NCBI RefSeq assembly: GCF_015529805.1
Contig: NZ_CP064654.1
Span: 930,001 to 994,000 of the forward strand
Reading direction: 5' to 3'
DNA: 64,000 nt
DNA from: Qipengyuania soli
GTDB taxonomy: Bacteria; Pseudomonadota; Alphaproteobacteria; Sphingomonadales; Sphingomonadaceae
Under the pieces are notes generated by a model. The model was not told the DNA's origin, did no database searches, and was given only the letters and a program-made list of their open reading frames with translations. Shown here piece after piece: positions 1-64,000 of this stretch. Each line of letters starts with the position of its first letter. Positions within the stretch are counted from its first letter, which is position 1. The translations under genes were made by a program, and so were the position numbers.

Positions 1-492
1 ATCCTGATGTTCGTTACCGGATGCGTGAAGTTCGACCGTGTCGGGCGTGCACTCTCGGCAAAGGTCATCGTCCTCGTCGCCGCAAGCATTGCGATCGGCA
101 AGATCATCCTCGACAGCGGGGCTGCGGAATGGATTGGCGGTGTCATGGCGCTGGGCCTGCAACACCTGCCTCCTGCTGCCGCACTCGCGGCGATCATGCT
201 GGCGGTTACATTCCTCACCAACTTCGCCTCGAACGCGACCGCTGCCACGGTGGGCACACCCATCGCCTTTGCCATCGCGACCCGACTTGGCTTGCCTCCC
301 GAACCGCTGGTGCTTGCCGTGCTGTTCGGCTGCAACCTATGTTACGCGACGCCCATTGCGTACCAGACGAACATGTTGATCATGTCCGAAGGCTCCTACG
401 AATTCCGGGATTATATCCGTACCGGCGTGCCGCTGGTCTTGCTCATGGTCACTACCTTGTCGATCGCGTTGGTGGTGACCTACGGGCTGTGA
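1..492 (+). CDS. SLC13-type permease, C-terminal part (5' end outside window)
   Basis: Open from the first base of the window, so only the last about 163 residues are visible. They are strongly hydrophobic with several membrane helices. Two signatures of the SLC13/DASS-type permeases can be seen: SNATAA (about residue 77) followed by VGTPIAFAIA, and ATPIAYQTN near residue 118, which matches the conserved ATPIGYQTN segment. The family moves dicarboxylates, sulfate or related anions across the inner membrane; the substrate cannot be told from this fragment. The gene ends about 120 bp before the M20 amidohydrolase and reads in the same direction, but a regulatory repeat lies between them, so they may be separate transcription units. 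Confidence 0.8.
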   Translation: MLMFVTGCVKFDRVGRALSAKVIVLVAASIAIGKIILDSGAAEWIGGVMALGLQHLPPAAALAAIMLAVTFLTNFASNATAATVGTPIAFAIATRLGLPPEPLVLAVLFGCNLCYATPIAYQTNMLIMSEGSYEFRDYIRTGVPLVLLMVTTLSIALVVTYGL

Positions 493-574
493 GCCTTTCC
501 TAACGGTGACGGCTCTGCAACAGTGAGCGCAACGCCGATGTAAGGTCATGCGGCGAGTTTTCAGGTTTCATGGA

Positions 575-602
575 CCGTGTTCCATGTGTTCCATCCCGTT
601 GG
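575..602 (+). promoter_or_regulatory. 28-bp operator-like element, copy A
   Basis: This 28-bp element is repeated with a single mismatch, in the orientation facing its gene, upstream of the amidohydrolase at 42851-43900. Its core is two direct copies of GTTCCAT two bases apart (GTTCCAT-GT-GTTCCAT). The GTTC spacing is five bases, so it is not a LexA box. It ends 13 bases before the chosen ATG at 616. A shared transcription-factor site is the simplest reading; the regulator is unknown. Confidence 0.6.
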
Positions 603-615
603 GAGAGTGAGAAGA

Positions 616-1947
616 ATGTCCAATCCGGGTCCTGCAGCACTCGTCGCTCTGGCAATGGCCGCTACGGCGACTCCTGCCAGCGCGGATGACCTGCGCACCG
701 CCATCGCCGCCGACATGCCGTCACTGATGGCAATCTACCGTGACCTGCACCAGCACCCCGAGCTGAGCTTCCAGGAGGTACGGTCGGCCAAGGTCATGGC
801 CGATGCCGCGCGCAAGGCGGGCTTCAAGGTCACCGAAGGCGTCGGCAGGACAGGCATCGTCGCAGTTCTCGAGAACGGGCCGGGGCCGACCGTCATGATC
901 CGGGCCGACATGGACGCCTTGCCCGTGGTCGAGCAGACCGGGCTTCCCTTTGCCAGCAAGCAGCGCGGCATCCCGCCTTCCGGCGGCGAAACCGGCATCA
1001 TGCACGCCTGCGGCCATGACACGCACATGACAGCGTGGATCGCGACCGCTCGCCAGATGGCTGCACGCAAGGGCGAATGGTCAGGCACGCTCGTCATGAT
1101 CGGACAGCCGGCGGAAGAAACGGGCGAGGGCGCCAAGGCGATGCTCGACGACGGGCTCTACACGCGCTTTCCCAAGCCCGACTACGCTCTGGCCTTTCAT
1201 GACATGTCGGGCGTTCCGGCGGGCATGATTGCCTATGCCAGTGGTCCGGCAATGGCCAATGTCGACAGCGTCGACATCTACGTGAAGGGGGTCGGCGGCC
1301 ACGGCGCGGCTCCGCATACGACAAAGGACCCGATCGTCCTTGCGAGTGCCATCGTGATGCGCCTGCAAACCCTGGTCAGTCGCGAGAACAATCCGATAGA
1401 ACCCGCGGTCGTGACCGTTGGCAGCTTCCATGCGGGCTCGCGCTACAACATCATTTCGGATTCCGCCCACCTCCAACTTACCGTGCGCAGCTTCACCGAT
1501 GAACAGCGAGCGCGGCTGATCGACGGGATCAAGCGGATCGTTGCGGGCGAGGCCATGGCTTCGGGCGTGCCCGAGAACCTGATGCCCGAGGTGAAGTTCG
1601 GCGAGGGCTTCACGCCATCGCTGATCAATGAACCCGGCTTCACTGCGCAGGTCGTCGCTCCGCTGGTCGAACGTTTCGGTGCTGAAAGGGTTGTGAGCGC
1701 CCCGCCGATCATGCCGGGCGAGGACTTCTCGCGCTATCGCCGGGCCGATCCGGCGAATGTCCAGTCGGTGATGCTGTGGGTCGGAGGCGAACGGACTGAA
1801 GTCATCGAGGAGGCCGCAAAAACGGGGGCGACCTTGCCTTCGCTCCATTCACCCTTCTGGGCGCCGGATGCGGAAAAGGTTATCGCAGCGGGGGCAGAGG
1901 CTCTGGCGAGCACGGCCATCGACCTCATGTCGAAAACCAAGGGCTAG
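616..1947 (+). CDS. Exported M20-family metallo-amidohydrolase
   Basis: 443 residues. The start at 616 is chosen because GGGAGAG lies just upstream and the next residues form a signal peptide ending ...TPASA|DD (cleavage after about residue 23), so the enzyme should act in the periplasm. M20 metal-site motifs follow in order: RADMDALPV (96-104), HACGHDTH (130-137), GQPAEETGEG (163-172), then GGHGAAPH at the start of the dimerisation domain and MPGEDF near the C-terminus. The pattern is that of the AbgB/HipO/IAA-amino acid hydrolase branch, which hydrolyses N-acyl amino acids. Starting at the GTG at 577 would place the coding region inside the duplicated operator element, so that start is unlikely. 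The natural substrate is not known. Confidence 0.9.
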   Translation: MSNPGPAALVALAMAATATPASADDLRTAIAADMPSLMAIYRDLHQHPELSFQEVRSAKVMADAARKAGFKVTEGVGRTGIVAVLENGPGPTVMIRADMDALPVVEQTGLPFASKQRGIPPSGGETGIMHACGHDTHMTAWIATARQMAARKGEWSGTLVMIGQPAEETGEGAKAMLDDGLYTRFPKPDYALAFHDMSGVPAGMIAYASGPAMANVDSVDIYVKGVGGHGAAPHTTKDPIVLASAIVMRLQTLVSRENNPIEPAVVTVGSFHAGSRYNIISDSAHLQLTVRSFTDEQRARLIDGIKRIVAGEAMASGVPENLMPEVKFGEGFTPSLINEPGFTAQVVAPLVERFGAERVVSAPPIMPGEDFSRYRRADPANVQSVMLWVGGERTEVIEEAAKTGATLPSLHSPFWAPDAEKVIAAGAEALASTAIDLMSKTKG

Positions 1948-1959
1948 TCATAAAATTGT

Positions 1960-1992
1960 GGCCGCCGGAGTGTTGGGGACACTCCGACGGCC
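1960..1992 (+). terminator. Hairpin after M20 gene
   Basis: Inverted repeat GGCCGCCGGAGTGT / ACACTCCGACGGCC (one internal mismatch) around a 5-nt loop. It begins 12 bases after the M20 stop. A second short hairpin, TTCTCCT-CCCC-AGGAGAA, follows at 1996-2013. T-runs are poor. Lying between convergent genes, the pair probably ends transcription in both directions. Confidence 0.6.
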
Positions 1993-2034
1993 GTATTCTC
2001 CTCCCCAGGAGAACTGTTGAATTCTAGTTGCCCG

Positions 2035-2226
2035 TCAACCGTCTGACGGCACGTAGGTGCCGAGGCGGTGGTGCAGCGCGTTGATCTTGGCCAACTCCTC
2101 GCGGTCGTCCGTCTGGCGGGCGTAGGCGGTGAGCGCGGTACGCAGCAGGCGGAAGTCGGCGGTCGAGAACAGTGCGCGGGCGCGGCCCGGTTCCGTCTTC
2201 GGAGTGTCGTCGGTCATGCTCGTCAT
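2035..2226 (-). CDS. Small conserved protein downstream of isocitrate lyase
   Basis: 63 residues, not recognised. The start at 2226 is preceded at good distance by AAGGAG; a second ATG three codons later is possible. The protein is soluble and charged, with a predicted helical body (TADFRLLRTALTAYARQ) and no signal or membrane segment. It begins 11 bases after the isocitrate lyase stop on the same strand, so it is almost certainly co-transcribed with aceA. A link to the glyoxylate shunt or its control is possible only by context. Confidence 0.7.
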   Translation of the reverse strand: MTSMTDDTPKTEPGRARALFSTADFRLLRTALTAYARQTDDREELAKINALHHRLGTYVPSDG

Positions 2227-2237
2227 CCTCTCTCTCC

Positions 2238-3836
2238 TTACGCCGCAGCGAACTGGTTCATGGTGTTTGCAGCACCGCCAGCCTTGAGCGCTGCTTCGCC
2301 GGCGAAGTATTCCTTGTGGTCGTCGCCGATGTCGCTGCCACTCATGTTCTGGTGCTTCACGCAAGCGATGCCCTGGCGGATTTCCTCGCGCTGGACGTTC
2401 TTGACGTAGCCCAGCATCGCCTGGTCGCCGAAGTATTCCTTGGCGAGGTTGTCCGTGCTCAGCGCAGCCGTGTGGTAGGTCGGCAGCGTGATGAGGTGGT
2501 GGAAGATGCCGGCGCGCTTCGCAGCATCGCGCTGGAAGGTCCGGATCTTCTCGTCGGCTTCGGCGGCCAGATCGGTCGCGTCGTAGTCGATGCTCATCAG
2601 CTTGGCCCGATCATAGGCCGACACGTCCTTGCCTGCCGCTTCCCAGGCATCGTAAACCTGCTGGCGGAAGTTCAGCGTCCAGTTGAAGCTGGGCGAGTTG
2701 TTGTAGACCAGCTTGGCGTTCGGAATGACCTCGCGGATGCGGTCGACCATGCCGGCGATCTGCTCGATGTGCGGCTTCTCGGTCTCGATCCACAGCAGGT
2801 CCGCGCCGTTCTGGAGCGAGGTGATGCAGTCGAGCACGCAGCGGTCCTCTCCGGTCCCCGAACGGAACTGGTAGAGGTTGCTGGGCAGGCGCTTGGGTGC
2901 CAGCAGCTTGCCGTCGCGGCTGATGAAGACCTGACCGTTCTTGATATCTGACGGATCGACTTCGTCGCAATCGAGGAAGGCGTTGTACTGGTCGCCCAGG
3001 TCGCCGGGCTCGGTCGAGTAGGCGATCTGCTTGGTCAGGCCCGCGCCGAGCGAGTCTGTGCGCGCAACGATGATGCCGTCGGGAACGCCCAGTTCGAGGA
3101 AGGCGTAGCGGATCGCACGGATCTTCTGGAGGAAGTCCTCGTGCGGCACGGTGACCTTGCCGTCCTGGTGGCCGCACTGCTTTTCGTCCGACACCTGGTT
3201 CTCGATTTGCAGTGCGCAGGCACCCGCCTCGATCATCTTCTTGGCAAGCAGGTACGTCGCCTCTGCGTTGCCGAATCCGGCGTCGATGTCGGCGATGATC
3301 GGAACGACGTGCGTTTCATGCTCGTCGATCTGGCGCAGCAGGCGGTGCGTGGCGACGGCGTCGCCCGCGGCCTTGGCAGCGTCGAGTTCGCGGAACAGGC
3401 CACCCAGTTCACGGGCATCGGCCTGCTTCAGGAAGGTGTAGAGTTCGCCGATCAGCGAAGAGACCGAGGTCTTCTCGTGCATCGACTGGTCGGGCAGTGG
3501 GCCGAACTCGCTGCGCAGGGCGGCGACCATCCACCCCGAGAGGTAAAGGTAACGGCGCTTGGTATTGCCGAAATGCTTCTTGATGCTGATTAACTTCTGC
3601 TGCGCAATGAAACCGTGCCAGGTGCCGAGCGACTGCGTGTAGTTCGCAGGATCGCGGTCATAGGCTTCCATGTCGGCGCGCATGATCTTCGCGGTGTACT
3701 TCGCGATGTCGAGGCCGGTGGGGAAGCGGTTCTGTACGACCATGCGCGCTGCGCTCTCGGCGTCGATGGCAGCCCAGGGGGCGCCGTTGGCAGCGATGGT
3801 TTCGTTCAGTTCCTTGATCCGGGCCGAGTAGGTCAC
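2238..3836 (-). CDS. aceA: Isocitrate lyase
   Basis: 532 residues, matching the longer AceA subfamily of about 530 residues (Pseudomonas type). It splits isocitrate into glyoxylate and succinate in the glyoxylate shunt, allowing growth on acetate or fatty acids. The active-site loop reads SDEKQCGHQDGK (about residues 215-226), the KQCGH variant of the usual KKCGH, and the downstream sequence matches the family over its full length. The start is GTG at 3836, giving (M)TYSARIKELNE, with AAGGAG seven bases before it; reading further upstream gives an unlikely Arg-rich extension. The small gene at 2035-2226 follows in the same operon. The divergent gene at 3989 is its probable regulator. Confidence 0.95.
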   Translation of the reverse strand: MTYSARIKELNETIAANGAPWAAIDAESAARMVVQNRFPTGLDIAKYTAKIMRADMEAYDRDPANYTQSLGTWHGFIAQQKLISIKKHFGNTKRRYLYLSGWMVAALRSEFGPLPDQSMHEKTSVSSLIGELYTFLKQADARELGGLFRELDAAKAAGDAVATHRLLRQIDEHETHVVPIIADIDAGFGNAEATYLLAKKMIEAGACALQIENQVSDEKQCGHQDGKVTVPHEDFLQKIRAIRYAFLELGVPDGIIVARTDSLGAGLTKQIAYSTEPGDLGDQYNAFLDCDEVDPSDIKNGQVFISRDGKLLAPKRLPSNLYQFRSGTGEDRCVLDCITSLQNGADLLWIETEKPHIEQIAGMVDRIREVIPNAKLVYNNSPSFNWTLNFRQQVYDAWEAAGKDVSAYDRAKLMSIDYDATDLAAEADEKIRTFQRDAAKRAGIFHHLITLPTYHTAALSTDNLAKEYFGDQAMLGYVKNVQREEIRQGIACVKHQNMSGSDIGDDHKEYFAGEAALKAGGAANTMNQFAAA

Positions 3837-3914
3837 GGGTATGCTCCTTGATCGTCTGGGGCGTGATCGCCTCGCAACCGATGTGGGGGAGGGCGGAGAT
3901 TCGCGACAGGAAAA

Positions 3915-3975
3915 TTTACAAAAAATCTTGTCTAGATCGACGCGAATGCGGTAGGGCACGTGTAAATATGTAAAG
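3915..3975. promoter_or_regulatory. Candidate ScfR/RamB-type operator region between aceA and its regulator
   Basis: The divergent intergenic region carries TTTACAAA (3915-3922) and a tandem GTGTAAATATGTAAAG (3960-3975), all versions of one TGTAAA half-site. RamB-type regulators are known to bind A/T-rich TTTGCAAA-like sites near isocitrate lyase genes. The sites sit about 80 bp before the aceA start and immediately before the regulator start, fitting control of aceA and autoregulation. This is inference. Confidence 0.5.
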
Positions 3976-3988
3976 AAAGTGACACCCA

Positions 3989-5371
3989 ATGGCTGAGGAA
4001 GCCCTCTTCGCCGGTCCTGCCATTCGTCGCCTGCGCAAGCGTGAGGGGCTCACACAGGCCGCGACGGCCACACGACTGGAAATCTCTCCGAGCTACCTCA
4101 ACCTGATCGAGCGCAACCAGCGTCCGATCAGTGCGCGCGTGGTCATGCGCCTGGTCGAGCAGTTCGACTTCGATCCCCGCACCTTGCGCGAGGATGAGGC
4201 GATCGGCGGCATCGATGGTCTCGCCCGCCGTTTCGCCGACGAGCGCTTTGCCGACCTCGGCATCGACCGTGACGAAATGCAGGAATTGCTCGCCAGCGCT
4301 CCCCAGGCCGCGGCGGCATTTGCGCGCCTCTACGATAATGCAGGGCGGGCACCCGTCGAAGAGGACGATCCCTTGTTCGCGCTGCGCCGGGAGATCGAGA
4401 AATGGCGCAATCATTTCGCCGATCTCGACAACGCTGCCGAGGAACTGGCCGATGAAATGCGCCTGTCGCGCGGAGATATAGGCCTCGCGCTGACAGACCG
4501 TCTGCGAGAGCGGCACCAGCTTTCCGTTCGCATCCTGCCGCGCGACGTCATGCCCGACAGCATGCGCCGTCTCGACCTCCATGCGCGCCAGATCCAGCTT
4601 TCCGAAATGCTCAGCGCGGCATCGCGCAATTTCCAGCTCGCGCTTGCAATTGCGCGCCTGGAATTTCGCGACGAAATCGATGCCATCGCCAAGGGTGCGC
4701 AGTTCGATGACGAGACCGCACGAGGGCTGTTCACGCGCCATCTCGATGGGTATTTCGCCGCGGCGCTCCTGATGCCGTACTCCCGTTTCCTGCGTGCCTG
4801 TGAAGCCACCGGATACGACTTGCCGGTCTTGTTAAGGCGCTTCAGCGTGAGCTTCGAGCAGCTTGCCCATCGCCTGACCACTCTCCAGCGCGTCGGGCAG
4901 CGCGGGCTGCCGTTCTTCATGGTGCGGGTCGACCGCGCTGGCCAGTTCTCGAAAACCTTCGTCGGGGCGAGCACTGCGCGGTTCGTCAATTCCGACGTCA
5001 GTTGCCCCCTCTGGTATGCGCACCGCGCATTCGAGCGCGCAGGGGAATTGCAGGTGCAGTTTGTTTCACTCGACGTTGCGGGGGAACGCGAGGGGGGCTG
5101 GCTGACGATTTCCCGCACGGTCGAAGGGCGCGGGGAGCCGGGCGAAACGCAATTCGTCGTCTCGATCGGAGTGGAGGCGGTCCTCGCGGGCGATCTTGCC
5201 CAGGCGCGGGGCATTTCGTTGCGCTCGGACGATGCGCAACCGATCGGCCCCGGCTGCCGTCGTTGCCATCGGGTACGGTGCAGCCAGAGATCGCTGCCAC
5301 CCACCGGTCGACGGCTCACTTTCGATCCGGTCCGCTACGGCATCACGCCGTTCGAGTTTGCAGGCAATTAA
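3989..5371 (+). CDS. Short-chain fatty acyl-CoA regulator family (RamB/ScfR-like) transcription factor
   Basis: 460 residues. The N-terminal XRE helix-turn-helix (about residues 8-62) contains LRKREGLTQAATA and SPSYLNLIERNQRPI, typical of RamB-like proteins. The middle is an IrrE/DUF955-like region. The C-terminal domain (DUF2083 type) ends with the family's cysteine cluster CRRCHRVRC and RLTFDPVRYGITPFEF. RamB in Corynebacterium controls glyoxylate-shunt genes, and related regulators sense short-chain acyl-CoA. Divergent placement next to aceA supports a role in acetate or propionate metabolism. TGTAAA sites lie directly upstream. Confidence 0.9.
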   Translation: MAEEALFAGPAIRRLRKREGLTQAATATRLEISPSYLNLIERNQRPISARVVMRLVEQFDFDPRTLREDEAIGGIDGLARRFADERFADLGIDRDEMQELLASAPQAAAAFARLYDNAGRAPVEEDDPLFALRREIEKWRNHFADLDNAAEELADEMRLSRGDIGLALTDRLRERHQLSVRILPRDVMPDSMRRLDLHARQIQLSEMLSAASRNFQLALAIARLEFRDEIDAIAKGAQFDDETARGLFTRHLDGYFAAALLMPYSRFLRACEATGYDLPVLLRRFSVSFEQLAHRLTTLQRVGQRGLPFFMVRVDRAGQFSKTFVGASTARFVNSDVSCPLWYAHRAFERAGELQVQFVSLDVAGEREGGWLTISRTVEGRGEPGETQFVVSIGVEAVLAGDLAQARGISLRSDDAQPIGPGCRRCHRVRCSQRSLPPTGRRLTFDPVRYGITPFEFAGN

Positions 5372-5453
5372 CCAACGATCTTCGGCGGATGAGGAACCGC
5401 AGCGGGGTCGCACACGTTTTACGCTCCAAAATCTCATTCGCAGGGAGCGAAAC

Positions 5454-5747
5454 ATGACCGAAGAACGCATCACCGAAACGACCACGCCGACCGGCGATAC
5501 GCATACCACTCATACTGTCATTACCGACGGTGAAGGCCGCAGCGGCGGGACAAACTGGGGCATCCTGCTTCTCGTCCTGATCGTCGCCATAGTGGGCATC
5601 TTCTTCCTCACCCAGATGAGCGGCGCGGAAGTGGCCAAGGACAATGCGGTTGCGGAAGCCGCCAACGAAGTCGGCAATGCTGCCAACGAGGTTGGCGATG
5701 CCGCCCAGAATGCCGGCGAAGCCGTTCAGGACGCCGTTTCCAACTAA
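5454..5747 (+). CDS. Small single-span membrane protein with an Ala/Asn amphipathic repeat tail
   Basis: 97 residues, start ATG at 5454 with AGGGAG seven bases before it. Layout: Thr/His-rich N-terminus (about 35 residues), one membrane helix WGILLLVLIVAIVGIFFL (about residues 36-53), then a tail with repeated NEVGNAA/NEVGDAA units followed by QNAGEAVQDAVSN. The tail resembles amphipathic helix repeats of small stress or envelope proteins. Function unknown. It is followed by a strong terminator and is not part of the glycosyltransferase operon downstream. Confidence 0.8.
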   Translation: MTEERITETTTPTGDTHTTHTVITDGEGRSGGTNWGILLLVLIVAIVGIFFLTQMSGAEVAKDNAVAEAANEVGNAANEVGDAAQNAGEAVQDAVSN

Positions 5748-5764
5748 GGCGATTCTCGACGAAC

Positions 5765-5795
5765 AAGGGCGGCGAGGCACTGCTTCGTCGCCCTT
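5765..5795 (+). terminator. Rho-independent-like terminator
   Basis: A 15-bp stem (AAGGGCGGCGAGGCA / TGCTTCGTCGCCCTT, pairing fully if two G-U pairs are allowed) begins 17 bases after the stop of the small membrane protein and is followed by ATTCTTGT. It separates that gene from the XrtA-associated operon. Confidence 0.75.
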
Positions 5796-5807
5796 ATTCT
5801 TGTCAGT

Positions 5808-5818
5808 GTAAAATTTAC
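5808..5818. promoter_or_regulatory. Perfect 11-bp palindrome GTAAAATTTAC
   Basis: Perfect dyad 64 bases before the glycosyltransferase start and just after the upstream terminator. It may be an operator of the PEP-CTERM-associated operon, possibly for PrsR encoded in the same operon, but this is speculative. Confidence 0.35.
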
Positions 5819-5846
5819 CGACAATTCATCCCTGTCTGCTAGTCAA

Positions 5847-5867
5847 GAATTCCGACACCTGGAATTC
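5847..5867. promoter_or_regulatory. Inverted repeat GAATTCC-N7-GGAATTC
   Basis: Perfect 7-bp arms with a 7-bp spacer, ending 15 bases before the glycosyltransferase start at 5883. The position suits a repressor site or a leader hairpin affecting ribosome access. No known consensus was recognised. Confidence 0.4.
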
Positions 5868-5882
5868 GCGAGCCCGGACAAG

Positions 5883-7268
5883 ATGATCCGCCTTTTCAAG
5901 CACTACATCTCGTACAATGTCGTGCTGCTCGGCATATTGGACCTGCTTGTCCTTGTGGCCGCCGGCGAAGTCGCCTGGCGCATCCGTATCACGCAGATCG
6001 GAAGCAGTATCGGATTGCTCGAGAACCGTTTGATCGAGCTGAGCGGATTTGCGCTGGTGACTTGGCTCACGATGATCGCGGTTGGTGCCTACAGCCCTGA
6101 GGCATTGCGCTCCATTCGCTTCGCTGCTTCCCGCATGCTCGTTGCAATATTGCTGGGCGTGGGTGCGATTGCCATCGCCAACTTCATCCTGCCAGGATCG
6201 GTGTTCTGGCGCTCGATCCTGTTCTACGCGACCATCATCGCCTTCTTCGGGCTCGTCATTTCGCGCTACTTCGCGGAGAGAATGATCGGCATCGAGACCT
6301 TTCGTCGGCGGATACTTGTGCTTGGCTCGGGGAAGCGCGCTGCTCGGCTGATGCGGCTTTCGAAGAGGCCGGGAAGCGGTTTCATCGCTACCGCATTCGT
6401 CGACATGGGCGACTGTACGCCCGAAATCGAACATCCCGTCCCACGGCAGTCGATCCAGGATTTCGGTCGCTACGTCGAGCGGCTTGGCGCCAGCGAAGTT
6501 GTCCTCGCATTGGAGGAGCGCCGCAACTCGCTGCCATTGAAGGAACTGCTGAGGATCAAGACGAAGGGCGTGAACGTCAACGATTACTCGAGCTTCATCG
6601 AGCGCGAGACGGGCCGCGTCGACCTAGACACACTCAACCCCAGCTGGCTGATCTTTTCGGACGGCTTTTCGGCCGAGCAGCGGATTTCACGTATACTCAA
6701 GCGCGGCTTCGATGTTGCGGTCAGCCTGGTCATCCTGGTGGTCGCCTTGCCCCTGATCGTCATCTTTGCGGCCGCGGTGAAGCTTGAGAGCAAGGGGCCA
6801 GCGTTCTTTCGCCAGCGCCGCGTGGGCCTCTACGGAGAAGATTTCACTCTCATCAAACTGCGTTCGATGCGCACCGATGCGGAAGCCAACGGTGCGAAAT
6901 GGGCAGAGGAGAACGATCCGCGCATTACCCGCATTGGACGGATCATTCGCAAGGTTCGCATCGATGAACTCCCGCAGCTGTGGAGTGTCCTGAAGGGCGA
7001 AATGAGCTTCGTTGGACCACGTCCCGAAGTGCCGCATTTCGTGGCCGATCTTGAACGCGAGCTGCCCTATTACGCGGAACGTCATGTGGTGAAGCCAGGG
7101 ATCACGGGCTGGGCGCAGATCAACTATCCCTATGGCGCAAGCATCGAGGATGCGAGGCACAAGCTCGAGTACGATCTGTACTACGCGAAGAACTACACTC
7201 CCTTCCTCGACATCCTGATCCTGTTGCAGACTGCGCGGGTGATCCTCTGGCCGGCAGGTGCGCGCTGA
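5883..7268 (+). CDS. XrtA/PEP-CTERM system-associated glycosyltransferase (TIGR03013-like)
   Basis: 461 residues. The N-terminal half has about four membrane helices and a CoA-binding-like fold. The C-terminal 190 residues form a bacterial sugar transferase domain starting at [14 protein letters not shown] (about 273) with [21 protein letters not shown] and [12 protein letters not shown]. Such enzymes attach the first sugar phosphate to undecaprenyl phosphate in exopolysaccharide synthesis. Assignment to the exosortase-linked subfamily rests on overall similarity and on the following prsK-prsR-prsT genes. Its TGA overlaps the prsK ATG by one base. Confidence 0.88.
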
Positions 7269-9376
7269 TGATCTGGGCGGGGACCCTATCATATGCCGCC
7301 TATTCGATCGGCGCGATTATTTGTGCCATCGCCGCGGTCTGGGTGGGCAGCAGGGGCGATCCCAACCGCAGCGACCGGGCGCCAGCTATTGCCGCGCTAG
7401 CGCTAACTGCAAACTGGTGCTTCGCGGCGGCGAGTTTCGAGCCTAGCAACTTTATGGTCGAGCTGACCGAAATCGCACGCAATCTTGGGTGGTTGTTTGT
7501 GCTGTTTCGCCATTTCGCGAACGATGGTCGTGACGAGAGCCTGCGCATCGTGCGGCCCGCGATGGTTGCACTTGGCTTCGTAGAAATATTGCACTTCGCC
7601 TTGCTGCTGCTGGCAAAGCGTTACTCCTTTACCCCGGAGATAGCCTCGCTCGTCTTCGAGACCGCCGTACTTTTCCGGATAATGGTGGCCATCGGCGCAC
7701 TGGTGCTCGTTCATAACCTCTACATCGGTGCATCCGTGGCCTCGCGCAGCTTGTTGCGGTGGAATGCCGCAGCTTTGGCCGGTCTCTGGGCGTTTGACCT
7801 CAACTATTACACCGTCAGCTATATTATCGGTGCGGTTCCTGGCCAGATTGCGGCCGTCCGGGGTCTGGCAGCGGGTATTGTCGCAGTCCCCTTTGCGTTC
7901 GGCTTTGCCCGAGCGGCGGCAGGCCTGGAGTTCCGTCCATCGCGTGCTGTCACTTTCCGTTTCCTGTCATTGCTGGTGATCGGTGCCTACCTCGTCATGA
8001 TGGTCGCGGTGGCGCGGTGGCTGGACCTGCTGACCGGCGATCTGGCGAGGCTTGCGCAAGTGGGACTGGTGATCGCAGCCGGAGCTCTGGCGCTGATCTG
8101 GTTGCCGTCACAGCGCATGCGCGGCTGGCTTCGCGTGACGGCAATCAAGCACCTGTTCAAGCACCGCTACGATTACCGCGCCGAGTGGATCCGATTTACT
8201 CATACAATCGGCAGGACAGGCTTCGATGAAACCAGCCTGCAGGAGCGTGCAGTCAAGGCGCTTGCCGATATCACTGACAGTCCATCGGGCCTGCTACTGG
8301 TACCGGATGAAACCGGTGCGCTGCAGATTGCCGCAAAATGGCGCTGGCATGGCGATGAGATCCCGGCGCCCGCAGCTCCTGCAGCGCTCTCGGCGATACT
8401 AGAACGCGAGGAGCTGATCCTCGACCTCGATGAAGTGCGCGACGGCAAGGACCACTACGGTGAACGTGATGCTGTGCCTCAGTGGTTGCGCGACGACAGG
8501 CGTGTCTGGGCAGCAGTTCCGCTGCTTCACTTCGACCGCCTGGTAGGACTTGCCGTCCTTTCCCGCCCCCCCGCGATGCGCAAACTCGATTGGGAGGATT
8601 TCGATCTCCTGACCGTCGTCGGGCGACAGCTGGCCAGCTACCTAGCTGAGGAAAGCGGTCAGGCGGCACTGCTGGAAGCTGGACGCTTTGATGAATTCAA
8701 CCGGCGGATGGCCTTCGTGATGCATGACATCAAGAACCTGTCGAGCCAGATGTCGCTGTTGCTTCGCAACGCCGAAAAACATGCCGACAAGCCGGAATTC
8801 CGCAAGGACATGCTGGTGACGCTGCGCAACAGCGCAGACAAGCTCAATGCCCTGCTGGCACGCCTTGCGCGCTATGGCCCGAAGGACACTGCGAAGGCGG
8901 AGCCATTCGACATGGCAGTTGTTGCCCGCACTCTCCAGAAGCGCTTTGCCCACCTGCACACCGTTTCGCTCCTGCGGGTGGAGAGTGCATTGGTAACCGG
9001 GGACAGTGAAGCATTGGAGCAGGCTCTGGTTCACCTGGTCCAGAATGCAATCGATGCGAGCGACAACGACAGCGCGGTGGCGCTTGAAGTCTATTCGGAT
9101 GGTGTCTGCGGCAAGATCAACGTGATCGACAACGGGCGTGGCATGAGCCCGCAGTTCCTCCGCAACGGACTTTTCAAGCCGTTCGTTTCATCGAAGGATG
9201 GCGGCTTCGGCATTGGCGCGTTCGAGGCTCGCGAGATGGTTCGGGCAATGGGTGGTCGCCTCGATGTCGAATCCCGCGAAGGGATCGGATCGCGCTTCAC
9301 CGTCGCGTTGCCTTTGCTGGCTGCCGACCAACTGATCAGGCGCAGCCCTGACCCTGCAAACTACGAGACCGTCTGA
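7268..9376 (+). CDS. prsK: XrtA/PEP-CTERM system histidine kinase PrsK
   Basis: 702 residues. About eight N-terminal membrane helices (to about residue 290), a GAF-like sensor region (about 320-460), then the kinase core. The phosphoacceptor segment is MHDIKNLSSQ (His near 485), the N-box LVQNAIDAS (near 592), G1 DNGRGMS (near 621) and G2 GGFGIGAFEAREM (near 645). The HDIKN phosphoacceptor box is typical of PrsK. It should phosphorylate PrsR, encoded one base downstream, to control genes for PEP-CTERM proteins and polysaccharide. Confidence 0.9.
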   Translation: MIWAGTLSYAAYSIGAIICAIAAVWVGSRGDPNRSDRAPAIAALALTANWCFAAASFEPSNFMVELTEIARNLGWLFVLFRHFANDGRDESLRIVRPAMVALGFVEILHFALLLLAKRYSFTPEIASLVFETAVLFRIMVAIGALVLVHNLYIGASVASRSLLRWNAAALAGLWAFDLNYYTVSYIIGAVPGQIAAVRGLAAGIVAVPFAFGFARAAAGLEFRPSRAVTFRFLSLLVIGAYLVMMVAVARWLDLLTGDLARLAQVGLVIAAGALALIWLPSQRMRGWLRVTAIKHLFKHRYDYRAEWIRFTHTIGRTGFDETSLQERAVKALADITDSPSGLLLVPDETGALQIAAKWRWHGDEIPAPAAPAALSAILEREELILDLDEVRDGKDHYGERDAVPQWLRDDRRVWAAVPLLHFDRLVGLAVLSRPPAMRKLDWEDFDLLTVVGRQLASYLAEESGQAALLEAGRFDEFNRRMAFVMHDIKNLSSQMSLLLRNAEKHADKPEFRKDMLVTLRNSADKLNALLARLARYGPKDTAKAEPFDMAVVARTLQKRFAHLHTVSLLRVESALVTGDSEALEQALVHLVQNAIDASDNDSAVALEVYSDGVCGKINVIDNGRGMSPQFLRNGLFKPFVSSKDGGFGIGAFEAREMVRAMGGRLDVESREGIGSRFTVALPLLAADQLIRRSPDPANYETV

Positions 9377-9377
9377 T

Positions 9378-10745
9378 ATGGCCGATACGAGACCAACACT
9401 GCTCATCGTCGAAGACGACGAAGGCCTGCAGGCACAGCTCAAGTGGGCCTATGACGACTTCGAAGTCGTCATCGCAGGAAACCGCGAGGCGGCGCTGGCG
9501 GCCCTGCGCGCGGAAGCGCCGCCTGTCGTTACGCTCGATCTCGGCCTGCCGCCGGATCCCGACGGCACGAGCGAAGGCTTTGCGGTGCTTGAGGCGATCA
9601 TGGCTATGAAGCCGGACACCAAGGTCATCGTCGCATCGGGTCACGGCGCGCGTGAAAGCGCTCTGCGTGCGATCGAGCAGGGCGCCTACGATTTCTATCA
9701 GAAGCCCGTCGACATCGACACGCTGGGCCTGATCGTCCAGCGGGCCTATCGCCTGCACCAGATCGAAAGCGAGAACCGCCGCCTTGCGGACAAGGTTGGC
9801 GAGGATCGCACGGTCCTCGGTTCCATGATCACGGCAGCGCCGGAAATGGGCAAGGTCGCACGCACCATCGAACGTGTCGCACCGACCAATGTCTCTGTCA
9901 TGCTCCTGGGAGCGAGTGGTACCGGCAAGGAACTCCTCGCCAAGGGTCTGCATCAGGCAAGCGACCGACGCAGCGGAGCCTTCATCGCCATCAACTGCGC
10001 GGCGATCCCCGAGAATTTGCTCGAAAGTGAGCTGTTCGGGCATGAAAAGGGCGCATTCACCGGGGCGGTAAAGACGACAGAGGGTAAAATCGAACTTGCC
10101 GATGGCGGAACCCTGTTCCTCGACGAGGTCGGCGACATTCCCTTGCCGTTGCAAGTGAAGCTCCTCCGTTTCCTGCAGGAGCGAACCATCGAACGCATCG
10201 GTGGCCGCAAGCCGATCGCAGTGGACACACGTATCGTCTGTGCGACGCACCAGGACCTCGAAGCCATGATCGGCGAGGGCACCTTCCGCGAGGACCTCTA
10301 CTATCGCCTGGCCGAGATCGTGGTGAAGGTGCCCACTCTTTCGGAGCGCCCGGGCGACGCCGTGCTCCTCGCCAAGCATTTCCTTGCGCGTTTTTCCGCC
10401 GAGATGAACCCGCACGTCAAGGGCTTCGCGCCCGATGCGCTGTCGGCGATCGACAATTGGGGCTGGCCGGGCAATGTCCGCGAACTCGAGAACCGAGTGA
10501 AACGCGCAGTGATCATGGCTGATGGCAAGCTCGTCGGTGCCGAAGATCTCGATCTGCTGGATACCGGTGATGATGGCGCGGACCTGGCGCTGAACCTCAA
10601 GACGGCTCGCGAGCAGGCCGACAGGCGAATGATCCGTCAGGCTCTCGCAAGAACCGAAGGCAACATTTCGAACACGGCGAAGTTGCTGGGGATCAGTCGG
10701 CCGACGCTATACGATCTCCTGAAACAGTATGACCTCCAGGCGTGA
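9378..10745 (+). CDS. prsR: PEP-CTERM-box response regulator PrsR (sigma-54 activator)
   Basis: 455 residues with three domains: receiver (1-120; LLIVEDDEGLQ, TLDLGLPPD), sigma-54 AAA+ domain (about 140-370) with Walker A GASGTGKE (near 178), the sigma-54 contact loop GAFTGA (near 225) and LFLDEVGDI, and a Fis-type HTH at the C-terminus (GNISNTAKLLGISRPTLYDLL). It is an NtrC/AtoC-like activator of RpoN promoters. Position directly after prsK identifies it as the partner regulator. The prsT start lies inside its last 17 bases, so translation is coupled. Confidence 0.92.
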   Translation: MADTRPTLLIVEDDEGLQAQLKWAYDDFEVVIAGNREAALAALRAEAPPVVTLDLGLPPDPDGTSEGFAVLEAIMAMKPDTKVIVASGHGARESALRAIEQGAYDFYQKPVDIDTLGLIVQRAYRLHQIESENRRLADKVGEDRTVLGSMITAAPEMGKVARTIERVAPTNVSVMLLGASGTGKELLAKGLHQASDRRSGAFIAINCAAIPENLLESELFGHEKGAFTGAVKTTEGKIELADGGTLFLDEVGDIPLPLQVKLLRFLQERTIERIGGRKPIAVDTRIVCATHQDLEAMIGEGTFREDLYYRLAEIVVKVPTLSERPGDAVLLAKHFLARFSAEMNPHVKGFAPDALSAIDNWGWPGNVRELENRVKRAVIMADGKLVGAEDLDLLDTGDDGADLALNLKTAREQADRRMIRQALARTEGNISNTAKLLGISRPTLYDLLKQYDLQA

Positions 10746-12459
10746 TCGCCTCGCCCTTGGAATTCTGCTGCTCGCCTGCACTGCGGGGCTGACCGGTTGC
10801 GGTCAACGAAGCCCAGACGTTGCTCCGCTGGAGCGTGCCAAAGGCGAGCTGGCATCCGGACATGCGGCTGGCGCCAAATTTATCCTCGATGAGCTGCTGT
10901 CCGAAGGTGCACCAGCCCCGGCCCTCGCTGCCTACTTTGGCGAGGCTGCCCTGGCCAGAGGCGATCTGGAGGAAGCTGCAAGATGGCTCGATCCGGGGAA
11001 TTTCAGCGAAGATACGCGGGCTCATGGACTTCGGATGCAGGGCCAATTGGCCATGGCGAGGGGCAACCTGCCTGCAGCCGGTCAGGCATTTGACCGTTCA
11101 TTGTCTCTGGACCCCGGAAGTGCTGCGCTCTGGGTGGACATCGGCCGGCTTCGGTATCGTGGCGGTGAACAGTTGCAGGCTCTCGAAGCGGCCGATCGAG
11201 CTGTAGCGCTTGGACCGCAGCAGGCCGTAGCTCTGCAGTTTAGAGGCCAGCTGTCGAGAGATTCGCAGGGGGTCGTGCCGAGTATCCGGTGGTTCGAGAG
11301 GGCGCTCGCCGCACAACCCGGTAATCTCGATATCCGTGTCGACCTCGCCGCGACCTTGGGCGATGCGGGACGGGCAAAGGCTGCCCTGGAGGTACTTCGC
11401 GGTGAAGGTGGACAGGCCGTCGGCCATCCCCGCGGAGAGTTTATCCAGGGGGTCATCGCCGCGCGTGGAGGGAAGTTCTCTCTCGCAAGGGACTTTCTGG
11501 AAAGGTCTGGGCTCGGGAAAGAGGGAGTCGCGTCCGCGCTTCTTCTTTCGGCGATCATCGACATTCACGAAGGCAACTTCGACAGCGCCGCGCAGACACT
11601 GGACCGCCTGTACGGACGACAGCCTGACAACGGACGGGTGGTAGATTTGCTGGCGCTGGCCCTGTCGCGAGGCGGTAGCGAAGCAGAGCTGGTTCACCGG
11701 TTCGAGAAGCGGGCAGCCGGTCCGGCCGGTTCCAACTACCTTCGGACCCTCGTCGGCAGGGCATACGAGGCCATGGATGATCGTGTGTCGGCTTCGCGAT
11801 TTCTCGACCTTGCTGCGCAGGGAAGCCGAGGTCTGTCAGCCCTTCCGATAAGCGGTGGACTACCTGAAGAAAGGGATCGGATCAGGTCAGCGATCGCCCG
11901 CGGACAATCCGTCGACGCTCTCGGTCAGGCTCGTGCCTTCGCCAGGCAGTTCCCGGGTTCCGGCGATGCCCTGGCGCTGCTGGGTGACGCATTGTTGGCC
12001 AGCGGAAACAGGGACGAGGCAGCTCAAGCGTACTCGAAGTCGGCGAAGGTCCGGAAGCCGTGGCCACTGGTCCCTCGGATGGCATCAAGCGTGAACGGGA
12101 AAGCCGCCGCGCGATACATGCTCGAAGACTTCGTAGTCGCCAATCCGATGAACGGAGAGGCCGCAGCAATGCTTTCCGATGCCTACGCGCTCGAAGGGCA
12201 ATGGACCCGGGCCGCCGCGCTGCTCGATCATGCCATATCCTTGGGTCATGGGCGCGTGCCCTGGGTACTTTCGGCACGAAGTATTGCCGCCGCTCATCTG
12301 GGCGAAAGCGAGGAGGCCTTGCAGTATGCCATCGCCGCCAATTCGCTGCAGCCTATGAACCAGAGCGCTGTACGAGCCTTGCTCGGCTCTCTCCCCCGTG
12401 ACCAATTGGAGGCGAGGGCAGAATTGTCCACCAAGCTTCGCTCACTCGATCGGCGGTGA
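10729..12459 (+). CDS. prsT: XrtA/PEP-CTERM system TPR-repeat lipoprotein PrsT
   Basis: 576 residues. A lipoprotein signal with lipobox LTGC puts the acylated cysteine at about residue 24. The rest is a long array of TPR-like helical repeats rich in Ala, Leu and Gly (for example ARGNLPAAGQAFDRSLSLDPGSAALW). PrsT proteins accompany prsK/prsR in PEP-CTERM species and are thought to act in the periplasm in export or assembly of extracellular polymer; the exact role is not established. It is the last gene of the operon. No exosortase (xrtA) gene is present in the window. Confidence 0.88.
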   Translation: MTSRRDRLALGILLLACTAGLTGCGQRSPDVAPLERAKGELASGHAAGAKFILDELLSEGAPAPALAAYFGEAALARGDLEEAARWLDPGNFSEDTRAHGLRMQGQLAMARGNLPAAGQAFDRSLSLDPGSAALWVDIGRLRYRGGEQLQALEAADRAVALGPQQAVALQFRGQLSRDSQGVVPSIRWFERALAAQPGNLDIRVDLAATLGDAGRAKAALEVLRGEGGQAVGHPRGEFIQGVIAARGGKFSLARDFLERSGLGKEGVASALLLSAIIDIHEGNFDSAAQTLDRLYGRQPDNGRVVDLLALALSRGGSEAELVHRFEKRAAGPAGSNYLRTLVGRAYEAMDDRVSASRFLDLAAQGSRGLSALPISGGLPEERDRIRSAIARGQSVDALGQARAFARQFPGSGDALALLGDALLASGNRDEAAQAYSKSAKVRKPWPLVPRMASSVNGKAAARYMLEDFVVANPMNGEAAAMLSDAYALEGQWTRAAALLDHAISLGHGRVPWVLSARSIAAAHLGESEEALQYAIAANSLQPMNQSAVRALLGSLPRDQLEARAELSTKLRSLDRR

Positions 12460-12498
12460 TGGCTCGACAAAGCGGTGGGGCCAAGTAAGTGACACTAG

Positions 12499-13500
12499 AT
12501 GGCCGCCAGAACGCTTTTCGCCGACCCGATGCTGCGCATGCTCGTCTTGGCAATTCTGTTAGCGGCGATTGTCCCGGCAACCGGTGAGGCGCGCATCATT
12601 GCACAAGGTGTGGCCAATGCCGCGATATTCGTGCTCTTCCTGCTCAACGGCCTGCGCATTGCGCGGAAGGACATTGTGGCAGGGTTTAGGAACCTGCGGT
12701 TCCTTTTGCCTCTTGTGCTATGGGTATTTGGCGTGATGGCCTTGATCGGTCTCGGTCTCGCGAAGCTCGCATCGGGATGGTTGGCTCCGTCGGTCGCTCT
12801 GGGATTCCTCTACCTTGGGACCCTCCCTTCGACGGTGCAGTCTGCGACGTCCTACACATCGCTGGCCGGAGGAAATGTCGCGCTTTCGGTCGTCGGTGCC
12901 GCGCTGCTCAACATCCTCGGGGTCTTCGTCACAGTCCCGATCTTCCTCGCCCTGGGTGGCAGCGGAAGCGGGGCTGTCGGTTCCGAAGTCATCATGAAGA
13001 TCATGCTACTTCTCATCCTGCCATTCGCAATCGGTCAGTTTGCCCAGGGATGGGCGGGCTTGTTCATTGCGAAGCACAAGGGGAAGATCGTCTGGATTGA
13101 TCGCTTTGCCATCGCTGCGGCGATATATGTCGCATTCTCCGGGGCAGTCGAACAGGGTATCTGGACCCGGGTAAATGTCTTCGACTGGCTGTCGATCCTG
13201 GCACTCGTCGCACTGTTCCTGCTGGCCGGGAACTGGGGAGCGTGGGGGGCAGGCGGTGTGCTGGGGCTTGAGCGCGGGGACCGGATCGCATTTCTATTCG
13301 CGGCTGCCCAGAAGAGCGCTGCTGTGGGTGCTCCGCTTGCAACTATCATGTTCCCCACCAAAACTGCGGGTTTTGTGGTGATCGCCTTGCTGATCTACCA
13401 TTTCTTCCAGTTGGTGGTCGCTGCGCCGATCGCTAGCCGGCTGGCTGGTCCACCTCATCCGGATGGCGCCGATTATAACGGACCGACCACGCAAAGCTGA
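12499..13500 (+). CDS. Bile acid:sodium symporter (BASS) family protein
   Basis: 333 residues with about ten hydrophobic helices and no signal peptide. The pattern FLYLGTLPSTVQSATSYTSLAGGN (quoted in part: LPSTVQSATSYTSLAGGN) and AAQKSAAVGAPLATIMF matches the SBF-like BASS branch (YfeH type), a sodium-coupled organic anion carrier of the inner membrane. Substrate unknown. Its last 68 bases overlap the end of the convergent DUF475 gene. It begins 39 bases after prsT but the function is unrelated. Confidence 0.85.
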   Translation: MAARTLFADPMLRMLVLAILLAAIVPATGEARIIAQGVANAAIFVLFLLNGLRIARKDIVAGFRNLRFLLPLVLWVFGVMALIGLGLAKLASGWLAPSVALGFLYLGTLPSTVQSATSYTSLAGGNVALSVVGAALLNILGVFVTVPIFLALGGSGSGAVGSEVIMKIMLLLILPFAIGQFAQGWAGLFIAKHKGKIVWIDRFAIAAAIYVAFSGAVEQGIWTRVNVFDWLSILALVALFLLAGNWGAWGAGGVLGLERGDRIAFLFAAAQKSAAVGAPLATIMFPTKTAGFVVIALLIYHFFQLVVAAPIASRLAGPPHPDGADYNGPTTQS

Positions 13501-14500
13501 GACCGATCAGCACAGCACCGATCAGCCCTGTCACTGTCTCGGATATGTGAAAGCGAGCCGAGAGCAGCATGATGGCGCCAAGCACGATGATCGCCCAGAA
13601 GGCGCCGTGCTCCAGGAAGCGATAAGCGGCAAGCGTACCTTTGCGAACAAGGTGGATCGTCATGGAACGGACGAACATCGCACCGATGGATAGACCAAGC
13701 GCGATGACGATCATGTTGTTCGACAAGGCGAAGGCACCAATGACCCCGTCGAAGCTGAAGCTGGCATCAAGGACGTTGAGGTATAGGAATCCCCCAAGGC
13801 CACTCCGCATTACGGCACCTTGAAGCGCGCGGGCCTCTTCCTTGGCCTCAAGGATCGCGTTGATGCCTTCGACTGCGATGAAGGTTACGAGGCCAAGTAT
13901 CCCCGCAACCAAGAATGTCAGCGCCTCGTCTGGCTGCAGCATCGTCGAGATGCCCCACAGCGCGAGGAGGAGAAGGGCGATTTCTGCCGCCGGCAGCGCT
14001 GCAAACCTGCTGAGCTGCTCTTCAATCCAGCGTATCCAGTGAATCTCCTTGTCGAGATCGAAAAAGAACTTGAGGCCGACCATGGCCAGGAACGCCCCGC
14101 CGAAACCAGCAATGCCGACATGTGCGGATGAGACGATGCGTTCATATTCGTCTGGACGGTTCAATGACAGGTTCACCGCGTCCATCGGGCCGATCCCGGC
14201 GGCGATTGCTACGATGGCGAGCGGGAAAACAACACGCATACCGAAAACGGCAAAGGCAATTCCCCAGGTCAGAAAACGCTTTTGCCAGACTTCGTCCATT
14301 TGCTTGAGAACAGAGGCGTTCACGACCGCGTTGTCGAAGCTGAGGGAGATTTCCAGAACCGACAGGACGACGATGATCCAAAGCATCGAAAACGTGCCCG
14401 GGATCGTCCCTGTGCTGGAAAACCCGTACCATGCTCCCAAGCCGAGACACACGACCGTGAAGACCAGCGAAAAGCCGTAGAAACGCAGGAAAGTGCTCAT
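13433..14500 (-). CDS. DUF475 / TerC-like integral membrane protein
   Basis: 355 residues with about nine membrane helices. SLSFDNAVVNASVLK near residue 53 and DASFSFDGVIGAFALSNN near residue 220 are the two SFDxA/GV repeats of the DUF475/TerC superfamily, whose acidic residues lie in the membrane and are linked to metal ion (Mn) efflux or tellurite resistance. The actual substrate is unknown. The 3' end overlaps the convergent BASS gene by 68 bases. panB ends upstream at 14510. Confidence 0.85.
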   Translation of the reverse strand: MSTFLRFYGFSLVFTVVCLGLGAWYGFSSTGTIPGTFSMLWIIVVLSVLEISLSFDNAVVNASVLKQMDEVWQKRFLTWGIAFAVFGMRVVFPLAIVAIAAGIGPMDAVNLSLNRPDEYERIVSSAHVGIAGFGGAFLAMVGLKFFFDLDKEIHWIRWIEEQLSRFAALPAAEIALLLLALWGISTMLQPDEALTFLVAGILGLVTFIAVEGINAILEAKEEARALQGAVMRSGLGGFLYLNVLDASFSFDGVIGAFALSNNMIVIALGLSIGAMFVRSMTIHLVRKGTLAAYRFLEHGAFWAIIVLGAIMLLSARFHISETVTGLIGAVLIGLSFAWSVRYNRRHPDEVDQPAG

Positions 14501-14509
14501 GGTCGCAGC

Positions 14510-15382
14510 TCAGTCCTTGGGCTGGTAGGTTTGCTCAGGCCCGGGGAAACTGCGATCGCGAACCTCTTGCGCATATTGCGCGACATTGCGTTCAATGACC
14601 TCCGAAATGCTCTCGAACTTCTTCACGAACTTGGGCACGCGCTCGAACATGCCGAGCATGTCTTCGGTCACCAGTACCTGGCCGTCACATTGCGATGACG
14701 CGCCTATCCCGATCGTGGGGCAAGAGACAGACCGGGTAACCTCGATGGCGATCGGTTCGACCACGCCTTCGATAACAATGGCGAAGGCTCCGGCATCGTC
14801 GAGCGCCTTGGCATCCCCCACGATGGTTTCTGCCTCGGCATCGGTCCTTCCGCGTGCGGCATAACCGCCCAGAACATTGACGGCCTGCGGAGTCAGTCCG
14901 ACGTGGCCCATCACAGGGATTCCGCGCTGGTTGAGGAAGGCTATGGTCTCTGCCATCGGCGCACCGCCTTCCAGCTTCACTGCCGCGGCGCCCGTCTGCT
15001 TGACGAGATACGAGGCGCTTTCGAAGGCCTGTTCCTTGGAGGCTTCGTATGAGCCGAACGGCATGTCCACTACGACAACTGCATGATAGCTTCCGCGAAC
15101 CACAGCGGCGCCATGTGCCGCCATCATTTCCAGTGTGACGGGCACAGTGGATGGCAGACCATAAATTACCTGCCCGAGCGAATCCCCGACGAGCAGGAGA
15201 TCGCAATGCCGATCGAGAATTTGGGCTTGTCGCGCGGTGTATGCCGTCAGCATGACGAGTGGTTCCCCCGTCTTGCCGTCGGTCTTGCGTGTGCGGATCT
15301 TGGGCACCGTAAGGCGCTTCATCGGCCTGGGAGTCGGATTGGCGCGGCTGGTGCTCGTCTCGAGCTGGAAGGTCGTTGACAT
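14510..15382 (-). CDS. panB: 3-methyl-2-oxobutanoate hydroxymethyltransferase
   Basis: 290 residues starting at [10 protein letters not shown] (ATG at 15382, AAGG before it). The TIM-barrel core is complete: [71 protein letters not shown] and TIGIGAS. PanB transfers a hydroxymethyl group from methylene-tetrahydrofolate to 2-oxoisovalerate, the first committed step of pantothenate synthesis. The DUF475 gene follows 9 bases downstream on the same strand. The N-terminal 30 residues before KIRTRKTDG look non-conserved, so a start at [10 protein letters not shown] is also possible. Confidence 0.95.
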
Positions 15383-15519
15383 GGCGAGCCTTCTAGACGC
15401 GCCACTTATGAGGGGAAAGCCCGCAGTTTGCGCCTTGTAATGGAACGGTCTTGCGTTAGGGTCCCCTCCCATTCGCGAAGCGCGGCAAGGCTGCGCCGCC
15501 AATGGGAGGAATAATCCAC

Positions 15520-17100
15520 ATGCTCCTGGATAGGGTCAAACCGCTCGACGCCATTCTGGCAACGGCGGAGAAAAAATCGCTCAAGCGCACGCTCGGTTGG
15601 TTCCAGCTCATGCTGTTCGGCATCGGCTGCGTGATCGGCACCGGTATCTTCGTTCTTACCGCAGCAGGCGCGCAGAAGGCCGGTCCCGGCCTCATGCTGG
15701 CTTTTGCCATCGCAGGGTTCGTCTGCATCATCGCAGCGCTCTGCTACGCTGAGATCGCCGCAATGATCCCGGTCGCTGGATCTGCCTATACCTACAGTTA
15801 TGCCACCATGGGCGAGTTTCTTGCGTGGACGGTCGGTTGGGCGCTGATCATGGAATACGCCATTGCCGCAGCGGCCGTTTCGGTCGGCTGGTCGGGCTAT
15901 TTCAGCGGGACCTTCCTGAACGAGTTGTTGGGCGTAACCCTTCCACCATGGCTGGCTGCAGGCCCGCTCGCGCTTGGCGGCGCACCAGGGGGCCTCATCA
16001 ACCTGCCCGCACTTCTGATTGCCTTGCTGGTCACCGGATTGCTGATCGTCGGGACCAGCGAAAGCGCCAAGGTCAACGCCATCCTCGTGGCAATCAAGGT
16101 AACGGCGCTGACGGCCTTCGTTGCGCTGACTTTGACAAGCCCCGAGTTCGATGCTGAACGCTTCAACCCGTTCCTGCCTGCCGGGATCTTCGGTGGCTGG
16201 GGAACGGGCGTCGGTGCGGTGGGCGCCGCTGCAACGATCTTCTTCGCATATGTCGGCTTCGACGCGGTTTCTACCGCAGCGGAAGAAACGAAGGATCCGC
16301 AGAAGAATGTGCCGATCGGCCTCGTCGGCTCGCTGCTGTTCTGCACGGTGTTCTACATCCTCGTTGCTGCTGGTGCTGTTGGCACCATCGGTGGCCAGCC
16401 GATCATGGGTCCGAACGGAGTGCCGTTCCCTGCCGGTTCCGAAGAGCTTGCCCGCCAGTGCGCTACCTACGCTGCGGACCAGCTTCCGCTAGTCTGCTCT
16501 AACGAAGCTCTCGCTCACGTTCTGCGCCAGATCGGATGGTCGGGCATCGGTAACCTGCTCGGGATTGCGGCGTTTCTCGCGCTGCCTTCGGTCATCCTCG
16601 TGCTGATCTTCGGCCAGACCCGCATCTTCTTCGTGATGGCACGTGACGGCCTGCTGCCCGAAAAGCTCAGCACGGTGCACCCCAAGTACAAGACTCCCCA
16701 CATCGTCACCATGATGACGGGTGGTGCAGTTGCATTGGGAGCAGCCTTCTTCCCTGTCGGGAAGCTGGCCGACATCTCCAACGCGGGCACACTTTATGCG
16801 TTCATGATGGTAGCCATCGCTTTGCTGGTCCTTCGTCGGCGTGACCCGGAGCGCAAGCGCGCCTTCCGTGTGCCGATGGCGTGGATCATTGCTCCGCTGA
16901 CGATTGCGGGCTGTGTGTTCCTGTTCCTTAACCTGCCGATCGACGCGATGCTCTTCCTTCCCGGATGGGGCGTACTCGGTATCATCGTCTACTTCCTTTA
17001 CAGCCGTGGCAGCAGCCATTTGGGCCGTGGTATCGTCGAGGTCGTCGACGATGTTGCTGGTGAGGAAACCCAGATTCCGATTCACCCGCCGGCGGACTGA
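15520..17100 (+). CDS. APC superfamily amino acid permease (cationic amino acid transporter type)
   Basis: 526 residues, about 12-14 membrane helices. The signature [24 protein letters not shown] near residues 32-55 (quoted in part: [12 protein letters not shown]) and [20 protein letters not shown] identify the CAT/YfnA branch of amino acid permeases. The start at 15520 follows GGGAGGA by about 7 bases; the in-frame ATG at 15502 is itself part of that ribosome site. The substrate is probably a basic or small neutral amino acid. A strong terminator follows. Confidence 0.9.
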
Positions 17101-17121
17101 GCTTTCGCCTAGGTGAAAAAG

Positions 17122-17151
17122 AAGGGCCGCCCCCTCTCGGGAGCGGCCCTT
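17122..17151. terminator. Bidirectional Rho-independent terminator
   Basis: Stem AAGGGCCGC / GCGGCCCTT extended inward by CCC/GGG, with A-rich sequence on the left and TTTTCTTTT on the right. It lies between the convergent permease and stress flavoprotein genes and should stop both. Confidence 0.9.
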
Positions 17152-17172
17152 TTCTTTTGTGCGGCTGTCAGA

Positions 17173-17658
17173 TCAGATGTCGACTGCTTCGACGTGGCGC
17201 TTTTCCGCCTCGTCGTGGATGGTCATGCCCAGCGCCATCTTGGCAGTGTTGAGCAGGCCGATGTCCATACCCCAGATTTCTGCCTGACCGAGGTCCATGC
17301 GCAGGAAAAGCAGGTCCGGATCGTCCTTACCGCCGTCGTACCATGCCTTGACGAAGTTGTTCCAGAACTGCTCGAAGCGTTCCTGGCTGGTTTCGACCGA
17401 GAGCGTGCCATCGAAGCGGGCGAACAGGTCATGGTTCTTGGCGGTGAAGCTGGCCTTGGCCTTGCCGAGCTTGGCGAAGTCGCTCTTCTTCTGGGTGAAG
17501 AACCAGATCGCGCTGTTGGCATCCTTGTCGAGCTGCGCGGTCATGGGGACCGAAGTGTCCGACTGACCTTCGAGTTCAAGGAACAGGAATGGCGAGTCTG
17601 CCATCGCCTTCCAGAACTTCTGCTTCAGTTCGTCGGGGTTGCCTGCGGAGTTTTTCAT
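17173..17658 (-). CDS. Pyridoxamine 5'-phosphate oxidase-related (general stress) protein
   Basis: 161 residues. SPFLFLELEGQSDTSVPMTAQ followed by AIWFFTQKKSD (about residues 50-60) and a C-terminal EIWGMDIGLL match the split-barrel FMN-binding 'general stress protein 26' family of pyridoxamine oxidase relatives. True pyridoxamine phosphate oxidase activity is not implied; these proteins bind flavin and are often stress-induced. Monocistronic, ending at the shared terminator. Confidence 0.85.
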   Translation of the reverse strand: MKNSAGNPDELKQKFWKAMADSPFLFLELEGQSDTSVPMTAQLDKDANSAIWFFTQKKSDFAKLGKAKASFTAKNHDLFARFDGTLSVETSQERFEQFWNNFVKAWYDGGKDDPDLLFLRMDLGQAEIWGMDIGLLNTAKMALGMTIHDEAEKRHVEAVDI

Positions 17659-17753
17659 GAGGGGGCCTTTCGTGATTGCGTTTGTCTTTCATACGCATGC
17701 GGTGGGCGGGTCGTTCCGGCGTTCACGCTCGGACGGGGCAGGCCACGGATGAA

Positions 17754-17788
17754 TTGCCTATCACATCGACATGGAACATAATAGGAAC
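17754..17788 (+). promoter_or_regulatory. SOS promoter of imuAB with LexA box
   Basis: Perfect alphaproteobacterial LexA box GAAC-N7-GAAC at 17774-17788, overlapping a plausible -10 (CATAAT, 17777-17782) spaced 17 bp from a -35 (TTGCCT, 17754-17759). The box ends 17 bases before the imuA ATG. LexA binding here would block RNA polymerase until DNA damage. Confidence 0.85.
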
Positions 17789-17805
17789 AGACGAGTCGAT
17801 TCCCT

Positions 17806-18594
17806 ATGATCCATACTGATCCTGCTCCACTGCCTTTCACGGCCTTTGAGGATGTCGCCGCGATTTCCACGCGGCGCAGTGCCCGGTGGCGTCCGGGGCT
17901 GGCTGCGCAATCCGGGCCAGCATTGCACAGCGAAATCTTCGCCTCATCGCGCGAAGGGGCGGGCGCGGCGGTGGCTCTGGCGCTGGCCCTAGACGACTGG
18001 CGCAGCATTCCCCGTGGGGAAGGGCGTGAGGAAGAGGACCGCCGTGAGGTGCTATGGGTCCAGACGCGCGAGGCAGCACGACTGAGTGGGCGCCCCTATC
18101 GTGCCGGCCTGCCGCTGGAACTGGCGACAAGGCTAATCCACGTCCTTGCCGATAAGCCGGAGGATGCGCTCTTTGCCCTGGAAGAGGGTTTGCGCTGCCG
18201 CGACCTCGCCTTCGTGATCGGGGAAGTGTCCGGCAATCCGCGGGCGCTCGATTTTACCGCCTCGCGGCGGCTGACGCTGGCGGCGCAGAAACACGGTGTG
18301 CCGCTGTTTCTCGTCCGTCTCGATGCTCAGCGCGACCTGTCTTCGGCGCGGATGCGCTGGGAGGTGACCTCGGTGCCTTCCGCACCGCTCCGCTGGAACG
18401 CGCAGGCGCCCGGCGTACCGGCATGGCGGGCCGAACTGTTCCGCGCCCGTACCCATGCGCCGGGCGAATGGCTGCTGCACCAGGACGGTGTTCGACTGAA
18501 GGCAATGCGCGAGCGGGCCGCGGACAACGACACCGGAGGCGCGATGGACTGGACTGCGGGGCTGCAGCGCAGGCGGCTTCCGCAAGGAGCGTGA
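17806..18594 (+). CDS. imuA: ImuA, SOS mutagenesis cassette protein
   Basis: 262 residues. It is a RecA-like fold protein lacking a clear Walker A motif, as in the ImuA family: LHSEIFASSREGAGAAVALALALDDW opens the core (quoted in part: LHSEIFASSREGAG), followed by VLWVQTREAARLSGRPY, LAFVIGEVSGNP and RRLTLAAQKHGVPLFLVR. The C-terminus ends in a basic QRRR stretch. ImuA acts with ImuB and DnaE2 in damage-induced mutagenesis. It is preceded by a LexA box and directly followed by imuB (2-base gap). Confidence 0.9.
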   Translation: MIHTDPAPLPFTAFEDVAAISTRRSARWRPGLAAQSGPALHSEIFASSREGAGAAVALALALDDWRSIPRGEGREEEDRREVLWVQTREAARLSGRPYRAGLPLELATRLIHVLADKPEDALFALEEGLRCRDLAFVIGEVSGNPRALDFTASRRLTLAAQKHGVPLFLVRLDAQRDLSSARMRWEVTSVPSAPLRWNAQAPGVPAWRAELFRARTHAPGEWLLHQDGVRLKAMRERAADNDTGGAMDWTAGLQRRRLPQGA

Positions 18595-18596
18595 AC

Positions 18597-20180
18597 ATGA
18601 TCGGGCACGGCAACGACCGCCCGCGCAGGATACTCTCGATCTGGCTTCCTGCACTGGCGATGGATCGCTGGCGGCAGGGCGGTGGGAAAGAGCGTCGCGA
18701 GTTCGACAGGCAGCCGCTCGTCCTGATCGCCGACACTGCGCACGGACCTCGCATCGAAGCTGCCAACCGTCCCGGGTCGGAAGCGGGAGCACGACCCGGA
18801 ATGATGCTGGCAGACGCACGTACGCTGTGCCCGCAGCTCATTACCGCGCCTTCCGATCCAGCGGGTGATCTTGCCTTTCTCGAGAGCCTTGCCGTCTGGG
18901 CGCAGCGATGGGGGCCGTGGTCGGCGCTCGATGCGCCCGACGGGCTGCTGGTCGATGTAACCTCGGTCCCGCACCTCTTCGGCGGCGAGACGAGATTGGT
19001 CGAGGATGTCCATAATGCCTTCGCCCGCCGCGAACTGGCAGTGCGCACCGCCATCGCGCCCACTGCAGGCGCGGCTTGGGCACTGGCGCACTACGGGCCG
19101 CCGGGCACGATCGTGGAGGGACGTGAAGGTATCGCGCGTGCCCTGTCCGACCTGCCCGTCGCGGCACTGAGGCTCGACAAGGATGTCGTCACCGTGCTGC
19201 GCCGTCTCGGCCTCAAGCGACTGGGAGAGGTTTCGACCATCGGCCGCGATGCGATCCAGCGGCGCTTCCGCAACCGCAAGTCGCCTGCGGCCAATCCGCT
19301 GATCCGGCTCGACCAGCTGCTTGGCCTTGTGCCCGAGCCGCTGTTGCCCGTGGTGCCGGTGCAGATGCCGCTGGTTCAGCGCCGGCTGATGGAGCCGATC
19401 CGCCACCGGCAATTGCTCGACACGGTGGTGTCAGATCTTGCCGCCGACATGGCACGCGAGCTGGAGGGCAGGGGGTTGGGCGCGCGTCGCCTCGAACTCG
19501 GCCTGTGGCGTGTCGATGGCGAGGTGGTCGTACGCCGCCTCGAAATGGCCGCAGCGACACGCGATCCGGCGCATATCGTGCGACTGTTCGCGGCCAGGCT
19601 CGACGATGTCGACGCTGGCTTCGGGATCGAGATGCTGCGCCTGCGTGCCAGCTGGGCCGAACCGCTCGCGCTGGAGCAGGGCGATATCGAGGCTGCGGCG
19701 GAAAGCCACGGGACTTCGCTTTCCGCGTGCATCGACCGGCTGACTGTCCGCCTCGGCCCGCGCGCGGTCAGCCGGCCGGTGCCCTTTGCCAGCCACTTGC
19801 CCGAACGGGCGCAGCGCTGGCAGCCGCCGCTCGACCCGGAACCGGCTTCGCAAGGCTTACTCGCTTTTCACGAGAGGCCACTGAAAATGCTTGAGAAACC
19901 GGAAATGATCGCGGTGCTCTATGCTACCCCGGACGGCTACCCCCAACGCTTTCGCTGGCGCGGCTCCGTGCACGAGGTGGTGCGGGTGGAGGGACCGGAA
20001 CGGATTGCCCCCGAATGGTGGCGCGAGCGTGGCAGCGCGCGCCTGCGCGATTACTACCGGATCGAGGATGACCATGGGCGCCGTTACTGGATCTACCGCC
20101 AAGGGATCATCGGTGACGGGAGGGGTAGCGACCGCAACGGCGGGCTGCCCGACTGGTATCTGCAGGGACTCTGCGCCTAA
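18597..20180 (+). CDS. imuB: ImuB, Y-family polymerase-like mutagenesis protein (catalytically dead)
   Basis: 527 residues from ATG at 18597 (AAGGAG eight bases before). Y-family palm and finger regions are recognisable: RILSIWLPALAMDRW at the N-terminus, RPGSEAGARPGMMLADARTLCP, LLVDVTSVPHLFGGE and LGLKRLGEVSTI. The position that is D-x-D in active Y polymerases reads IWLPAL, so the catalytic acids are missing, as is normal for ImuB, which serves as an adaptor to the sliding clamp. A QMPLV peptide (about 256) resembles a clamp-binding motif. The C-terminal part carries the ImuB-specific domain. It depends on DnaE2 for synthesis. Confidence 0.9.
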   Translation: MIGHGNDRPRRILSIWLPALAMDRWRQGGGKERREFDRQPLVLIADTAHGPRIEAANRPGSEAGARPGMMLADARTLCPQLITAPSDPAGDLAFLESLAVWAQRWGPWSALDAPDGLLVDVTSVPHLFGGETRLVEDVHNAFARRELAVRTAIAPTAGAAWALAHYGPPGTIVEGREGIARALSDLPVAALRLDKDVVTVLRRLGLKRLGEVSTIGRDAIQRRFRNRKSPAANPLIRLDQLLGLVPEPLLPVVPVQMPLVQRRLMEPIRHRQLLDTVVSDLAADMARELEGRGLGARRLELGLWRVDGEVVVRRLEMAAATRDPAHIVRLFAARLDDVDAGFGIEMLRLRASWAEPLALEQGDIEAAAESHGTSLSACIDRLTVRLGPRAVSRPVPFASHLPERAQRWQPPLDPEPASQGLLAFHERPLKMLEKPEMIAVLYATPDGYPQRFRWRGSVHEVVRVEGPERIAPEWWRERGSARLRDYYRIEDDHGRRYWIYRQGIIGDGRGSDRNGGLPDWYLQGLCA

Positions 20181-20182
20181 AC

Positions 20183-20524
20183 TCAGGCGGGCTGCTCGGG
20201 AGCGGGTTCTTCCGCAGGCTCGTCAGCAGCCTCTTCCGGCAGGACAGGCTGCTCCTCACCGTGCTCGATCACCGACTTCTCCGGGAAAAGGGCGCTGGTC
20301 TTGCAGATTTCATCGCCACGCAAAATCGTTGCGGCCACGCGGGACTGTTCCATCGCCTCGGGCGTATTGTTGAACGGCGGAACGACCGTCTGCGCTGGCG
20401 TGCAGGTCCGCGGGGCCGGATGGGCATCATGCGTCGCCTCCGCGTGTTGGTCTGCAGGCTCCTGTGCCGCGAAAGCGGGTACGGCGAGCATCGCGAGGGC
20501 AGAAAAGGCAAGAATGGCGCGCAT
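20183..20524 (-). CDS. Small secreted protein, Pro/Glu-rich
   Basis: 113 residues, ATG at 20524 with GGAGG before it. A clean signal peptide (MRAILAFSALAMLAVPAFA|AQEP) is followed by a short polar domain with two cysteines (RTCTP and DEICKT) that could form a disulphide, then an acidic Pro/Glu tail (EEAADEPAEEPAPEQPA). Function unknown. It converges on imuB, with only two bases between the stops, and follows the PilZ gene. Confidence 0.75.
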   Translation of the reverse strand: MRAILAFSALAMLAVPAFAAQEPADQHAEATHDAHPAPRTCTPAQTVVPPFNNTPEAMEQSRVAATILRGDEICKTSALFPEKSVIEHGEEQPVLPEEAADEPAEEPAPEQPA

Positions 20525-20577
20525 CGGTTCCTCCAAACGGCCCCATGCCCCCGATCGCCTTGCCCGCGACTGAACGC

Positions 20578-20976
20578 CTATTCCGAGCGGAGGAACTCGC
20601 TTCGGCGCGACCGTTTCTGGCCGAGCGGGATATTCCCGAAATTGGCCACCGGCCCGCTGGGCGCCTCGACCGTCTGGCTGGCATGTTCCACTACCGCCAT
20701 CGGGATCGGGCGTTCGAAGATCAGGCCGCAGCTGTTGTCGTTGACCCAGACGACCTTGCAGAAATGCTCCTGGTCCGCCCACTCGAGCAGGCCGGAAACG
20801 CCTTCCACCGGTGGGTTGGGCGTGTCGAGGCGGGCACCTGCCTCGGAAAGGTCACTGAGGCGGCCGATGCGGTCGCCACCGAGCATCTTGAGCCGGGCAG
20901 GGCAATCGACAGCATATCTTCGGCTCGCGCGGCGTTCCGGCTGCGCGACAGCCGCATTCCTCCGAAATAGCGCCAC
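20578..20976 (-). CDS. PilZ domain protein
   Basis: 132 residues, almost entirely one PilZ domain. The c-di-GMP binding signature RRASRRY (about residues 15-21; RxxxR) and LSDLSEAGARL (D/NxSxxG, about 41-51) are both present, so nucleotide binding is likely. A short basic C-terminus follows. No output domain is attached, so it probably acts through a protein partner. It is transcribed divergently from the SOS operon at 21114, and its 54-base gap to the secreted protein gene suggests co-transcription. Confidence 0.85.
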   Translation of the reverse strand: MALFRRNAAVAQPERRASRRYAVDCPARLKMLGGDRIGRLSDLSEAGARLDTPNPPVEGVSGLLEWADQEHFCKVVWVNDNSCGLIFERPIPMAVVEHASQTVEAPSGPVANFGNIPLGQKRSRRSEFLRSE

Positions 20977-21078
20977 CCATGTCCTCCTGTTGTCGGGCGA
21001 GGATAACGCCTTGGGTGGTTAAATGCGCTCTCACGGGCTTGGTGAGCGCAATTTAACCATGACGATTGCCTTTTGTTA

Positions 21079-21111
21079 TTGGCGAAGGATTGTTGGGAAC
21101 ATATATAGAAC
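21079..21111 (+). promoter_or_regulatory. SOS promoter of the rSAM-udgX-dnaE2 operon with LexA box
   Basis: Perfect LexA box GAAC-ATATATA-GAAC at 21097-21111, only two bases before the ATG at 21114. A -10 TATATA (21102-21107) inside the box is 17 bp from a -35 TTGGCG (21079-21084). With normal spacing transcription would begin at or next to the ATG, so the mRNA should be leaderless; no ribosome-binding sequence is seen. Confidence 0.8.
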
Positions 21112-21113
21112 AT

Positions 21114-22358
21114 ATGTCCTCGCAATCGGTCCTCCAGAAGCTCGAAATCCTTGCGGATGCGGCGAAATACGATGCCTCCTGCGCCTCGTCCGGCACGGCC
21201 AAGCGCAACTCAATGGGCGGCAAGGGCATCGGCTCGACCGAGGGGATGGGCATCTGCCACGCCTATGCGCCCGACGGCCGTTGCATCAGCCTGCTCAAGA
21301 TACTGCTGACCAACCACTGCGTGTTCGACTGCCACTACTGCGTCAATCGCAAGAGCTCGAACGTGGCCCGCGCGCGGTTCACGCCGCAGGAGGTGGTCGA
21401 CCTCACGCTCGCGTTCTACCGGCGCAACTACATCGAGGGGCTGTTCCTGTCGTCGGGCATCGTGAAAAGCTCGAACCACACGATGGAGCAGCTGGTAGAA
21501 GTCGCACGCATCCTGCGGGAAGAACACGATTTTCGCGGCTACATTCACCTCAAGACCATTCCCGAGGCGGATCCGGAGATCGTCCACCAGGCGGGGCTCT
21601 ACGCCGACCGTATCTCGATCAATGTCGAACTGCCGACCGACAGCGGCCTGACCCGCCTCGCGCCCGACAAGAGCGCAGCGCAGATCGAAGGCGCGATGGG
21701 CAAGGTGAAGGCCGATCTCGTCGAGGCGAAGGATGCGAGGAAGCGCTTCAAGCACGCCCCGCGCTTTGCGCCTGCGGGCCAGTCGACGCAGATGATCGTC
21801 GGCGCCGATGCCGCGACCGACAGCGACATCGTGGGCAAGGCGAGCCGGCTCTACGACAGCTTCAAGCTGCGCCGCGTGTACTACAGCGCCCTCTCGCCGA
21901 TCCCCGATGCGAGCGCGGTGCTGCCGCTGAAGCGCCCGCCGCTGATCCGTGAACACCGGCTCTACCAGTCGGATTGGCTGATGCGCTTCTACGGCTACAA
22001 GCCGGCCGAGGTGATGCAGGCGACCGAGGCGGACGGGAACCTGCCGCTCGACATCGACCCCAAGCTCGCGTGGGCGCTCAAGTTCCGCGAGCAGTTTCCG
22101 GTCGACGTGAACTGCGCGAGCAAGGAGCAGCTACTGCGCGTGCCGGGCCTCGGCGTGAAGGCGGTGGGCAAGATCCTCGCCAGTCGCCGCCACCGCACCC
22201 TGCGCTTGGACGATGTGGCGCGACTGACGCTGTCGATCACCAAGGTGCGGCCGTTCATCTGCACCGTCGACTGGCGGCCCGTGTTGCTGACCGACCGCGC
22301 CGATCTGCGCAGCCTGCTCGCGCCGAAGACCGAGCAGTTGGAGCTGTTTGTCGCATGA
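21114..22358 (+). CDS. Putative DNA modification/repair radical SAM protein
   Basis: 414 residues. Radical SAM cluster motif CX3CX2C at C69, C73 and C76 (NHCVFDCHYC) binds the 4Fe-4S cluster. The barrel follows with LFLSSGIVKSSNHTMEQ and FRGYIHLKTIPEADPE. The C-terminal 90 residues carry a helix-hairpin-helix DNA-binding motif (VPGLGVKAVGKIL, about 343-355). This architecture is the 'SAM-link-HhH' protein usually encoded with UdgX; its reaction is not known. The start is ATG at 21114, supported by MSSQSVLQKLEIL; a TTG at 21066 is a poor alternative. The last codon overlaps the udgX ATG (ATGA). Confidence 0.88.
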   Translation: MSSQSVLQKLEILADAAKYDASCASSGTAKRNSMGGKGIGSTEGMGICHAYAPDGRCISLLKILLTNHCVFDCHYCVNRKSSNVARARFTPQEVVDLTLAFYRRNYIEGLFLSSGIVKSSNHTMEQLVEVARILREEHDFRGYIHLKTIPEADPEIVHQAGLYADRISINVELPTDSGLTRLAPDKSAAQIEGAMGKVKADLVEAKDARKRFKHAPRFAPAGQSTQMIVGADAATDSDIVGKASRLYDSFKLRRVYYSALSPIPDASAVLPLKRPPLIREHRLYQSDWLMRFYGYKPAEVMQATEADGNLPLDIDPKLAWALKFREQFPVDVNCASKEQLLRVPGLGVKAVGKILASRRHRTLRLDDVARLTLSITKVRPFICTVDWRPVLLTDRADLRSLLAPKTEQLELFVA

Positions 22359-23821
22359 CTGTTAAACAGGCTCTTGGCCTCCAGCACGTCCGGCTCGGCA
22401 CCTATTACGTCGTCAACCTGCCCGATGCCGACGATTTCGACTTCTGGCGCGAGCGCGCCCGTGCGCTTGTCCAGTGCGAGGTGCCGCCCGACCGTATTGC
22501 CTGGGTCGAACCGGGCGGCAGCGGCGACCTCTTCTCGCATGGCGAGCGCCGCATGCCGGTCCCACCCGCTGATGCGCGTCCCGTCCGCGCCAATCGCCGC
22601 TTCGTGCAACTGGCGCGCAATGCAGCGCTTCATTCGGACACCGAACGCTTTGCGCTGCTCTACCGCTTGTTGTGGCGGCTGCAGGCCAATCCCCGGATCA
22701 TGGAGGACAAGGCCGATCTCGATGTCCGGCGGATCGAGGAACTCGACAAGAACGTCCGCCGCGACAGTCACAAGATGCACGCCTTCGTCCGCTTCCGGCT
22801 TGTGGAGAGCGACCCTGATGCGCTCGGGGAGGAAGCGGGCGAGCACTACGTCGCCTGGTTCGAGCCCGAGCACCACATCCTGCGCGCCAATGCAGGCTTC
22901 TTCATGCGGCGCTTTTCGAACATGCGCTGGTCGATCCTGACCCCGCGCGGCAGCTTGCACTGGGATGGGAGCATCATGTCCGAAGGGCCGCCCGCACAGC
23001 GCAGCGATGCGCCTGGCGGCGATCCGATGGAGGACCTCTGGCGCAAGTACTATGCGTCGATCTTCAACCCCGCGCGACTGAAAGTCGGCGCGATGCTGAA
23101 GGAGATGCCGAAGAAATACTGGAAGAACATGCCCGAGGCTTCGCTCATCCCGGACCTCATCGCGGGCGCGCAGAACCGCGAGGCGGCGATGGTCGAGAAG
23201 GGCGCGCTTGAATTCGAGGAACGGCCCGACACGCTGGAGGGGATCGACCGCGCCATCCACGCCTGCCGCAAGTGCCCCATCGGCGCGCTCGACAACAATG
23301 CGGTGATGGGCGAGGGGCCGCGCGATGCGGCGCTCATGATCGTTGGCGAGCAGCCGGGCGACAACGAGGATTTGCAGGGTCGCCCCTTTGTGGGGCCGGC
23401 AGGGCAATTGCTCGACGTTCACCTCGAAAAGGCAGGGATCGACCGGCGCACGGCCTACCTCACCAATGCGGTGAAGCATTTCAAATACGTCCAGCGCGGC
23501 AAGCGGCGCCTGCACCAGAACCCGGGCGCGAAGGAAATCGACACCTGCCGCTGGTGGATCGAGGGCGAGCGCGCGATCGTGCAGCCGAAACTGGTGCTCG
23601 CCATGGGTGCCAGCGCGGCGCGCAGCGTGCTGGGCAGGACGGTGAGTATCTCGAAAGTGCGCGGCAAGCCGATCCCGCTGGAGGACGGCAGCGAGCTGTG
23701 GGTCACTGTGCACCCGTCCTACCTCCTGCGCCTCGAAGGCCCCGCGCGCGAGGAACAGGCGCGGCTGTTCGATGCCGACCTTGCGGCGGTCAAGGTGCGG
23801 CTCGGGGAAGTGAGGGGGTGA
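22355..23821 (+). CDS. udgX: UdgX-family uracil-DNA binding glycosylase fused to a DUF4130 domain
   Basis: 488 residues. The first about 240 residues are a DUF4130 domain. The last about 210 are a UDG-fold: motif A GEQPGDNED (from about 331), RPFVGPAGQLLD, the UdgX-specific R-loop KRRLHQ (383-388) and motif HPSYLL (near 452). CRKCP and other cysteines suit the 4Fe-4S cluster of family 4-like enzymes. In the mycobacterial enzyme the R-loop histidine (here H387) attacks the sugar and leaves UdgX covalently bound to uracil-containing DNA. Translation is coupled to the rSAM gene. Being co-transcribed with dnaE2 under LexA points to a damage-tolerance role. Confidence 0.9.
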   Translation: MTVKQALGLQHVRLGTYYVVNLPDADDFDFWRERARALVQCEVPPDRIAWVEPGGSGDLFSHGERRMPVPPADARPVRANRRFVQLARNAALHSDTERFALLYRLLWRLQANPRIMEDKADLDVRRIEELDKNVRRDSHKMHAFVRFRLVESDPDALGEEAGEHYVAWFEPEHHILRANAGFFMRRFSNMRWSILTPRGSLHWDGSIMSEGPPAQRSDAPGGDPMEDLWRKYYASIFNPARLKVGAMLKEMPKKYWKNMPEASLIPDLIAGAQNREAAMVEKGALEFEERPDTLEGIDRAIHACRKCPIGALDNNAVMGEGPRDAALMIVGEQPGDNEDLQGRPFVGPAGQLLDVHLEKAGIDRRTAYLTNAVKHFKYVQRGKRRLHQNPGAKEIDTCRWWIEGERAIVQPKLVLAMGASAARSVLGRTVSISKVRGKPIPLEDGSELWVTVHPSYLLRLEGPAREEQARLFDADLAAVKVRLGEVRG

Positions 23822-23822
23822 G

Positions 23823-26800
23823 ATGCCCGAGAACGACCTCCAGATCCCCAAGCGGACGATCGAACTCGACCCCGAGCTGATCGACGCACCGCCGCGCGCA
23901 CCCTTCGTCGAACTCGGTATCGCCTCCTGCTTCAGCTTCCTGCGCGGGGCGAGCGATGCGGTCGACCTGGTGCTGCAGGCCCGCGCGTTGGGGTACGATG
24001 CCATCGGGATTGCCGATGCCAATACCATGGCCGGTATCGTGCGTGTGCATACTGAAGCAAAAACGCTGAAATTGAAGCCGCTTATCGGCTGCAGGATAGA
24101 AACCGTCGAAGGTCTGGCCTTCCTCGCCTATCCAATCGACCGTGAAGCCTATGGACGGTTGTGCCGGCTCATCAGTGCAGGACGGATGCAGACGCTTGAC
24201 GGCGAATGGCAGGAGAAGGGCGCCTGCGACATCTCGCTCACCATGCTGGCCGGCCATGCCGAGGGGGTGCAACTGGTCCTGCTCCCGCCACGTGACCTAG
24301 CCCGCGAGTTCACGATTTCGGTCGAAAGCAATGTGGTGCCGTTTCCGGAAGGTCCGTCATTCCCGCGCAGGCGGGAATCCAGCGAAGCACAACGCAAGCC
24401 CACCCTGGATCCCCGCCTGCGCGGGGATGACAAGGTAAGGAAGTCATTTCCCGATCTTCTTCCCCACCTCGTCGACCAGCTACCAACTCTACGCCATATT
24501 GCCGCCAGCTATCTCCATACCGGCGATGATGTCGCGCGGATCGAGCAGCTCGACGCGCTGGCAAGGGCGAATGGTCTCGCCATCCTTGCGACCAACGACG
24601 TGCATTACGCGACACCCGACCGGCGGCCGTTGCAGGACGTGATGACGGCGATCCGGCACAAGACCACCGTCGCTGCCGCCGGGCACCTGCTCCATGGCAA
24701 TGCCGAGCGTTACCTGAAGCCGCCCGAGACGATGGTGCGCCTGTTCGAGCGCTGGCCCCACGCCATTGCCGCCGCACGCCAAGTGGCCGATGCCTGCAAC
24801 TTCAGCCTCGACGAACTGCGCTACGAGTATCCGGAAGAGATCTACCCCGACGGCCAGTCACCGCAGCAATTCCTCGAGAGCGAGACGTGGAAGGGCGCGC
24901 AATGGCGCTATCCCAGCGGTGTGCCCGACACGGTGCGCGCCACGCTGGAGCGCGAACTGGCGCTGATCGGCAAGCTGGAGCTGGCGCGCTATTTCCTCAC
25001 CATCAAGGACATCGTCGACTACGCGCGCGGGGTCGATCCGCCGATCCTTTGCCAGGGGCGCGGCAGTGCGGCGAACTCGGCGGTGTGCTATTGCCTCGGC
25101 ATCACATCAGTCGACCCGGCCAAGCACGCGCTGCTGTTCGACCGTTTCATCTCGGAGGAACGCAAGGAGCCGCCCGACATCGACGTCGATTTCGAGCACG
25201 AGCGGCGCGAGGAGGTGATCCAGTACATCTACGGCAAGTATGGCCGCCATCGCGCCGGTCTGTGCGCCACGGTGATCCATTACCGCCCGCGCATGGCCAT
25301 CCGCGAGGTCGGCAAGGCGATGGGCCTGACCGAGGATGTCACCGCTGCCCTGTCCAGGACCGTCTGGGGCGGATGGGGCCGCGAGATCAGCGAGCGGCAC
25401 GCTGCCGAAACAGGGATGGACGTCACCGACCCGCACTTGCGGCGTGTTCTCAAGCTGACCGAGCAAATGATTGGCATGCCGCGTCATTTGTCGCAGCATG
25501 TCGGTGGTTTCATCCTCACCGAAGGTGCGCTGACCGAGACCGTGCCGATCGGCAACGGCGCCATGCCCGAGCGTAGTTTCATCGAGTGGGACAAGGACGA
25601 TATCGAGGCGCTGGGCATCCTCAAGGTCGATGTGCTGGCACTGGGCATGCTGACCTGCATCCGCAAGTGCCTCGACCTGCTCGACGATCATCACAACCGC
25701 CCCCTGAGCCTTGCAACCGTCCCGCGCGAGGACCCCGAGACCTATGCCATGCTGCGCAAGGGGGACTCGCTCGGCGTGTTCCAGGTCGAGAGCCGGGCGC
25801 AGATGAACATGCTGCCACGGCTGCGCCCGCGCGAATTCTACGATCTCGTCATCCAGGTTGCCATCGTCCGTCCCGGCCCGATCCAGGGCGACATGGTCCA
25901 CCCATATCTCAAGCGTCGCCGCGGGGCGGAACAGGTCGTCATTCCCGCACCATCTCCCGAACACGGTCCGCCCGACGAGCTTTCCAGCATCCTCGAGCGC
26001 ACGCTTGGCGTCCCGATCTTCCAGGAGCAGGCGATGAAGATCGCGCTCGACGCGGCCAAGTTCTCATCGCTCGAGGCGAACCGGTTGCGCAAGGCGATGG
26101 CCACCTTCCGCAGCCGCGGCATGGTCGACGAATTGCAGGACATGATGGTAGAGCGCATGGTCCACCGCGGTTACGACCGCGAGTTCGCGCAGCGCTGCTT
26201 CAACCAGATCCGCGGTTTCGGCGAATACGGTTTTCCCGAGAGCCATGCGGCGAGCTTCGCGCACCTCGTCTACGTGTCGAGCTGGCTCAAGTGCCATTTC
26301 CCCGCAGCCTTCGGTTGCGCGCTGCTCAATTCGCAGCCGATGGGCTTTTACGCCCCGGCGCAGATCGTGCGTGACGTCGTCGAACATGGCGTCAAAGTGC
26401 TGCCTGCCGACGTCAATTTGTCGCAGTGGGACTGCACGCTGGAGCAGGTGAGTGAAGCCACACATCGGCGTGACGGCAGTGGTGGCGACAGCGGCCGTCT
26501 CGACAGGCATATCGCGTTGCGGCTTGGCCTGAGGCAGGTGGACGGCTTGCCGGAAGCCGTGGCGGCACGGCTGATTGCCGAGCGCGAGGAGCGGGGTGCT
26601 TACGCTGACGTCACGGCGCTGAGGGACCGTGCGCGCATAGGGCCGGCGCATGTCGAGCGGCTTGCGAGCGCCGACTGCTTCGGTTCGATGAACCTGACGC
26701 GGCGACAGGCCCTCTGGGATGCGCGCAGCCTGATCGGCGGGCCGGACCTGCCGCTGTTCGCTGCGGCGGCGGCGCGGGACGAGGGGGCGGAGACCTCGCG

Positions 26801-27434
26801 CACCCGGCTCCCCGTAATGCCGCTGTCAGAGGAGGTGGTGGCCGATTACCAGACCACGCGCCTGAGCCTGAAGGCCCACCCGATGGCCTTCCTACGTGCG
26901 AGCCTCGCCGAACGCGGTTTCGTGCGCGCCTGCGACCTGCGCGAGCGCAAGTTTCGCTCCATGGTCCATGTCGCCGGGGTGGTGCTGATCCGCCAGCGAC
27001 CGGGTTCGGCGAAGGGTGTTTGCTTCATCACGCTGGAGGACGAGACGGGTGTCATCAACCTCGTTGTGTGGCCCGATCTCAAGGAAAAACAACGCCGTGT
27101 GGTGATGGGTTCACGCCTTATGGAGGTGCGTGGCCGTGTAGAATACGACGATGAAGTTATACACGTTATAGCGCATCACATGGAGGATGCGACGCATCAG
27201 CTGTACCATCTGTCCGATGACATGCTGAATGCACCCGTCGCCCGTGCCGATCATGTCAATTCGCCGCTGCCCGACAAGTTCAACCCGCGCGACAACCTGC
27301 GCGAGGGCAAGGACGATCCCTACCAGCCGGTCGAGCCCTGGCAGGAGCCGCCGCCGGGCAATCGCGAATGTGGATGGCAGGGCAGGCACCCGCGTGACGT
27401 GCGAATCATTCCACCCAGCCGCGACTTCCACTAG
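23823..27434 (+). CDS. dnaE2: Error-prone DNA polymerase III alpha subunit DnaE2
   Basis: 1203 residues. Order: PHP domain (first about 300), polymerase palm with PPDIDVDFEHERREE (catalytic aspartates, about 450), fingers, HhH region and a C-terminal OB fold (VHVAGVVLIRQRPG, GVCFITLEDETGVINLVVWP). The PHP domain starts ELGIASCFSFLRGAS, without the first-motif histidine common in other DnaE proteins. It performs translesion synthesis with ImuA/ImuB. An in-frame 26-residue segment (about 178-203; SFPRRRESS...LDPRLRGDDK) is encoded by a palindromic repeat insertion. Starts one base after the udgX stop; third gene of the LexA-controlled operon. Confidence 0.93.
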   Translation: MPENDLQIPKRTIELDPELIDAPPRAPFVELGIASCFSFLRGASDAVDLVLQARALGYDAIGIADANTMAGIVRVHTEAKTLKLKPLIGCRIETVEGLAFLAYPIDREAYGRLCRLISAGRMQTLDGEWQEKGACDISLTMLAGHAEGVQLVLLPPRDLAREFTISVESNVVPFPEGPSFPRRRESSEAQRKPTLDPRLRGDDKVRKSFPDLLPHLVDQLPTLRHIAASYLHTGDDVARIEQLDALARANGLAILATNDVHYATPDRRPLQDVMTAIRHKTTVAAAGHLLHGNAERYLKPPETMVRLFERWPHAIAAARQVADACNFSLDELRYEYPEEIYPDGQSPQQFLESETWKGAQWRYPSGVPDTVRATLERELALIGKLELARYFLTIKDIVDYARGVDPPILCQGRGSAANSAVCYCLGITSVDPAKHALLFDRFISEERKEPPDIDVDFEHERREEVIQYIYGKYGRHRAGLCATVIHYRPRMAIREVGKAMGLTEDVTAALSRTVWGGWGREISERHAAETGMDVTDPHLRRVLKLTEQMIGMPRHLSQHVGGFILTEGALTETVPIGNGAMPERSFIEWDKDDIEALGILKVDVLALGMLTCIRKCLDLLDDHHNRPLSLATVPREDPETYAMLRKGDSLGVFQVESRAQMNMLPRLRPREFYDLVIQVAIVRPGPIQGDMVHPYLKRRRGAEQVVIPAPSPEHGPPDELSSILERTLGVPIFQEQAMKIALDAAKFSSLEANRLRKAMATFRSRGMVDELQDMMVERMVHRGYDREFAQRCFNQIRGFGEYGFPESHAASFAHLVYVSSWLKCHFPAAFGCALLNSQPMGFYAPAQIVRDVVEHGVKVLPADVNLSQWDCTLEQVSEATHRRDGSGGDSGRLDRHIALRLGLRQVDGLPEAVAARLIAEREERGAYADVTALRDRARIGPAHVERLASADCFGSMNLTRRQALWDARSLIGGPDLPLFAAAAARDEGAETSRTRLPVMPLSEEVVADYQTTRLSLKAHPMAFLRASLAERGFVRACDLRERKFRSMVHVAGVVLIRQRPGSAKGVCFITLEDETGVINLVVWPDLKEKQRRVVMGSRLMEVRGRVEYDDEVIHVIAHHMEDATHQLYHLSDDMLNAPVARADHVNSPLPDKFNPRDNLREGKDDPYQPVEPWQEPPPGNRECGWQGRHPRDVRIIPPSRDFH
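24356..24431. repeat. 76-bp palindromic repeat inserted in frame in dnaE2
   Basis: Left arm 24356-24382 (begins GTCATTCCCGCGCAGGCGGG) and right arm 24405-24431 (ends CGCCTGCGCGGGGATGAC) are 27-nt inverted copies with two differences, both compatible with G-U pairing. Loop 22 nt. Its translation, SFPRRRESS...LDPRLRGDDK, is the familiar product of an abundant family of intergenic repeats in Proteobacteria. Here it keeps the reading frame open. Confidence 0.9.
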
Positions 27435-27444
27435 GGCGCCGACC

Positions 27445-28080
27445 ATGCTCGATCCGGACAAGATCATCGCCTTCATGCTCGTGACCGCCGCGACCAGCAT
27501 AGTGCCGGGGCAGTCGATGCTGTTCGTGATGGGCCAGGCGATCTGGCGCGAAGCGAGGGCGGGCTGGGCCGCACTGCTCGGGATGCAACTGGGCTATGTC
27601 GTCTGGTGGGTCATGGCAGGGCTGGGACTGGGCACGCTGGCCAGGGCCTATCCCCTCGCATTCCGGATGTTGGCGCTGGCCGGTATCGCCTACCTTGCCT
27701 GGATGGGCCTGAAGGCGGTGCGCCATTCCTTTCATGTCGACGAGGAGCACGCGCCAATCCCCGAGGCTTCGTCGCGCAACGCCTTCCGCGACGGGATCGT
27801 GGTCGCCGCGAGCAATCCCAAGTCGCTCGTCTACATGGTCGCGCTGATCCCGCCCTTCGTGAACGCCGCCAAGCCGATTTGGGGCCAGATCCTCTCGCTC
27901 GCGGTGATCGCACTGGCGATCGATCTCATGGTGGGAGCACTCTACATCTTCGCCGGGCGCAGCCTCGCCGGAGCGATCGAGCGACCGGCGACGCGGCGCT
28001 GGATCGATCGGAGCATGGGGATCGCATTTCTGCTCATCGCGGCGCTCATATTGCTGGACCTCCTCTCCACACCCGTGTGA
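27445..28080 (+). CDS. LysE/RhtB-family amino acid exporter
   Basis: 211 residues with about six membrane helices. The family opening TAATSIVPGQSMLFVMGQAI (residues about 13-32), GIAYLAWMGLKAVR and FRDGIVVAASNPKSLVYMVALIP match the LysE translocator family (RhtB branch), inner-membrane exporters of amino acids or related metabolites. Start ATG at 27445, ten bases after the dnaE2 stop, so read-through from the SOS operon is possible. Substrate not known. Confidence 0.88.
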   Translation: MLDPDKIIAFMLVTAATSIVPGQSMLFVMGQAIWREARAGWAALLGMQLGYVVWWVMAGLGLGTLARAYPLAFRMLALAGIAYLAWMGLKAVRHSFHVDEEHAPIPEASSRNAFRDGIVVAASNPKSLVYMVALIPPFVNAAKPIWGQILSLAVIALAIDLMVGALYIFAGRSLAGAIERPATRRWIDRSMGIAFLLIAALILLDLLSTPV

Positions 28081-28108
28081 GATAGGCCCGAGACAAGGGG
28101 AGACTGAC

Positions 28109-28996
28109 ATGCGCCGATCCATCCTGCTGCTGGCTACCGCCGCGGTATTTGCAACTCCGGTCGGTGCAGGAGCGCAGTCTGACATCCCCGCAGCGATCTA
28201 CACCGATCCCGCACCCGACGCAGAGCACCCCCCGCGGATGGAAACGCTGCACATTCCCAGTGGGGGCGTCGAGATCAACGCCATCGCTTATGTCGCCAGC
28301 GGCCCCGGTCCGCACCCAACGCTGCTCATCTGCCATGGCTGGCCGGGAAACGAGAAGAACCTCGACCTCGCACAGGCCGTTCGGCGCGCAGGATGGAACG
28401 CTGTCGCCTTCAACTATCGCGGGTCGTGGGGCAGCCCCGGCTCCTTCCGCTTCGCCCAGAACCCCGAGGACGCAGCGGCGGTGCTCGCTTACCTGCGCGA
28501 TCCGGAAAATGCCGCCAAGCTCGGTGTCGATACCAGCCGGATAGCAATCATCGGCCACTCGATGGGTGGCTGGGTCTCGGCCATGACGGCCGGACAGGAT
28601 AGCGGCCTCATCGGCATGGGCCTGATCTCGGCGGCAAACATGGGCTGGGTAGGGAGGCTCGAGCGTGGGGACCTTGCCAAAAGGTCCGCCGGCAACGCCG
28701 AAACGCTGGCCGACACGTCACCCGAGATGATGGCGGACGAACTCATCGCCAACCAGGCGGCCTTCGACTTCCTCCAGTACGCACCGCAACTGGCGGGCAA
28801 GTCGCACCTCATCCTCAGTTCGGACGACGACCTGGCCTTCATGACCGACGCGCTGGTCGAGTCGATCCGCAAGGCCGGGGGAGAGAAGGTGACGGCGATC
28901 CACGAGGCGACCGACCACAGTTGGTCGGGCAAGCGCATAGCGCTCCAGGCCCATGTCCTGCGATGGCTGGCAACGCTCGAAGGCGCAGCCGACTAG
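28109..28996 (+). CDS. Exported alpha/beta hydrolase
   Basis: 295 residues with a signal peptide (cleavage after ...VGAGA|QSD, about residue 22). The alpha/beta hydrolase fold shows the oxyanion strand LLICHGWPGNEKN, the nucleophile elbow GHSMGG (Ser near 151) and a C-terminal acid/His region ending in ATDHSWSG. It resembles dienelactone/acyl hydrolase-like esterases; the substrate is unknown. It ends three bases from the convergent phoB gene. Confidence 0.85.
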   Translation: MRRSILLLATAAVFATPVGAGAQSDIPAAIYTDPAPDAEHPPRMETLHIPSGGVEINAIAYVASGPGPHPTLLICHGWPGNEKNLDLAQAVRRAGWNAVAFNYRGSWGSPGSFRFAQNPEDAAAVLAYLRDPENAAKLGVDTSRIAIIGHSMGGWVSAMTAGQDSGLIGMGLISAANMGWVGRLERGDLAKRSAGNAETLADTSPEMMADELIANQAAFDFLQYAPQLAGKSHLILSSDDDLAFMTDALVESIRKAGGEKVTAIHEATDHSWSGKRIALQAHVLRWLATLEGAAD

Positions 28997-28999
28997 TCC

Positions 29000-29689
29000 T
29001 CAGCCGGCTTCGAGCGAGTAGCCCGCGCTGCGAACGGTGCGGATCGGGTCCTTGGCACCGTCGATCTCGATCGCCTTGCGCAGGCGACGGATATGGACGT
29101 CGACCGTGCGCAGCTCGATATCGCTTTCGGTACCCCAGACGCCATCGAGCAACTGGTTGCGGCTGAACACGCGGCCCGGACTTTCCATGAAGAACTTGAG
29201 CAGGCGGTATTCGGTAGGCCCCAGCTGGAGGGTGTTGCCACGGCGCCTTACCTTGTGCGCGACAGGATCGAGCGAGATGTCGCCTACCTCGATTGTCTCG
29301 CCGGCAAGTGCGGGACGGATACGCCGCATGACGGCCGAAACGCGCGCCAGGAGCTCGCGCGGGGAAAACGGCTTGGTGAGATAGTCGTCCGCACCGGTTT
29401 CGAGGCCGCGGATGCGGTCGTCCTCGGCTTCGCGCGCAGTCAGCATGATGATCGGAACGTGGGCCGTTTCCTTGTCGCGGCGCAGGCGACGGCAAACCTC
29501 GATCCCGCTCGTGCCCTCGATCATCCAGTCGAGAATGACGAGGTCCGGCGAGTCTTCGGCCGCCATGAGCAAGGCTTCATCGCCGTCCGCAGTGGTGCGG
29601 ACGTTGTAGCCTTCGTTGTTGAAACGGTATTCGAGCAGTTCTGAGAGAGCCGGATCGTCTTCGACCAGCAAAAGCTTGGGCGCGTTCAA
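29000..29689 (-). CDS. phoB: Phosphate regulon response regulator PhoB
   Basis: 229 residues if started at the TTG at 29689 (GGAAGG seven bases before; gives (M)NAPKLLLVEDDPALS, the usual family length). A GTG at 29728 would add 13 residues but has no ribosome site. Receiver domain with phosphoacceptor Asp in LVILDWMIEG and conserved LTKPFSPREL; winged-helix output domain with GPTEYRLLKFFM, WGTESDIELRTVDVHIRRLRKA (quoted in part: RTVDVHIRRLRKA). It activates Pho-box promoters when phosphate is scarce. phoR, its kinase, is at the other end of the cluster, 7 kb away. Confidence 0.95.
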   Translation of the reverse strand: MNAPKLLLVEDDPALSELLEYRFNNEGYNVRTTADGDEALLMAAEDSPDLVILDWMIEGTSGIEVCRRLRRDKETAHVPIIMLTAREAEDDRIRGLETGADDYLTKPFSPRELLARVSAVMRRIRPALAGETIEVGDISLDPVAHKVRRRGNTLQLGPTEYRLLKFFMESPGRVFSRNQLLDGVWGTESDIELRTVDVHIRRLRKAIEIDGAKDPIRTVRSAGYSLEAG

Positions 29690-29759
29690 AAGTTTGCCTT
29701 CCCGCGGATTTCCATTCTCGGTCGGCACTGCTTTATGACCCTTGCGCTACAGATTTGTG

Positions 29760-30431
29760 TCAGGCGTCCCCGTCGGGCGGATAATTCCCGGTCGCCGCGA
29801 AGTGCACCATTTCGGCAACATTGGTCGCATGGTCGCCAATGCGCTCGAGGTTGCGGGCGACGAACAGCAGCTGGGCCGCGCTCGAGATCGTCGACGGATT
29901 TTCGACCATGTGGCTGACGAGGTTGCGGAAGATCGAATTGTAGAAGGCATCGACCTTCTCGTCGGTCGCAATGACTTCGCGCGCCAGTTCGGCATCGCGG
30001 GCGGCATAGGCGGTCAGCACGTCGTGGACCATCTCGCCGGCCACTTCGGCCATCGCGGGAAGCAGGGTCAGCGGCTCGAACTTCTTGCGGTTCGGGCCGA
30101 TTTCCTTGCTCGCCTTGGCGATGTTCTTCGAATAGTCGCCGATACGCTCGACAACGCCCGCGATCTTGAGCGCGGCGATGACTTCGCGCAGGTCGTCGGC
30201 CATCGGGGCGCGAAGGGCGATGATACGGACGGCCAGCTTGTCGACCTCGCTCTCCAGCGCGTCGATCTTCTTGTCGCCCTTGACGACCTTCTTCGCGAGC
30301 TCGTCGTCGCCCTGGATCAGGGCGTCCATCGCTTCCTGGATTGCAGCCTCGGCCAGACCGCCCATCTCCGCGATCAGGCCGCGCAGCCGGGTGATATCCT
30401 CGTCGAATGCCTTGACGGTATGTTCCTGCAT
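29760..30431 (-). CDS. phoU: Phosphate signalling protein PhoU
   Basis: 223 residues made of two similar three-helix bundles. EHTVKAFDEDITRLRGLI and the acidic metal-binding repeats ALESEVDKLAVR and DEKVDAFYNSIFR are typical. PhoU links Pst transport activity to PhoR, keeping the Pho regulon off when phosphate is plentiful. It abuts pstB with a one-base overlap and precedes phoB. Confidence 0.95.
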   Translation of the reverse strand: MQEHTVKAFDEDITRLRGLIAEMGGLAEAAIQEAMDALIQGDDELAKKVVKGDKKIDALESEVDKLAVRIIALRAPMADDLREVIAALKIAGVVERIGDYSKNIAKASKEIGPNRKKFEPLTLLPAMAEVAGEMVHDVLTAYAARDAELAREVIATDEKVDAFYNSIFRNLVSHMVENPSTISSAAQLLFVARNLERIGDHATNVAEMVHFAATGNYPPDGDA

Positions 30432-31222
30432 CAGCCGTAACGCCCTGTAATGTAGTCCTGCGTCCGCTGTTCGAGCGGGTTGGTGAAGATGTCCGATGTG
30501 CGACCGTATTCTACCATCTTTCCGAGATGGAAGAAGGCAGTGCGCTGGCTGACGCGGGCAGCCTGCTGCATCGAGTGGGTAACGATGACGATGGCGTAGC
30601 TGCCAGCGAGTTCAGCGATCAGTTCCTCGATCTTCGCGGTCGCGATGGGGTCGAGGGCCGAGCACGGTTCGTCCATCAGGATGACCTCGGGGTCGACGGC
30701 GATCGCGCGGGCGATGCACAGACGCTGCTGCTGGCCGCCCGAAAGCGCGGTGCCGCTGTCCTGCAGGCGGTCCTTGACCTCGTTCCACAGGCCGGCACGC
30801 TGGAGCGACTTTTCTACGATGGCGTCGAGCTCTTCCTTGCCTTCTGCCAGGCCATGGATTTTCGGGCCGTAGGCGATGTTCTCGTAGATCGACTTGGGGA
30901 AGGGATTCGGCTTCTGGAACACCATGCCGACGCGCGCGCGCAACTGCACGACGTCCATCTTCGAACGGTAGATATCCTCGCCATCGAGCGTGATCTCGCC
31001 TTCGACCCGGGCCGAGGGGATGGTGTCGTTCATGCGATTGAGCGTGCGCAGGAAGGTCGACTTGCCGCAGCCCGAGGGGCCGATGAAGGCCGTGACGTAC
31101 TGCGTCGGGATGTCGATGGACACCTCGTCGATGGCCTTCTTGTCCCCGTAGAATACGGAGACGTCGCGCGCGCTCATCTTGGCGTCGGTCACTTCAAGGT
31201 TTTCGTGAACTACGGTCACCAC
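30431..31222 (-). CDS. pstB: Phosphate ABC transporter ATP-binding protein PstB
   Basis: 263 residues. All ABC motifs are present: Walker [10 protein letters not shown] (about 54-62), Q-loop FQKPNPFP, signature LSGGQQQRL, Walker [14 protein letters not shown] and the switch His in [12 protein letters not shown]. It energises phosphate import through PstA/PstC. The start overlaps the pstA end by seven bases. Confidence 0.96.
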
Positions 31223-32466
31223 TTTTTCTCGAACTTGTTGCGCAGGTAGATTGCGAGCCCGTTCATGACGAGCAGGAACAGCAATAGCACGATAATCGCC
31301 GCGCTGGTGCGTTCCACGAAACCGCGGTCGATTTCGTCCGACCAGAGGAAGATCTGGACCGGGAGCACGGTCGCGGGGGAGGTAAATCCGTCAGGCGGCG
31401 TCGCCACGAAGGCGCGCATGCCGATCATCAGCAGCGGCGCGGTTTCGCCGAGCGCGCGGGCCATGCCGATGATGGTTCCGGTAAGGATGCCGGGCAGTGC
31501 GAGCGGCAGGACGTGGTGGAACACGACCTGCACCGGCGATGCACCGATAGCGAGTGCGCCATCGCGGATGCTGGGCGGAACTGCCTTGATCGCGTTGCGG
31601 CCGGAAATCACGATTACCGGCATGGTCATCAGTGCCAGCGTCATGCCGCCGATGAGCGGTGCTGAGCGATAGCTCGGGAAAATCCACAGGAAGACCGCGA
31701 GGCCAAGGAGGCCGAAGATGATGGAGGGGACCGCGGCAAGGTTGTTGATCGAAACCTCGATCAGGTCGGTCCAGCGGTTCTTGGGCGCGTATTCCTCGAG
31801 GTAAAGTGCCGCAAGGACGCCGATCGGGAAGGCGAGCATCAGCGTGATCGCCATGGTCAGCATCGAGCCCTTGAGTGCACCCCAGATCCCCACCTGCTGC
31901 GGATTGGTGGCGTCCGAGCGTGACAGGAAGCCGACGTCGAAGTTTTTCTCTAGCTTGCCTTCTGCGGTCAGCTTGGTTGCAAGCTTGCGCATCTCGGGCG
32001 AACCATCTCCGGAATAGGCGGAGGCCAGCTTTGCGGACGTCGGCAGCGAAAATGTCACTTCCTCGCGCAGGATGGAGGGATCTTCGATTATGGCATCAGC
32101 GACGTCGCGCCACGCATCAGGCCCGATTTCCGCAGCGGCTTCATCGCCGAGTTCCTTGCTCGCGAAGAACGCGACCACTTCGGCGAGGCCCTGTGCCTGC
32201 AGGGTGTTGACCGCATCGGGCTGGGCCATCGCCGTGGGGTCGGCGGCAATGCCGGCTTCGGCGAAATTGATCGGCACATCCATTTCGACCCGCTGGAAGC
32301 CGCCGATGCCGTTCAGGGTCATCGTGACGAGCAGGAACAGCAACACCGTAATCGAAAACAGGATCGCGCCGAGGCCGACGGCCTTGAAGCGTTTTTCCGC
32401 AGCGTAGCGCTTCTGCAGTCGCGCCTCGAATTCGGCGGTGCGGGTGGGGGCGACGCGCTCACTCAT
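31216..32466 (-). CDS. pstA: Phosphate ABC transporter permease PstA
   Basis: 416 residues, longer than the about 300-residue enteric protein because of an N-terminal DUF3333-type region (to about residue 180) between the first helix and the permease core. The core has about five helices and the ABC-contact EAA-like segment [25 protein letters not shown] (quoted in part: [18 protein letters not shown]). Overlaps pstC by 8 and pstB by 7 bases, so translation is coupled. Confidence 0.93.
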
Positions 32467-33844
32467 ATGCTTCGCGGAACCTCTTCACGACGCGCAGGGC
32501 GACGAAATTCAGGCCGAGGGTGACCATGAACAGGACGAAGCCGAGCGCGAAGGCGCTCAGCGTTGCGGGGTGATCGAAACTGCCTTCACCGGTCAGCATG
32601 GCGACGATCTGGACCGTGACCGTGGTCATCGCCTCGAGCGGGTTGGCGGTCAAATTGGCGGCGGTGGAGGCAGCCATGACCACGATCATGGTCTCGCCAA
32701 TGGCGCGGCTGATGGCGAGCATGATGCCCGCGACGATGCCGGGGAGGGCTGCGGGAACCAGCACGCGGCGGATGGTCTCGCTGGTCGTCGCGCCCATCGC
32801 CAGGCTGCCGTCGCGCATGGCCTGCGGGACGGCGGCGATGGAATCGTCTGCCATCGAGGACACGAAGGGGATGATCATCACGCCCATGACGAGGCCTGCT
32901 GCCAGCGCGCTTTCGCTCGAGGGGTTGGAAACGCCCAGCGCCAAAGCGAGATCGCGGATGGCGGGTGCAATGGTGAGGGCGGCGAAATAGCCGTAGACCA
33001 CGGTCGGCACGCCGGCGAGGATCTCGAGCGCGGGCTTGATCCATTTGCGCAGTCCCGGCGCGGCATATTGCGTAAGGTAGATCGCGCTCATCAGTCCGAG
33101 CGGAATGGCCACGATCATGGCGATGATCGCGCCGATGAACAGCGTTCCCCAGAACAGCGGAATGGCACCGTAGCGGCTGCCGTCGACCGCGGAGGCATTG
33201 GCCATCGGGTCGGGGCCCCAGTGCGTACCGAAGAGGAAGTCGATCGGCGAGACCATGCCGAAGAATCGCACCGTCTCGAAGACGAGGCTGGCAAGGATGC
33301 CGATGGTCGTCAGGATCGCTACCAGCGACGCGCCGAGGAGGATCACCATCACGATCCGTTCGACCTTGGTGCGGGCGGCAAAGTCGGGCTTCAGGCGAAG
33401 GAAGGCCCAAGTCCCGGCAAGAAACGCGATGACCAGCGTCGCGGCAATGCCGGTCCAGTTGTAGAACGTCAGGGCATCGCGGAAAGGTTCGACCAGCGCG
33501 GCAGCCTGCTGGTTGAATACAGCGGGGGCAGCTCCGGTCGCGACGTTGCGCGCCTCGTTGAGGATCGCCTGGCGCTGGAAGCCGAAGGCTGGAAGCTGGG
33601 CGGCGGCCGGATCGGCCAGGACCGACTGCGTCACCAGTCCCGGCGCCAGTGCCGACCAGGTGGCGGCAAAGGCGAGGACCGGAAGGACGACCCACAACGC
33701 GACATACCAGGCGTGATAGCTTGGCAGGCTCGCAATGCGGCCGTCAGTGCTCTGGCGTTTGAAGGTCCAGGCACGCGCGCGGGCCGCCAACCATCCGGCA
33801 AGCCCGAGGCCAAGGGCCAGGAGTAGCAAGATGGTTGGCGACAT
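32459..33844 (-). CDS. pstC: Phosphate ABC transporter permease PstC
   Basis: 461 residues. Two N-terminal membrane helices separated by a large extra segment, then the permease core with GTLFIGAIIAMIVAIPLG, PTVVYGYFAALTIAP and the EAA-like DGSLAMGATTSETIRRVLVP. Long PstC proteins of this type are usual in alphaproteobacteria. It follows pstS by 15 bases. Confidence 0.93.
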   Translation of the reverse strand: MSPTILLLLALGLGLAGWLAARARAWTFKRQSTDGRIASLPSYHAWYVALWVVLPVLAFAATWSALAPGLVTQSVLADPAAAQLPAFGFQRQAILNEARNVATGAAPAVFNQQAAALVEPFRDALTFYNWTGIAATLVIAFLAGTWAFLRLKPDFAARTKVERIVMVILLGASLVAILTTIGILASLVFETVRFFGMVSPIDFLFGTHWGPDPMANASAVDGSRYGAIPLFWGTLFIGAIIAMIVAIPLGLMSAIYLTQYAAPGLRKWIKPALEILAGVPTVVYGYFAALTIAPAIRDLALALGVSNPSSESALAAGLVMGVMIIPFVSSMADDSIAAVPQAMRDGSLAMGATTSETIRRVLVPAALPGIVAGIMLAISRAIGETMIVVMAASTAANLTANPLEAMTTVTVQIVAMLTGEGSFDHPATLSAFALGFVLFMVTLGLNFVALRVVKRFREAYE

Positions 33845-33859
33845 GCGTGTTATATAACC

Positions 33860-34906
33860 TTACTTCAGCTGCGAGCCGTCGAGCAGGGTGTACTCGGTAG
33901 CGGCCTTTGTGCTGGTCGCCATAACGTCATCCGGCGACGCGACAAGCCCATGCTTTGCAAGCGGGCCATCCTTTGCCCACATCTTCGTCCATGCGGCGAG
34001 GTATTCCTTGAGGCCCGGAACGGCGTCGAGGTGGTTCTTCTTCACGTACATGAACAGCGGGCGGGCGCCCGGATATTCGAAGCTTGCGATGTTGTCGTAG
34101 GTCGGCTCGACACCGTTCATGGTCAGGCCCTGGACCTTGTCGGCGTTCTCTTCGAGGTAGGAATAGCCGAAGATGCCGACGGCGTTCTTGTTGCCTTCGA
34201 TCTTCTGCACGATCAGGTTGTCCTGCTCGCCCTGGTCGACATAGGCGCCGTCCGCACGGACTTCGGTGCAGATCTTCTTGAATTCGTCCTCGTTCGTTTC
34301 CTTGAGCGCCTTGGTCGCCTCGTCGGTCTTGCAACCGGCTTCGAGGATCAGTTCCTTGAGCGCGTCACGGGTACCCGAAGTCGACGGCGGGCCATAGACG
34401 AGGATCGGGGTCGCCGGGAGCGAAGGATCGACGTCCTTCCAGGTCTTGGCGGTCTGGTCCTTGCCGTAAGGCTTGGCGGCCAGCGCTTCGTAAACGATCT
34501 TCGGAGTCAGGTTCATGGTGATCCCGCCCTTCGACGAAGCCAGCGCGATGCCGTCGAGGCCGACCTGGATTTCAACGATGTCGGTGACGCCGTTGGTCTT
34601 GCAGGTTTCGAACTCGCTTGCCTTCATGCGACGCGATGCGTTCGCGATGTCGGGAGTTTCGAAGCCTTCGCCCTTGCAGAATGCTTCGATGCCGGCGCCC
34701 GAACCGATCGATTCGATGATCGGAGCCTTGAAGTTGGGGTTGTCGCGGCTGAATGCCTCGGCGACGGCCTTGGCGAACGGATAGACGGTCGACGAACCGG
34801 CAGCGCGGATCGAGTCGCGGGTAGCCGAATCACCACCATTGCTGCCGCAAGCGGCAAGAGCGACGGTCGAAACAGCCAGGAAAGCGATGGTCTTGAACTT
34901 GGTCAT
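33860..34906 (-). CDS. pstS: Phosphate-binding protein PstS
   Basis: 348 residues from ATG at 34906 (AAGGGG upstream). A lipoprotein-type signal with LAAC (Cys near residue 20) is followed by RAAGSSTVYPFAKAVAEAF, the phosphate-binding N-terminal motif, and YGPPSTSGTRDALKELIL. It is a periplasmic, probably lipid-anchored, high-affinity phosphate receptor delivering to PstCAB. A Pho box lies 46 bases before the start. Confidence 0.95.
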   Translation of the reverse strand: MTKFKTIAFLAVSTVALAACGSNGGDSATRDSIRAAGSSTVYPFAKAVAEAFSRDNPNFKAPIIESIGSGAGIEAFCKGEGFETPDIANASRRMKASEFETCKTNGVTDIVEIQVGLDGIALASSKGGITMNLTPKIVYEALAAKPYGKDQTAKTWKDVDPSLPATPILVYGPPSTSGTRDALKELILEAGCKTDEATKALKETNEDEFKKICTEVRADGAYVDQGEQDNLIVQKIEGNKNAVGIFGYSYLEENADKVQGLTMNGVEPTYDNIASFEYPGARPLFMYVKKNHLDAVPGLKEYLAAWTKMWAKDGPLAKHGLVASPDDVMATSTKAATEYTLLDGSQLK

Positions 34907-34952
34907 GGGAAAGCCCCTTGGTTGGAAACTAGCGGCGCCAAAGCGCCTCAAT

Positions 34953-34970
34953 GTTACACGGTTGCGACAA
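34953..34970 (-). promoter_or_regulatory. Pho box upstream of pstS
   Basis: On the minus strand TTGTCGC-AACC-GTGTAAC: two TGT-containing 7-mers with 11-bp period, matching the 7-4-7 Pho box layout and nearly the same as the box before the porin gene. Confidence 0.75.
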
Positions 34971-34985
34971 TAGTCTGACGCGTGA

Positions 34986-36362
34986 TCAGAAATCGATCTG
35001 TGCGCGGACGCCGAAGGCATCGACATTGTACGAGCGATCGCCGTCGGCGAGAGCGTAAACCGCATCGTCATACTGCAGGATGCCGTAGTTGACACCGAAC
35101 AGGGTGTAGTCGGTCGGCTTCCAGATCAGCGATGCGAGCAGGCCGTCCTGGGTGCCGCCGACGATGCCGGCGTCATTGAGGTCGAGGAAGTCATAGCGCA
35201 GGTTGAGCTGCAGCGATCCCATGCCGCCCTTGTTGAACGGGTTGGCCGGCTTCGAGCGGTCGAACTTGCCGCTCTTGTAACCGCGGGTGTCACCCTTGGT
35301 GAGGTAGTAGCCGACTTCTGCATAACCGCCGAAGAAGGTCGGGTTGGCACCGGCGCCGGCGAGGTTGACCTTCTGCCAGTAACCTTCGGCCGCCGCGTGG
35401 AACGGTCCGGAGATCATGGCAGCTTCCAGGCCGAGGCCGAATTCGCTGTCGGCAGGGATATTGCCGGTGTTGATGAAGCGCTCGGAGGTGAAGTGGACTA
35501 GCGGACGCTGGCGGTAACGCACGGTGGCGCCATCTTCGGCGATGTCGTTGTAATGCACCGAACCACCGAAGTGGAGCTGGGTCTTGCCCATCTTCGGCAT
35601 GTAGACGAGGCGCGCGTCGGCACCGCGATTGTTAGTCTCGGTGTCGGCGAAATTGTCGGTGAAGACACCGCCCTGCGCCATGAAGTCGCCGCCCTTGTAG
35701 GTGACCGATGCACCGATGCGACGTTCGAAGGCGAATGCGTCGGTAAAGGCCGCGCGCTCGATGAAGGTCGTGTTCAGGCTGCTGGTCAGCTCTTCCAGCG
35801 ACTGGAAGTTGTTCTGGTGGCCGACGATGACTTCGATCGGACCATCGGTATAGGAAAGGTAGGCATCGGCCGCCTCGACTTCATTGTGCGCGAAGTCGAG
35901 TTCGAACTTGTAGCCGAAGCCGCCCGGGATGTCGCCTTCGACGCCAAGGCGCGCGCGGCGCACTTCATTGCCGAAGCCATCGCTGCGGCCGGTCGAATCA
36001 GGTGCGTTGGTGAAGCCGGCGTCATACATCAGGCGACCGCGCGGCTTGAAGCTCCAGCCACCCTTGCCTTCGATGACAGGTGCGCCCTTCCAGGCGATCT
36101 TGCTGTCGGGTTCCTTGGCGACGGGAATGGCGGCAACCGTCTCGGCCTGCGCCGCAATCGTGGCGTCCTGTGCGTCATTGGCAGCCTTGGCCGCGGCCAG
36201 TTCGCCTTCGAGCTGGTCGATACGGGCGTTCATTGCCTGGAGCTGGGCGCGCATTGCGGCCAGTTCGTCGGCGGTGACGGTGACGTCTTGCGCAAGTACC
36301 GGGGTGGCCATGGTGCAGCTGAGCGCGGCGGCAGCCACCGAAAGGCGGAATATGCGGGTCAT
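34986..36362 (-). CDS. OprP/OprO-type phosphate-selective porin
   Basis: 458 residues. Signal peptide ending ATPVLA|QDV, a short coiled coil (AAMRAQLQAMNARIDQLEGELAAAKAANDAQ; quoted in part: LQAMNARIDQLEGELAAAK) as in trimeric porins, then a beta-barrel ending in aromatic-rich strands and the terminal ...RAQIDF, with the C-terminal Phe required for outer membrane assembly. The family forms anion- or phosphate-selective channels. Location between phoR and pstS, plus its own Pho box, supports a phosphate role. Confidence 0.9.
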   Translation of the reverse strand: MTRIFRLSVAAAALSCTMATPVLAQDVTVTADELAAMRAQLQAMNARIDQLEGELAAAKAANDAQDATIAAQAETVAAIPVAKEPDSKIAWKGAPVIEGKGGWSFKPRGRLMYDAGFTNAPDSTGRSDGFGNEVRRARLGVEGDIPGGFGYKFELDFAHNEVEAADAYLSYTDGPIEVIVGHQNNFQSLEELTSSLNTTFIERAAFTDAFAFERRIGASVTYKGGDFMAQGGVFTDNFADTETNNRGADARLVYMPKMGKTQLHFGGSVHYNDIAEDGATVRYRQRPLVHFTSERFINTGNIPADSEFGLGLEAAMISGPFHAAAEGYWQKVNLAGAGANPTFFGGYAEVGYYLTKGDTRGYKSGKFDRSKPANPFNKGGMGSLQLNLRYDFLDLNDAGIVGGTQDGLLASLIWKPTDYTLFGVNYGILQYDDAVYALADGDRSYNVDAFGVRAQIDF

Positions 36363-36417
36363 TGTGGATCCTTTTGGGGAGTCGGTTACGATCTGGCGAC
36401 GCCCCTATGACCGGCAG

Positions 36418-36435
36418 ATTACACTAATGTGACAG
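36418..36435 (-). promoter_or_regulatory. Pho box upstream of the porin gene
   Basis: On the minus strand CTGTCAC-ATTA-GTGTAAT, close to the CTGTCAT-N4-CTGTCAT consensus with 11-bp period. It ends 55 bases before the porin start and shares 12 of 18 positions, including all TGT bases, with the pstS box. Confidence 0.8.
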
Positions 36436-36495
36436 TTGTCGCGTAGGTGTCTCCGACCGGTGGAAATCCGGTGGATAACCCCGTTCCGGGCTCGA

Positions 36496-37683
36496 TTAGT
36501 CGACCTGTTGTTCGCTCTCGAGAGGCAGGCTGACTGTCACCCGCGTCCCTTCACCCGGTGTGCTTTCGATATCGAGCCGTCCGCGATGACGTTCGACGAT
36601 ATGCTTCACGATCGCGAGGCCGAGCCCCGTGCCACCCGATGCACGGCTACGGCCGGGGTCGGTGCGATAGAAACGTCGTGTGAGGTGAGGGACATGCTCG
36701 GCGGGAATACCGTCGCCGCGGTCCGTAACGACGATTCTCACCCGATTCTCGCTCCGCTGCTCGACAGCCACGGATACTGGCTTGTCGGCATCGCCGTACT
36801 TCAGGGCATTGTCGACAAGGTTGCGGACGAGCTGTTCGAGCTGCTGTTCGTCGCCGCGGACCCAGAAGCTGCCCTCGGACGTGAACTCCAGCCGGTCAGC
36901 ACGCTCGCTTCCGGCGCCGTCGCGCGCAGCACGTTCCACCAGGCCTGCCAGTTCGATTCGCGCCTCGGGCAAATCGTGCTTTTCGGCCTCGATCCGAGAT
37001 AGCGACATGAGGTCGCTGACAAGGTCCTGAAGCCGTTTCGATTCACGATGGATGGTCCCTAGGAACCGTTCCGCGACCGCCGGTTGCAGGTGTTCGACGT
37101 CTTCCTGCAGCGTTTCGACATAACCGATGATCGACGCCAGCGGCGTGCGCAGTTCATGGCTGGCATTGGCGACGAAGTCGGTATGGGCGCGCGAGATGTC
37201 CGCTTCGGCGGTCTTGCTGACAAACTCGATCACGGCGAGGCCATCGTTCATCGTCTTGCGATTGACGCGCCAGATATCATGCCGACGCGCAAGATTGCGG
37301 ACGATCGCGGTTCCGTCGGAGCCGCGTTCGATCAGTCGCACCGCCTCGGGCTGGCGCAGTGCCATGCGCACGTCCTGCCCGATGATGTGCGCCCCAAGCA
37401 GCGCGCGTGCCGCATGGTTGGCAATGACCACCCGGTCGCGTTCGGTGATGATGACGGGGGTTTCCGAATGCTCGAACAGGTCGCGCATCGAATCGCGGGT
37501 GAGCGAGCCGTTGTTGCTGGTGTCGCTGGTCGGCGGAGGCTCGGCACCGACGAGCCATAGCGAGCCGACCCAAACGAGCAGAATGGCCAAGACTGCGACA
37601 AGGTCGACCCCGAAAAATGCCAGAAACGCGCATGCTATGAGCGCGATTGATATTCCGGACCAGGGGAGTGGGCGCCCATTCAT
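36496..37683 (-). CDS. phoR: Phosphate regulon sensor histidine kinase PhoR
   Basis: 395 residues. Two short N-terminal membrane helices (about 8-46), a PAS-like domain (about 65-160), HisKA with NASHELRTPLASIIGY (H176), then HATPase_c with LVDNALKYG, DRGDGIPAEHVPHLTRRFYR and SGGTGLGLAIVKHIVERH. It phosphorylates PhoB under phosphate limitation. In many bacteria phoR adjoins phoB; here the porin, pst and phoU genes lie between them on the same strand. Confidence 0.92.
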   Translation of the reverse strand: MNGRPLPWSGISIALIACAFLAFFGVDLVAVLAILLVWVGSLWLVGAEPPPTSDTSNNGSLTRDSMRDLFEHSETPVIITERDRVVIANHAARALLGAHIIGQDVRMALRQPEAVRLIERGSDGTAIVRNLARRHDIWRVNRKTMNDGLAVIEFVSKTAEADISRAHTDFVANASHELRTPLASIIGYVETLQEDVEHLQPAVAERFLGTIHRESKRLQDLVSDLMSLSRIEAEKHDLPEARIELAGLVERAARDGAGSERADRLEFTSEGSFWVRGDEQQLEQLVRNLVDNALKYGDADKPVSVAVEQRSENRVRIVVTDRGDGIPAEHVPHLTRRFYRTDPGRSRASGGTGLGLAIVKHIVERHRGRLDIESTPGEGTRVTVSLPLESEQQVD

Positions 37684-37746
37684 CGTGGCGCGGCTTAGCC
37701 GCCAGTCTGTGGCTCTGCCAACCAGTTTCGGAGAAAGTCACGAAAG

Positions 37747-37821
37747 TGGTGACCCCTACGGGAATCGAACCCGTGTTTCAGCCGTGAGAGGGCCGCGTCC
37801 TGACCGCTAGACGAAGGGGCC
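37747..37821 (-). tRNA. tRNA-Glu (anticodon CTC)
   Basis: 75 nt including an encoded CCA. Acceptor GGCCCCT pairs with AGGGGTC; anticodon stem CGGCC/GGCTG closes loop CTCTCAC with anticodon CTC; T-loop GTTCGATTC. Identical to the neighbouring copy except at anticodon position 34. Confidence 0.95.
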
Positions 37822-37869
37822 GTTCCAGGGTTCTGGCCATGTGGCCGGCCGGAATCGAAAACGCCACCG

Positions 37870-37944
37870 TGGTGACCCCTACGGGAATCGAACCCGTGTT
37901 TCAGCCGTGAAAGGGCCGCGTCCTGACCGCTAGACGAAGGGGCC
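37870..37944 (-). tRNA. tRNA-Glu (anticodon TTC)
   Basis: 75 nt including CCA, 48 bases from the CTC copy. Same stems; anticodon loop CTTTCAC gives anticodon TTC. Transcribed first of the pair. Confidence 0.97.
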
Positions 37945-38026
37945 ACATCGGTGGCGTGGCGGCGCACTTAGAGGCGGGTTGGTGAGGCGTCAACCCTTCA
38001 ATGTGCGCTGCGGCAAAGCTTTGTCG

Positions 38027-39811
38027 TCAATCGGCCCACGCGGCATCTTCGAGGTGGAGTTCCGCCTGGGGCCGGTTGCCCCAGTCGTCGATCTTGGCGC
38101 GTCCCGCCAGCCACATTCGACGGCCCTGCGCCGCGTGGAGGAGCGCCTGGCCCATGGCGCTCTCGGCAGCGCGGAAGGCGATTCCCTTGAAGCTGCGGCC
38201 ATCATCGCCTGCGGCAATGATGCGAACGTGGTCCGTGCCGACGATATCGCATTTGACCAGCCGTACCGGGCCTACCGCGATCCGCGGTCCGGGCCAGCCG
38301 ACCCCGTAGGGTCCGCCTTCTTCCAGCGAGTTGACGAGATCGGGCGTCAGTCCTCCCGGCGCGACGGCGACGTCGAGCAACATCTCGCGACTGGCCGACG
38401 CACGGGCGACCTGCCCCTCCAGATGCGTGTCGAGCCATTCGGCGAGGGCCTCGACCTGTGCGGCATCGACCGTCAACCCGGCAGCCATTGCGTGCCCGCC
38501 GCCAGCCACCAGAAGGCCTTCGTCCCGTGCGCGGATAATCGCGGCACCGAGGTCCACGCCAGCGATCGAGCGGCCCGATCCCTTGCCCTGACCCGATTCA
38601 TCGTCGAGCGCGATGACCAGCGAGGGTTTCCCGGTCTTCTCCTTGATCCGCCCCGCGACGATTCCGATGACCCCCGGATGCCACCCGCGTCCCGCCAGCA
38701 AGTGCACCGCGCGGTTGTGCTGTGCGGCCAATTGTTCCTCGGCCGCAGCCTGCACTTCGGCCTCGATCGCGCGACGCTCGTCGTTGAGCGCCGAGAGCTG
38801 GGCGGCGATAACGCGCGCCTCCTCGGGATCCTCGGTGGTGAGGAGGCGTACACCGAGCGTCGATTCTCCCACGCGACCTCCGGCATTGATCCGCGGGCCG
38901 AGCGCGAAGCCGAGGTCGCTGCAGGCAGGGGCGCGCTTCAGCCGGCTTGCGTCGATGAGGGCCGACATGCCGATATTGTCGCGCCTGCCCATGACCTTGA
39001 GACCCTGCGCCACGAACGCCCGATTGAGGCCGTGCAGGGCGGCGACATCGGCCACTGTGCCCAGCGCCACGAGGTCGAGCAGTGCGAACAGGTCCGGCTC
39101 CTTGCGAGACGCGAAATAGTCCTGCGCCCGCAGGGTGCGCACCAGTGCGACCGCCAGCAGGAAGGCAACGCCGACCGCAGCAAGGTGGCCATGCGAGGCG
39201 ACGAGGTCGTCTTCGTCCAGCCGGTTCGGGTTCACCAGTGCGACGGCGCGCGGCAGTTCGGCCGAGCACTTGTGGTGGTCGACAACGATTACATCGACGC
39301 CCGCGTCGTTCGCCATAGCCAGTGCTTCGTGCGCCATGGCGCCGCAATCGACAGTGACGACAAGGCTGCTGCCCTGTTCTCCCAGCCTGACCAGCGCCTC
39401 TCCCGAAGGGCCGTAGCCCTCGAGCAGGCGATCGGGAATGTAGTAGCCTGCCTCCACGCCGAGATCGCGCAGGAGACGGATGAGAAGGGCTGAACTCGTC
39501 GCGCCGTCGACGTCGTAGTCGCCGTAGATCGTGATCCGCTCGCCCGACAGAACCGCCTGCGCGATCCGGTCTGCAGCGGCATCCATGTCGCGGAAGGCGG
39601 AAGGGTCGGGTAGGAAATCCCTCAGTGTAGGGTTCCGATGCCGCGCGAGATCCTCTCTCGCGACACCACGCGCCAGGAGCAGCTGGCTGACGATATCCTC
39701 GCCGGAACCCATTCCAGCGGCCAGCTCCATGTTACCACCGCGCCAGCGCCATGCCCTTTCATTGAGGGAGCGTGAGACGCCGAATACGTGGGAGAGGGCC
39801 TGCGATGCCAT
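38027..39811 (-). CDS. recJ: Single-stranded-DNA-specific exonuclease RecJ
   Basis: 594 residues, normal length. DHH phosphoesterase motifs: IYGDYDVDGATSSALL, DCGAMAHEAL and VIVVDHHKC; then DHHA1 with GRGWHPGVIGIVAGRIKEK and GSGRSIAGVDLG, GGGHAMAAGLTV. It degrades single-stranded DNA 5' to 3' in recombination (RecFOR), mismatch and base excision repair. Monocistronic; the tRNA genes lie just beyond its 3' end. Confidence 0.95.
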   Translation of the reverse strand: MASQALSHVFGVSRSLNERAWRWRGGNMELAAGMGSGEDIVSQLLLARGVAREDLARHRNPTLRDFLPDPSAFRDMDAAADRIAQAVLSGERITIYGDYDVDGATSSALLIRLLRDLGVEAGYYIPDRLLEGYGPSGEALVRLGEQGSSLVVTVDCGAMAHEALAMANDAGVDVIVVDHHKCSAELPRAVALVNPNRLDEDDLVASHGHLAAVGVAFLLAVALVRTLRAQDYFASRKEPDLFALLDLVALGTVADVAALHGLNRAFVAQGLKVMGRRDNIGMSALIDASRLKRAPACSDLGFALGPRINAGGRVGESTLGVRLLTTEDPEEARVIAAQLSALNDERRAIEAEVQAAAEEQLAAQHNRAVHLLAGRGWHPGVIGIVAGRIKEKTGKPSLVIALDDESGQGKGSGRSIAGVDLGAAIIRARDEGLLVAGGGHAMAAGLTVDAAQVEALAEWLDTHLEGQVARASASREMLLDVAVAPGGLTPDLVNSLEEGGPYGVGWPGPRIAVGPVRLVKCDIVGTDHVRIIAAGDDGRSFKGIAFRAAESAMGQALLHAAQGRRMWLAGRAKIDDWGNRPQAELHLEDAAWAD

Positions 39812-39890
39812 TGCGGCATCCTAGCCGCAGCGGGGGCGATGGCAAAGCAGGCTCGATTGACAATCGACAGGCGCTGGCGAAATTGGCGTG

Positions 39891-40376
39891 ATGGAAGGTG
39901 GACAACTTCTCATCGTCTGGCACAGCCGTACAGGCACAGCTGAGGCCCTGGCGCGAGCGGTTGCGGATGGCGCAGGAGAGCGCGCCCAGCTGCTTCATTG
40001 TTCGCAAGTCGGGCCGGAAGAACTGATCGCAGCCACCGGCTACCTCTTCACCTGTCCCGAAAATCTCGCATCAATGACCGGTGCGATGAAAGAGATGTTC
40101 GATCGCTGCTACTACCCGGTCCTCGGGAGGATCGAAGGCAGACCTTATACCTCGGTCATTGCAGCCGGTTCCGATGGGGAAGGGGCGCAGCGACAGCTGG
40201 ACCGGATAGCAACAGGCTGGCGTCTGCGAAAAGCGATGGATGGCTGGATCGTCATAACCCATGCCCAGTCGGCGGAAGAAATCCTCGCACAGAAAACCGT
40301 GCCGCAGGCCACTCTGGAAAAAGCCCGCGAAATCGGTCAGGCGCTCGCCGAGGGCATCGCGTTAGGCATCTACTAG
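39891..40376 (+). CDS. Flavodoxin-fold NAD(P)H oxidoreductase-like protein
   Basis: 161 residues. The FMN phosphate loop LIVWHSRTGTAEALARAV (about residues 6-23) is followed by YLFTCPENLASMTGAMKEMFDRCYY (quoted in part: MTGAMKEMFDRCYYP) and VIAAGSDGEGAQRQLDRI, typical of flavodoxin family proteins related to NADPH-dependent FMN reductases. A GTG directly before the ATG is an alternative start. Partner unknown. Confidence 0.8.
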   Translation: MEGGQLLIVWHSRTGTAEALARAVADGAGERAQLLHCSQVGPEELIAATGYLFTCPENLASMTGAMKEMFDRCYYPVLGRIEGRPYTSVIAAGSDGEGAQRQLDRIATGWRLRKAMDGWIVITHAQSAEEILAQKTVPQATLEKAREIGQALAEGIALGIY

Positions 40377-40426
40377 TAACTTCGTCCGTACTGGACCAAT
40401 ATTAGTGGGATTTTCTGGACACGACG

Positions 40427-41269
40427 GTGAAAACTGTCGCAGTCTCAGACAATTGGAGGGGCGCGACGATTTTCGGGGGGGTGAGAATTTACGCTGGTAC
40501 TGACACGGCGAGGGATATGCCGGGCGTTTTCCTATTCTTCGGAAAGGGGCAGCGCCCATCGAGACGTGCCGTCGTCGAACAGTTGGCAAACAGCGACACC
40601 GCGTTCGTTAGCCATGATCCGGTCCAAGCCGATCAAATCCTGAAAGACGAGCGCGAGGCGGAGCTGTCGTCATGGCTCGAACTCGTCTGTCACGGCCTTA
40701 CTTTCGATGTCCTGGGGCTGGGCGATGGCCCCGCATTGACTACCGGACCTGTGGCGCACCGTTTCGGGTGTTCGGCTGATATCGATGGCGGGGACTTCGA
40801 AGCCATCGGACTTTTTCCCGGTCCTCACCTGGCCGAAGGCACCAACAGTCTCCCGGTCGTTCGAACCATGCTGCAACTGGCGCTGCTGCTGGCTGAGACG
40901 AGCGGGGAATTTCGTGGGGCCTACTGGTCACCCGCCCGCTCCCTCATCGGACCCGATCTCTTCAGGCGGATCGTCGGCGAATGGCTCGCCGGTGGTCCGT
41001 TTCCGTCGCTCGGTCTTGTCGGATATGTCTTCGGTGAAGATGGCAGCATGCGGAGTGACGGCCTCGCGTTCCTTGCCGATCGCGAAATTGCCCTCGAACC
41101 CGCTCTGTCGGCCGATCGCATTGCGGCCGCGAGGTTGGCGGTGAGGGTCGTACACCTGCTCGTCGGCAGCCTACCACCGGATCACGTCATGCCATTCACC
41201 TTCGAAGGTCGGGAAATGCATTTGCGCCCCGACTCTGAAGGGAAGTTGATCTTCGTCGAGCTGGCTTGA
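40427..41269 (+). CDS. Uncharacterised protein, DUF4261-like by eye
   Basis: 280 residues from a GTG start without a clear ribosome site; the next Met is 30 codons in. Not firmly recognised. Segments such as AYWSPARSLIGPDLFRRIV, GSMRSDGLAFLADREIALEP and AARLAVRVVHLLVGSLPPDH loosely recall the DUF4261 family. Soluble, no signal peptide or membrane helix. It overlaps the AHH nuclease-like gene by four bases (TTGA), so the two are translated together. Confidence 0.65.
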   Translation: MKTVAVSDNWRGATIFGGVRIYAGTDTARDMPGVFLFFGKGQRPSRRAVVEQLANSDTAFVSHDPVQADQILKDEREAELSSWLELVCHGLTFDVLGLGDGPALTTGPVAHRFGCSADIDGGDFEAIGLFPGPHLAEGTNSLPVVRTMLQLALLLAETSGEFRGAYWSPARSLIGPDLFRRIVGEWLAGGPFPSLGLVGYVFGEDGSMRSDGLAFLADREIALEPALSADRIAAARLAVRVVHLLVGSLPPDHVMPFTFEGREMHLRPDSEGKLIFVELA

Positions 41270-41802
41270 TCGCAGATCCACCCGCTCGCATCGCTGCCCA
41301 GACCGGGTTGCGAAGACCTCTCCCCTTCCGGAAGGTTAATCGCCGCGATGGTGCGCAATATGACCCTTCGTTGCAACGTCATCATCTCTTGCCCTGCCAG
41401 CTCCTGACAATGAGGTGCTTCACGCCGTTCTTCGACGCAGTCGGGAGGGAGAGGATCGGCTTCGACGACTTCCGACGGAACGGAATGCTCCTCCCGGCAC
41501 GCGAGGAAGCGGTGGGCAGGCTTCTGCTCCCGCTGCACCGGGGGCCGCATCGCGACTACAACGCGATGGTCGCCGACAGGGTCGGACGGATCGAACGAGC
41601 CTGGGCGCGCGATCGGGTAAGGTTCGGGACCGACAACCACGAGGCAGCGGCCATGCGCCTGGCTTTGCTGCAGAAGGGTCTGCGGCGCAGGCTACTCGAT
41701 TGCCGGCAGCCGCTGATGCTCAATCGCAAGGATCCGCTTGGGGCCGGCGTAGACTTTTCGAGCCTCGACGCACTCGCCGAGGAGTTGTGGGCGGCGGCCT
41801 AG
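41266..41802 (+). CDS. AHH-domain (HNH/Endo VII-like) putative nuclease
   Basis: 178 residues from a TTG that overlaps the previous stop; the real start may lie further in, near LPFRKVNRR. The core RHHLLPCQLL (about residues 38-47), RIGFDDFRRNGMLLPA and LPLHRGPHRDYNAMV is the AHH arrangement of His residues of the treble-clef HNH/Endo VII fold, often found in secreted toxins. No secretion signal or delivery domain is attached. The stop codons of this gene and the convergent nitronate monooxygenase overlap. Whether it cuts nucleic acid is untested. Confidence 0.7.
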   Translation: MIADPPARIAAQTGLRRPLPFRKVNRRDGAQYDPSLQRHHLLPCQLLTMRCFTPFFDAVGRERIGFDDFRRNGMLLPAREEAVGRLLLPLHRGPHRDYNAMVADRVGRIERAWARDRVRFGTDNHEAAAMRLALLQKGLRRRLLDCRQPLMLNRKDPLGAGVDFSSLDALAEELWAAA

Positions 41803-42767
41803 GCGGTCGCCTTGGCCAGCGCTTCCTTGGCCGCGCGGTACTCAGCCTCGAGACGTGCCACCGTCTCCTCGACAGGAGCAGAGCGCGTGACTGTACCGAT
41901 GCCCTGACCCGAACCCCAGATGTCCTTCCACGCCTTGGCCTTGGTGTTGCCGCCGCTGCCGAAGTTCATCTTCGAAGGATCGCTCTGCGGCAGGTTCTCC
42001 GGATCGAGGCCGGCGGCCTCGATGCTGGAACGCAGGTAGTTGCCATGAACCCCGGTGAAGAGGTTGGTGTAGACGATGCCGCTGGCGCTGCCTTCGACGA
42101 TGGCATCCTTGTAGCGCTGGTCGGCATTGGCTTCGCTCGTCGCGATCCAGGGCGAACCGATGTAGGCGAAGTCGGCGCCCAGAGCCTGTGCCGCCAGGAT
42201 CGAACGGCCATGCGCGATGGAGCCCGACAGGGCGATAAGGCCATCGAACCAGCTGCGGATTTCCTGCATCAGCGCAAAAGGGCTGAGCACGCCGGCATGG
42301 CCACCGGCCCCTGCGGCCACCGGTATCAGGCCGGTCGCACCCTTTTCGATCGCCTTGCGGGCAAAGCGGTCGTTGATGACGTCGTGCATGGTAATGCCGC
42401 CCCAGCCCTTTACCGCGGCAAACACATCCTCGAGCGCGCCGAGCGAGGTGATGACCAGGGGCACCTGCCACTTTGCGCAAGTGGCCATGTCGGCGTCGAG
42501 GCGGTCGTTCGACTTGTGGACGATCTGGTTGACCGCATAGGGAGCGGCCGGACGGTCGGGATTGTCGCGGTTGTGCGCGGCCAGTTCCTCGGTGATCTGG
42601 TGGAGCCATTCGTCGAGCTGGCTCTGCGGGCGTGCGTTGAGCGCGGGAAAGCTGCCCACGATCCCCGCCTTGCACTGTGCGATTACCAGTTCCGGACCCG
42701 ACACGATAAAGAGCGGCGATCCGATGACGGGAAGGCGCAGGCGATCGAACGGGGCGGGAAGGGACAT
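41799..42767 (-). CDS. Nitronate monooxygenase family flavoprotein
   Basis: 322 residues. TIM barrel of the 2-nitropropane dioxygenase type: PVIGSPLFIVSGPELVIA at the N-terminus, then GLIPVAAGAGGHAGVLSPF (FMN phosphate loop), ALSGSIAHGRSILAAQALGADFAYIGSPWIAT (quoted in part: ALGADFAYIGSPWIAT). The family oxidises alkyl nitronates; many members have other or unknown roles. Start ATG at 42767 with GGAGAG upstream. Ends overlapping the AHH gene stop. Confidence 0.88.
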   Translation of the reverse strand: MSLPAPFDRLRLPVIGSPLFIVSGPELVIAQCKAGIVGSFPALNARPQSQLDEWLHQITEELAAHNRDNPDRPAAPYAVNQIVHKSNDRLDADMATCAKWQVPLVITSLGALEDVFAAVKGWGGITMHDVINDRFARKAIEKGATGLIPVAAGAGGHAGVLSPFALMQEIRSWFDGLIALSGSIAHGRSILAAQALGADFAYIGSPWIATSEANADQRYKDAIVEGSASGIVYTNLFTGVHGNYLRSSIEAAGLDPENLPQSDPSKMNFGSGGNTKAKAWKDIWGSGQGIGTVTRSAPVEETVARLEAEYRAAKEALAKATA

Positions 42768-42850
42768 GCGGGGACTCTCCGTTGCTCTATGAAACGCAAA
42801 TCTGCTTATGGCGCACGAATGCGCTTGTCGAGGATGACGTTACGTAAACG

Positions 42851-43900
42851 TCAAGCAGCAGGCAGGACGTGCTCGATGCCGTAGATGCGCGCAGCAGTTC
42901 CGGCGAAGAGGGCATGCTTCTCGTCGGCGCTGGCGCCCTGGGCAAGGCGCTTGAAGGCATTCCACAACTCGGCGTAGCTCGCGCCCCAGCGGTCGACCGG
43001 GTAATTGCTCTCGAACATCCCGCGATCGGGTCCGAAAGCTTCGATGCAGGTGTCGATGTAGGGGCGCCACATTGCCGCCAGATGCTCCGATCCGTGGCCC
43101 TTCATCGGCCCTTCTTCAGGGAGGCCGCAGAAGGCCATGGCGAGGCCGCCGAGCTTCACGGCGACATTGGGACATTCGGCCAAGGCGTGGATCGAACGGC
43201 GCCAGCGATCGAAGTTTTCATGCAGCTTGCCGCGATAGCTTGCGATGTTGAGCGGGGTTCCGCAGTGGTCGAGCACGATCTGCTGCTGCGGGAAAGCCCG
43301 TGCCAGCGCGAGGACGTCACCCAGCTGCGGTTCGAGCAGCCAGGCATCGAAAGTCAGGCCATATTCGGAATAGGCGGCAAAACCGGCACGGAAGGCGTCG
43401 GAATTGTACAGGCCCTCTGGCGCATGGAAGGGAGGGCCGAGGACCTCCGGATCGGCATCCCAGGCGGCAGCATGGCGAATGCCGCGGAAGCGCCCGTTGC
43501 CGGCAGCGACCAGAGCCTCGATCACCGGTTTCACCGCATCGCCCAGCGTCAGGTCAGCATGACCCACGATGGCAGCGCACGGGCGATAGTCGCCATAAAG
43601 TCCGCTCGCACCCTGTGCCGCAACCCCGTTGACGAACTCGACTTCGCCCACCGTCTTCAGCGATTCGCCGCGCGAGGCATCGTAGAACGCGCCGCATTCC
43701 ATGAACACGGTCCCCACCACGTTATGGCCGCTGTGCGTGTCTGCGTGGAGCTCGTCGAAGGTGTAGTAGGCCGCGCCAACCAGCGCCTCGAGGAAGTCAT
43801 GCCGAGGTTCCGGGAAAGCGCTCATCAGTGGCCGCAGGTCCCACAGGTGGTGATGCGGGTCGATGATCGGCAGGTCAGGGTCGATGATGGCTTCGCTCAT
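42851..43900 (-). CDS. Amidohydrolase-2 family (TIM-barrel) hydrolase
   Basis: 349 residues from ATG at 43900 (GGGAGAGAG before it). IIDPHHHLWDL near the N-terminus supplies the first metal-binding histidines; QIVLDHCGTPLN and ...RGMFESNYPVDRWG near the end are typical of the amidohydrolase-2 (PF04909) family, which includes lactonases and 2-pyrone-4,6-dicarboxylate hydrolase. An upstream GTG start would run through the duplicated operator element. Substrate unknown; the shared element suggests co-regulation with the M20 enzyme at 616. Confidence 0.85.
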   Translation of the reverse strand: MSEAIIDPDLPIIDPHHHLWDLRPLMSAFPEPRHDFLEALVGAAYYTFDELHADTHSGHNVVGTVFMECGAFYDASRGESLKTVGEVEFVNGVAAQGASGLYGDYRPCAAIVGHADLTLGDAVKPVIEALVAAGNGRFRGIRHAAAWDADPEVLGPPFHAPEGLYNSDAFRAGFAAYSEYGLTFDAWLLEPQLGDVLALARAFPQQQIVLDHCGTPLNIASYRGKLHENFDRWRRSIHALAECPNVAVKLGGLAMAFCGLPEEGPMKGHGSEHLAAMWRPYIDTCIEAFGPDRGMFESNYPVDRWGASYAELWNAFKRLAQGASADEKHALFAGTAARIYGIEHVLPAA

Positions 43901-43958
43901 GTCGGTCTCTCTCCCTTTGGACGCATGCAGGATCGGATGAGGGATCCCCGGCCTTGTT

Positions 43959-43986
43959 CCAACAGGATGGAACACATGGAACACGG
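43959..43986 (-). promoter_or_regulatory. 28-bp operator-like element, copy B
   Basis: Identical at 27 of 28 positions to copy A at 575-602, same orientation relative to its gene, 58 bases before the ATG at 43900. On the plus strand it contains TGGAACA-CA-TGGAACA, and GTTCCA-N6-TGGAAC (43956-43973) forms a dyad with flanking bases. Confidence 0.6.
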
Positions 43987-44189
43987 TTCTGGCAAGTGAA
44001 ACTGCGGGTACGCAGGCGCAATGCCTTCAGCCGAAACCTTTGCCAGATCCAACACTCTGTCACAGGCCGTTCGTAGGCGTGCAATGCAGAGTAGGAAAAG
44101 CGCCAGACATGCTTTCCGGCGCAGTAACAATTTGGGAACCTCGACGAGCTATTCTTGCCGGACAGTTCAGCGATCGGGGGGCAATTCCG

Positions 44190-44396
44190 ATGGTTTTTGG
44201 CAGGAAAGGTCTGGAGACCGCATCGCGGTCGTCTCACTTGCAGCAGGCGCGTCCATTCATGGCGGGCCAGGTAGCCGAAAGCTACGCCTATGCCGAAGAT
44301 GACGACGATCCGGCATTCGTCCCGCGCGTGGGCCCACGTCATGGGAAGGTGTGGATGGCTGCGGGTCTGTTTGCCTTCTTCGCCATCAAGCGCTGA
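44190..44396 (+). CDS. Possible small protein, acidic with hydrophobic C-terminus
   Basis: 68 codons from ATG at 44190, with GGGGG upstream. Codon third positions are GC-rich as in the neighbours. The translation has an acidic patch YAYAEDDDDPAF and a C-terminal hydrophobic stretch VWMAAGLFAFFAIKR. Not recognised. It could be a chance reading frame. Confidence 0.45.
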   Translation: MVFGRKGLETASRSSHLQQARPFMAGQVAESYAYAEDDDDPAFVPRVGPRHGKVWMAAGLFAFFAIKR

Positions 44397-44431
44397 AACT
44401 GCACTTCTCGTTCTGACCTGACCGCGACGGA

Positions 44432-45280
44432 TCAGCTTTCGGCCCTGCGGCCTCCCATGCTCGCAAACAGGCCGACGACCTCGTCCCTGCAATCTTCGCA
44501 CTTGCGGGTGTCGACCGATACGAAAACCTTGCCGCGGCGAATTTCCTGTTCGTAGAAGCCGACCTCGACCCCGTCGACGTCGTGATCGCTCAACATCTTG
44601 GCAATTGCGCTGCCGGTCGCGCCGATGACGCCGCTGACACCTGCAACCGAGCCGAAAGCTGATGCGGTCAGCGCGCCCGCTACGGCCACCGGACCAACGC
44701 CCGGCACGAACAGCACCGCCATGCCGAACAAGGCACCGGCAATACCGCCGCCCACGACGCCCGTGGTGATTTCGCCAACCGAGTGACCCTTGGGCGGCTC
44801 GTAGGGCTGGTCGAGATAGTTGCTAGCCCGCCAGACGAGAGAAATTGCCTCGTCAGGAACACCAACTGACTTGATCGCCAGCACGGCGGCGTTCGCCGCT
44901 TCAAGCTGGTCGAACACGGAGGTCAGGATGAAATCCTTGCTTTCATTCAATTTCTTGCGGGCGATATCGAAGGCGCGAGCGAAGCTGTCGCGTTCGCGTT
45001 CTGATCGGAATTCGGCGCGAAGGCCGGCTGAATCATGGAGTTTCTGGACGCTAGGCGTGTGAGTTTCGCGGAACATCGTGCGCAAGAGCATGTCGATGGT
45101 CGAGGGACGCAGACGCTGGTCGGTGCCGCGATTGATCCACTCCATTGTCCGAGGACGCGGGTGTGCAGTGTCGAGATAATATAGCGCGGAGAGATCGGCA
45201 GCCTTGACCACGTACGCTGGCAATTTCTCGGGCGGGGAGACCATGGCGAAGGAAATAAGCGCCATGGAGAGAAAGTCCAT
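44432..45280 (-). CDS. Uncharacterised protein with Gly/Ala-rich membrane segment
   Basis: 282 residues. N-terminal 150 residues are soluble and mostly helical; the middle (about 165-230) is a Gly/Ala-rich hydrophobic stretch with glycine-zipper spacing (GVVGGGIAGALFGMAVLF, TASAFGSVAGVSGVIGATGS), and the tail has a CEDC motif (RKCEDCRDE). No signal peptide. Could insert in membranes, but function is unknown. The start is uncertain: ATG codons occur at residues 1, 6 and 13, without a ribosome site, inside a perfect inverted repeat. Confidence 0.7.
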   Translation of the reverse strand: MDFLSMALISFAMVSPPEKLPAYVVKAADLSALYYLDTAHPRPRTMEWINRGTDQRLRPSTIDMLLRTMFRETHTPSVQKLHDSAGLRAEFRSERERDSFARAFDIARKKLNESKDFILTSVFDQLEAANAAVLAIKSVGVPDEAISLVWRASNYLDQPYEPPKGHSVGEITTGVVGGGIAGALFGMAVLFVPGVGPVAVAGALTASAFGSVAGVSGVIGATGSAIAKMLSDHDVDGVEVGFYEQEIRRGKVFVSVDTRKCEDCRDEVVGLFASMGGRRAES

Positions 45281-45286
45281 GGCGCA
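45260..45286. repeat. Perfect inverted repeat over the start of 45280 gene
   Basis: GCGCCATGGA and TCCATGGCGC, 10-bp perfect arms around a 7-bp spacer. Both arms hold an in-frame ATG of the minus-strand gene, so in mRNA the hairpin would bury the start codons; as DNA it could be an operator. Confidence 0.6.
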
Positions 45287-45327
45287 AGGGCATTATGTCG
45301 GAAACGTTCAATTTATAGTATTCGTTC

Positions 45328-47010
45328 TTAGCCTTGGCGTGCCACAGCATTGGCAGCGCTGAGTACGGCGCGGACGCTGGCTGTCGCGACGTCTTCATCG
45401 ATGCCGCAGCCCCAGACGGTCCGACCGTCACCTGTCCGACATTCGAGATAGGCGGCCGCATTGGCGTCGGTACCGGCACCAAGCGCGTGCTCGGTGTAGT
45501 CGACCACCTCGAGATCGACGCCGAAGCTGTCCGCCAGTGTGCTCATCACGCTGGATATGAGGCCGTTGCCGCGACCCGAAACGCTTTGTGCCTTCCCGTC
45601 GACCTCGATGGTGCCGGCAAACAGGCGGGTTCCGTCCGATGCACGGCTTTCTTCGTAATCGACCAGGCGGAACTGGCGCGGTTCCATCTTGACGTAATAG
45701 GCATGGCGGAAGGCGTCCCAGATATCAGCGGCAGTCAGCTCCCGGCCAAGCGCGTCGGCCATGCGCTGCACGTGCGGGCTGAAGTCGGCCTGCATCTTCT
45801 TGGGCAGCTTAAGGCCCTTGTCCTGCTCCAGGACCCAGGCGAAGCCACCCTTGCCGGACTGCGAGTTGACGCGGATCACCGCCTCGTAGCTGCGGCCAAG
45901 ATCGGCGGGGTCGATCGGCAGGTAGGGTACGCGCCATGCTGGCGAATTCTGGCTCGCGTGTGCCGCGAAACCCTTCTTGATCGCGTCCTGATGGCTACCC
46001 GAGAAGGCCGTGTAGACTAGTTCGCCGCCATAGGGATGGCGCTGGTGGACGGGGAGCTGGTTGCAGTACTCGACAGTCTCGATCACCCGGTCGATGTCAG
46101 AAAAATCGAGCTTGGGGTCGACGCCCTGCGTGTACATGTTGAGCGCCATTGTCACGAGGCAGCAGTTGCCGGTGCGCTCGCCATTGCCGAACAAGCAGCC
46201 TTCGACGCGGTCGGCACCGGCCATCAGCGCCAGCTCCGCCGCCGCGACGCCCGTGCCGCGATCGTTGTGGGTGTGCAGGCTGATGATTGCACTCTCGCGG
46301 TTCGGGAGATTGCGGATGAAGTATTCGACCTGGTCGGCATAGATGTTCGGCGTCGCCGCCTCGACCGTTGCCGGCAGGTTGAGGATGATCGGATGATCGG
46401 GCGTGGGCTTGAGGACGCCCATCACCGCCTCGCAGACCTCCAGGCTGAAATCGAGTTCTGCAGTGGAGAAGGTCTCCGGCGAATACTCGAAGTGCCAGTT
46501 GGTGCCCGGTTGCTTGGCCGCTTCGTCGCGCATGACCTTGGCGCCGGTGACGGCGATTTCGCGGACCTGGTCCTTGGTCATCCCGAACACGACCTCGCGC
46601 CAGGCGGGGCTGACCGCGTTGTAGAGGTGGACGATGGCCGCCCGCGCACCGGTGAGGCTGGCAAAGCTGGTGCGGATCAGGTCCTCGCGGCTCTGGGTGA
46701 GCACTTGGACGATCACGTCGTCGGGAATGCGGCCCGATTTTACGAGACCCGAGATGAAATCGAACTCGGTAGCGCCCGCACTGGGGAAACCGACCTCGAT
46801 TTCCTTCACCCCGATTTCGACGAGTAGGTCGAAGAAACGGTTCTTCTTGTGCGCGTCCATCGGATCGACGATCGCCTGGTTGCCGTCGCGAAGGTCGGTC
46901 GACAGCCAGCGCGGCGGGGCGGTGATGGTTCGGCCCGGCCACTGCCGGTCGGTCAGCGGGACCTGCGGGAAGGGCGAATATTTGGCGCTCGGATCGCGGA
47001 GCATGGACAT
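45328..47010 (-). CDS. leuA: 2-isopropylmalate synthase
   Basis: 560 residues, the longer LeuA form (fungal/actinobacterial-like) starting with YSPFPQVPLTDRQWPG. Catalytic barrel: STDLRDGNQAIVDPM (metal site), VEIGVKEIEVGFPSA, HTHNDRGTGVAAAELALMAGADRVEGCLFGNGERTGN (quoted in part: SLHTHNDRGTGVAAAE, GCLFGNGERTGN). C-terminal LeuA dimer/regulatory domain (VSGRGNGLISS to DEDVATASVRAVLSA) binds leucine for feedback inhibition. First step of leucine synthesis. A leader peptide and hairpins upstream suggest attenuation. Confidence 0.95.
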   Translation of the reverse strand: MSMLRDPSAKYSPFPQVPLTDRQWPGRTITAPPRWLSTDLRDGNQAIVDPMDAHKKNRFFDLLVEIGVKEIEVGFPSAGATEFDFISGLVKSGRIPDDVIVQVLTQSREDLIRTSFASLTGARAAIVHLYNAVSPAWREVVFGMTKDQVREIAVTGAKVMRDEAAKQPGTNWHFEYSPETFSTAELDFSLEVCEAVMGVLKPTPDHPIILNLPATVEAATPNIYADQVEYFIRNLPNRESAIISLHTHNDRGTGVAAAELALMAGADRVEGCLFGNGERTGNCCLVTMALNMYTQGVDPKLDFSDIDRVIETVEYCNQLPVHQRHPYGGELVYTAFSGSHQDAIKKGFAAHASQNSPAWRVPYLPIDPADLGRSYEAVIRVNSQSGKGGFAWVLEQDKGLKLPKKMQADFSPHVQRMADALGRELTAADIWDAFRHAYYVKMEPRQFRLVDYEESRASDGTRLFAGTIEVDGKAQSVSGRGNGLISSVMSTLADSFGVDLEVVDYTEHALGAGTDANAAAYLECRTGDGRTVWGCGIDEDVATASVRAVLSAANAVARQG

Positions 47011-47054
47011 CGGAAAATCTCGGTTCTTGCGGAAGCTTCGGGGTGGAGGTTGTT

Positions 47055-47107
47055 CCCTTGGGCGCTCAGCGCGCCCGCTCCGGCACGCCAGCTATCACGC
47101 CCAAGGG
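47055..47107 (-). promoter_or_regulatory. leuA attenuator: alternative hairpins
   Basis: In the leader mRNA the segment CGCCCTTGGGCG at the end of the leader peptide (47098-47109) can pair with CGCCCAAGGG (47055-47064, 10 bp perfect), while the latter region also forms GGGCGC-GCTGA-GCGCCC with its neighbour. The pairings exclude each other, as in translation-controlled attenuation. The T-run after the hairpin is absent, so it may act on translation or by Rho. Confidence 0.6.
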
Positions 47108-47145
47108 CGTGTAAGTCGCAGAATAAGGCCGAGTGCGTTGTGCAT
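47095..47145 (-). CDS. leuL: leu leader peptide
   Basis: 16 residues, MHNALGLILRLTRPWA, with four leucine codons in positions 5-11. It lies 84 bases before leuA and ends within the first hairpin segment. Ribosome stalling when leucyl-tRNA is scarce would free the downstream region. No strong ribosome site is seen. The combination with the hairpins makes the call likely. Confidence 0.65.
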   Translation of the reverse strand: MHNALGLILRLTRPWA

Positions 47146-47235
47146 GTGAGTTGCTATGCGAAAGCAGGGAAGGGTTGTAAAGCAAAACAGGCTTGGGCAT
47201 CCCGAGAAATTATCTTGCATCGCACAGGGGGAAGA

Positions 47236-47658
47236 ATGTCCGAACCGCATCCGCTCAGCACCACTCTCGGTCTCGTCCGGGTGGTGTCGCTCGATCCAGA
47301 GGGCAAGGCGAGCCTGGAATACGAAGCCAAGCCCGAGCAATGCCATTCGGGCGGCGTGGTGCAGGGCGGCTTCATCACGGGATGGATCGATGCGGCAATG
47401 GCGCACGCTGCTATCGCGAAGAACGGGCCCGGCATCGTCCCCATGACACTCGAACTCAAGGTCAGCTTCTTTGCCCCGACACGGCCCGGCATAGTGATTG
47501 CCGAAGCCTGGGTGGAACGGCACGGCAAGCACACGAGCTTCTATGAAGGCCATCTCAAGGACACGCAGGGCAGGGTCCTGGCGAAGGCAACGAGCACGAT
47601 CCTGCTGGCCGACGTCAGCCGGGTCATGGAAGCCTCGAAAAAGGCGACGGGAGGATAA
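47236..47658 (+). CDS. PaaI-type hotdog thioesterase
   Basis: 140 residues from ATG at 47236 with GGGGAAG. The hotdog-fold core QCHSGGVVQGGFITGWIDAAM (quoted in part: HSGGVVQGGFITGWID; about 42-57) gives the catalytic HxGGxxxGG helix, followed by VPMTLELKVSFFAPTRPG. The family hydrolyses acyl-CoA or phenylacetyl-CoA thioesters. Two bases separate its stop from the epoxide hydrolase ATG, so they are one operon. Confidence 0.88.
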   Translation: MSEPHPLSTTLGLVRVVSLDPEGKASLEYEAKPEQCHSGGVVQGGFITGWIDAAMAHAAIAKNGPGIVPMTLELKVSFFAPTRPGIVIAEAWVERHGKHTSFYEGHLKDTQGRVLAKATSTILLADVSRVMEASKKATGG

Positions 47659-47660
47659 CA

Positions 47661-48788
47661 ATGGGTGAGATCAGGCCGTTCGAACTCAATGTTGCGGAGG
47701 ATGAACTCGTTCGTCTCGCGGACCGGCTCGATCAGACACGCTGGCCCGAGGCCGAGACGGTGGACGACTGGTCGCAAGGGACGCCGCTGGCTGCCCTGCG
47801 CGAACTCGTCGCCTATTGGCGGATCGAATACGACTGGCGGCGCTGCGAGGCACGGCTCAATTCCATCGGTCAGTTCATCACCGAGATCGACGGGCTCGAC
47901 ATCCATTTCCTCCATCGCAAATCGTCGCGGTCCGACGCGCTGCCGCTGGTCATCACGCATGGCTGGCCGGGGTCGGTGGTCGAGTTCCTCGGCATCATCG
48001 ACGAACTGGCCGAGCCATCGAATCCCGACGACATGGCTTTCCACGTCGTCGCGCCATCGCTGCCCGGGTACGGGTTTTCGGGCAAGCCATCGGGCACCGG
48101 TTGGGGCGTCGAGAAGATCGCCCGTGCATGGGCCGAACTGATGCAGCGGCTCGGCTATGGCCATTGGGTCGCGCAGGGCGGCGACTGGGGCGCGGCGGTG
48201 ACTACCGCAATCGGCCAGCTCGCGCCGGAAGGGTGCAAGGGCATCCACCTCAACATGCCGCTGGGCCGCCCGGGCCCCGACGACATGCAGAGCCAGGACC
48301 CCAAAGTCCTGCGCGCCTTCCAGCGTCTCGGCTTCTACCAGGAGTGGGACTCGGGATATTCCAAGGAACAGAGCACGCGGCCGCAGACGATCGGCTATTC
48401 GCTGGTCGATTCTCCCGTCGGGCTCGCCGGGTGGATTCTCGAGAAGGTCTATTACTGGACCGACAATGGCGGATCGCCGTGGGACGCCTTGTCGATGGAC
48501 CAGGTGCTCGACGATATCATGCTCTACTGGCTCCCCGCGACAGGGGCGTCGGCGGCGCGGTTATACTGGGAGAGCTTTGCCAAGTTCGGGGCCGGCACTG
48601 TCGCCATACCTGCCGGTGCAACGGCTTTCCCGAAGGAAATCCTTCCTGCTCCGCGCGAATGGGCAGAGCGGACGCTCACGCACCTCGTCTACTGGAACGA
48701 AGTGGAGAAGGGCGGTCATTTCGCTGCGTGGGAGCAGCCTGAGACCTTTGTCGCCGAACTGCGCGCCTGTTTCGGGATGATGGCCTAG
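47661..48788 (+). CDS. Epoxide hydrolase (EHN-type alpha/beta hydrolase)
   Basis: 375 residues. N-terminal EHN domain (about 1-110; RPFELNVAEDELVRLADRL, ELVAYWRIEYDWRRCEARLN) as in microsomal-type epoxide hydrolases, then the hydrolase fold with oxyanion HGWPGSVVEFLG, nucleophile Asp in QGGDWGAAV, and the His in ...KGGHFAAWEQPE near the end. It opens epoxides to diols. GGAGGATAAC precedes the ATG. Stop codons overlap with the convergent oxidase gene. Confidence 0.92.
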   Translation: MGEIRPFELNVAEDELVRLADRLDQTRWPEAETVDDWSQGTPLAALRELVAYWRIEYDWRRCEARLNSIGQFITEIDGLDIHFLHRKSSRSDALPLVITHGWPGSVVEFLGIIDELAEPSNPDDMAFHVVAPSLPGYGFSGKPSGTGWGVEKIARAWAELMQRLGYGHWVAQGGDWGAAVTTAIGQLAPEGCKGIHLNMPLGRPGPDDMQSQDPKVLRAFQRLGFYQEWDSGYSKEQSTRPQTIGYSLVDSPVGLAGWILEKVYYWTDNGGSPWDALSMDQVLDDIMLYWLPATGASAARLYWESFAKFGAGTVAIPAGATAFPKEILPAPREWAERTLTHLVYWNEVEKGGHFAAWEQPETFVAELRACFGMMA

Positions 48789-49933
48789 CGCCGGCGCAGC
48801 CGGTCTGGATTCAACTGGCTGACCGACGTGACGCCCATCAGCCGCATTCCGCGCTCGATCTCTTCCTTGAGGATGCCGACAGCGCGCTCGACACCGGGCT
48901 GGCCGGCTGCTGCAAGGGCGTAGAGATACAGTCGTCCACCTGATGCAGCGGTGGCCCCGGCTGCGAGGCTCTTGAGCACATGGGTCCCGCGCCGGACGCC
49001 GCCATCGAGGATGATCTCGATCTCCCCGCCCACCGCATCGACGATTTCGCGCAGCTGGTCGAAGGGCGCGCGGCTGCCATCGAGCTGCCGACCGCCGTGG
49101 TTCGAGATCATGATCGCGTCGGCCCCGATCTCGACCGCCCGACGCGCGTCGGCGGCGCTCATCACGCCCTTCAATGCGAACTTGCCGCCCCAGTCCTGCC
49201 GAATCCGCGCGGCAGTGTCCCAATCCATGTTCGTGTCGAGCATGGTGTTGAAATAGTCCTGGATGCTGACCGCCTTGCCCGTGCCTTCCTGCACGTGCCC
49301 GTCGAGATTGGGCAGGCGGAACTTCGGCCCGAAGACATAGTCGAGCGTCCAGCGCGGGCGCGTGGCGTAGCTCCACAGGGCCGAAGGCGTGAAGCGTGGA
49401 GGGGTGGTGAAGCCGGAACGAAGGCACCGCTCGCGCTTGCCCGAGACGATGGTGTCGACAGTCAGGGCAATGGCGTCGAACTTCGCTGCCTGGCAGCGCT
49501 CGATCATGCTGGCGTTGAGGCCCTTGTCCTTGTGAACATAGAGCTGGAACAGCTTCGGTCCGTCGGTCAGCGCGGCGATCTCCTCGATCGAATGCGTCGC
49601 GAGGCTGGAAATTCCGAACCACACGCCGAATTTCTCGGCAGCCTTGGCGACGGCACGCTCGCCGTCGCGGTGAAAGGCGCGCTGAAGTGCCGTGGGGCTG
49701 AGCATCAGCGGCAGCGCGCTCTTGCGACCCATGATCATGCAGGAAGTGTCGATTTCCGCGACGCCCGCAAGCACATCCGGGACGAGGTCGACATCGTCAA
49801 AGGCACTGGTGTTGCGCGCCTTGGTGATCTCGTCGTCGGCTGCACCGTCGATGTAGTCGAACACCGGCCAAGGCAGCCGCTGCCGGGCCAGCTTCCGGAA
49901 GTCGTCGATGTTGTGGCAGTCGGTGAGTTTCAT
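48785..49933 (-). CDS. FMN-dependent alpha-hydroxy acid dehydrogenase (L-lactate dehydrogenase type)
   Basis: 382 residues. Complete glycolate oxidase/LldD fold: PWPVFDYIDGAADDE near the N-terminus, FDAIALTVDTIVSGKRERC, catalytic His and Arg in ISNHGGRQLDGSR, and IILDGGVRRGTHVLKSLAAGATAASGG (quoted in part: ILDGGVRRGTHVLKSLA). It oxidises L-lactate or a similar 2-hydroxy acid with FMN. Its start overlaps the end of the DUF6151 gene (ATGA). Confidence 0.9.
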   Translation of the reverse strand: MKLTDCHNIDDFRKLARQRLPWPVFDYIDGAADDEITKARNTSAFDDVDLVPDVLAGVAEIDTSCMIMGRKSALPLMLSPTALQRAFHRDGERAVAKAAEKFGVWFGISSLATHSIEEIAALTDGPKLFQLYVHKDKGLNASMIERCQAAKFDAIALTVDTIVSGKRERCLRSGFTTPPRFTPSALWSYATRPRWTLDYVFGPKFRLPNLDGHVQEGTGKAVSIQDYFNTMLDTNMDWDTAARIRQDWGGKFALKGVMSAADARRAVEIGADAIMISNHGGRQLDGSRAPFDQLREIVDAVGGEIEIILDGGVRRGTHVLKSLAAGATAASGGRLYLYALAAAGQPGVERAVGILKEEIERGMRLMGVTSVSQLNPDRLRRR

Positions 49934-50517
49934 GCGCGCCCCAGTGCATGTTGTTCGGCTGCGCTCAGGTGACGCGGTTTTGCGATCGGCTCAAGCGTCG
50001 CGGCGTCGTAGAGTTCGCTCCGGCGACGGTCGCCGGTAACGATATCCTTGACCATCCGCCTGAAGAAACGGCGCATCAAACGACCCATCGAGAGAGGGCG
50101 AAGCAGGGAAGTGTCGCCGGTCGCTTCATCAAGGAAGAGATGGCCCAGCGGCGCTCCCAGAGCATTGCGTCCTGCCTGATCGCAGTTCGCCAGCAGCGTG
50201 GTGATATAGGGGATGCGGCCGTTCTTGTAGGCATTGAACATCGGCGTCCCGCAACACTTCGCGTACCAGCGCAAGGTCGGGCCGTCGGTCATGTGGAGCC
50301 CCGCGAGCATCTCCTTGCCGCGATTGAGATGCATGCGTGCACATCGCGACTGGTAGAGTGCGGTGCCGCCATTGGCGTCGAGGATGCGCGCTTCTTTTCC
50401 GAAGTGCCGGACCAGGTCACGGCAGTCCTTGCAATGGCAGATGACGTGATCGCCCTCGGCACTTGTTGCCTTGTCGATCGTGCCTGCAACGGCTCCGCAC
50501 TCGCAGGCGAAGTTCAC
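49930..50517 (-). CDS. DUF6151 (GFA-like zinc-binding) protein
   Basis: 195 residues. Cysteine pairs CECG, CHCKDC and the later KCCGTPM have the spacing of the glutathione-dependent formaldehyde-activating enzyme (GFA/CENP-V) fold, which binds zinc. DUF6151 proteins are common in sphingomonads and uncharacterised. ATGA overlaps with both neighbours show a tight operon with the DUF2200 gene upstream and the oxidase gene downstream. Confidence 0.8.
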
Positions 50518-50864
50518 GGCTTGCGAAGGATCTTTTCCATCGGTCGCCCCTTGGCGAGTTCGTCGACCAGCTTGTCGAGATAGCGGATCTCGCGCATCAG
50601 CGGCTCTTCGACGGTTTCGACCTGGACGCCGCAGACCTTGCCGGTGATGAGCGTGCGATCGGGGTTCATCGGCGCTTCGCCGAAGAAGTGCGTGAAGTCG
50701 GTCTGCTGTTCGACATGCCCGTCGAGCTCGGACTGGGAATAGCCGGTCAGCCAGCGGATGACCTCGTCCACCTCCTCGCGCGTGCGGCCCTTTTTCTCCG
50801 CCTTGGCGATATAGGCACGGTGCACGCCCGCGAAGGGCATGGCGTAGATGCGATGTCCTGCCAT
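50514..50864 (-). CDS. DUF2200 family protein
   Basis: 116 residues matching the DUF2200 family over its full length: [24 protein letters not shown], the helical [20 protein letters not shown] and the closing [20 protein letters not shown]. The family is soluble, about 115 residues and of unknown function. Its end overlaps the DUF6151 start by four bases. It begins 13 bases after ilvC. Confidence 0.85.
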
Positions 50865-50877
50865 GCCCTTCGGGCTA

Positions 50878-52437
<1,560 letters not shown>

Positions 52438-52441
<4 letters not shown>

Positions 52442-52737
52442 GCCATGGGCCCCTGCCACAGCGGCTCGAACATGCGGCCTTCGCCGTCGTATTCGCGCAG
52501 GAAGTCCTTGCCGCGGCGCACCGCCTCAAAATTGTCGGTCTGGCGGGCGAGGTCGAGGCCTTCGTCGAGCAGCAGCCAGCTACCGTCGGCCTGCTTCTGG
52601 GCGACCTCCATGCCGACGAAACGCTCGCCATTGTCCTCGAGCCAGTCGAGCAGCTGCTCGGCATCGCTACGGGTGAACCAGCAGCGGCGTTCAGCACGCG
52701 CGGCGAAATGTTCTGGAAAGTTTGCCATCATGCCCAT
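52438..52737 (-). CDS. Small protein encoded between ilvB and ilvN
   Basis: 99 residues, starting at ATG 52737 (a GTG one codon earlier overlaps the ilvB stop). Mixed helix/strand sequence with RCWFTRSDAEQLLDWLEDNGERF and two Trp-rich patches; no signal or membrane segment. It is sandwiched between the two subunits of acetolactate synthase with overlapping starts and stops on both sides, so it is made in step with them. Not recognised. Confidence 0.8.
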
Positions 52738-54488
52738 CACACAAGTGCCTTGGCTTCATCGTCCATCGTGCCTTCGACGTGATCGCCGTAAAGCAGCATG
52801 TCGGTGTGTGCCGCGCCGCTGGGGATCATCGGGAAGCAATTGGCTTCCTTGGCGACCATGCAGTCGACCATGACCGGCCCGTCATGCGCGAGCATTTCCT
52901 CGATCCCCGCGTCGAGCTGGCTTTCGTCCTCGATGCGGATGCCCTTCCAGCCATAGGCCTCGGCCAGTTTCACGAAGTCCGGCAGGCTGTCCGAATAGCT
53001 GTTCGAATAGCGGCTCTCATAGGTCAGTTCCTGCCACTGGCGGACCATGCCCATGTATTCGTTATTGAGGATGAAGACCTTCACCGGCAGGCGATACTGG
53101 CTCGCTGTGCCGAGTTCCTGGATGTTCATCTGGATGCTCGCCTCGCCAGCCACGTCGATGACCAGGCGGTCCGGGTTGCCCAGCTGCGCGCCGATGGCAG
53201 CAGGCAGGCCATAGCCCATGGTGCCGAGGCCACCGCTGGTCAGCCAGCGGTTGGGTCCGAAGAATCCGAAATACTGCGCCGCCCACATCTGGTGCTGGCC
53301 GACTTCGGTGGTGATGATGGGATCGAGGTGTTTGGTCAGCGCGAATAGCCGTTCGATGCTCTTCTGCGGCATGATGAGGTCACTGCCCTTGTCGGGATAG
53401 GCGAGGCAGTCGCGCGCCTTCCAGCCGAGGATGCGGGCCTTCCATTCGCCGAGGTCGCGCGTGTTGCCTCCGCCCCAAGCCTCGACCAGCTGTTCGAGCA
53501 CATGGCCGCAATCACCGACGATGCCGAGGTCGACAGGGACGATCTTGTTGATGCTCGCCCGGTCGATATCGATGTGGATTTTCTTGGCTTCGGGCGCAAA
53601 GGCATCGAGCCGGCCGGTCACGCGGTCATCGAAGCGCGCGCCGATGGCGACGATCAGGTCGGCCTTGTTCATCGCCATGTTGGCTTCGTAGGTGCCGTGC
53701 ATGCCGAGCATGCCGAGCCAGTCGGGATGATCCGCGGGAAAAGCGCCGAGCCCCATCAGCGTACTGGTGACGGGAGCGCCGGTCAGGTCCTGCAGCTTGC
53801 GCAGCATCTCCGAAGCGCGCGGACCGGCGTTGACGACGCCTCCTCCGGTGTAGAAGACCGGCCGCTGTGCCGATGCGATCATGGCAACCGCCTCGGCAAT
53901 CTCGTCCGCCGCGCCGACGACGCGGGGCTGGTAGCGATGCGAGGGCAGGGGGGCAGTGTCCTGCTCGTCCCAGCTGGCAAGCGCGATCTGCACGTCCTTG
54001 GGAATGTCGACGACCACCGGGCCGGGTCGACCGGTCGTGGCGATGCGGAAGGCTTCCTCGATCGTGGCCTGCAGCCGCTCGGGGTCCTTCACCAGATAGT
54101 TGTGCTTGGTGCAGTGGCGGGTGAGGCCGATGGTATCGGCTTCCTGAAACGCATCGGTGCCGATCAGCGCAGTCGGAACCTGCCCGGTGATCACCACCAT
54201 CGGGATCGAGTCCATGTAGGCATCGGCGATGCCGGTCACGGCATTGGTCGCACCCGGACCGCTGGTGACGAGAACCACGCCGGGCTTTCCGGTCGAGCGG
54301 GCATAACCTTCCGCCGCATGTGCTGCCCCTGCCTCGTGGCGGACGAGGATGTGGCGGATGTCCTTATCGGCGAAAAGCTCGTCGTAAATCGGCAGCACGG
54401 CGCCGCCGGGATAGCCGAAGACGAACTCCACCCCCTGCCGTTTGAGGCATTCAATCAGGATGGACGCGCCGCTGCGCTCGCTACTCAC
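52737..54488 (-). CDS. ilvB: Acetolactate synthase large (catalytic) subunit
   Basis: 583 residues; start GTG at 54488 with GGAGGG before it. ThDP enzyme with all three domains: catalytic Glu region [15 protein letters not shown] and [21 protein letters not shown], central FAD-binding part, and the C-terminal ThDP domain with [17 protein letters not shown] and [12 protein letters not shown]. It condenses pyruvate to acetolactate (or with 2-oxobutyrate). A strong hairpin lies between its start and miaA. Confidence 0.95.
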
Positions 54489-54528
54489 AATACCCTCCGG
54501 ACCCGTTTACATGGCTTGAAGTTACAAA

Positions 54529-54563
54529 TCGGCCCGGCGCTGGGGTCTGGAGCGCCGGGCCGA
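54529..54563 (-). terminator. Strong hairpin before ilvB (attenuator or miaA terminator)
   Basis: Perfect 13-bp stem TCGGCCCGGCGCT / AGCGCCGGGCCGA with a 9-nt loop, followed on the minus strand by TTTG. It lies after the miaA stop and 40 bases before ilvB. It may simply end miaA transcription or act as an ilvB attenuator; a TTGACA at 54596-54601 could be a -35 upstream of it. Confidence 0.65.
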
Positions 54564-54597
54564 CTATCAGCGCTTTACCGCTGATGCGATTTCACTG

Positions 54598-55563
54598 TCA
54601 ACCACTTTCACGCAATAAAGATACAAGAAAACTGATATCGGCAATGCTTTTGTTATCAACCCGAGGCCAGTCCTCCGGTGGTTGGTGGCGGAACCACGTG
54701 TACTGCCGCTTGGCGTACTGCCGTGTCGCCTGCTGGCCAGCGGCGATTGCTTGAGGGCGCCCAAGTTCGCCTTTGAGCATTGCCGAGATCTCGGGCACGC
54801 CGATGGCGCGCATGACCGGGAGCGCAGGATCGAGCCCGCGTTCGAGCAGCGCCTCGACTTCCTCGATCGCGCCGCGTTCCAGCATGAATTCGAACCGGCG
54901 ATCGCATCTTTCGTAGAGCCACTCGCGATCGGGCAGCAGGATCAGTGGTGCGAGGTTGACGGTATCCCCGATCCCGCCCTCCTTGCGCGCCTGCCAATCG
55001 GTGAGTGTCAGTCCTGTGGATCGCACGACCTCGAGCGCTCGCGTGGTGCGTGACGCATCAGCCGGAGCGAGACGGGCAGCGGCACCGGGATCCTCCCGCT
55101 CAAGCGCAGCGCGGGCATCGGCCTGCGGCATATTGCGCACCTGCTCGCGGATCACCGGTTCGATAGCGGGGACGGGGGCAATGCCTTCGAGCAGGGTCCG
55201 CATGTAGAGGCCCGTCCCGCCGACTAGCACGGGCACGGCATCCTCATCATGCAGCGCCTCGATCTCGCGCCGCGCTGCTGCGGCCCAGTCGGCCGCAGAG
55301 CACGGTTCGGCCCCGTCCCACGCGCCGAACAGGCGATGCTCGATCCCGCCCATCTCGGTTTCGTCGGGACGGGCAGACAGGACCTTCAGGTCGGCATAGA
55401 CCTGCGCACTGTCGGCATTGATCACCACCGCGCGTCGGCCCCCGGCCTCGACCTGCTGTGCCAGCCTGACCGCGAGATCGCTCTTGCCGCTGGCGGTCGG
55501 CCCTGCAATGAGCGCGACCGGTTTCCTCACTGCTGGATTTTCGGGAGAATTCGTCTTGCTCAT
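54598..55563 (-). CDS. miaA: tRNA dimethylallyltransferase
   Basis: 321 residues from ATG at 55563 ([15 protein letters not shown]...). P-loop [14 protein letters not shown] (about 17-30), then [44 protein letters not shown] and the C-terminal [16 protein letters not shown] are the full MiaA set. It prenylates A37 of tRNAs reading UNN codons. Its start region overlaps the divergent serB start. Confidence 0.95.
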
Positions 55564-56449
55564 CGCGCGTCTGATAGCAGACCACGCCGACCTTGATACC
55601 CGGCTCGACCGGTTGAGCGCAGCCCTTGCACAGGCCGGTTTGCCCCTGGCCATGGCGGGACTGCTGGATTCGGGTGACGATGTGCTCCAGCTGTCCCTGC
55701 CGCATGGCGAAAAGGCAGTGCTTACCGCGGCGATCGTCGATCATTTCGGCGATTGCGATTTACTGGTCGCCGATCACGAAATCGAAGTCCCGCGCCTGTT
55801 CGTATCGGACATGGATTCGACCATGATCGGGCAGGAATGCATCGACGAGCTGGCCGATTACGCCGGGATCAAGGACAAGGTTGCCGAAATCACCGAACGG
55901 GCCATGCAGGGCGAACTCGATTTCCAGAGCGCCCTGAAAGAGCGCGTCGGACTGCTCGAAGGTCTGGGCGAGGGTGCAATCGACGATTGTCTCGCAGACC
56001 GCATTCGTCCGGTCGAAGGCGCTGCCGCATTGGTCGCCACCTTGCGGAACAAGGGCTGCCGTACCGTGCTGGTTACCGGCGGATTCCACCACTTCGCAGA
56101 TCCGGTAGCAGAGCAGCTCGGGTTCGAGCGGGTAGTCGGCAATCGCCTGGCGGTGTCCGGCGGCAAGCTGACTGGCGGGTTGGCCGGTCCCATCAGCGAC
56201 GCCTCGACAAAGCTCGCGACACTGGAGGAAGAGCGTGAAAAACTGGGCGAGGGTGCCCGCGTACTCGCCACAGGCGATGGGGCGAACGACATCCCGATGA
56301 TCCAGGCCGCCGACTACGGCATTGCCTATCGCGCCAAGCCCAAGGCGAGGGACGCAGCAAACGGACGGATTGCCAGCGCTGATTTGCGCGTCATCCTGAA
56401 ACTCCTCGGCATTCCGCGCAGCGAGTGGCTGGAATCGGTCACACGATAA
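55556..56449 (+). CDS. serB: Phosphoserine phosphatase
   Basis: 297 residues if started at TTG 55556 (GGGAG eight bases before); ATG codons further upstream are inside miaA antisense and less likely. HAD motifs: nucleophile [22 protein letters not shown], and [13 protein letters not shown]-terminal about 80 residues form a regulatory domain. Last step of serine synthesis. The first eight bases overlap the miaA start on the other strand. Confidence 0.93.
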
Positions 56450-56519
56450 AATTTGGCGCGCGCGTCCAATTATGTTTAACTGGTTGCGATTAGAGACCGG
56501 TCCAGAAGGGTAGCCGGAA

Positions 56520-57350
56520 ATGAACGACCAGACGACTGTATTGCATGGAATCGAGGCCGCGAGCGACGGGACGCCGCTGCGCCATCCTGATCGTCCCGTT
56601 CCCAAGTACCAGCCGCTTGTGGCTCTCAGGCACTTCCGCGAACTCCTCAAGGACAAGGAGAACACGGCGGAGGTCTTCAAGATCTATGAGGCGCTGCCCA
56701 GCAAGAACTTCATGCCCCGCGTCCGCGCCCTGATGCTGAGCGAGCAGGGCGAAGCACTGCGCGAGAGCGAACCGTTCTTGCCCGCCATCCTCGATGACCA
56801 CGATGCGCTCCGTAAGTTGCCGGAGGGCAGCGTTGCGCATGCCTATTGCGACTTCATGGAGCGGGAAGGACTTACGGCTGCAGGACTGGTCGAGGAATCG
56901 GAAAAATCCGGTCGCCCGACTTATCCCGACCTCGTGCAGTGGTTCGGCTTTCGCCAGCGCGATACGCACGACCTGATGCATGTTCTCACTGGCTACGGCC
57001 GTGATGCACTTGGCGAGCAGTGCGTCCTGCTCTTCACCCACGGCCAGAGCCCGGCGCATGGCCACCTGCTGCTCGGCTACGCCGGCTCGCTTCACATCAA
57101 GAAACTCGTCAAAAGCGCGGCGCCGGTGATGAAGGCCACGCGCGAGGCTCATCGCACAGGCAAGGCCTGCCCGCCGCTTGTCGGCCTTTCAATTCGTGAA
57201 CTCCTCGCGAAAGATCTCGTTGAAGCCCGCCGCGAGTTGAACATTCCCGACCCCCACTGGTACCGCGAATGTCACCGCATCTGGCGAGAAGAGGGGATCG
57301 ACCCTTACGATCTCATGGCCAAGGACCAGGCCAAGCTCGCCGCGGCCTAG
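56520..57350 (+). CDS. Coq4 family ubiquinone biosynthesis protein
   Basis: 276 residues. RDTHDLMHVLTGYGRDALGE (about 148-167) holds the Coq4 metal-binding HDxxH-x(11)-E motif. Coq4 acts in ubiquinone assembly (recently linked to ring C1 decarboxylation/hydroxylation in eukaryotes); bacterial members are restricted mainly to some alphaproteobacteria such as sphingomonads. Stop codons overlap with the convergent membrane protein gene. Confidence 0.88.
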   Translation: MNDQTTVLHGIEAASDGTPLRHPDRPVPKYQPLVALRHFRELLKDKENTAEVFKIYEALPSKNFMPRVRALMLSEQGEALRESEPFLPAILDDHDALRKLPEGSVAHAYCDFMEREGLTAAGLVEESEKSGRPTYPDLVQWFGFRQRDTHDLMHVLTGYGRDALGEQCVLLFTHGQSPAHGHLLLGYAGSLHIKKLVKSAAPVMKATREAHRTGKACPPLVGLSIRELLAKDLVEARRELNIPDPHWYRECHRIWREEGIDPYDLMAKDQAKLAAA

Positions 57351-57943
57351 CTGGCGACAGCGACCTTTCGAAGATTGCGTTTCCGGACCCATGCCGCGGC
57401 CCTCAAGCCGGCGGCTGCAAGTGCGATCGTCAATCCCATGGCACCTTCGAATTCCGTGCCTTCCCGGAAGATCCGGCCAAGGTAGCTTTGGGCGAATATG
57501 AACCAGAGGTAGTGGATGCCGAGAAGGTGAAGCCGCTTCCACCAGCGTCCAAGTGCCTGCATTGCGCGCCGGTTTGAAGTAAGCGCCATCGCATAGAGCA
57601 GCACGTAGGCGAAGCCGCCGCCTATGATCGTGACCGTTTCCGGAACTTCGCCGCGAAGGCGGAACAGCGTCACGATCGCGACGAGGTGGACAGAATGGCT
57701 CATGGCAAAGCCGAGCCCGATCCATTTGCGCCTGGCCAAAATTGACCGCGCCCAGTCGCTGTGCGTCAGGTCGAACAAAGGGCGGGCGGAATAGGTGAGG
57801 ATCAGGAGCGGAAAGCCGATCCGCGCGGAGTAGCGTGTTGCTGCCGACCATTGCAGTTCGGGCGTAGGCCAGAAAGCCAATCCAGCGCCAATTGCGCCCA
57901 ATCCCAGGACCAGGCCCAGCCACATCGGCCAGCTCTTCTCCAT
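57347..57943 (-). CDS. Ferric reductase-like membrane protein
   Basis: 198 residues from ATG at 57943 (AAGGGGG before). About six membrane helices; AMSHSVHLVAIV and WKRLHLLGIHYLWF place paired histidines in helices as in ferric reductase-like/MsrQ haem-binding domains. No flavin domain, so a partner would be needed for electron supply. Function not established. Confidence 0.75.
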   Translation of the reverse strand: MEKSWPMWLGLVLGLGAIGAGLAFWPTPELQWSAATRYSARIGFPLLILTYSARPLFDLTHSDWARSILARRKWIGLGFAMSHSVHLVAIVTLFRLRGEVPETVTIIGGGFAYVLLYAMALTSNRRAMQALGRWWKRLHLLGIHYLWFIFAQSYLGRIFREGTEFEGAMGLTIALAAAGLRAAAWVRKRNLRKVAVAS

Positions 57944-57971
57944 GACTACCCCCTTGCTGAGGCAGAGGAGG

Positions 57972-58643
57972 CTAAAGCCAAGTAGCGATCTGCTCCAGAG
58001 GCTTTTTCTCGAGGGCCTTCGCCGGAACCGTCGCACCTTCCGCGGGAAGTCCGGCGACAACGATCATTAGCGGTTTTTCATGATCGGGTCGGCCACAGAT
58101 CTCGCGCAGGAAGCCCATCGGCGAAGGCGTATGGGTGAGGGTGGCAAGTCCCGCCTCGTGCAGCGTCGCGATCAGCATGCCACAGGCAATGCCGACGCTT
58201 TCGTTGACGTAATAGTTCTGTGTCTTGCCGTCTTCGGCAATGCCGCCCTTGCGCTGGGCGAAGACGACGATCAGCCACGGCGCGGATTCGAGGAAAGGCT
58301 TTTCGGGATCGGTTCCCAGCGGGGCGAGTGCGGCGAGCCACTCTTCGCTGGCTTTTCCGGCATAGAATTCGGCTTCTTCCGCCTCAGCCGCCTCGCGGAT
58401 CGCGCGCTTCTTGTCGGGGGATGAGACCACGGCGAAATGCCAGGGCTGGTGGTTGGCACCATTGGGTGCGCTTCCTGCAGCGACGATGGCAGCCTCGATG
58501 ATCTCTCGCGGGACTTGTGCGTCGGAGAAATAGCGGCAGCTGCGACGCTCGACGATCTTGTCGCGGAAGTCCTGTGCCCGTGCGATGCGCTCGTCGTCGG
58601 GCAGTTGGGGTAACGAGTAGGGAACCGTCTCGTGGTCGCGCAT
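57972..58643 (-). CDS. Nitroreductase family protein
   Basis: 223 residues from ATG at 58643, which overlaps the DUF3052 stop. FMN-binding RRSCRYFSDAQVPREIIEAAI, GSAPNGANHQPWHFAVV and LHEAGLATLTHTPSPMGFL match nitroreductases related to iodotyrosine deiodinase/BluB-like enzymes. Reduces nitro or quinone groups with NAD(P)H; real substrate unknown. Confidence 0.88.
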   Translation of the reverse strand: MRDHETVPYSLPQLPDDERIARAQDFRDKIVERRSCRYFSDAQVPREIIEAAIVAAGSAPNGANHQPWHFAVVSSPDKKRAIREAAEAEEAEFYAGKASEEWLAALAPLGTDPEKPFLESAPWLIVVFAQRKGGIAEDGKTQNYYVNESVGIACGMLIATLHEAGLATLTHTPSPMGFLREICGRPDHEKPLMIVVAGLPAEGATVPAKALEKKPLEQIATWL

Positions 58644-59050
58644 CAGCGCAATTCCTTGCGGATGACCAGCTTGAGGCCCGACCAGACGTCGTCGACCGCG
58701 CAAACTTTCGTGTCGACCAAACCCATCGGCAGGCAGACCTCACGGATCGTGTCCTCGGTGATGTCGGTCGGGACTTTCGATGCCTTCTTCGGCCAGCTAA
58801 CCCAGACCTGCCCGTCCGTGGCCATGGATTGGCGCAATGTCGTCAGCTTGGCTTCCATGTCGGCGCGCTCCGTCACAAAGATGTGGGCCGCGTCGGGCGC
58901 ATCTTCAGGTCCGGAGACGAAGGTCAATTCAAGCGCGTACTCGTCAATCTCGTCCTGCACGCTCTCAGGCATGCCGTCGAACCACACACGCTGCCCGTCA
59001 CGCAACGAGAGCTTCTTGGCCAGCGGAGTTCCTGAGTATCCCGACGACAT
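58643..59050 (-). CDS. DUF3052 family protein
   Basis: 135 residues matching DUF3052: SSGYSGTPLAKKLSLRDGQ at the start, then WVSWPKKASKVPTDITED and VCAVDDVWSGLKLVIRK. Soluble, unknown function. Four bases after the DUF1801 gene and overlapping the nitroreductase start (TGATG), so part of one operon. Confidence 0.85.
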   Translation of the reverse strand: MSSGYSGTPLAKKLSLRDGQRVWFDGMPESVQDEIDEYALELTFVSGPEDAPDAAHIFVTERADMEAKLTTLRQSMATDGQVWVSWPKKASKVPTDITEDTIREVCLPMGLVDTKVCAVDDVWSGLKLVIRKELR

Positions 59051-59054
59051 CGCT

Positions 59055-59450
59055 TCAGCAGAGCCTCTCCAGCTTGCCGCGCCGTTTCACGATGTTCTTG
59101 TAGTCCCACTGCGTGCTGCGGGATTCCGCCAGCCATTCGCGTAGGGCATGGTGATCGATATCCGCTGCATTCGAGTAGCGGCATTCAGCAGCCTTGAAAC
59201 TGCCGCTGGGTTCAAGGCCAGCCGACGAGAACGACTGGCCGCTCCAGAACAGCAATCGCACAACGCCTTTGAGTTGTGAGTAGCCGACAACCGGATTGCC
59301 ATCCAAGAACCACACGGGATGGGCGTGCCAGATTTTGGATTCCGCTTCGGGCAGCACCTGGTCGATGATCTCACGGAGTTGCGCCATAAGCGTGGCGCTC
59401 CCTGCGCCTTGGGCGCCGTGATATTCGTCGATCGTGGCGGGCTTGCTCAC
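59055..59450 (-). CDS. DUF1801 family protein
   Basis: 131 residues from GTG at 59450, giving (M)SKPATIDEY, which overlaps the purL stop (GTGA). A GTG four codons earlier is possible. [31 protein letters not shown] (quoted in part: [18 protein letters not shown]) is the YdhG/DUF1801 fold. Iron-chaperone-like in some relatives; function here unknown. Co-transcribed with purL. Confidence 0.85.
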
Positions 59451-61693
59451 CCCTCCATCCACTCATGGAAGAAGCTGGTGTGCGCGGCCTTCATCTCGGC
59501 GATGGTCTTGCCGAATAGCGCGTCGCCGCCGGTGCGGCCGATACGGCGGAAGCCGATCGAGGCGGTTTCCGCGTCTTCGGTGCCCTTGGCGAGGGCTTCG
59601 TTGAGCGCATTGGTGTCGGGAACGGTGATCACATAGCGTCCCTGGTCCTCGCCAAACCACCAGGCAGCCTTGGTGTATTCGTCGTTCCATTCGACGTCGG
59701 CACCAATGCCGCCTGCCATCGCCATTTCGGCGAGAGCGACCGCAAGGCCGCCGTCCGACACGTCATGCACTGCGCTGACGAGTCCATCGGCGATGAGTTC
59801 GAGGACGATCTTGCCGGCGTTCTTCTCGACCGTCAGATCGGTCGGCGGGGTACGGCCTTCGTCACGGCCATGGATTTCCGACAGCCACAGCGACTTCCCT
59901 AGATGCGAGCGTTCCGGATCGGCGGTTGCCCATTCCTCGGCGTGGATGAGGTAGATCGCCTCGCCCTCGGCCTTGAAGGGCATGGTCATCATGTGGTCGT
60001 AGTCGTCGATGATGCCGACGCCACCGATGGCGGGCGTTGGCAGGATCGCGGAACCGCCGCCAGTCGCCTTGCTCTCGTTATAGAGGCTGACGTTGCCCGA
60101 CACGATCGGGAAGTCGAGCACGCGGCAGGCGCGGCCCATGCCTTCGAGCGCATGGACGAACTGGGCCATGATCTCGGGCCGCTGGGGATTGGCGAAGTTG
60201 AGGCAGTTGGTCACTGCCAGCGGCCGCGCACCGACCGCGCAAAGGTTGCGATAGGCTTCGGCAATCGCCTGCTTGCCACCCTCGTAGGGGTCGGCGAAGA
60301 CATAGCGTGGCGTGCAATCGGTGCTGATTGCGAGTGCCTTCTTCGTGCCGTGGACGCGGACCACACCCGCATCGCCGCCGGTCTGAAGCGTGTCGGCACC
60401 GACCTGGCTGTCATACTGCTCCGAAATCCAGCGGCGCGAGGACAGGTTGGGGGAGGCGAGCAGCTTGAGCAGGTCGCCGCCGACGTCGTCGGTATCGGGA
60501 CGCTCGGTCATCGGCTTGATGCCGGCCCAGGCGGTATACGCTTCCTTCGACATGTAGGGGCGATCGTATTCGGGCGCGTCTGCGGCGAGCGGGCCGAGCG
60601 GGATGTCGCACACGACCTCGCCGTTGAATTCGAGCACCATGTGGCGGGTGTCGGTGACTTCACCGATAACCGCGAAGTCGAGCTCCCACTTCTTGAAGAT
60701 GGCTTCGGCCATGGCTTCCTTGCCGGGCTTGAGAACCATGAGCATGCGCTCCTGGCTCTCGCTCAGCATCATTTCGTAGGGCGTCATGCCCTCTTCGCGG
60801 CACGGCACCTTGTTCATGTCGAGCCGGATGCCGGCCTTGCCGTTGGTGGCCATTTCCACCGAGGAGGAGGTCAGGCCCGCCGCACCCATGTCCTGGATCG
60901 CGACGATGGCGTCGGTCGCCATCAGTTCGAGGCAGGCCTCGATCAGCAGCTTTTCGGTGAACGGATCGCCGACCTGCACGGTCGGGCGCTTTTCCTCGGC
61001 ATCCTCGCCGAAATCGGCAGAGGCCATGGTCGCGCCGTGAATACCGTCGCGGCCGGTCTTGGAGCCGACGTAGACGATCGGGTTCCCGACCCCGGTCGCG
61101 GCCGAGTAGAAGATCTTGTCCGCATCGGCGACGCCGACGGTCATCGCATTGACGAGGATGTTCCCGTCATAGGCGGGGTGGAAGTTGGTCTCGCCGCAAA
61201 CGGTGGGCACGCCGACACAATTGCCGTAGCCACCGATCCCTGCGACCACGCCCTTGACGAGGTGCTGCATCTTCGGGTGGTCGGGCCGCCCGAAGCGCAG
61301 CGCGTTGGCGTTCGCCACCGGGCGCGCGCCCATGGTGAAAACGTCGCGCAAAATTCCGCCGACGCCGGTCGCTGCGCCCTGGTAGGGCTCGATGTAGCTG
61401 GGGTGGTTGTGGCTCTCCATCTTGAAGATCGCCGCCTGCCCGTCGCCGATGTCGATCACGCCGGCATTCTCGCCCGGACCGCAGATGACCCAGGGAGCTT
61501 CGGTGGGCAGCTTCTTCAGGTGCAGGCGCGAGGACTTGTAGGAACAGTGCTCCGACCACATGACCGAGAAGATGCCGAGCTCGACCAGATTGGGTTCGCG
61601 GCCGAGGGCGTGCAGCACGCGCTCGTATTCTTCTTCGGAAAGCCCGTGCTGGGCAACGATCTCGGGGGTGATCTGGGACTCGATGGTAGCCAT
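59447..61693 (-). CDS. purL: Phosphoribosylformylglycinamidine synthase subunit PurL
   Basis: 748 residues from ATG at 61693, the small-type PurL working with PurS and PurQ. Motifs: [64 protein letters not shown] and [19 protein letters not shown]. It converts FGAR to FGAM with ATP and ammonia in purine synthesis. The gene is followed directly by DUF1801. Confidence 0.96.
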
Positions 61694-61703
61694 GCGCGCG
61701 CCC

Positions 61704-62384
61704 TTAGCGGCGCGCGCTCGCAACCGCCAGCCCCACGCGGTTCTTATGCCACCGAGTTTCATCGAGCCAGAAAGCAAGCGCGGTCAGGATTCCGAAACTC
61801 AATAGCGCTGTAAGGTATATCGCAATTCCTGCCTCTTCGGGCTGCGGGCCGAACCAGTTGATCGCCTGGAACAGCAACATTGTGCCAAGTAACACGAGGG
61901 GAGGTACCAGCGGGCCCTTCGTGCGCTTCACATACCAGATGAAGGTTAGCAGGACCAAGCCCAGCTCCAGCGGCATTTCAATGGCAGGCTGGTTCCACAG
62001 TCCGAGGCCAAGCTTGGGACCTGTTCCTGCCAGCGTCAGGTCGGGGCGATGAACAAGGAGGTCGAGCAACCAGTGCGAAGCGACCACGATGGCGGCCCAA
62101 GTGCTCGCGACGACATTGCGGCTTGCGTAATAGACCGCGCCACCGAACGCGATGGCGATCGCAATGGTGCCCAGCAGGCTGTGCGTTATCGGCATATGGT
62201 AGAGATCGAGCGGGTTCATCCGGGTGATCCCGGGGACGATCCTCAGCTTTTCGATTCCGACGATGGCAAAGGTGAAGAAGAGCCAGTCGATCGCCTGCGC
62301 GGCGATGAACAGCGTTCCGAGCCTTGGCGATTCGTCAGTTATGGCGCGGGCGGCGAAGGCCGTAGCGAAATGTCCGATATACAT
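61704..62384 (-). CDS. Integral membrane protein, metal-dependent-hydrolase-like
   Basis: 226 residues from ATG at 62384. About six membrane helices. [13 protein letters not shown] at the start, [13 protein letters not shown] in the middle and [15 protein letters not shown] provide His/Asp residues arranged as in YdjM-like membrane-bound hydrolases, but the assignment is weak. Seven bases after the DUF2177 stop, so likely co-transcribed. Confidence 0.75.
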
Positions 62385-62391
62385 GGGCGCC

Positions 62392-62787
62392 TCAGCCGAA
62401 TTTCGTTGCGATATAGGTGGCCGCACTGGCTGCGACGGCGGTGGCGAAGGCTCCCCAGCAGATGTCGACGATAGTGATGGTGGTCGACCATTGGCGCAGC
62501 GTAGATTGGTTTGTCAGGTCGTAGGTGGCGTAGCAAAGGGCACCCAACAGGGCCCCGTTCAATGCTGCATTCCCGACGCCACCGGCAAGTCCCGGGCGCA
62601 CGGCGAACCACACCATTCCGGCGATGTAAGCTCCGTAGAACACCAATGCAGGGGCCATGCGGAAGCTGTCCGCCAGCATGTCACCGAGGTGGGGTCGGTA
62701 GAAATTGTTTCCGGCCCAACCGAGCCAGAGTGCATCGAGCAGGCCGAACACCAGTGCCGCTGCAATGTAGGCGACAATCCACGTCAT
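62392..62787 (-). CDS. DUF2177 family membrane protein
   Basis: 131 residues, four membrane helices. FGLLDALWLGWAGNNFYRP (residues about 14-32) and GALCYATYDLTNQSTLRQW are the DUF2177 signature. Function unknown. Read divergently from xseB. Confidence 0.88.
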   Translation of the reverse strand: MTWIVAYIAAALVFGLLDALWLGWAGNNFYRPHLGDMLADSFRMAPALVFYGAYIAGMVWFAVRPGLAGGVGNAALNGALLGALCYATYDLTNQSTLRQWSTTITIVDICWGAFATAVAASAATYIATKFG

Positions 62788-62851
62788 ATCCGCTCCCCGC
62801 TTTTTCCGCTTACTTGACCGCGTGTTCGCGCACGGTCAATGCTCCACCGCG

Positions 62852-63109
62852 ATGGCAGAGGATCCCAAAGCGATTGGAGAGATGTCCTTCGAGGAAGCGC
62901 TACGCGCCCTCGAGGGGGTGGTGCGGCAACTGGAGAGCGGCGAAGTCCCGCTCGACGAGAGCATCGACCTGTACGAACGCGGTGAGGCGCTACGCAAGGC
63001 CTGCCAGGCCCGCCTGGATGCGGCGCAGGCAAGGATCGAGAAGATTGTCCAAGGCACCGGCGGTGTTCCCTCTGGTACCGTGCCCTTCGACGCGGATGGG
63101 TCGCAGTGA
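62852..63109 (+). CDS. xseB: Exodeoxyribonuclease VII small subunit
   Basis: 85 residues. SFEEALRALEGVVRQLESGEVPLDESIDLYERG (quoted in part: RQLESGEVPLDESIDLYE) is the XseB signature helix-turn-helix. It binds XseA to form the single-strand exonuclease. The last four bases overlap the ispA GTG (GTGA), the common xseB-ispA arrangement. Confidence 0.93.
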   Translation: MAEDPKAIGEMSFEEALRALEGVVRQLESGEVPLDESIDLYERGEALRKACQARLDAAQARIEKIVQGTGGVPSGTVPFDADGSQ

Positions 63110-64000
63110 ACCTCGTGACCACCAAGCCGGACCTTCTGAGCGAGGCTTTCGAGCGTATCCAGGACGAAGTCGACAGCGCGTTCGACGCATTCCTTCCTGT
63201 TCCGCAGGACAGCCGTGCTCGCTTGGTGGAGGCGATGCGTTACGCGGCAATTGGCGGAGGTAAGCGGGTCCGACCACTGCTGGTCGTGGCTACGGCCGAA
63301 TTGTTCGGGGTCAATCACAATGCCGCGGTGAATGCGGGCTGTGCTGTAGAGGCGATCCACGCATACTCACTCATCCATGACGATCTTCCCTGCATGGATG
63401 ATGACGATCTCAGGCATGGCAAGCCGACCGTCCACATGGCCTTCGATGAAGCAACGGCTGTTCTTGCAGGCGACAGCCTCCACGCGCTCGCTTTCGACAT
63501 TCTCACTCAGCCTGACACCAGCACCGACCCATTCGTTCGCGCCGAGCTGGTGGCCACCCTTGCGCGGGCCAGCGGTCACGACGGAATGGCCGGCGGGCAG
63601 ATGATGGACATGATGTCCGAAGAACAGGATTACGACCTGCGGCAGGTGACCCGGCTGCAACAGCTCAAGACCGGCGCCCTGCTGGCCGCCAGTGTCGAGA
63701 TGGGCGCCGTGCTCGGCCGCATACCGCCGGAAGGACGCGCGCATTTGCGTGCCTATGCCCGCGACATCGGCCTTGCCTTCCAGATTGCCGACGACCTTCT
63801 CGACGTCGAGGGTGACCAGGACAAGGCCGGCAAGGCGCTGCGCAAGGACGAGGGGCAGGGCAAGCGTACCTTCGTCACGCTGATGGGCGTGGAGCAGGCC
63901 CGGGCACAGGCCGAAATGCTTGTGGAACAGGCAGGGAGCCATCTGGCCAGCCATGGCGAAGACGCCAGACTGCTGGTCGAACTGGCACGTTTCATCGTGA
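63106..64000 (+). CDS. ispA: Polyprenyl (farnesyl) diphosphate synthase, 3' end outside window
   Basis: 298 codons visible from GTG 63106; the frame is still open at the window end but only a few residues are likely missing. First Asp-rich motif LIHDDLPCMDDDDLRHGKPT and second FQIADDLLDVEGD are both present, with GGGKRVRPLL for the allylic site. It condenses IPP with DMAPP and GPP to farnesyl diphosphate for ubiquinone, carotenoid and undecaprenol synthesis. Confidence 0.93.
   Translation, partial: MNLVTTKPDLLSEAFERIQDEVDSAFDAFLPVPQDSRARLVEAMRYAAIGGGKRVRPLLVVATAELFGVNHNAAVNAGCAVEAIHAYSLIHDDLPCMDDDDLRHGKPTVHMAFDEATAVLAGDSLHALAFDILTQPDTSTDPFVRAELVATLARASGHDGMAGGQMMDMMSEEQDYDLRQVTRLQQLKTGALLAASVEMGAVLGRIPPEGRAHLRAYARDIGLAFQIADDLLDVEGDQDKAGKALRKDEGQGKRTFVTLMGVEQARAQAEMLVEQAGSHLASHGEDARLLVELARFIV

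Follow-up and report, generated by a model that had tools for sequence, protein, structure and literature searches.

The pairing of a radical SAM protein with a uracil-DNA glycosylase, and its control by DNA damage, are already known, and LexA control has been reported or inferred for several phyla. The NCBIfam name of TIGR03916, rSAM_link_UDG, ties the two proteins together, and DUF4130, a radical SAM protein and UDG are linked in a passage of PMC3765255. LexA control of a COG1573-COG4277 pair was inferred for Bacteroidetes in the relevant part of PMC8565304, which also cites LexA control of the UDG system in Verrucomicrobia and Alphaproteobacteria, and Erill 2016 and da Rocha 2008 among its sources. 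For the Clostridium radical SAM protein that bears the name of TIGR03916, a passage of PMC3828012 likewise infers LexA control. The role of UdgX is described as largely unknown in a section of PMC10359453. The unit studied here was singled out in a first-pass annotation as the best candidate for an undescribed system, a claim that these sources overtake, as in the parts cited they cover the pair or its LexA control. Placement of the pair inside a mutasome operon, and the origin of that arrangement, seem not yet described. New in this work are a near-universal LexA box before the radical SAM gene (rSAM) at mostly one spacing, a clade of linked dnaE2 genes, divergently oriented cassettes, the joint occurrence of rSAM and DUF4130, and additional invariant cysteines in rSAM.

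The locus lies in a window of 64,000 nucleotides. A LexA box is followed by rSAM, a DUF4130-UdgX fusion and dnaE2, all on the plus strand, and the upstream neighbours are imuA' and imuB, with a LexA box of their own before imuA' (Table 1). The perfect box before three genes, the ATGA and one-base junctions and the identity of H387 as the R-loop histidine had been read correctly in the first-pass annotation, as had rSAM, UdgX and DnaE2; the DUF4130 domain and the upstream imuA'-imuB genes had been overlooked. The start given there for the unit is the first base of the −35-like hexamer. The gap between udgX and dnaE2 is the window's own; gaps over many loci rest on the first in-frame start and are rough. 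No NCBIfam match was obtained for the imuB-like ORF. A PilZ gene between imuB and rSAM is found in 6 of 132 loci, the window among them.

Table 1. Features of the locus, in positions of the window.
Feature	Positions	Strand	Remarks
Perfect LexA box of imuA'	17774..17788	-	GTTCCTATTATGTTC on the minus strand
imuA'-like gene	17806..18594	+	NF033429, 28.5 bits, below the cut-off of 150; named by its place ahead of imuB in linked loci
imuB-like Y-family polymerase paralogue	18423..20180, start uncertain	+	PF00817, PF11799 and PF20114 over Pfam cut-offs
PilZ-domain gene, separating imuB from the rSAM unit	20578..20976	- (opposite strand)	PF07238
Promoter-like -35 TTGGCG (21079-21084) and -10 TATATA (21102-21107)	21079..21107	+	17 bp apart
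Perfect LexA box	21097..21111	-	GAACATATATAGAAC; GTTCN7GTTC; covers the -10; ends 2 bases before ATG 21114
rSAM	21114..22358	+	TIGR03916; CX3CX2C; HhH-like C-terminal stretch
DUF4130-UdgX fusion	22355..23821	+	ATGA overlap with rSAM
DUF4130 domain of the fusion	22643..23137	+	PF13566
UdgX domain of the fusion	23144..23791	+	TIGR03914; His387 codon 23513-23515
dnaE2, error-prone DNA polymerase	23823..27434	+	Starts 1 base after the udgX stop; without its own LexA box
Palindromic element, in frame within dnaE2 and following the PHP match	24356..24431	.	

The operator of the alphaproteobacterial LexA regulon, GTTCN7GTTC, is present at the rSAM promoter, and a single LexA over the cut-off is encoded in the genome. 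Perfect sites number 89 in these 2.9 Mb (56 forward and 33 reverse), and the reversed pattern, used as a control, gave 33 on each strand. Most single boxes are thus chance matches, and the case rests on conservation: of the 132 surveyed loci, 130 have a perfect box before rSAM, compared with 77 of 2640 random 280-bp windows from the same loci. These two counts rule out chance as an explanation of the rSAM box. Perfect boxes were also found before rSAM in 78 of 80 named loci, and in 28/28 class or family loci of a phylum-wide set, a count in which three genomes appear twice and some are shared with the 132 loci. That set joined 28 loci from a search of the phylum, where the module was over the cut-off in 53 of 299 genomes, to four loci fetched separately. 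Four loci lie outside the class of the host, and none of these carries the alpha-type box; two (L313 and L316) have CTGTN8ACAG before rSAM at a distance of some 20 to 60 nt, so that control seems to be kept with a different operator.

Across the 132 upstream regions, one distance between box and ATG is found in most loci, and the 17-bp spacing of the window's −35 and −10 elements dominates the profile. The spacing of box and promoter predicts a leaderless rSAM transcript. Among linked loci, 35 of 38 imuA matches have a LexA box within 150 nt. Altogether, comparison of the loci supports SOS control and a DNA-repair role for the rSAM unit, and we consider the proposed regulation and module structure highly probable.

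The window's dnaE2 scored 1366.5 bits against NF004225 (cut-off 939). In 41 of 132 loci, the window included, it is the rSAM-DUF4130/UdgX pair, in the place of imuB, that dnaE2 follows; hence, the adjacency is not a peculiarity of one genome. None of these 41 dnaE2 genes has a LexA box within 300 nt, and their SOS control should therefore come through the rSAM promoter. The DnaE2 tree leaves out the short L079 and also L135, which has one in-frame stop; in this tree the linked genes form a single clade of 45 rows (SH-aLRT 100), which includes six cassettes without rSAM. Forty comparison cassettes were picked by hand, half from genomes with an unlinked rSAM and half from genomes without an rSAM over the cut-off. 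In 38 of them nothing was recognised between imuB and dnaE2, the point at which the cassette of the window is split.

One explanation of this junction is regulatory hitch-hiking: rSAM, DUF4130 and UdgX would have no chemistry in common with DnaE2, would have entered the cassette since a LexA promoter is required by both; the junction would persist since dnaE2, once there, relies on the rSAM promoter. The in-line junction was indeed found in one clade of the family, the pair mostly stands without a cassette elsewhere, and imuB and dnaE2 matches adjoin again in three members of the linked clade (L346, L347 and L351). Such an explanation must, however, accommodate other contacts between pair and cassette: the two are divergent neighbours in a Henriciella locus (L219) and in three loci of another family (L357-L359), where one LexA box is common to both. 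Chance would hardly bring the two together repeatedly, although regulatory reasons alone may make SOS genes cluster. Hitch-hiking is a serious contender, with the odds leaning somewhat against it.

The distribution of the genes bears on the same question. Among 199 genomes of the family, rSAM is over the cut-off in 127 and DUF4130 in 129; TIGR03915 is present in 127/127 genomes with rSAM, and comparison of both lists by eye showed G187 and G296 as the sole differences. In four genomes (G146, G168, G225 and G311) both are present but apart. UdgX is over the cut-off in 140 genomes, and 52 of the 172 genomes that carry DnaE2 have no rSAM over the cut-off. No dnaE2 match lies beside the pair in 91 of the 132 loci, a few of which end at contig ends. 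Three genomes with a completeness of at least 99% (G173, G248 and G309) have rSAM, DUF4130 and the LexA box and no DnaE2 over the cut-off, an observation that favours hitch-hiking; in G248 the DUF4130 ORF has 315 aa and UdgX is not over the cut-off either. The module is sparse, in the phylum (53 of 299 genomes) as in the class, where an even sample of 142 genomes had it over the cut-off in 7. The occurrence of rSAM mirrors that of DUF4130 almost perfectly, UdgX and DnaE2 being optional, which does not support one obligate pathway with DnaE2. On the strength of the three near-complete genomes we reject such a pathway. Co-transcription had led the first-pass annotation to propose one pathway; SOS control and a repair role are upheld by the comparison of loci, while an obligate link to DnaE2 is contradicted by the 91 loci that have no adjoining dnaE2 match, by the three near-complete genomes and by the six cassettes of the linked clade that have no rSAM. 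Common SOS control need not mean a common pathway.

To our knowledge, no reaction has been assigned to the rSAM/DUF4130 pair. The rSAM protein scored 570.3 bits against TIGR03916 (cut-off 343.5), a family that we take to be the same as COG4277. Its CX3CX2C motif (C69, C73 and C76) is kept in 209/209 aligned proteins, and three further cysteines (C23, C48 and C57) are also invariant, which suggests a second iron-sulfur cluster. Lipoyl synthase and MiaB have a second cluster on the N-terminal side, as C23, C48 and C57 are in rSAM. The HhH-like C-terminal stretch gave a Pfam match below its cut-off. Searched against PDB sequences, the rSAM profile found nothing better than E 0.018, the matches being to HhH, radical SAM and unrelated proteins. 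In the fold search, the 50 matches listed of 69 in the PDB (E <= 0.001) span HydE, BioB, HydG, LIAS, MiaB, PylB, viperin and other classes. The rSAM tree omits L154, L171 and L172, in which rSAM is either short or broken, and 72 rows picked from this tree make up the rSAM alignment.

A radical SAM enzyme with an SOS-type promoter and DNA-repair neighbours brings to mind reversal of a pyrimidine photoproduct by a mechanism of the spore photoproduct lyase (SPL) type, the SplB-like reading offered in PMC3765255. In the 209 aligned rSAM proteins no cysteine after C76 is invariant, and no structure named SPL is among the 50 fold matches listed, of 69. SPL has a hydrogen-donor cysteine after its CX3CX2C motif. 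Both observations weaken the SPL-like reading, which we regard as unlikely. Another proposal, that rSAM with a second cluster and DUF4130 act on damaged pyrimidines within single-stranded gaps by a radical insertion or excision, likewise seems improbable.

The fusion protein scored 220.5 bits against TIGR03915 (DUF4130; cut-off 112.25) and 317.1 bits against TIGR03914 (UdgX; cut-off 189.95). Its fold matches 6ajp (TM 0.86 of the target), and the matches listed are mainly structures of the UDG superfamily, with no clear DUF4130 match among the 50. Motif A is GEQPG, and H387, the R-loop histidine, lies in KRRLH. The alignment of fusions followed the row choice of the rSAM alignment and holds 50 of 51, L130 being left out; Q333 is kept in 50/50 of its rows and H387 in at least 90%. 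Motifs were also sought by script in the 97 of 125 fusions with a start found near the rSAM stop: GEQPG is the first motif-A-like match in 91, and the R-loop histidine is present in 95 (87 by script and 8 by reading), the other two being L100, with Asn, and L130. Motif B, given as HPS(S/A)(L/V)(L/V)R in a passage of PMC10359453, is departed from in the window, which has HPSYLLR; in this protein and in the 50-row consensus alike, Tyr occupies the place of S/A.

DUF4130 and UdgX matches share one ORF in 125/125 loci that hold both, as would suit a release factor by which rSAM/DUF4130 resolves the covalent UdgX-DNA adduct and clears UdgX, but this is very doubtful given the DUF4130 ORFs that end without UdgX beside rSAM and a LexA box (L213, L223, L225, L242 and L255) or beside rSAM without a box (L228), the excess of genomes with UdgX over those with rSAM, and the two genomes (G276 and G331) with UdgX before dnaE2 and no rSAM.

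The reading that we prefer makes the module an accessory to the mutasome that functions without it elsewhere. LexA would cover the −10 element of the rSAM promoter, and its cleavage would release a leaderless mRNA running from the rSAM ATG through udgX into dnaE2, so that in the linked clade the polymerase would be induced from the rSAM promoter. The rSAM protein and the DUF4130 domain may act as a joint radical-chemistry enzyme on pyrimidines in DNA that are damaged or derived from uracil; UdgX, as the fused domain, would find uracil or abasic sites, cap them covalently through His387 and anchor its partners there, and DnaE2 with ImuA and ImuB would then copy the remainder. A LexA promoter kept across classes with differing operators, together with physical links to the mutagenic polymerase in more than one lineage, places UdgX and the rSAM/DUF4130 pair in the damage response. 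The chemical role proposed for rSAM, DUF4130 and UdgX is tentative, and we would sooner bet against it than on it; for the whole proposal, regulation and chemistry blended, we estimate a probability of about 0.55. Simple deletions in culturable Erythrobacteraceae can test the roles of rSAM/DUF4130 and UdgX, and the invariant additional cysteines make a concrete biochemical prediction, namely two clusters.

Compared with known systems, the locus resembles the COG1573-COG4277 SOS operon, as presented in part of PMC8565304, in joining a uracil-DNA glycosylase to a COG4277 gene under predicted LexA control; it differs in the fusion of UdgX to the end of DUF4130 and in having dnaE2 as a third gene. 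CAC3343-CAC3344 of Clostridium acetobutylicum also combine a radical SAM protein of the same name with an uncharacterised neighbour under putative LexA control, and the passage of PMC3828012 on them mentions neither UdgX nor a polymerase, both of which belong to the unit of the window. Mycobacterium smegmatis UdgX (6ajp and 6ail) shares motif A, the R-loop histidine and the fold, whereas the UdgX of the window is fused to DUF4130, joined to rSAM and has Tyr in motif B, its cross-link being predicted. Finally, the ImuA-ImuB-DnaE2 mutasome cassette has the same three genes in order, the imuA' of the window being named by its position, and a LexA box before imuA'; in the window, in contrast, the cassette is split by pilZ, rSAM and udgX, and dnaE2 lacks a separate box.

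The first-pass annotation had described three genes joined by ATGA and one-base junctions, and sequence, ORF calls and family scans confirmed both genes and junctions. Its second gene, named UdgX, does carry a UdgX domain (TIGR03914); however, that domain is C-terminal to a DUF4130 domain (residues about 97-261; PF13566; TIGR03915, 220.5 bits), so the product is a fusion. Family scans place genes resembling imuA' and imuB upstream of the rSAM unit on the same strand, and a PilZ gene on the opposite strand stands between imuB and the unit. The closest rSAM protein among named genomes belongs to Qipengyuania polymorpha (93% identity).

Features of the rSAM-dnaE2 region, in window positions
Feature	Position	Strand	Family or basis
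Perfect LexA box of the imuA'-like and imuB-like genes	17774-17788		
Perfect LexA box before rSAM	21097-21111		GTTCN7GTTC
rSAM	21114-22358	+	TIGR03916 (ORF calls and family scans)
DUF4130-UdgX fusion	22355-23821	+	DUF4130, then UdgX domain (ORF calls and family scans)
dnaE2	23823-27434	+	ORF calls and family scans
Palindromic element in dnaE2	24356-24431		

LexA control of the unit, also proposed at first pass, is strongly supported by sequence comparison, and the box itself proved to be conserved. When perfect GTTCN7GTTC was searched on either strand of the 250 nt upstream of rSAM, it was found in all but two (L105 and L127) of 132 loci, a set made up of the window and 131 fetched loci; the 130 positive loci compare with 77 of 2640 random windows taken from the same loci. 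Of 80 named loci, 78 had it as well; these loci come from Sphingomonadales, Caulobacterales, Rhodobacterales, Hyphomicrobiales, Rhodospirillales and Acetobacterales, among others, and are biased to close relatives because they are the best 80 of a minimum of 594 hits obtained with conserved peptides. A draw across the phylum yielded rSAM over the cut-off in 53 of 299 genomes, and the loci examined were 28 from the draw itself and four fetched later. The perfect box preceded rSAM in 28/28 loci belonging to the window's class or family (with three genomes counted twice) and in none of the four outside the class; two of these four (L313 and L316) carry CTGTN8ACAG ahead of rSAM, roughly 20 to 60 nt from its start as derived from locus coordinates.

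A profile of the 132 upstream regions revealed a -35-like element (T in 83% at -35, G in 77% at -33, C in 62% at -31) and an AT-rich -10 that falls within the LexA box, with a box-to-ATG distance fixed in about 85%. Because the ATG occupies the expected transcription start in this profile, we infer a leaderless rSAM mRNA. One LexA over the cut-off is encoded in the genome. A second, weak LexA-family match (L288; 27.6 bits, below the cut-off) was noticed on the minus strand at G000:C1:1682998-1683243, with a perfect GTTCN7GTTC some 480 bases further upstream (1683726-1683740).

Judged by gene content, the core of the module is rSAM plus DUF4130. Among 199 genomes of the family, 127 have TIGR03916 over the cut-off, 129 TIGR03915, 140 TIGR03914 and 172 DnaE2; over the whole class rSAM is sparse (7/142 genomes). 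Comparison of the family lists by eye detected DUF4130 in 127/127 rSAM genomes, and without rSAM in G187 and G296 only; in G146, G168, G225 and G311 both are present, although apart. UdgX can be missing: in G248 the DUF4130 ORF has 315 aa, no UdgX exceeds the cut-off and the locus (L166) still has a LexA box. The DUF4130 ORF likewise ends without a UdgX domain in six named loci (L213, L223, L225, L228, L242, L255), five of them with a LexA box; that of L255 lies at -104.

Gene order in the 132 loci was established by tblastn with the proteins of the window. dnaE2 follows udgX in 41 of them, the window included, and in 12 of the 80 named loci, so adjacency extends beyond this genome; in Qipengyuania vulgaris (L177) dnaE2 does not follow udgX. 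imuA and imuB precede rSAM in 38 of the 41 linked loci, with PilZ intervening in six. Another 84 loci (one with PilZ) have rSAM-DUF4130-UdgX without a cassette gene match in the stretch, four have rSAM alone, two lack a UdgX match and one is truncated by a contig end that leaves imuA, imuB and a portion of rSAM; contig edges also shorten a few further stretches. No LexA box was found within 300 nt of dnaE2 in any of the 41 linked loci, and 35 of 38 imuA matches in these loci have one within 150 nt. In comparison cassettes from the same family, dnaE2 follows imuB with nothing recognised between in 38/40 and with UdgX alone between in two (G276, G331); a LexA box near the first recognised gene was counted by eye in 25/40.

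The suggestion that the three genes serve one pathway is supported only in part. rSAM is over the cut-off in 120 of 172 DnaE2 genomes and in 7 of 27 without DnaE2 (G153, G173, G248, G264, G309, G316, G330). Among these seven, only G173, G248 and G309 combine a completeness of 99% or more with just one match as strong as the replicative DnaE should give.

A 79-row tree of DnaE2 placed the 39 linked rows, together with six that lack rSAM, in a single clade of 45 (SH-aLRT 100), and the linked label requires 7 changes versus 26.7 for shuffled labels. The simplest reading of the sequences is one insertion followed by several losses. The rSAM tree agrees, as the smallest strongly supported group around the window comprises 64 rows, of which 40 are linked and 24 are unlinked. 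imuB and dnaE2 matches adjoin in L346, L347 and L351. At L356, a dnaE2 of the linked clade has no adjoining rSAM or UdgX and retains a LexA box a short way upstream; this looks as though deletion of the module had handed its promoter to the polymerase. Divergent arrangements were also detected elsewhere in the class: an imuA-imuB-dnaE2 cassette lies beside rSAM-DUF4130-UdgX in Henriciella (L219) and in three of four genomes fetched from another family (L357-L359), where one LexA box stands between the units and dnaE2 is incomplete because the fetched stretch ends inside it. Short loci from these three genomes and a fourth (L302, L303, L305, L306) repeat this order of imuA and imuB.

The palindromic element lies in frame within dnaE2, after the PHP match, and has 27-nt arms that are 93% complementary; no second exact copy of its 20-base motif occurs in the genome. 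The same DnaE2 loop may be an insertion hot spot, since L108, L092 and L124 carry other insert-like stretches there.

Six cysteines of rSAM (C69, C73 and C76 of the CX3CX2C motif, plus C23, C48 and C57) are invariant in 209/209 aligned proteins and in 33/33 rows from the phylum draw and the last fetch, window included, the two sets overlapping in part; no invariant cysteine follows C76 in the aligned proteins. The AlphaFold2 model (mean pLDDT 85.6, about 53-59 at residues 21-60, where C23, C48 and C57 lie) matches HydE, biotin synthase, HydG, lipoyl synthase, ThiH and MiaB with TM about 0.4 of the query, which as modelled is a generic radical-SAM match. This match and the extra cysteines suggest a second cluster, which is not visible in the model itself.

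Published studies infer LexA control of COG1573-COG4277 in Bacteroidetes (PMC8565304, where Erill 2016 and da Rocha 2008 are cited with regard to Verrucomicrobia and Alphaproteobacteria) and of CAC3343-CAC3344 (PMC3828012), report desiccation-induced up-regulation of a protein of rSAM's name in Acinetobacter (PMC13130816), and regard the precise role of UdgX as largely unknown (PMC10359453). In a literature search that covered few subscription papers and no supplementary files, no paper was recognised that describes the rSAM/UdgX pair inside or beside the ImuA-ImuB-DnaE2 cassette. The UdgX of L100 has the R-loop GKRRLN, in which Asn replaces the cross-linking His, and may for this reason excise without capping. 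The model of the fusion from the window (pLDDT 88.7, pTM 0.56) matches Mycobacterium smegmatis UdgX structures with TM 0.84-0.91 of the target, and its sequence differs from the published UdgX motif B by a Tyr.
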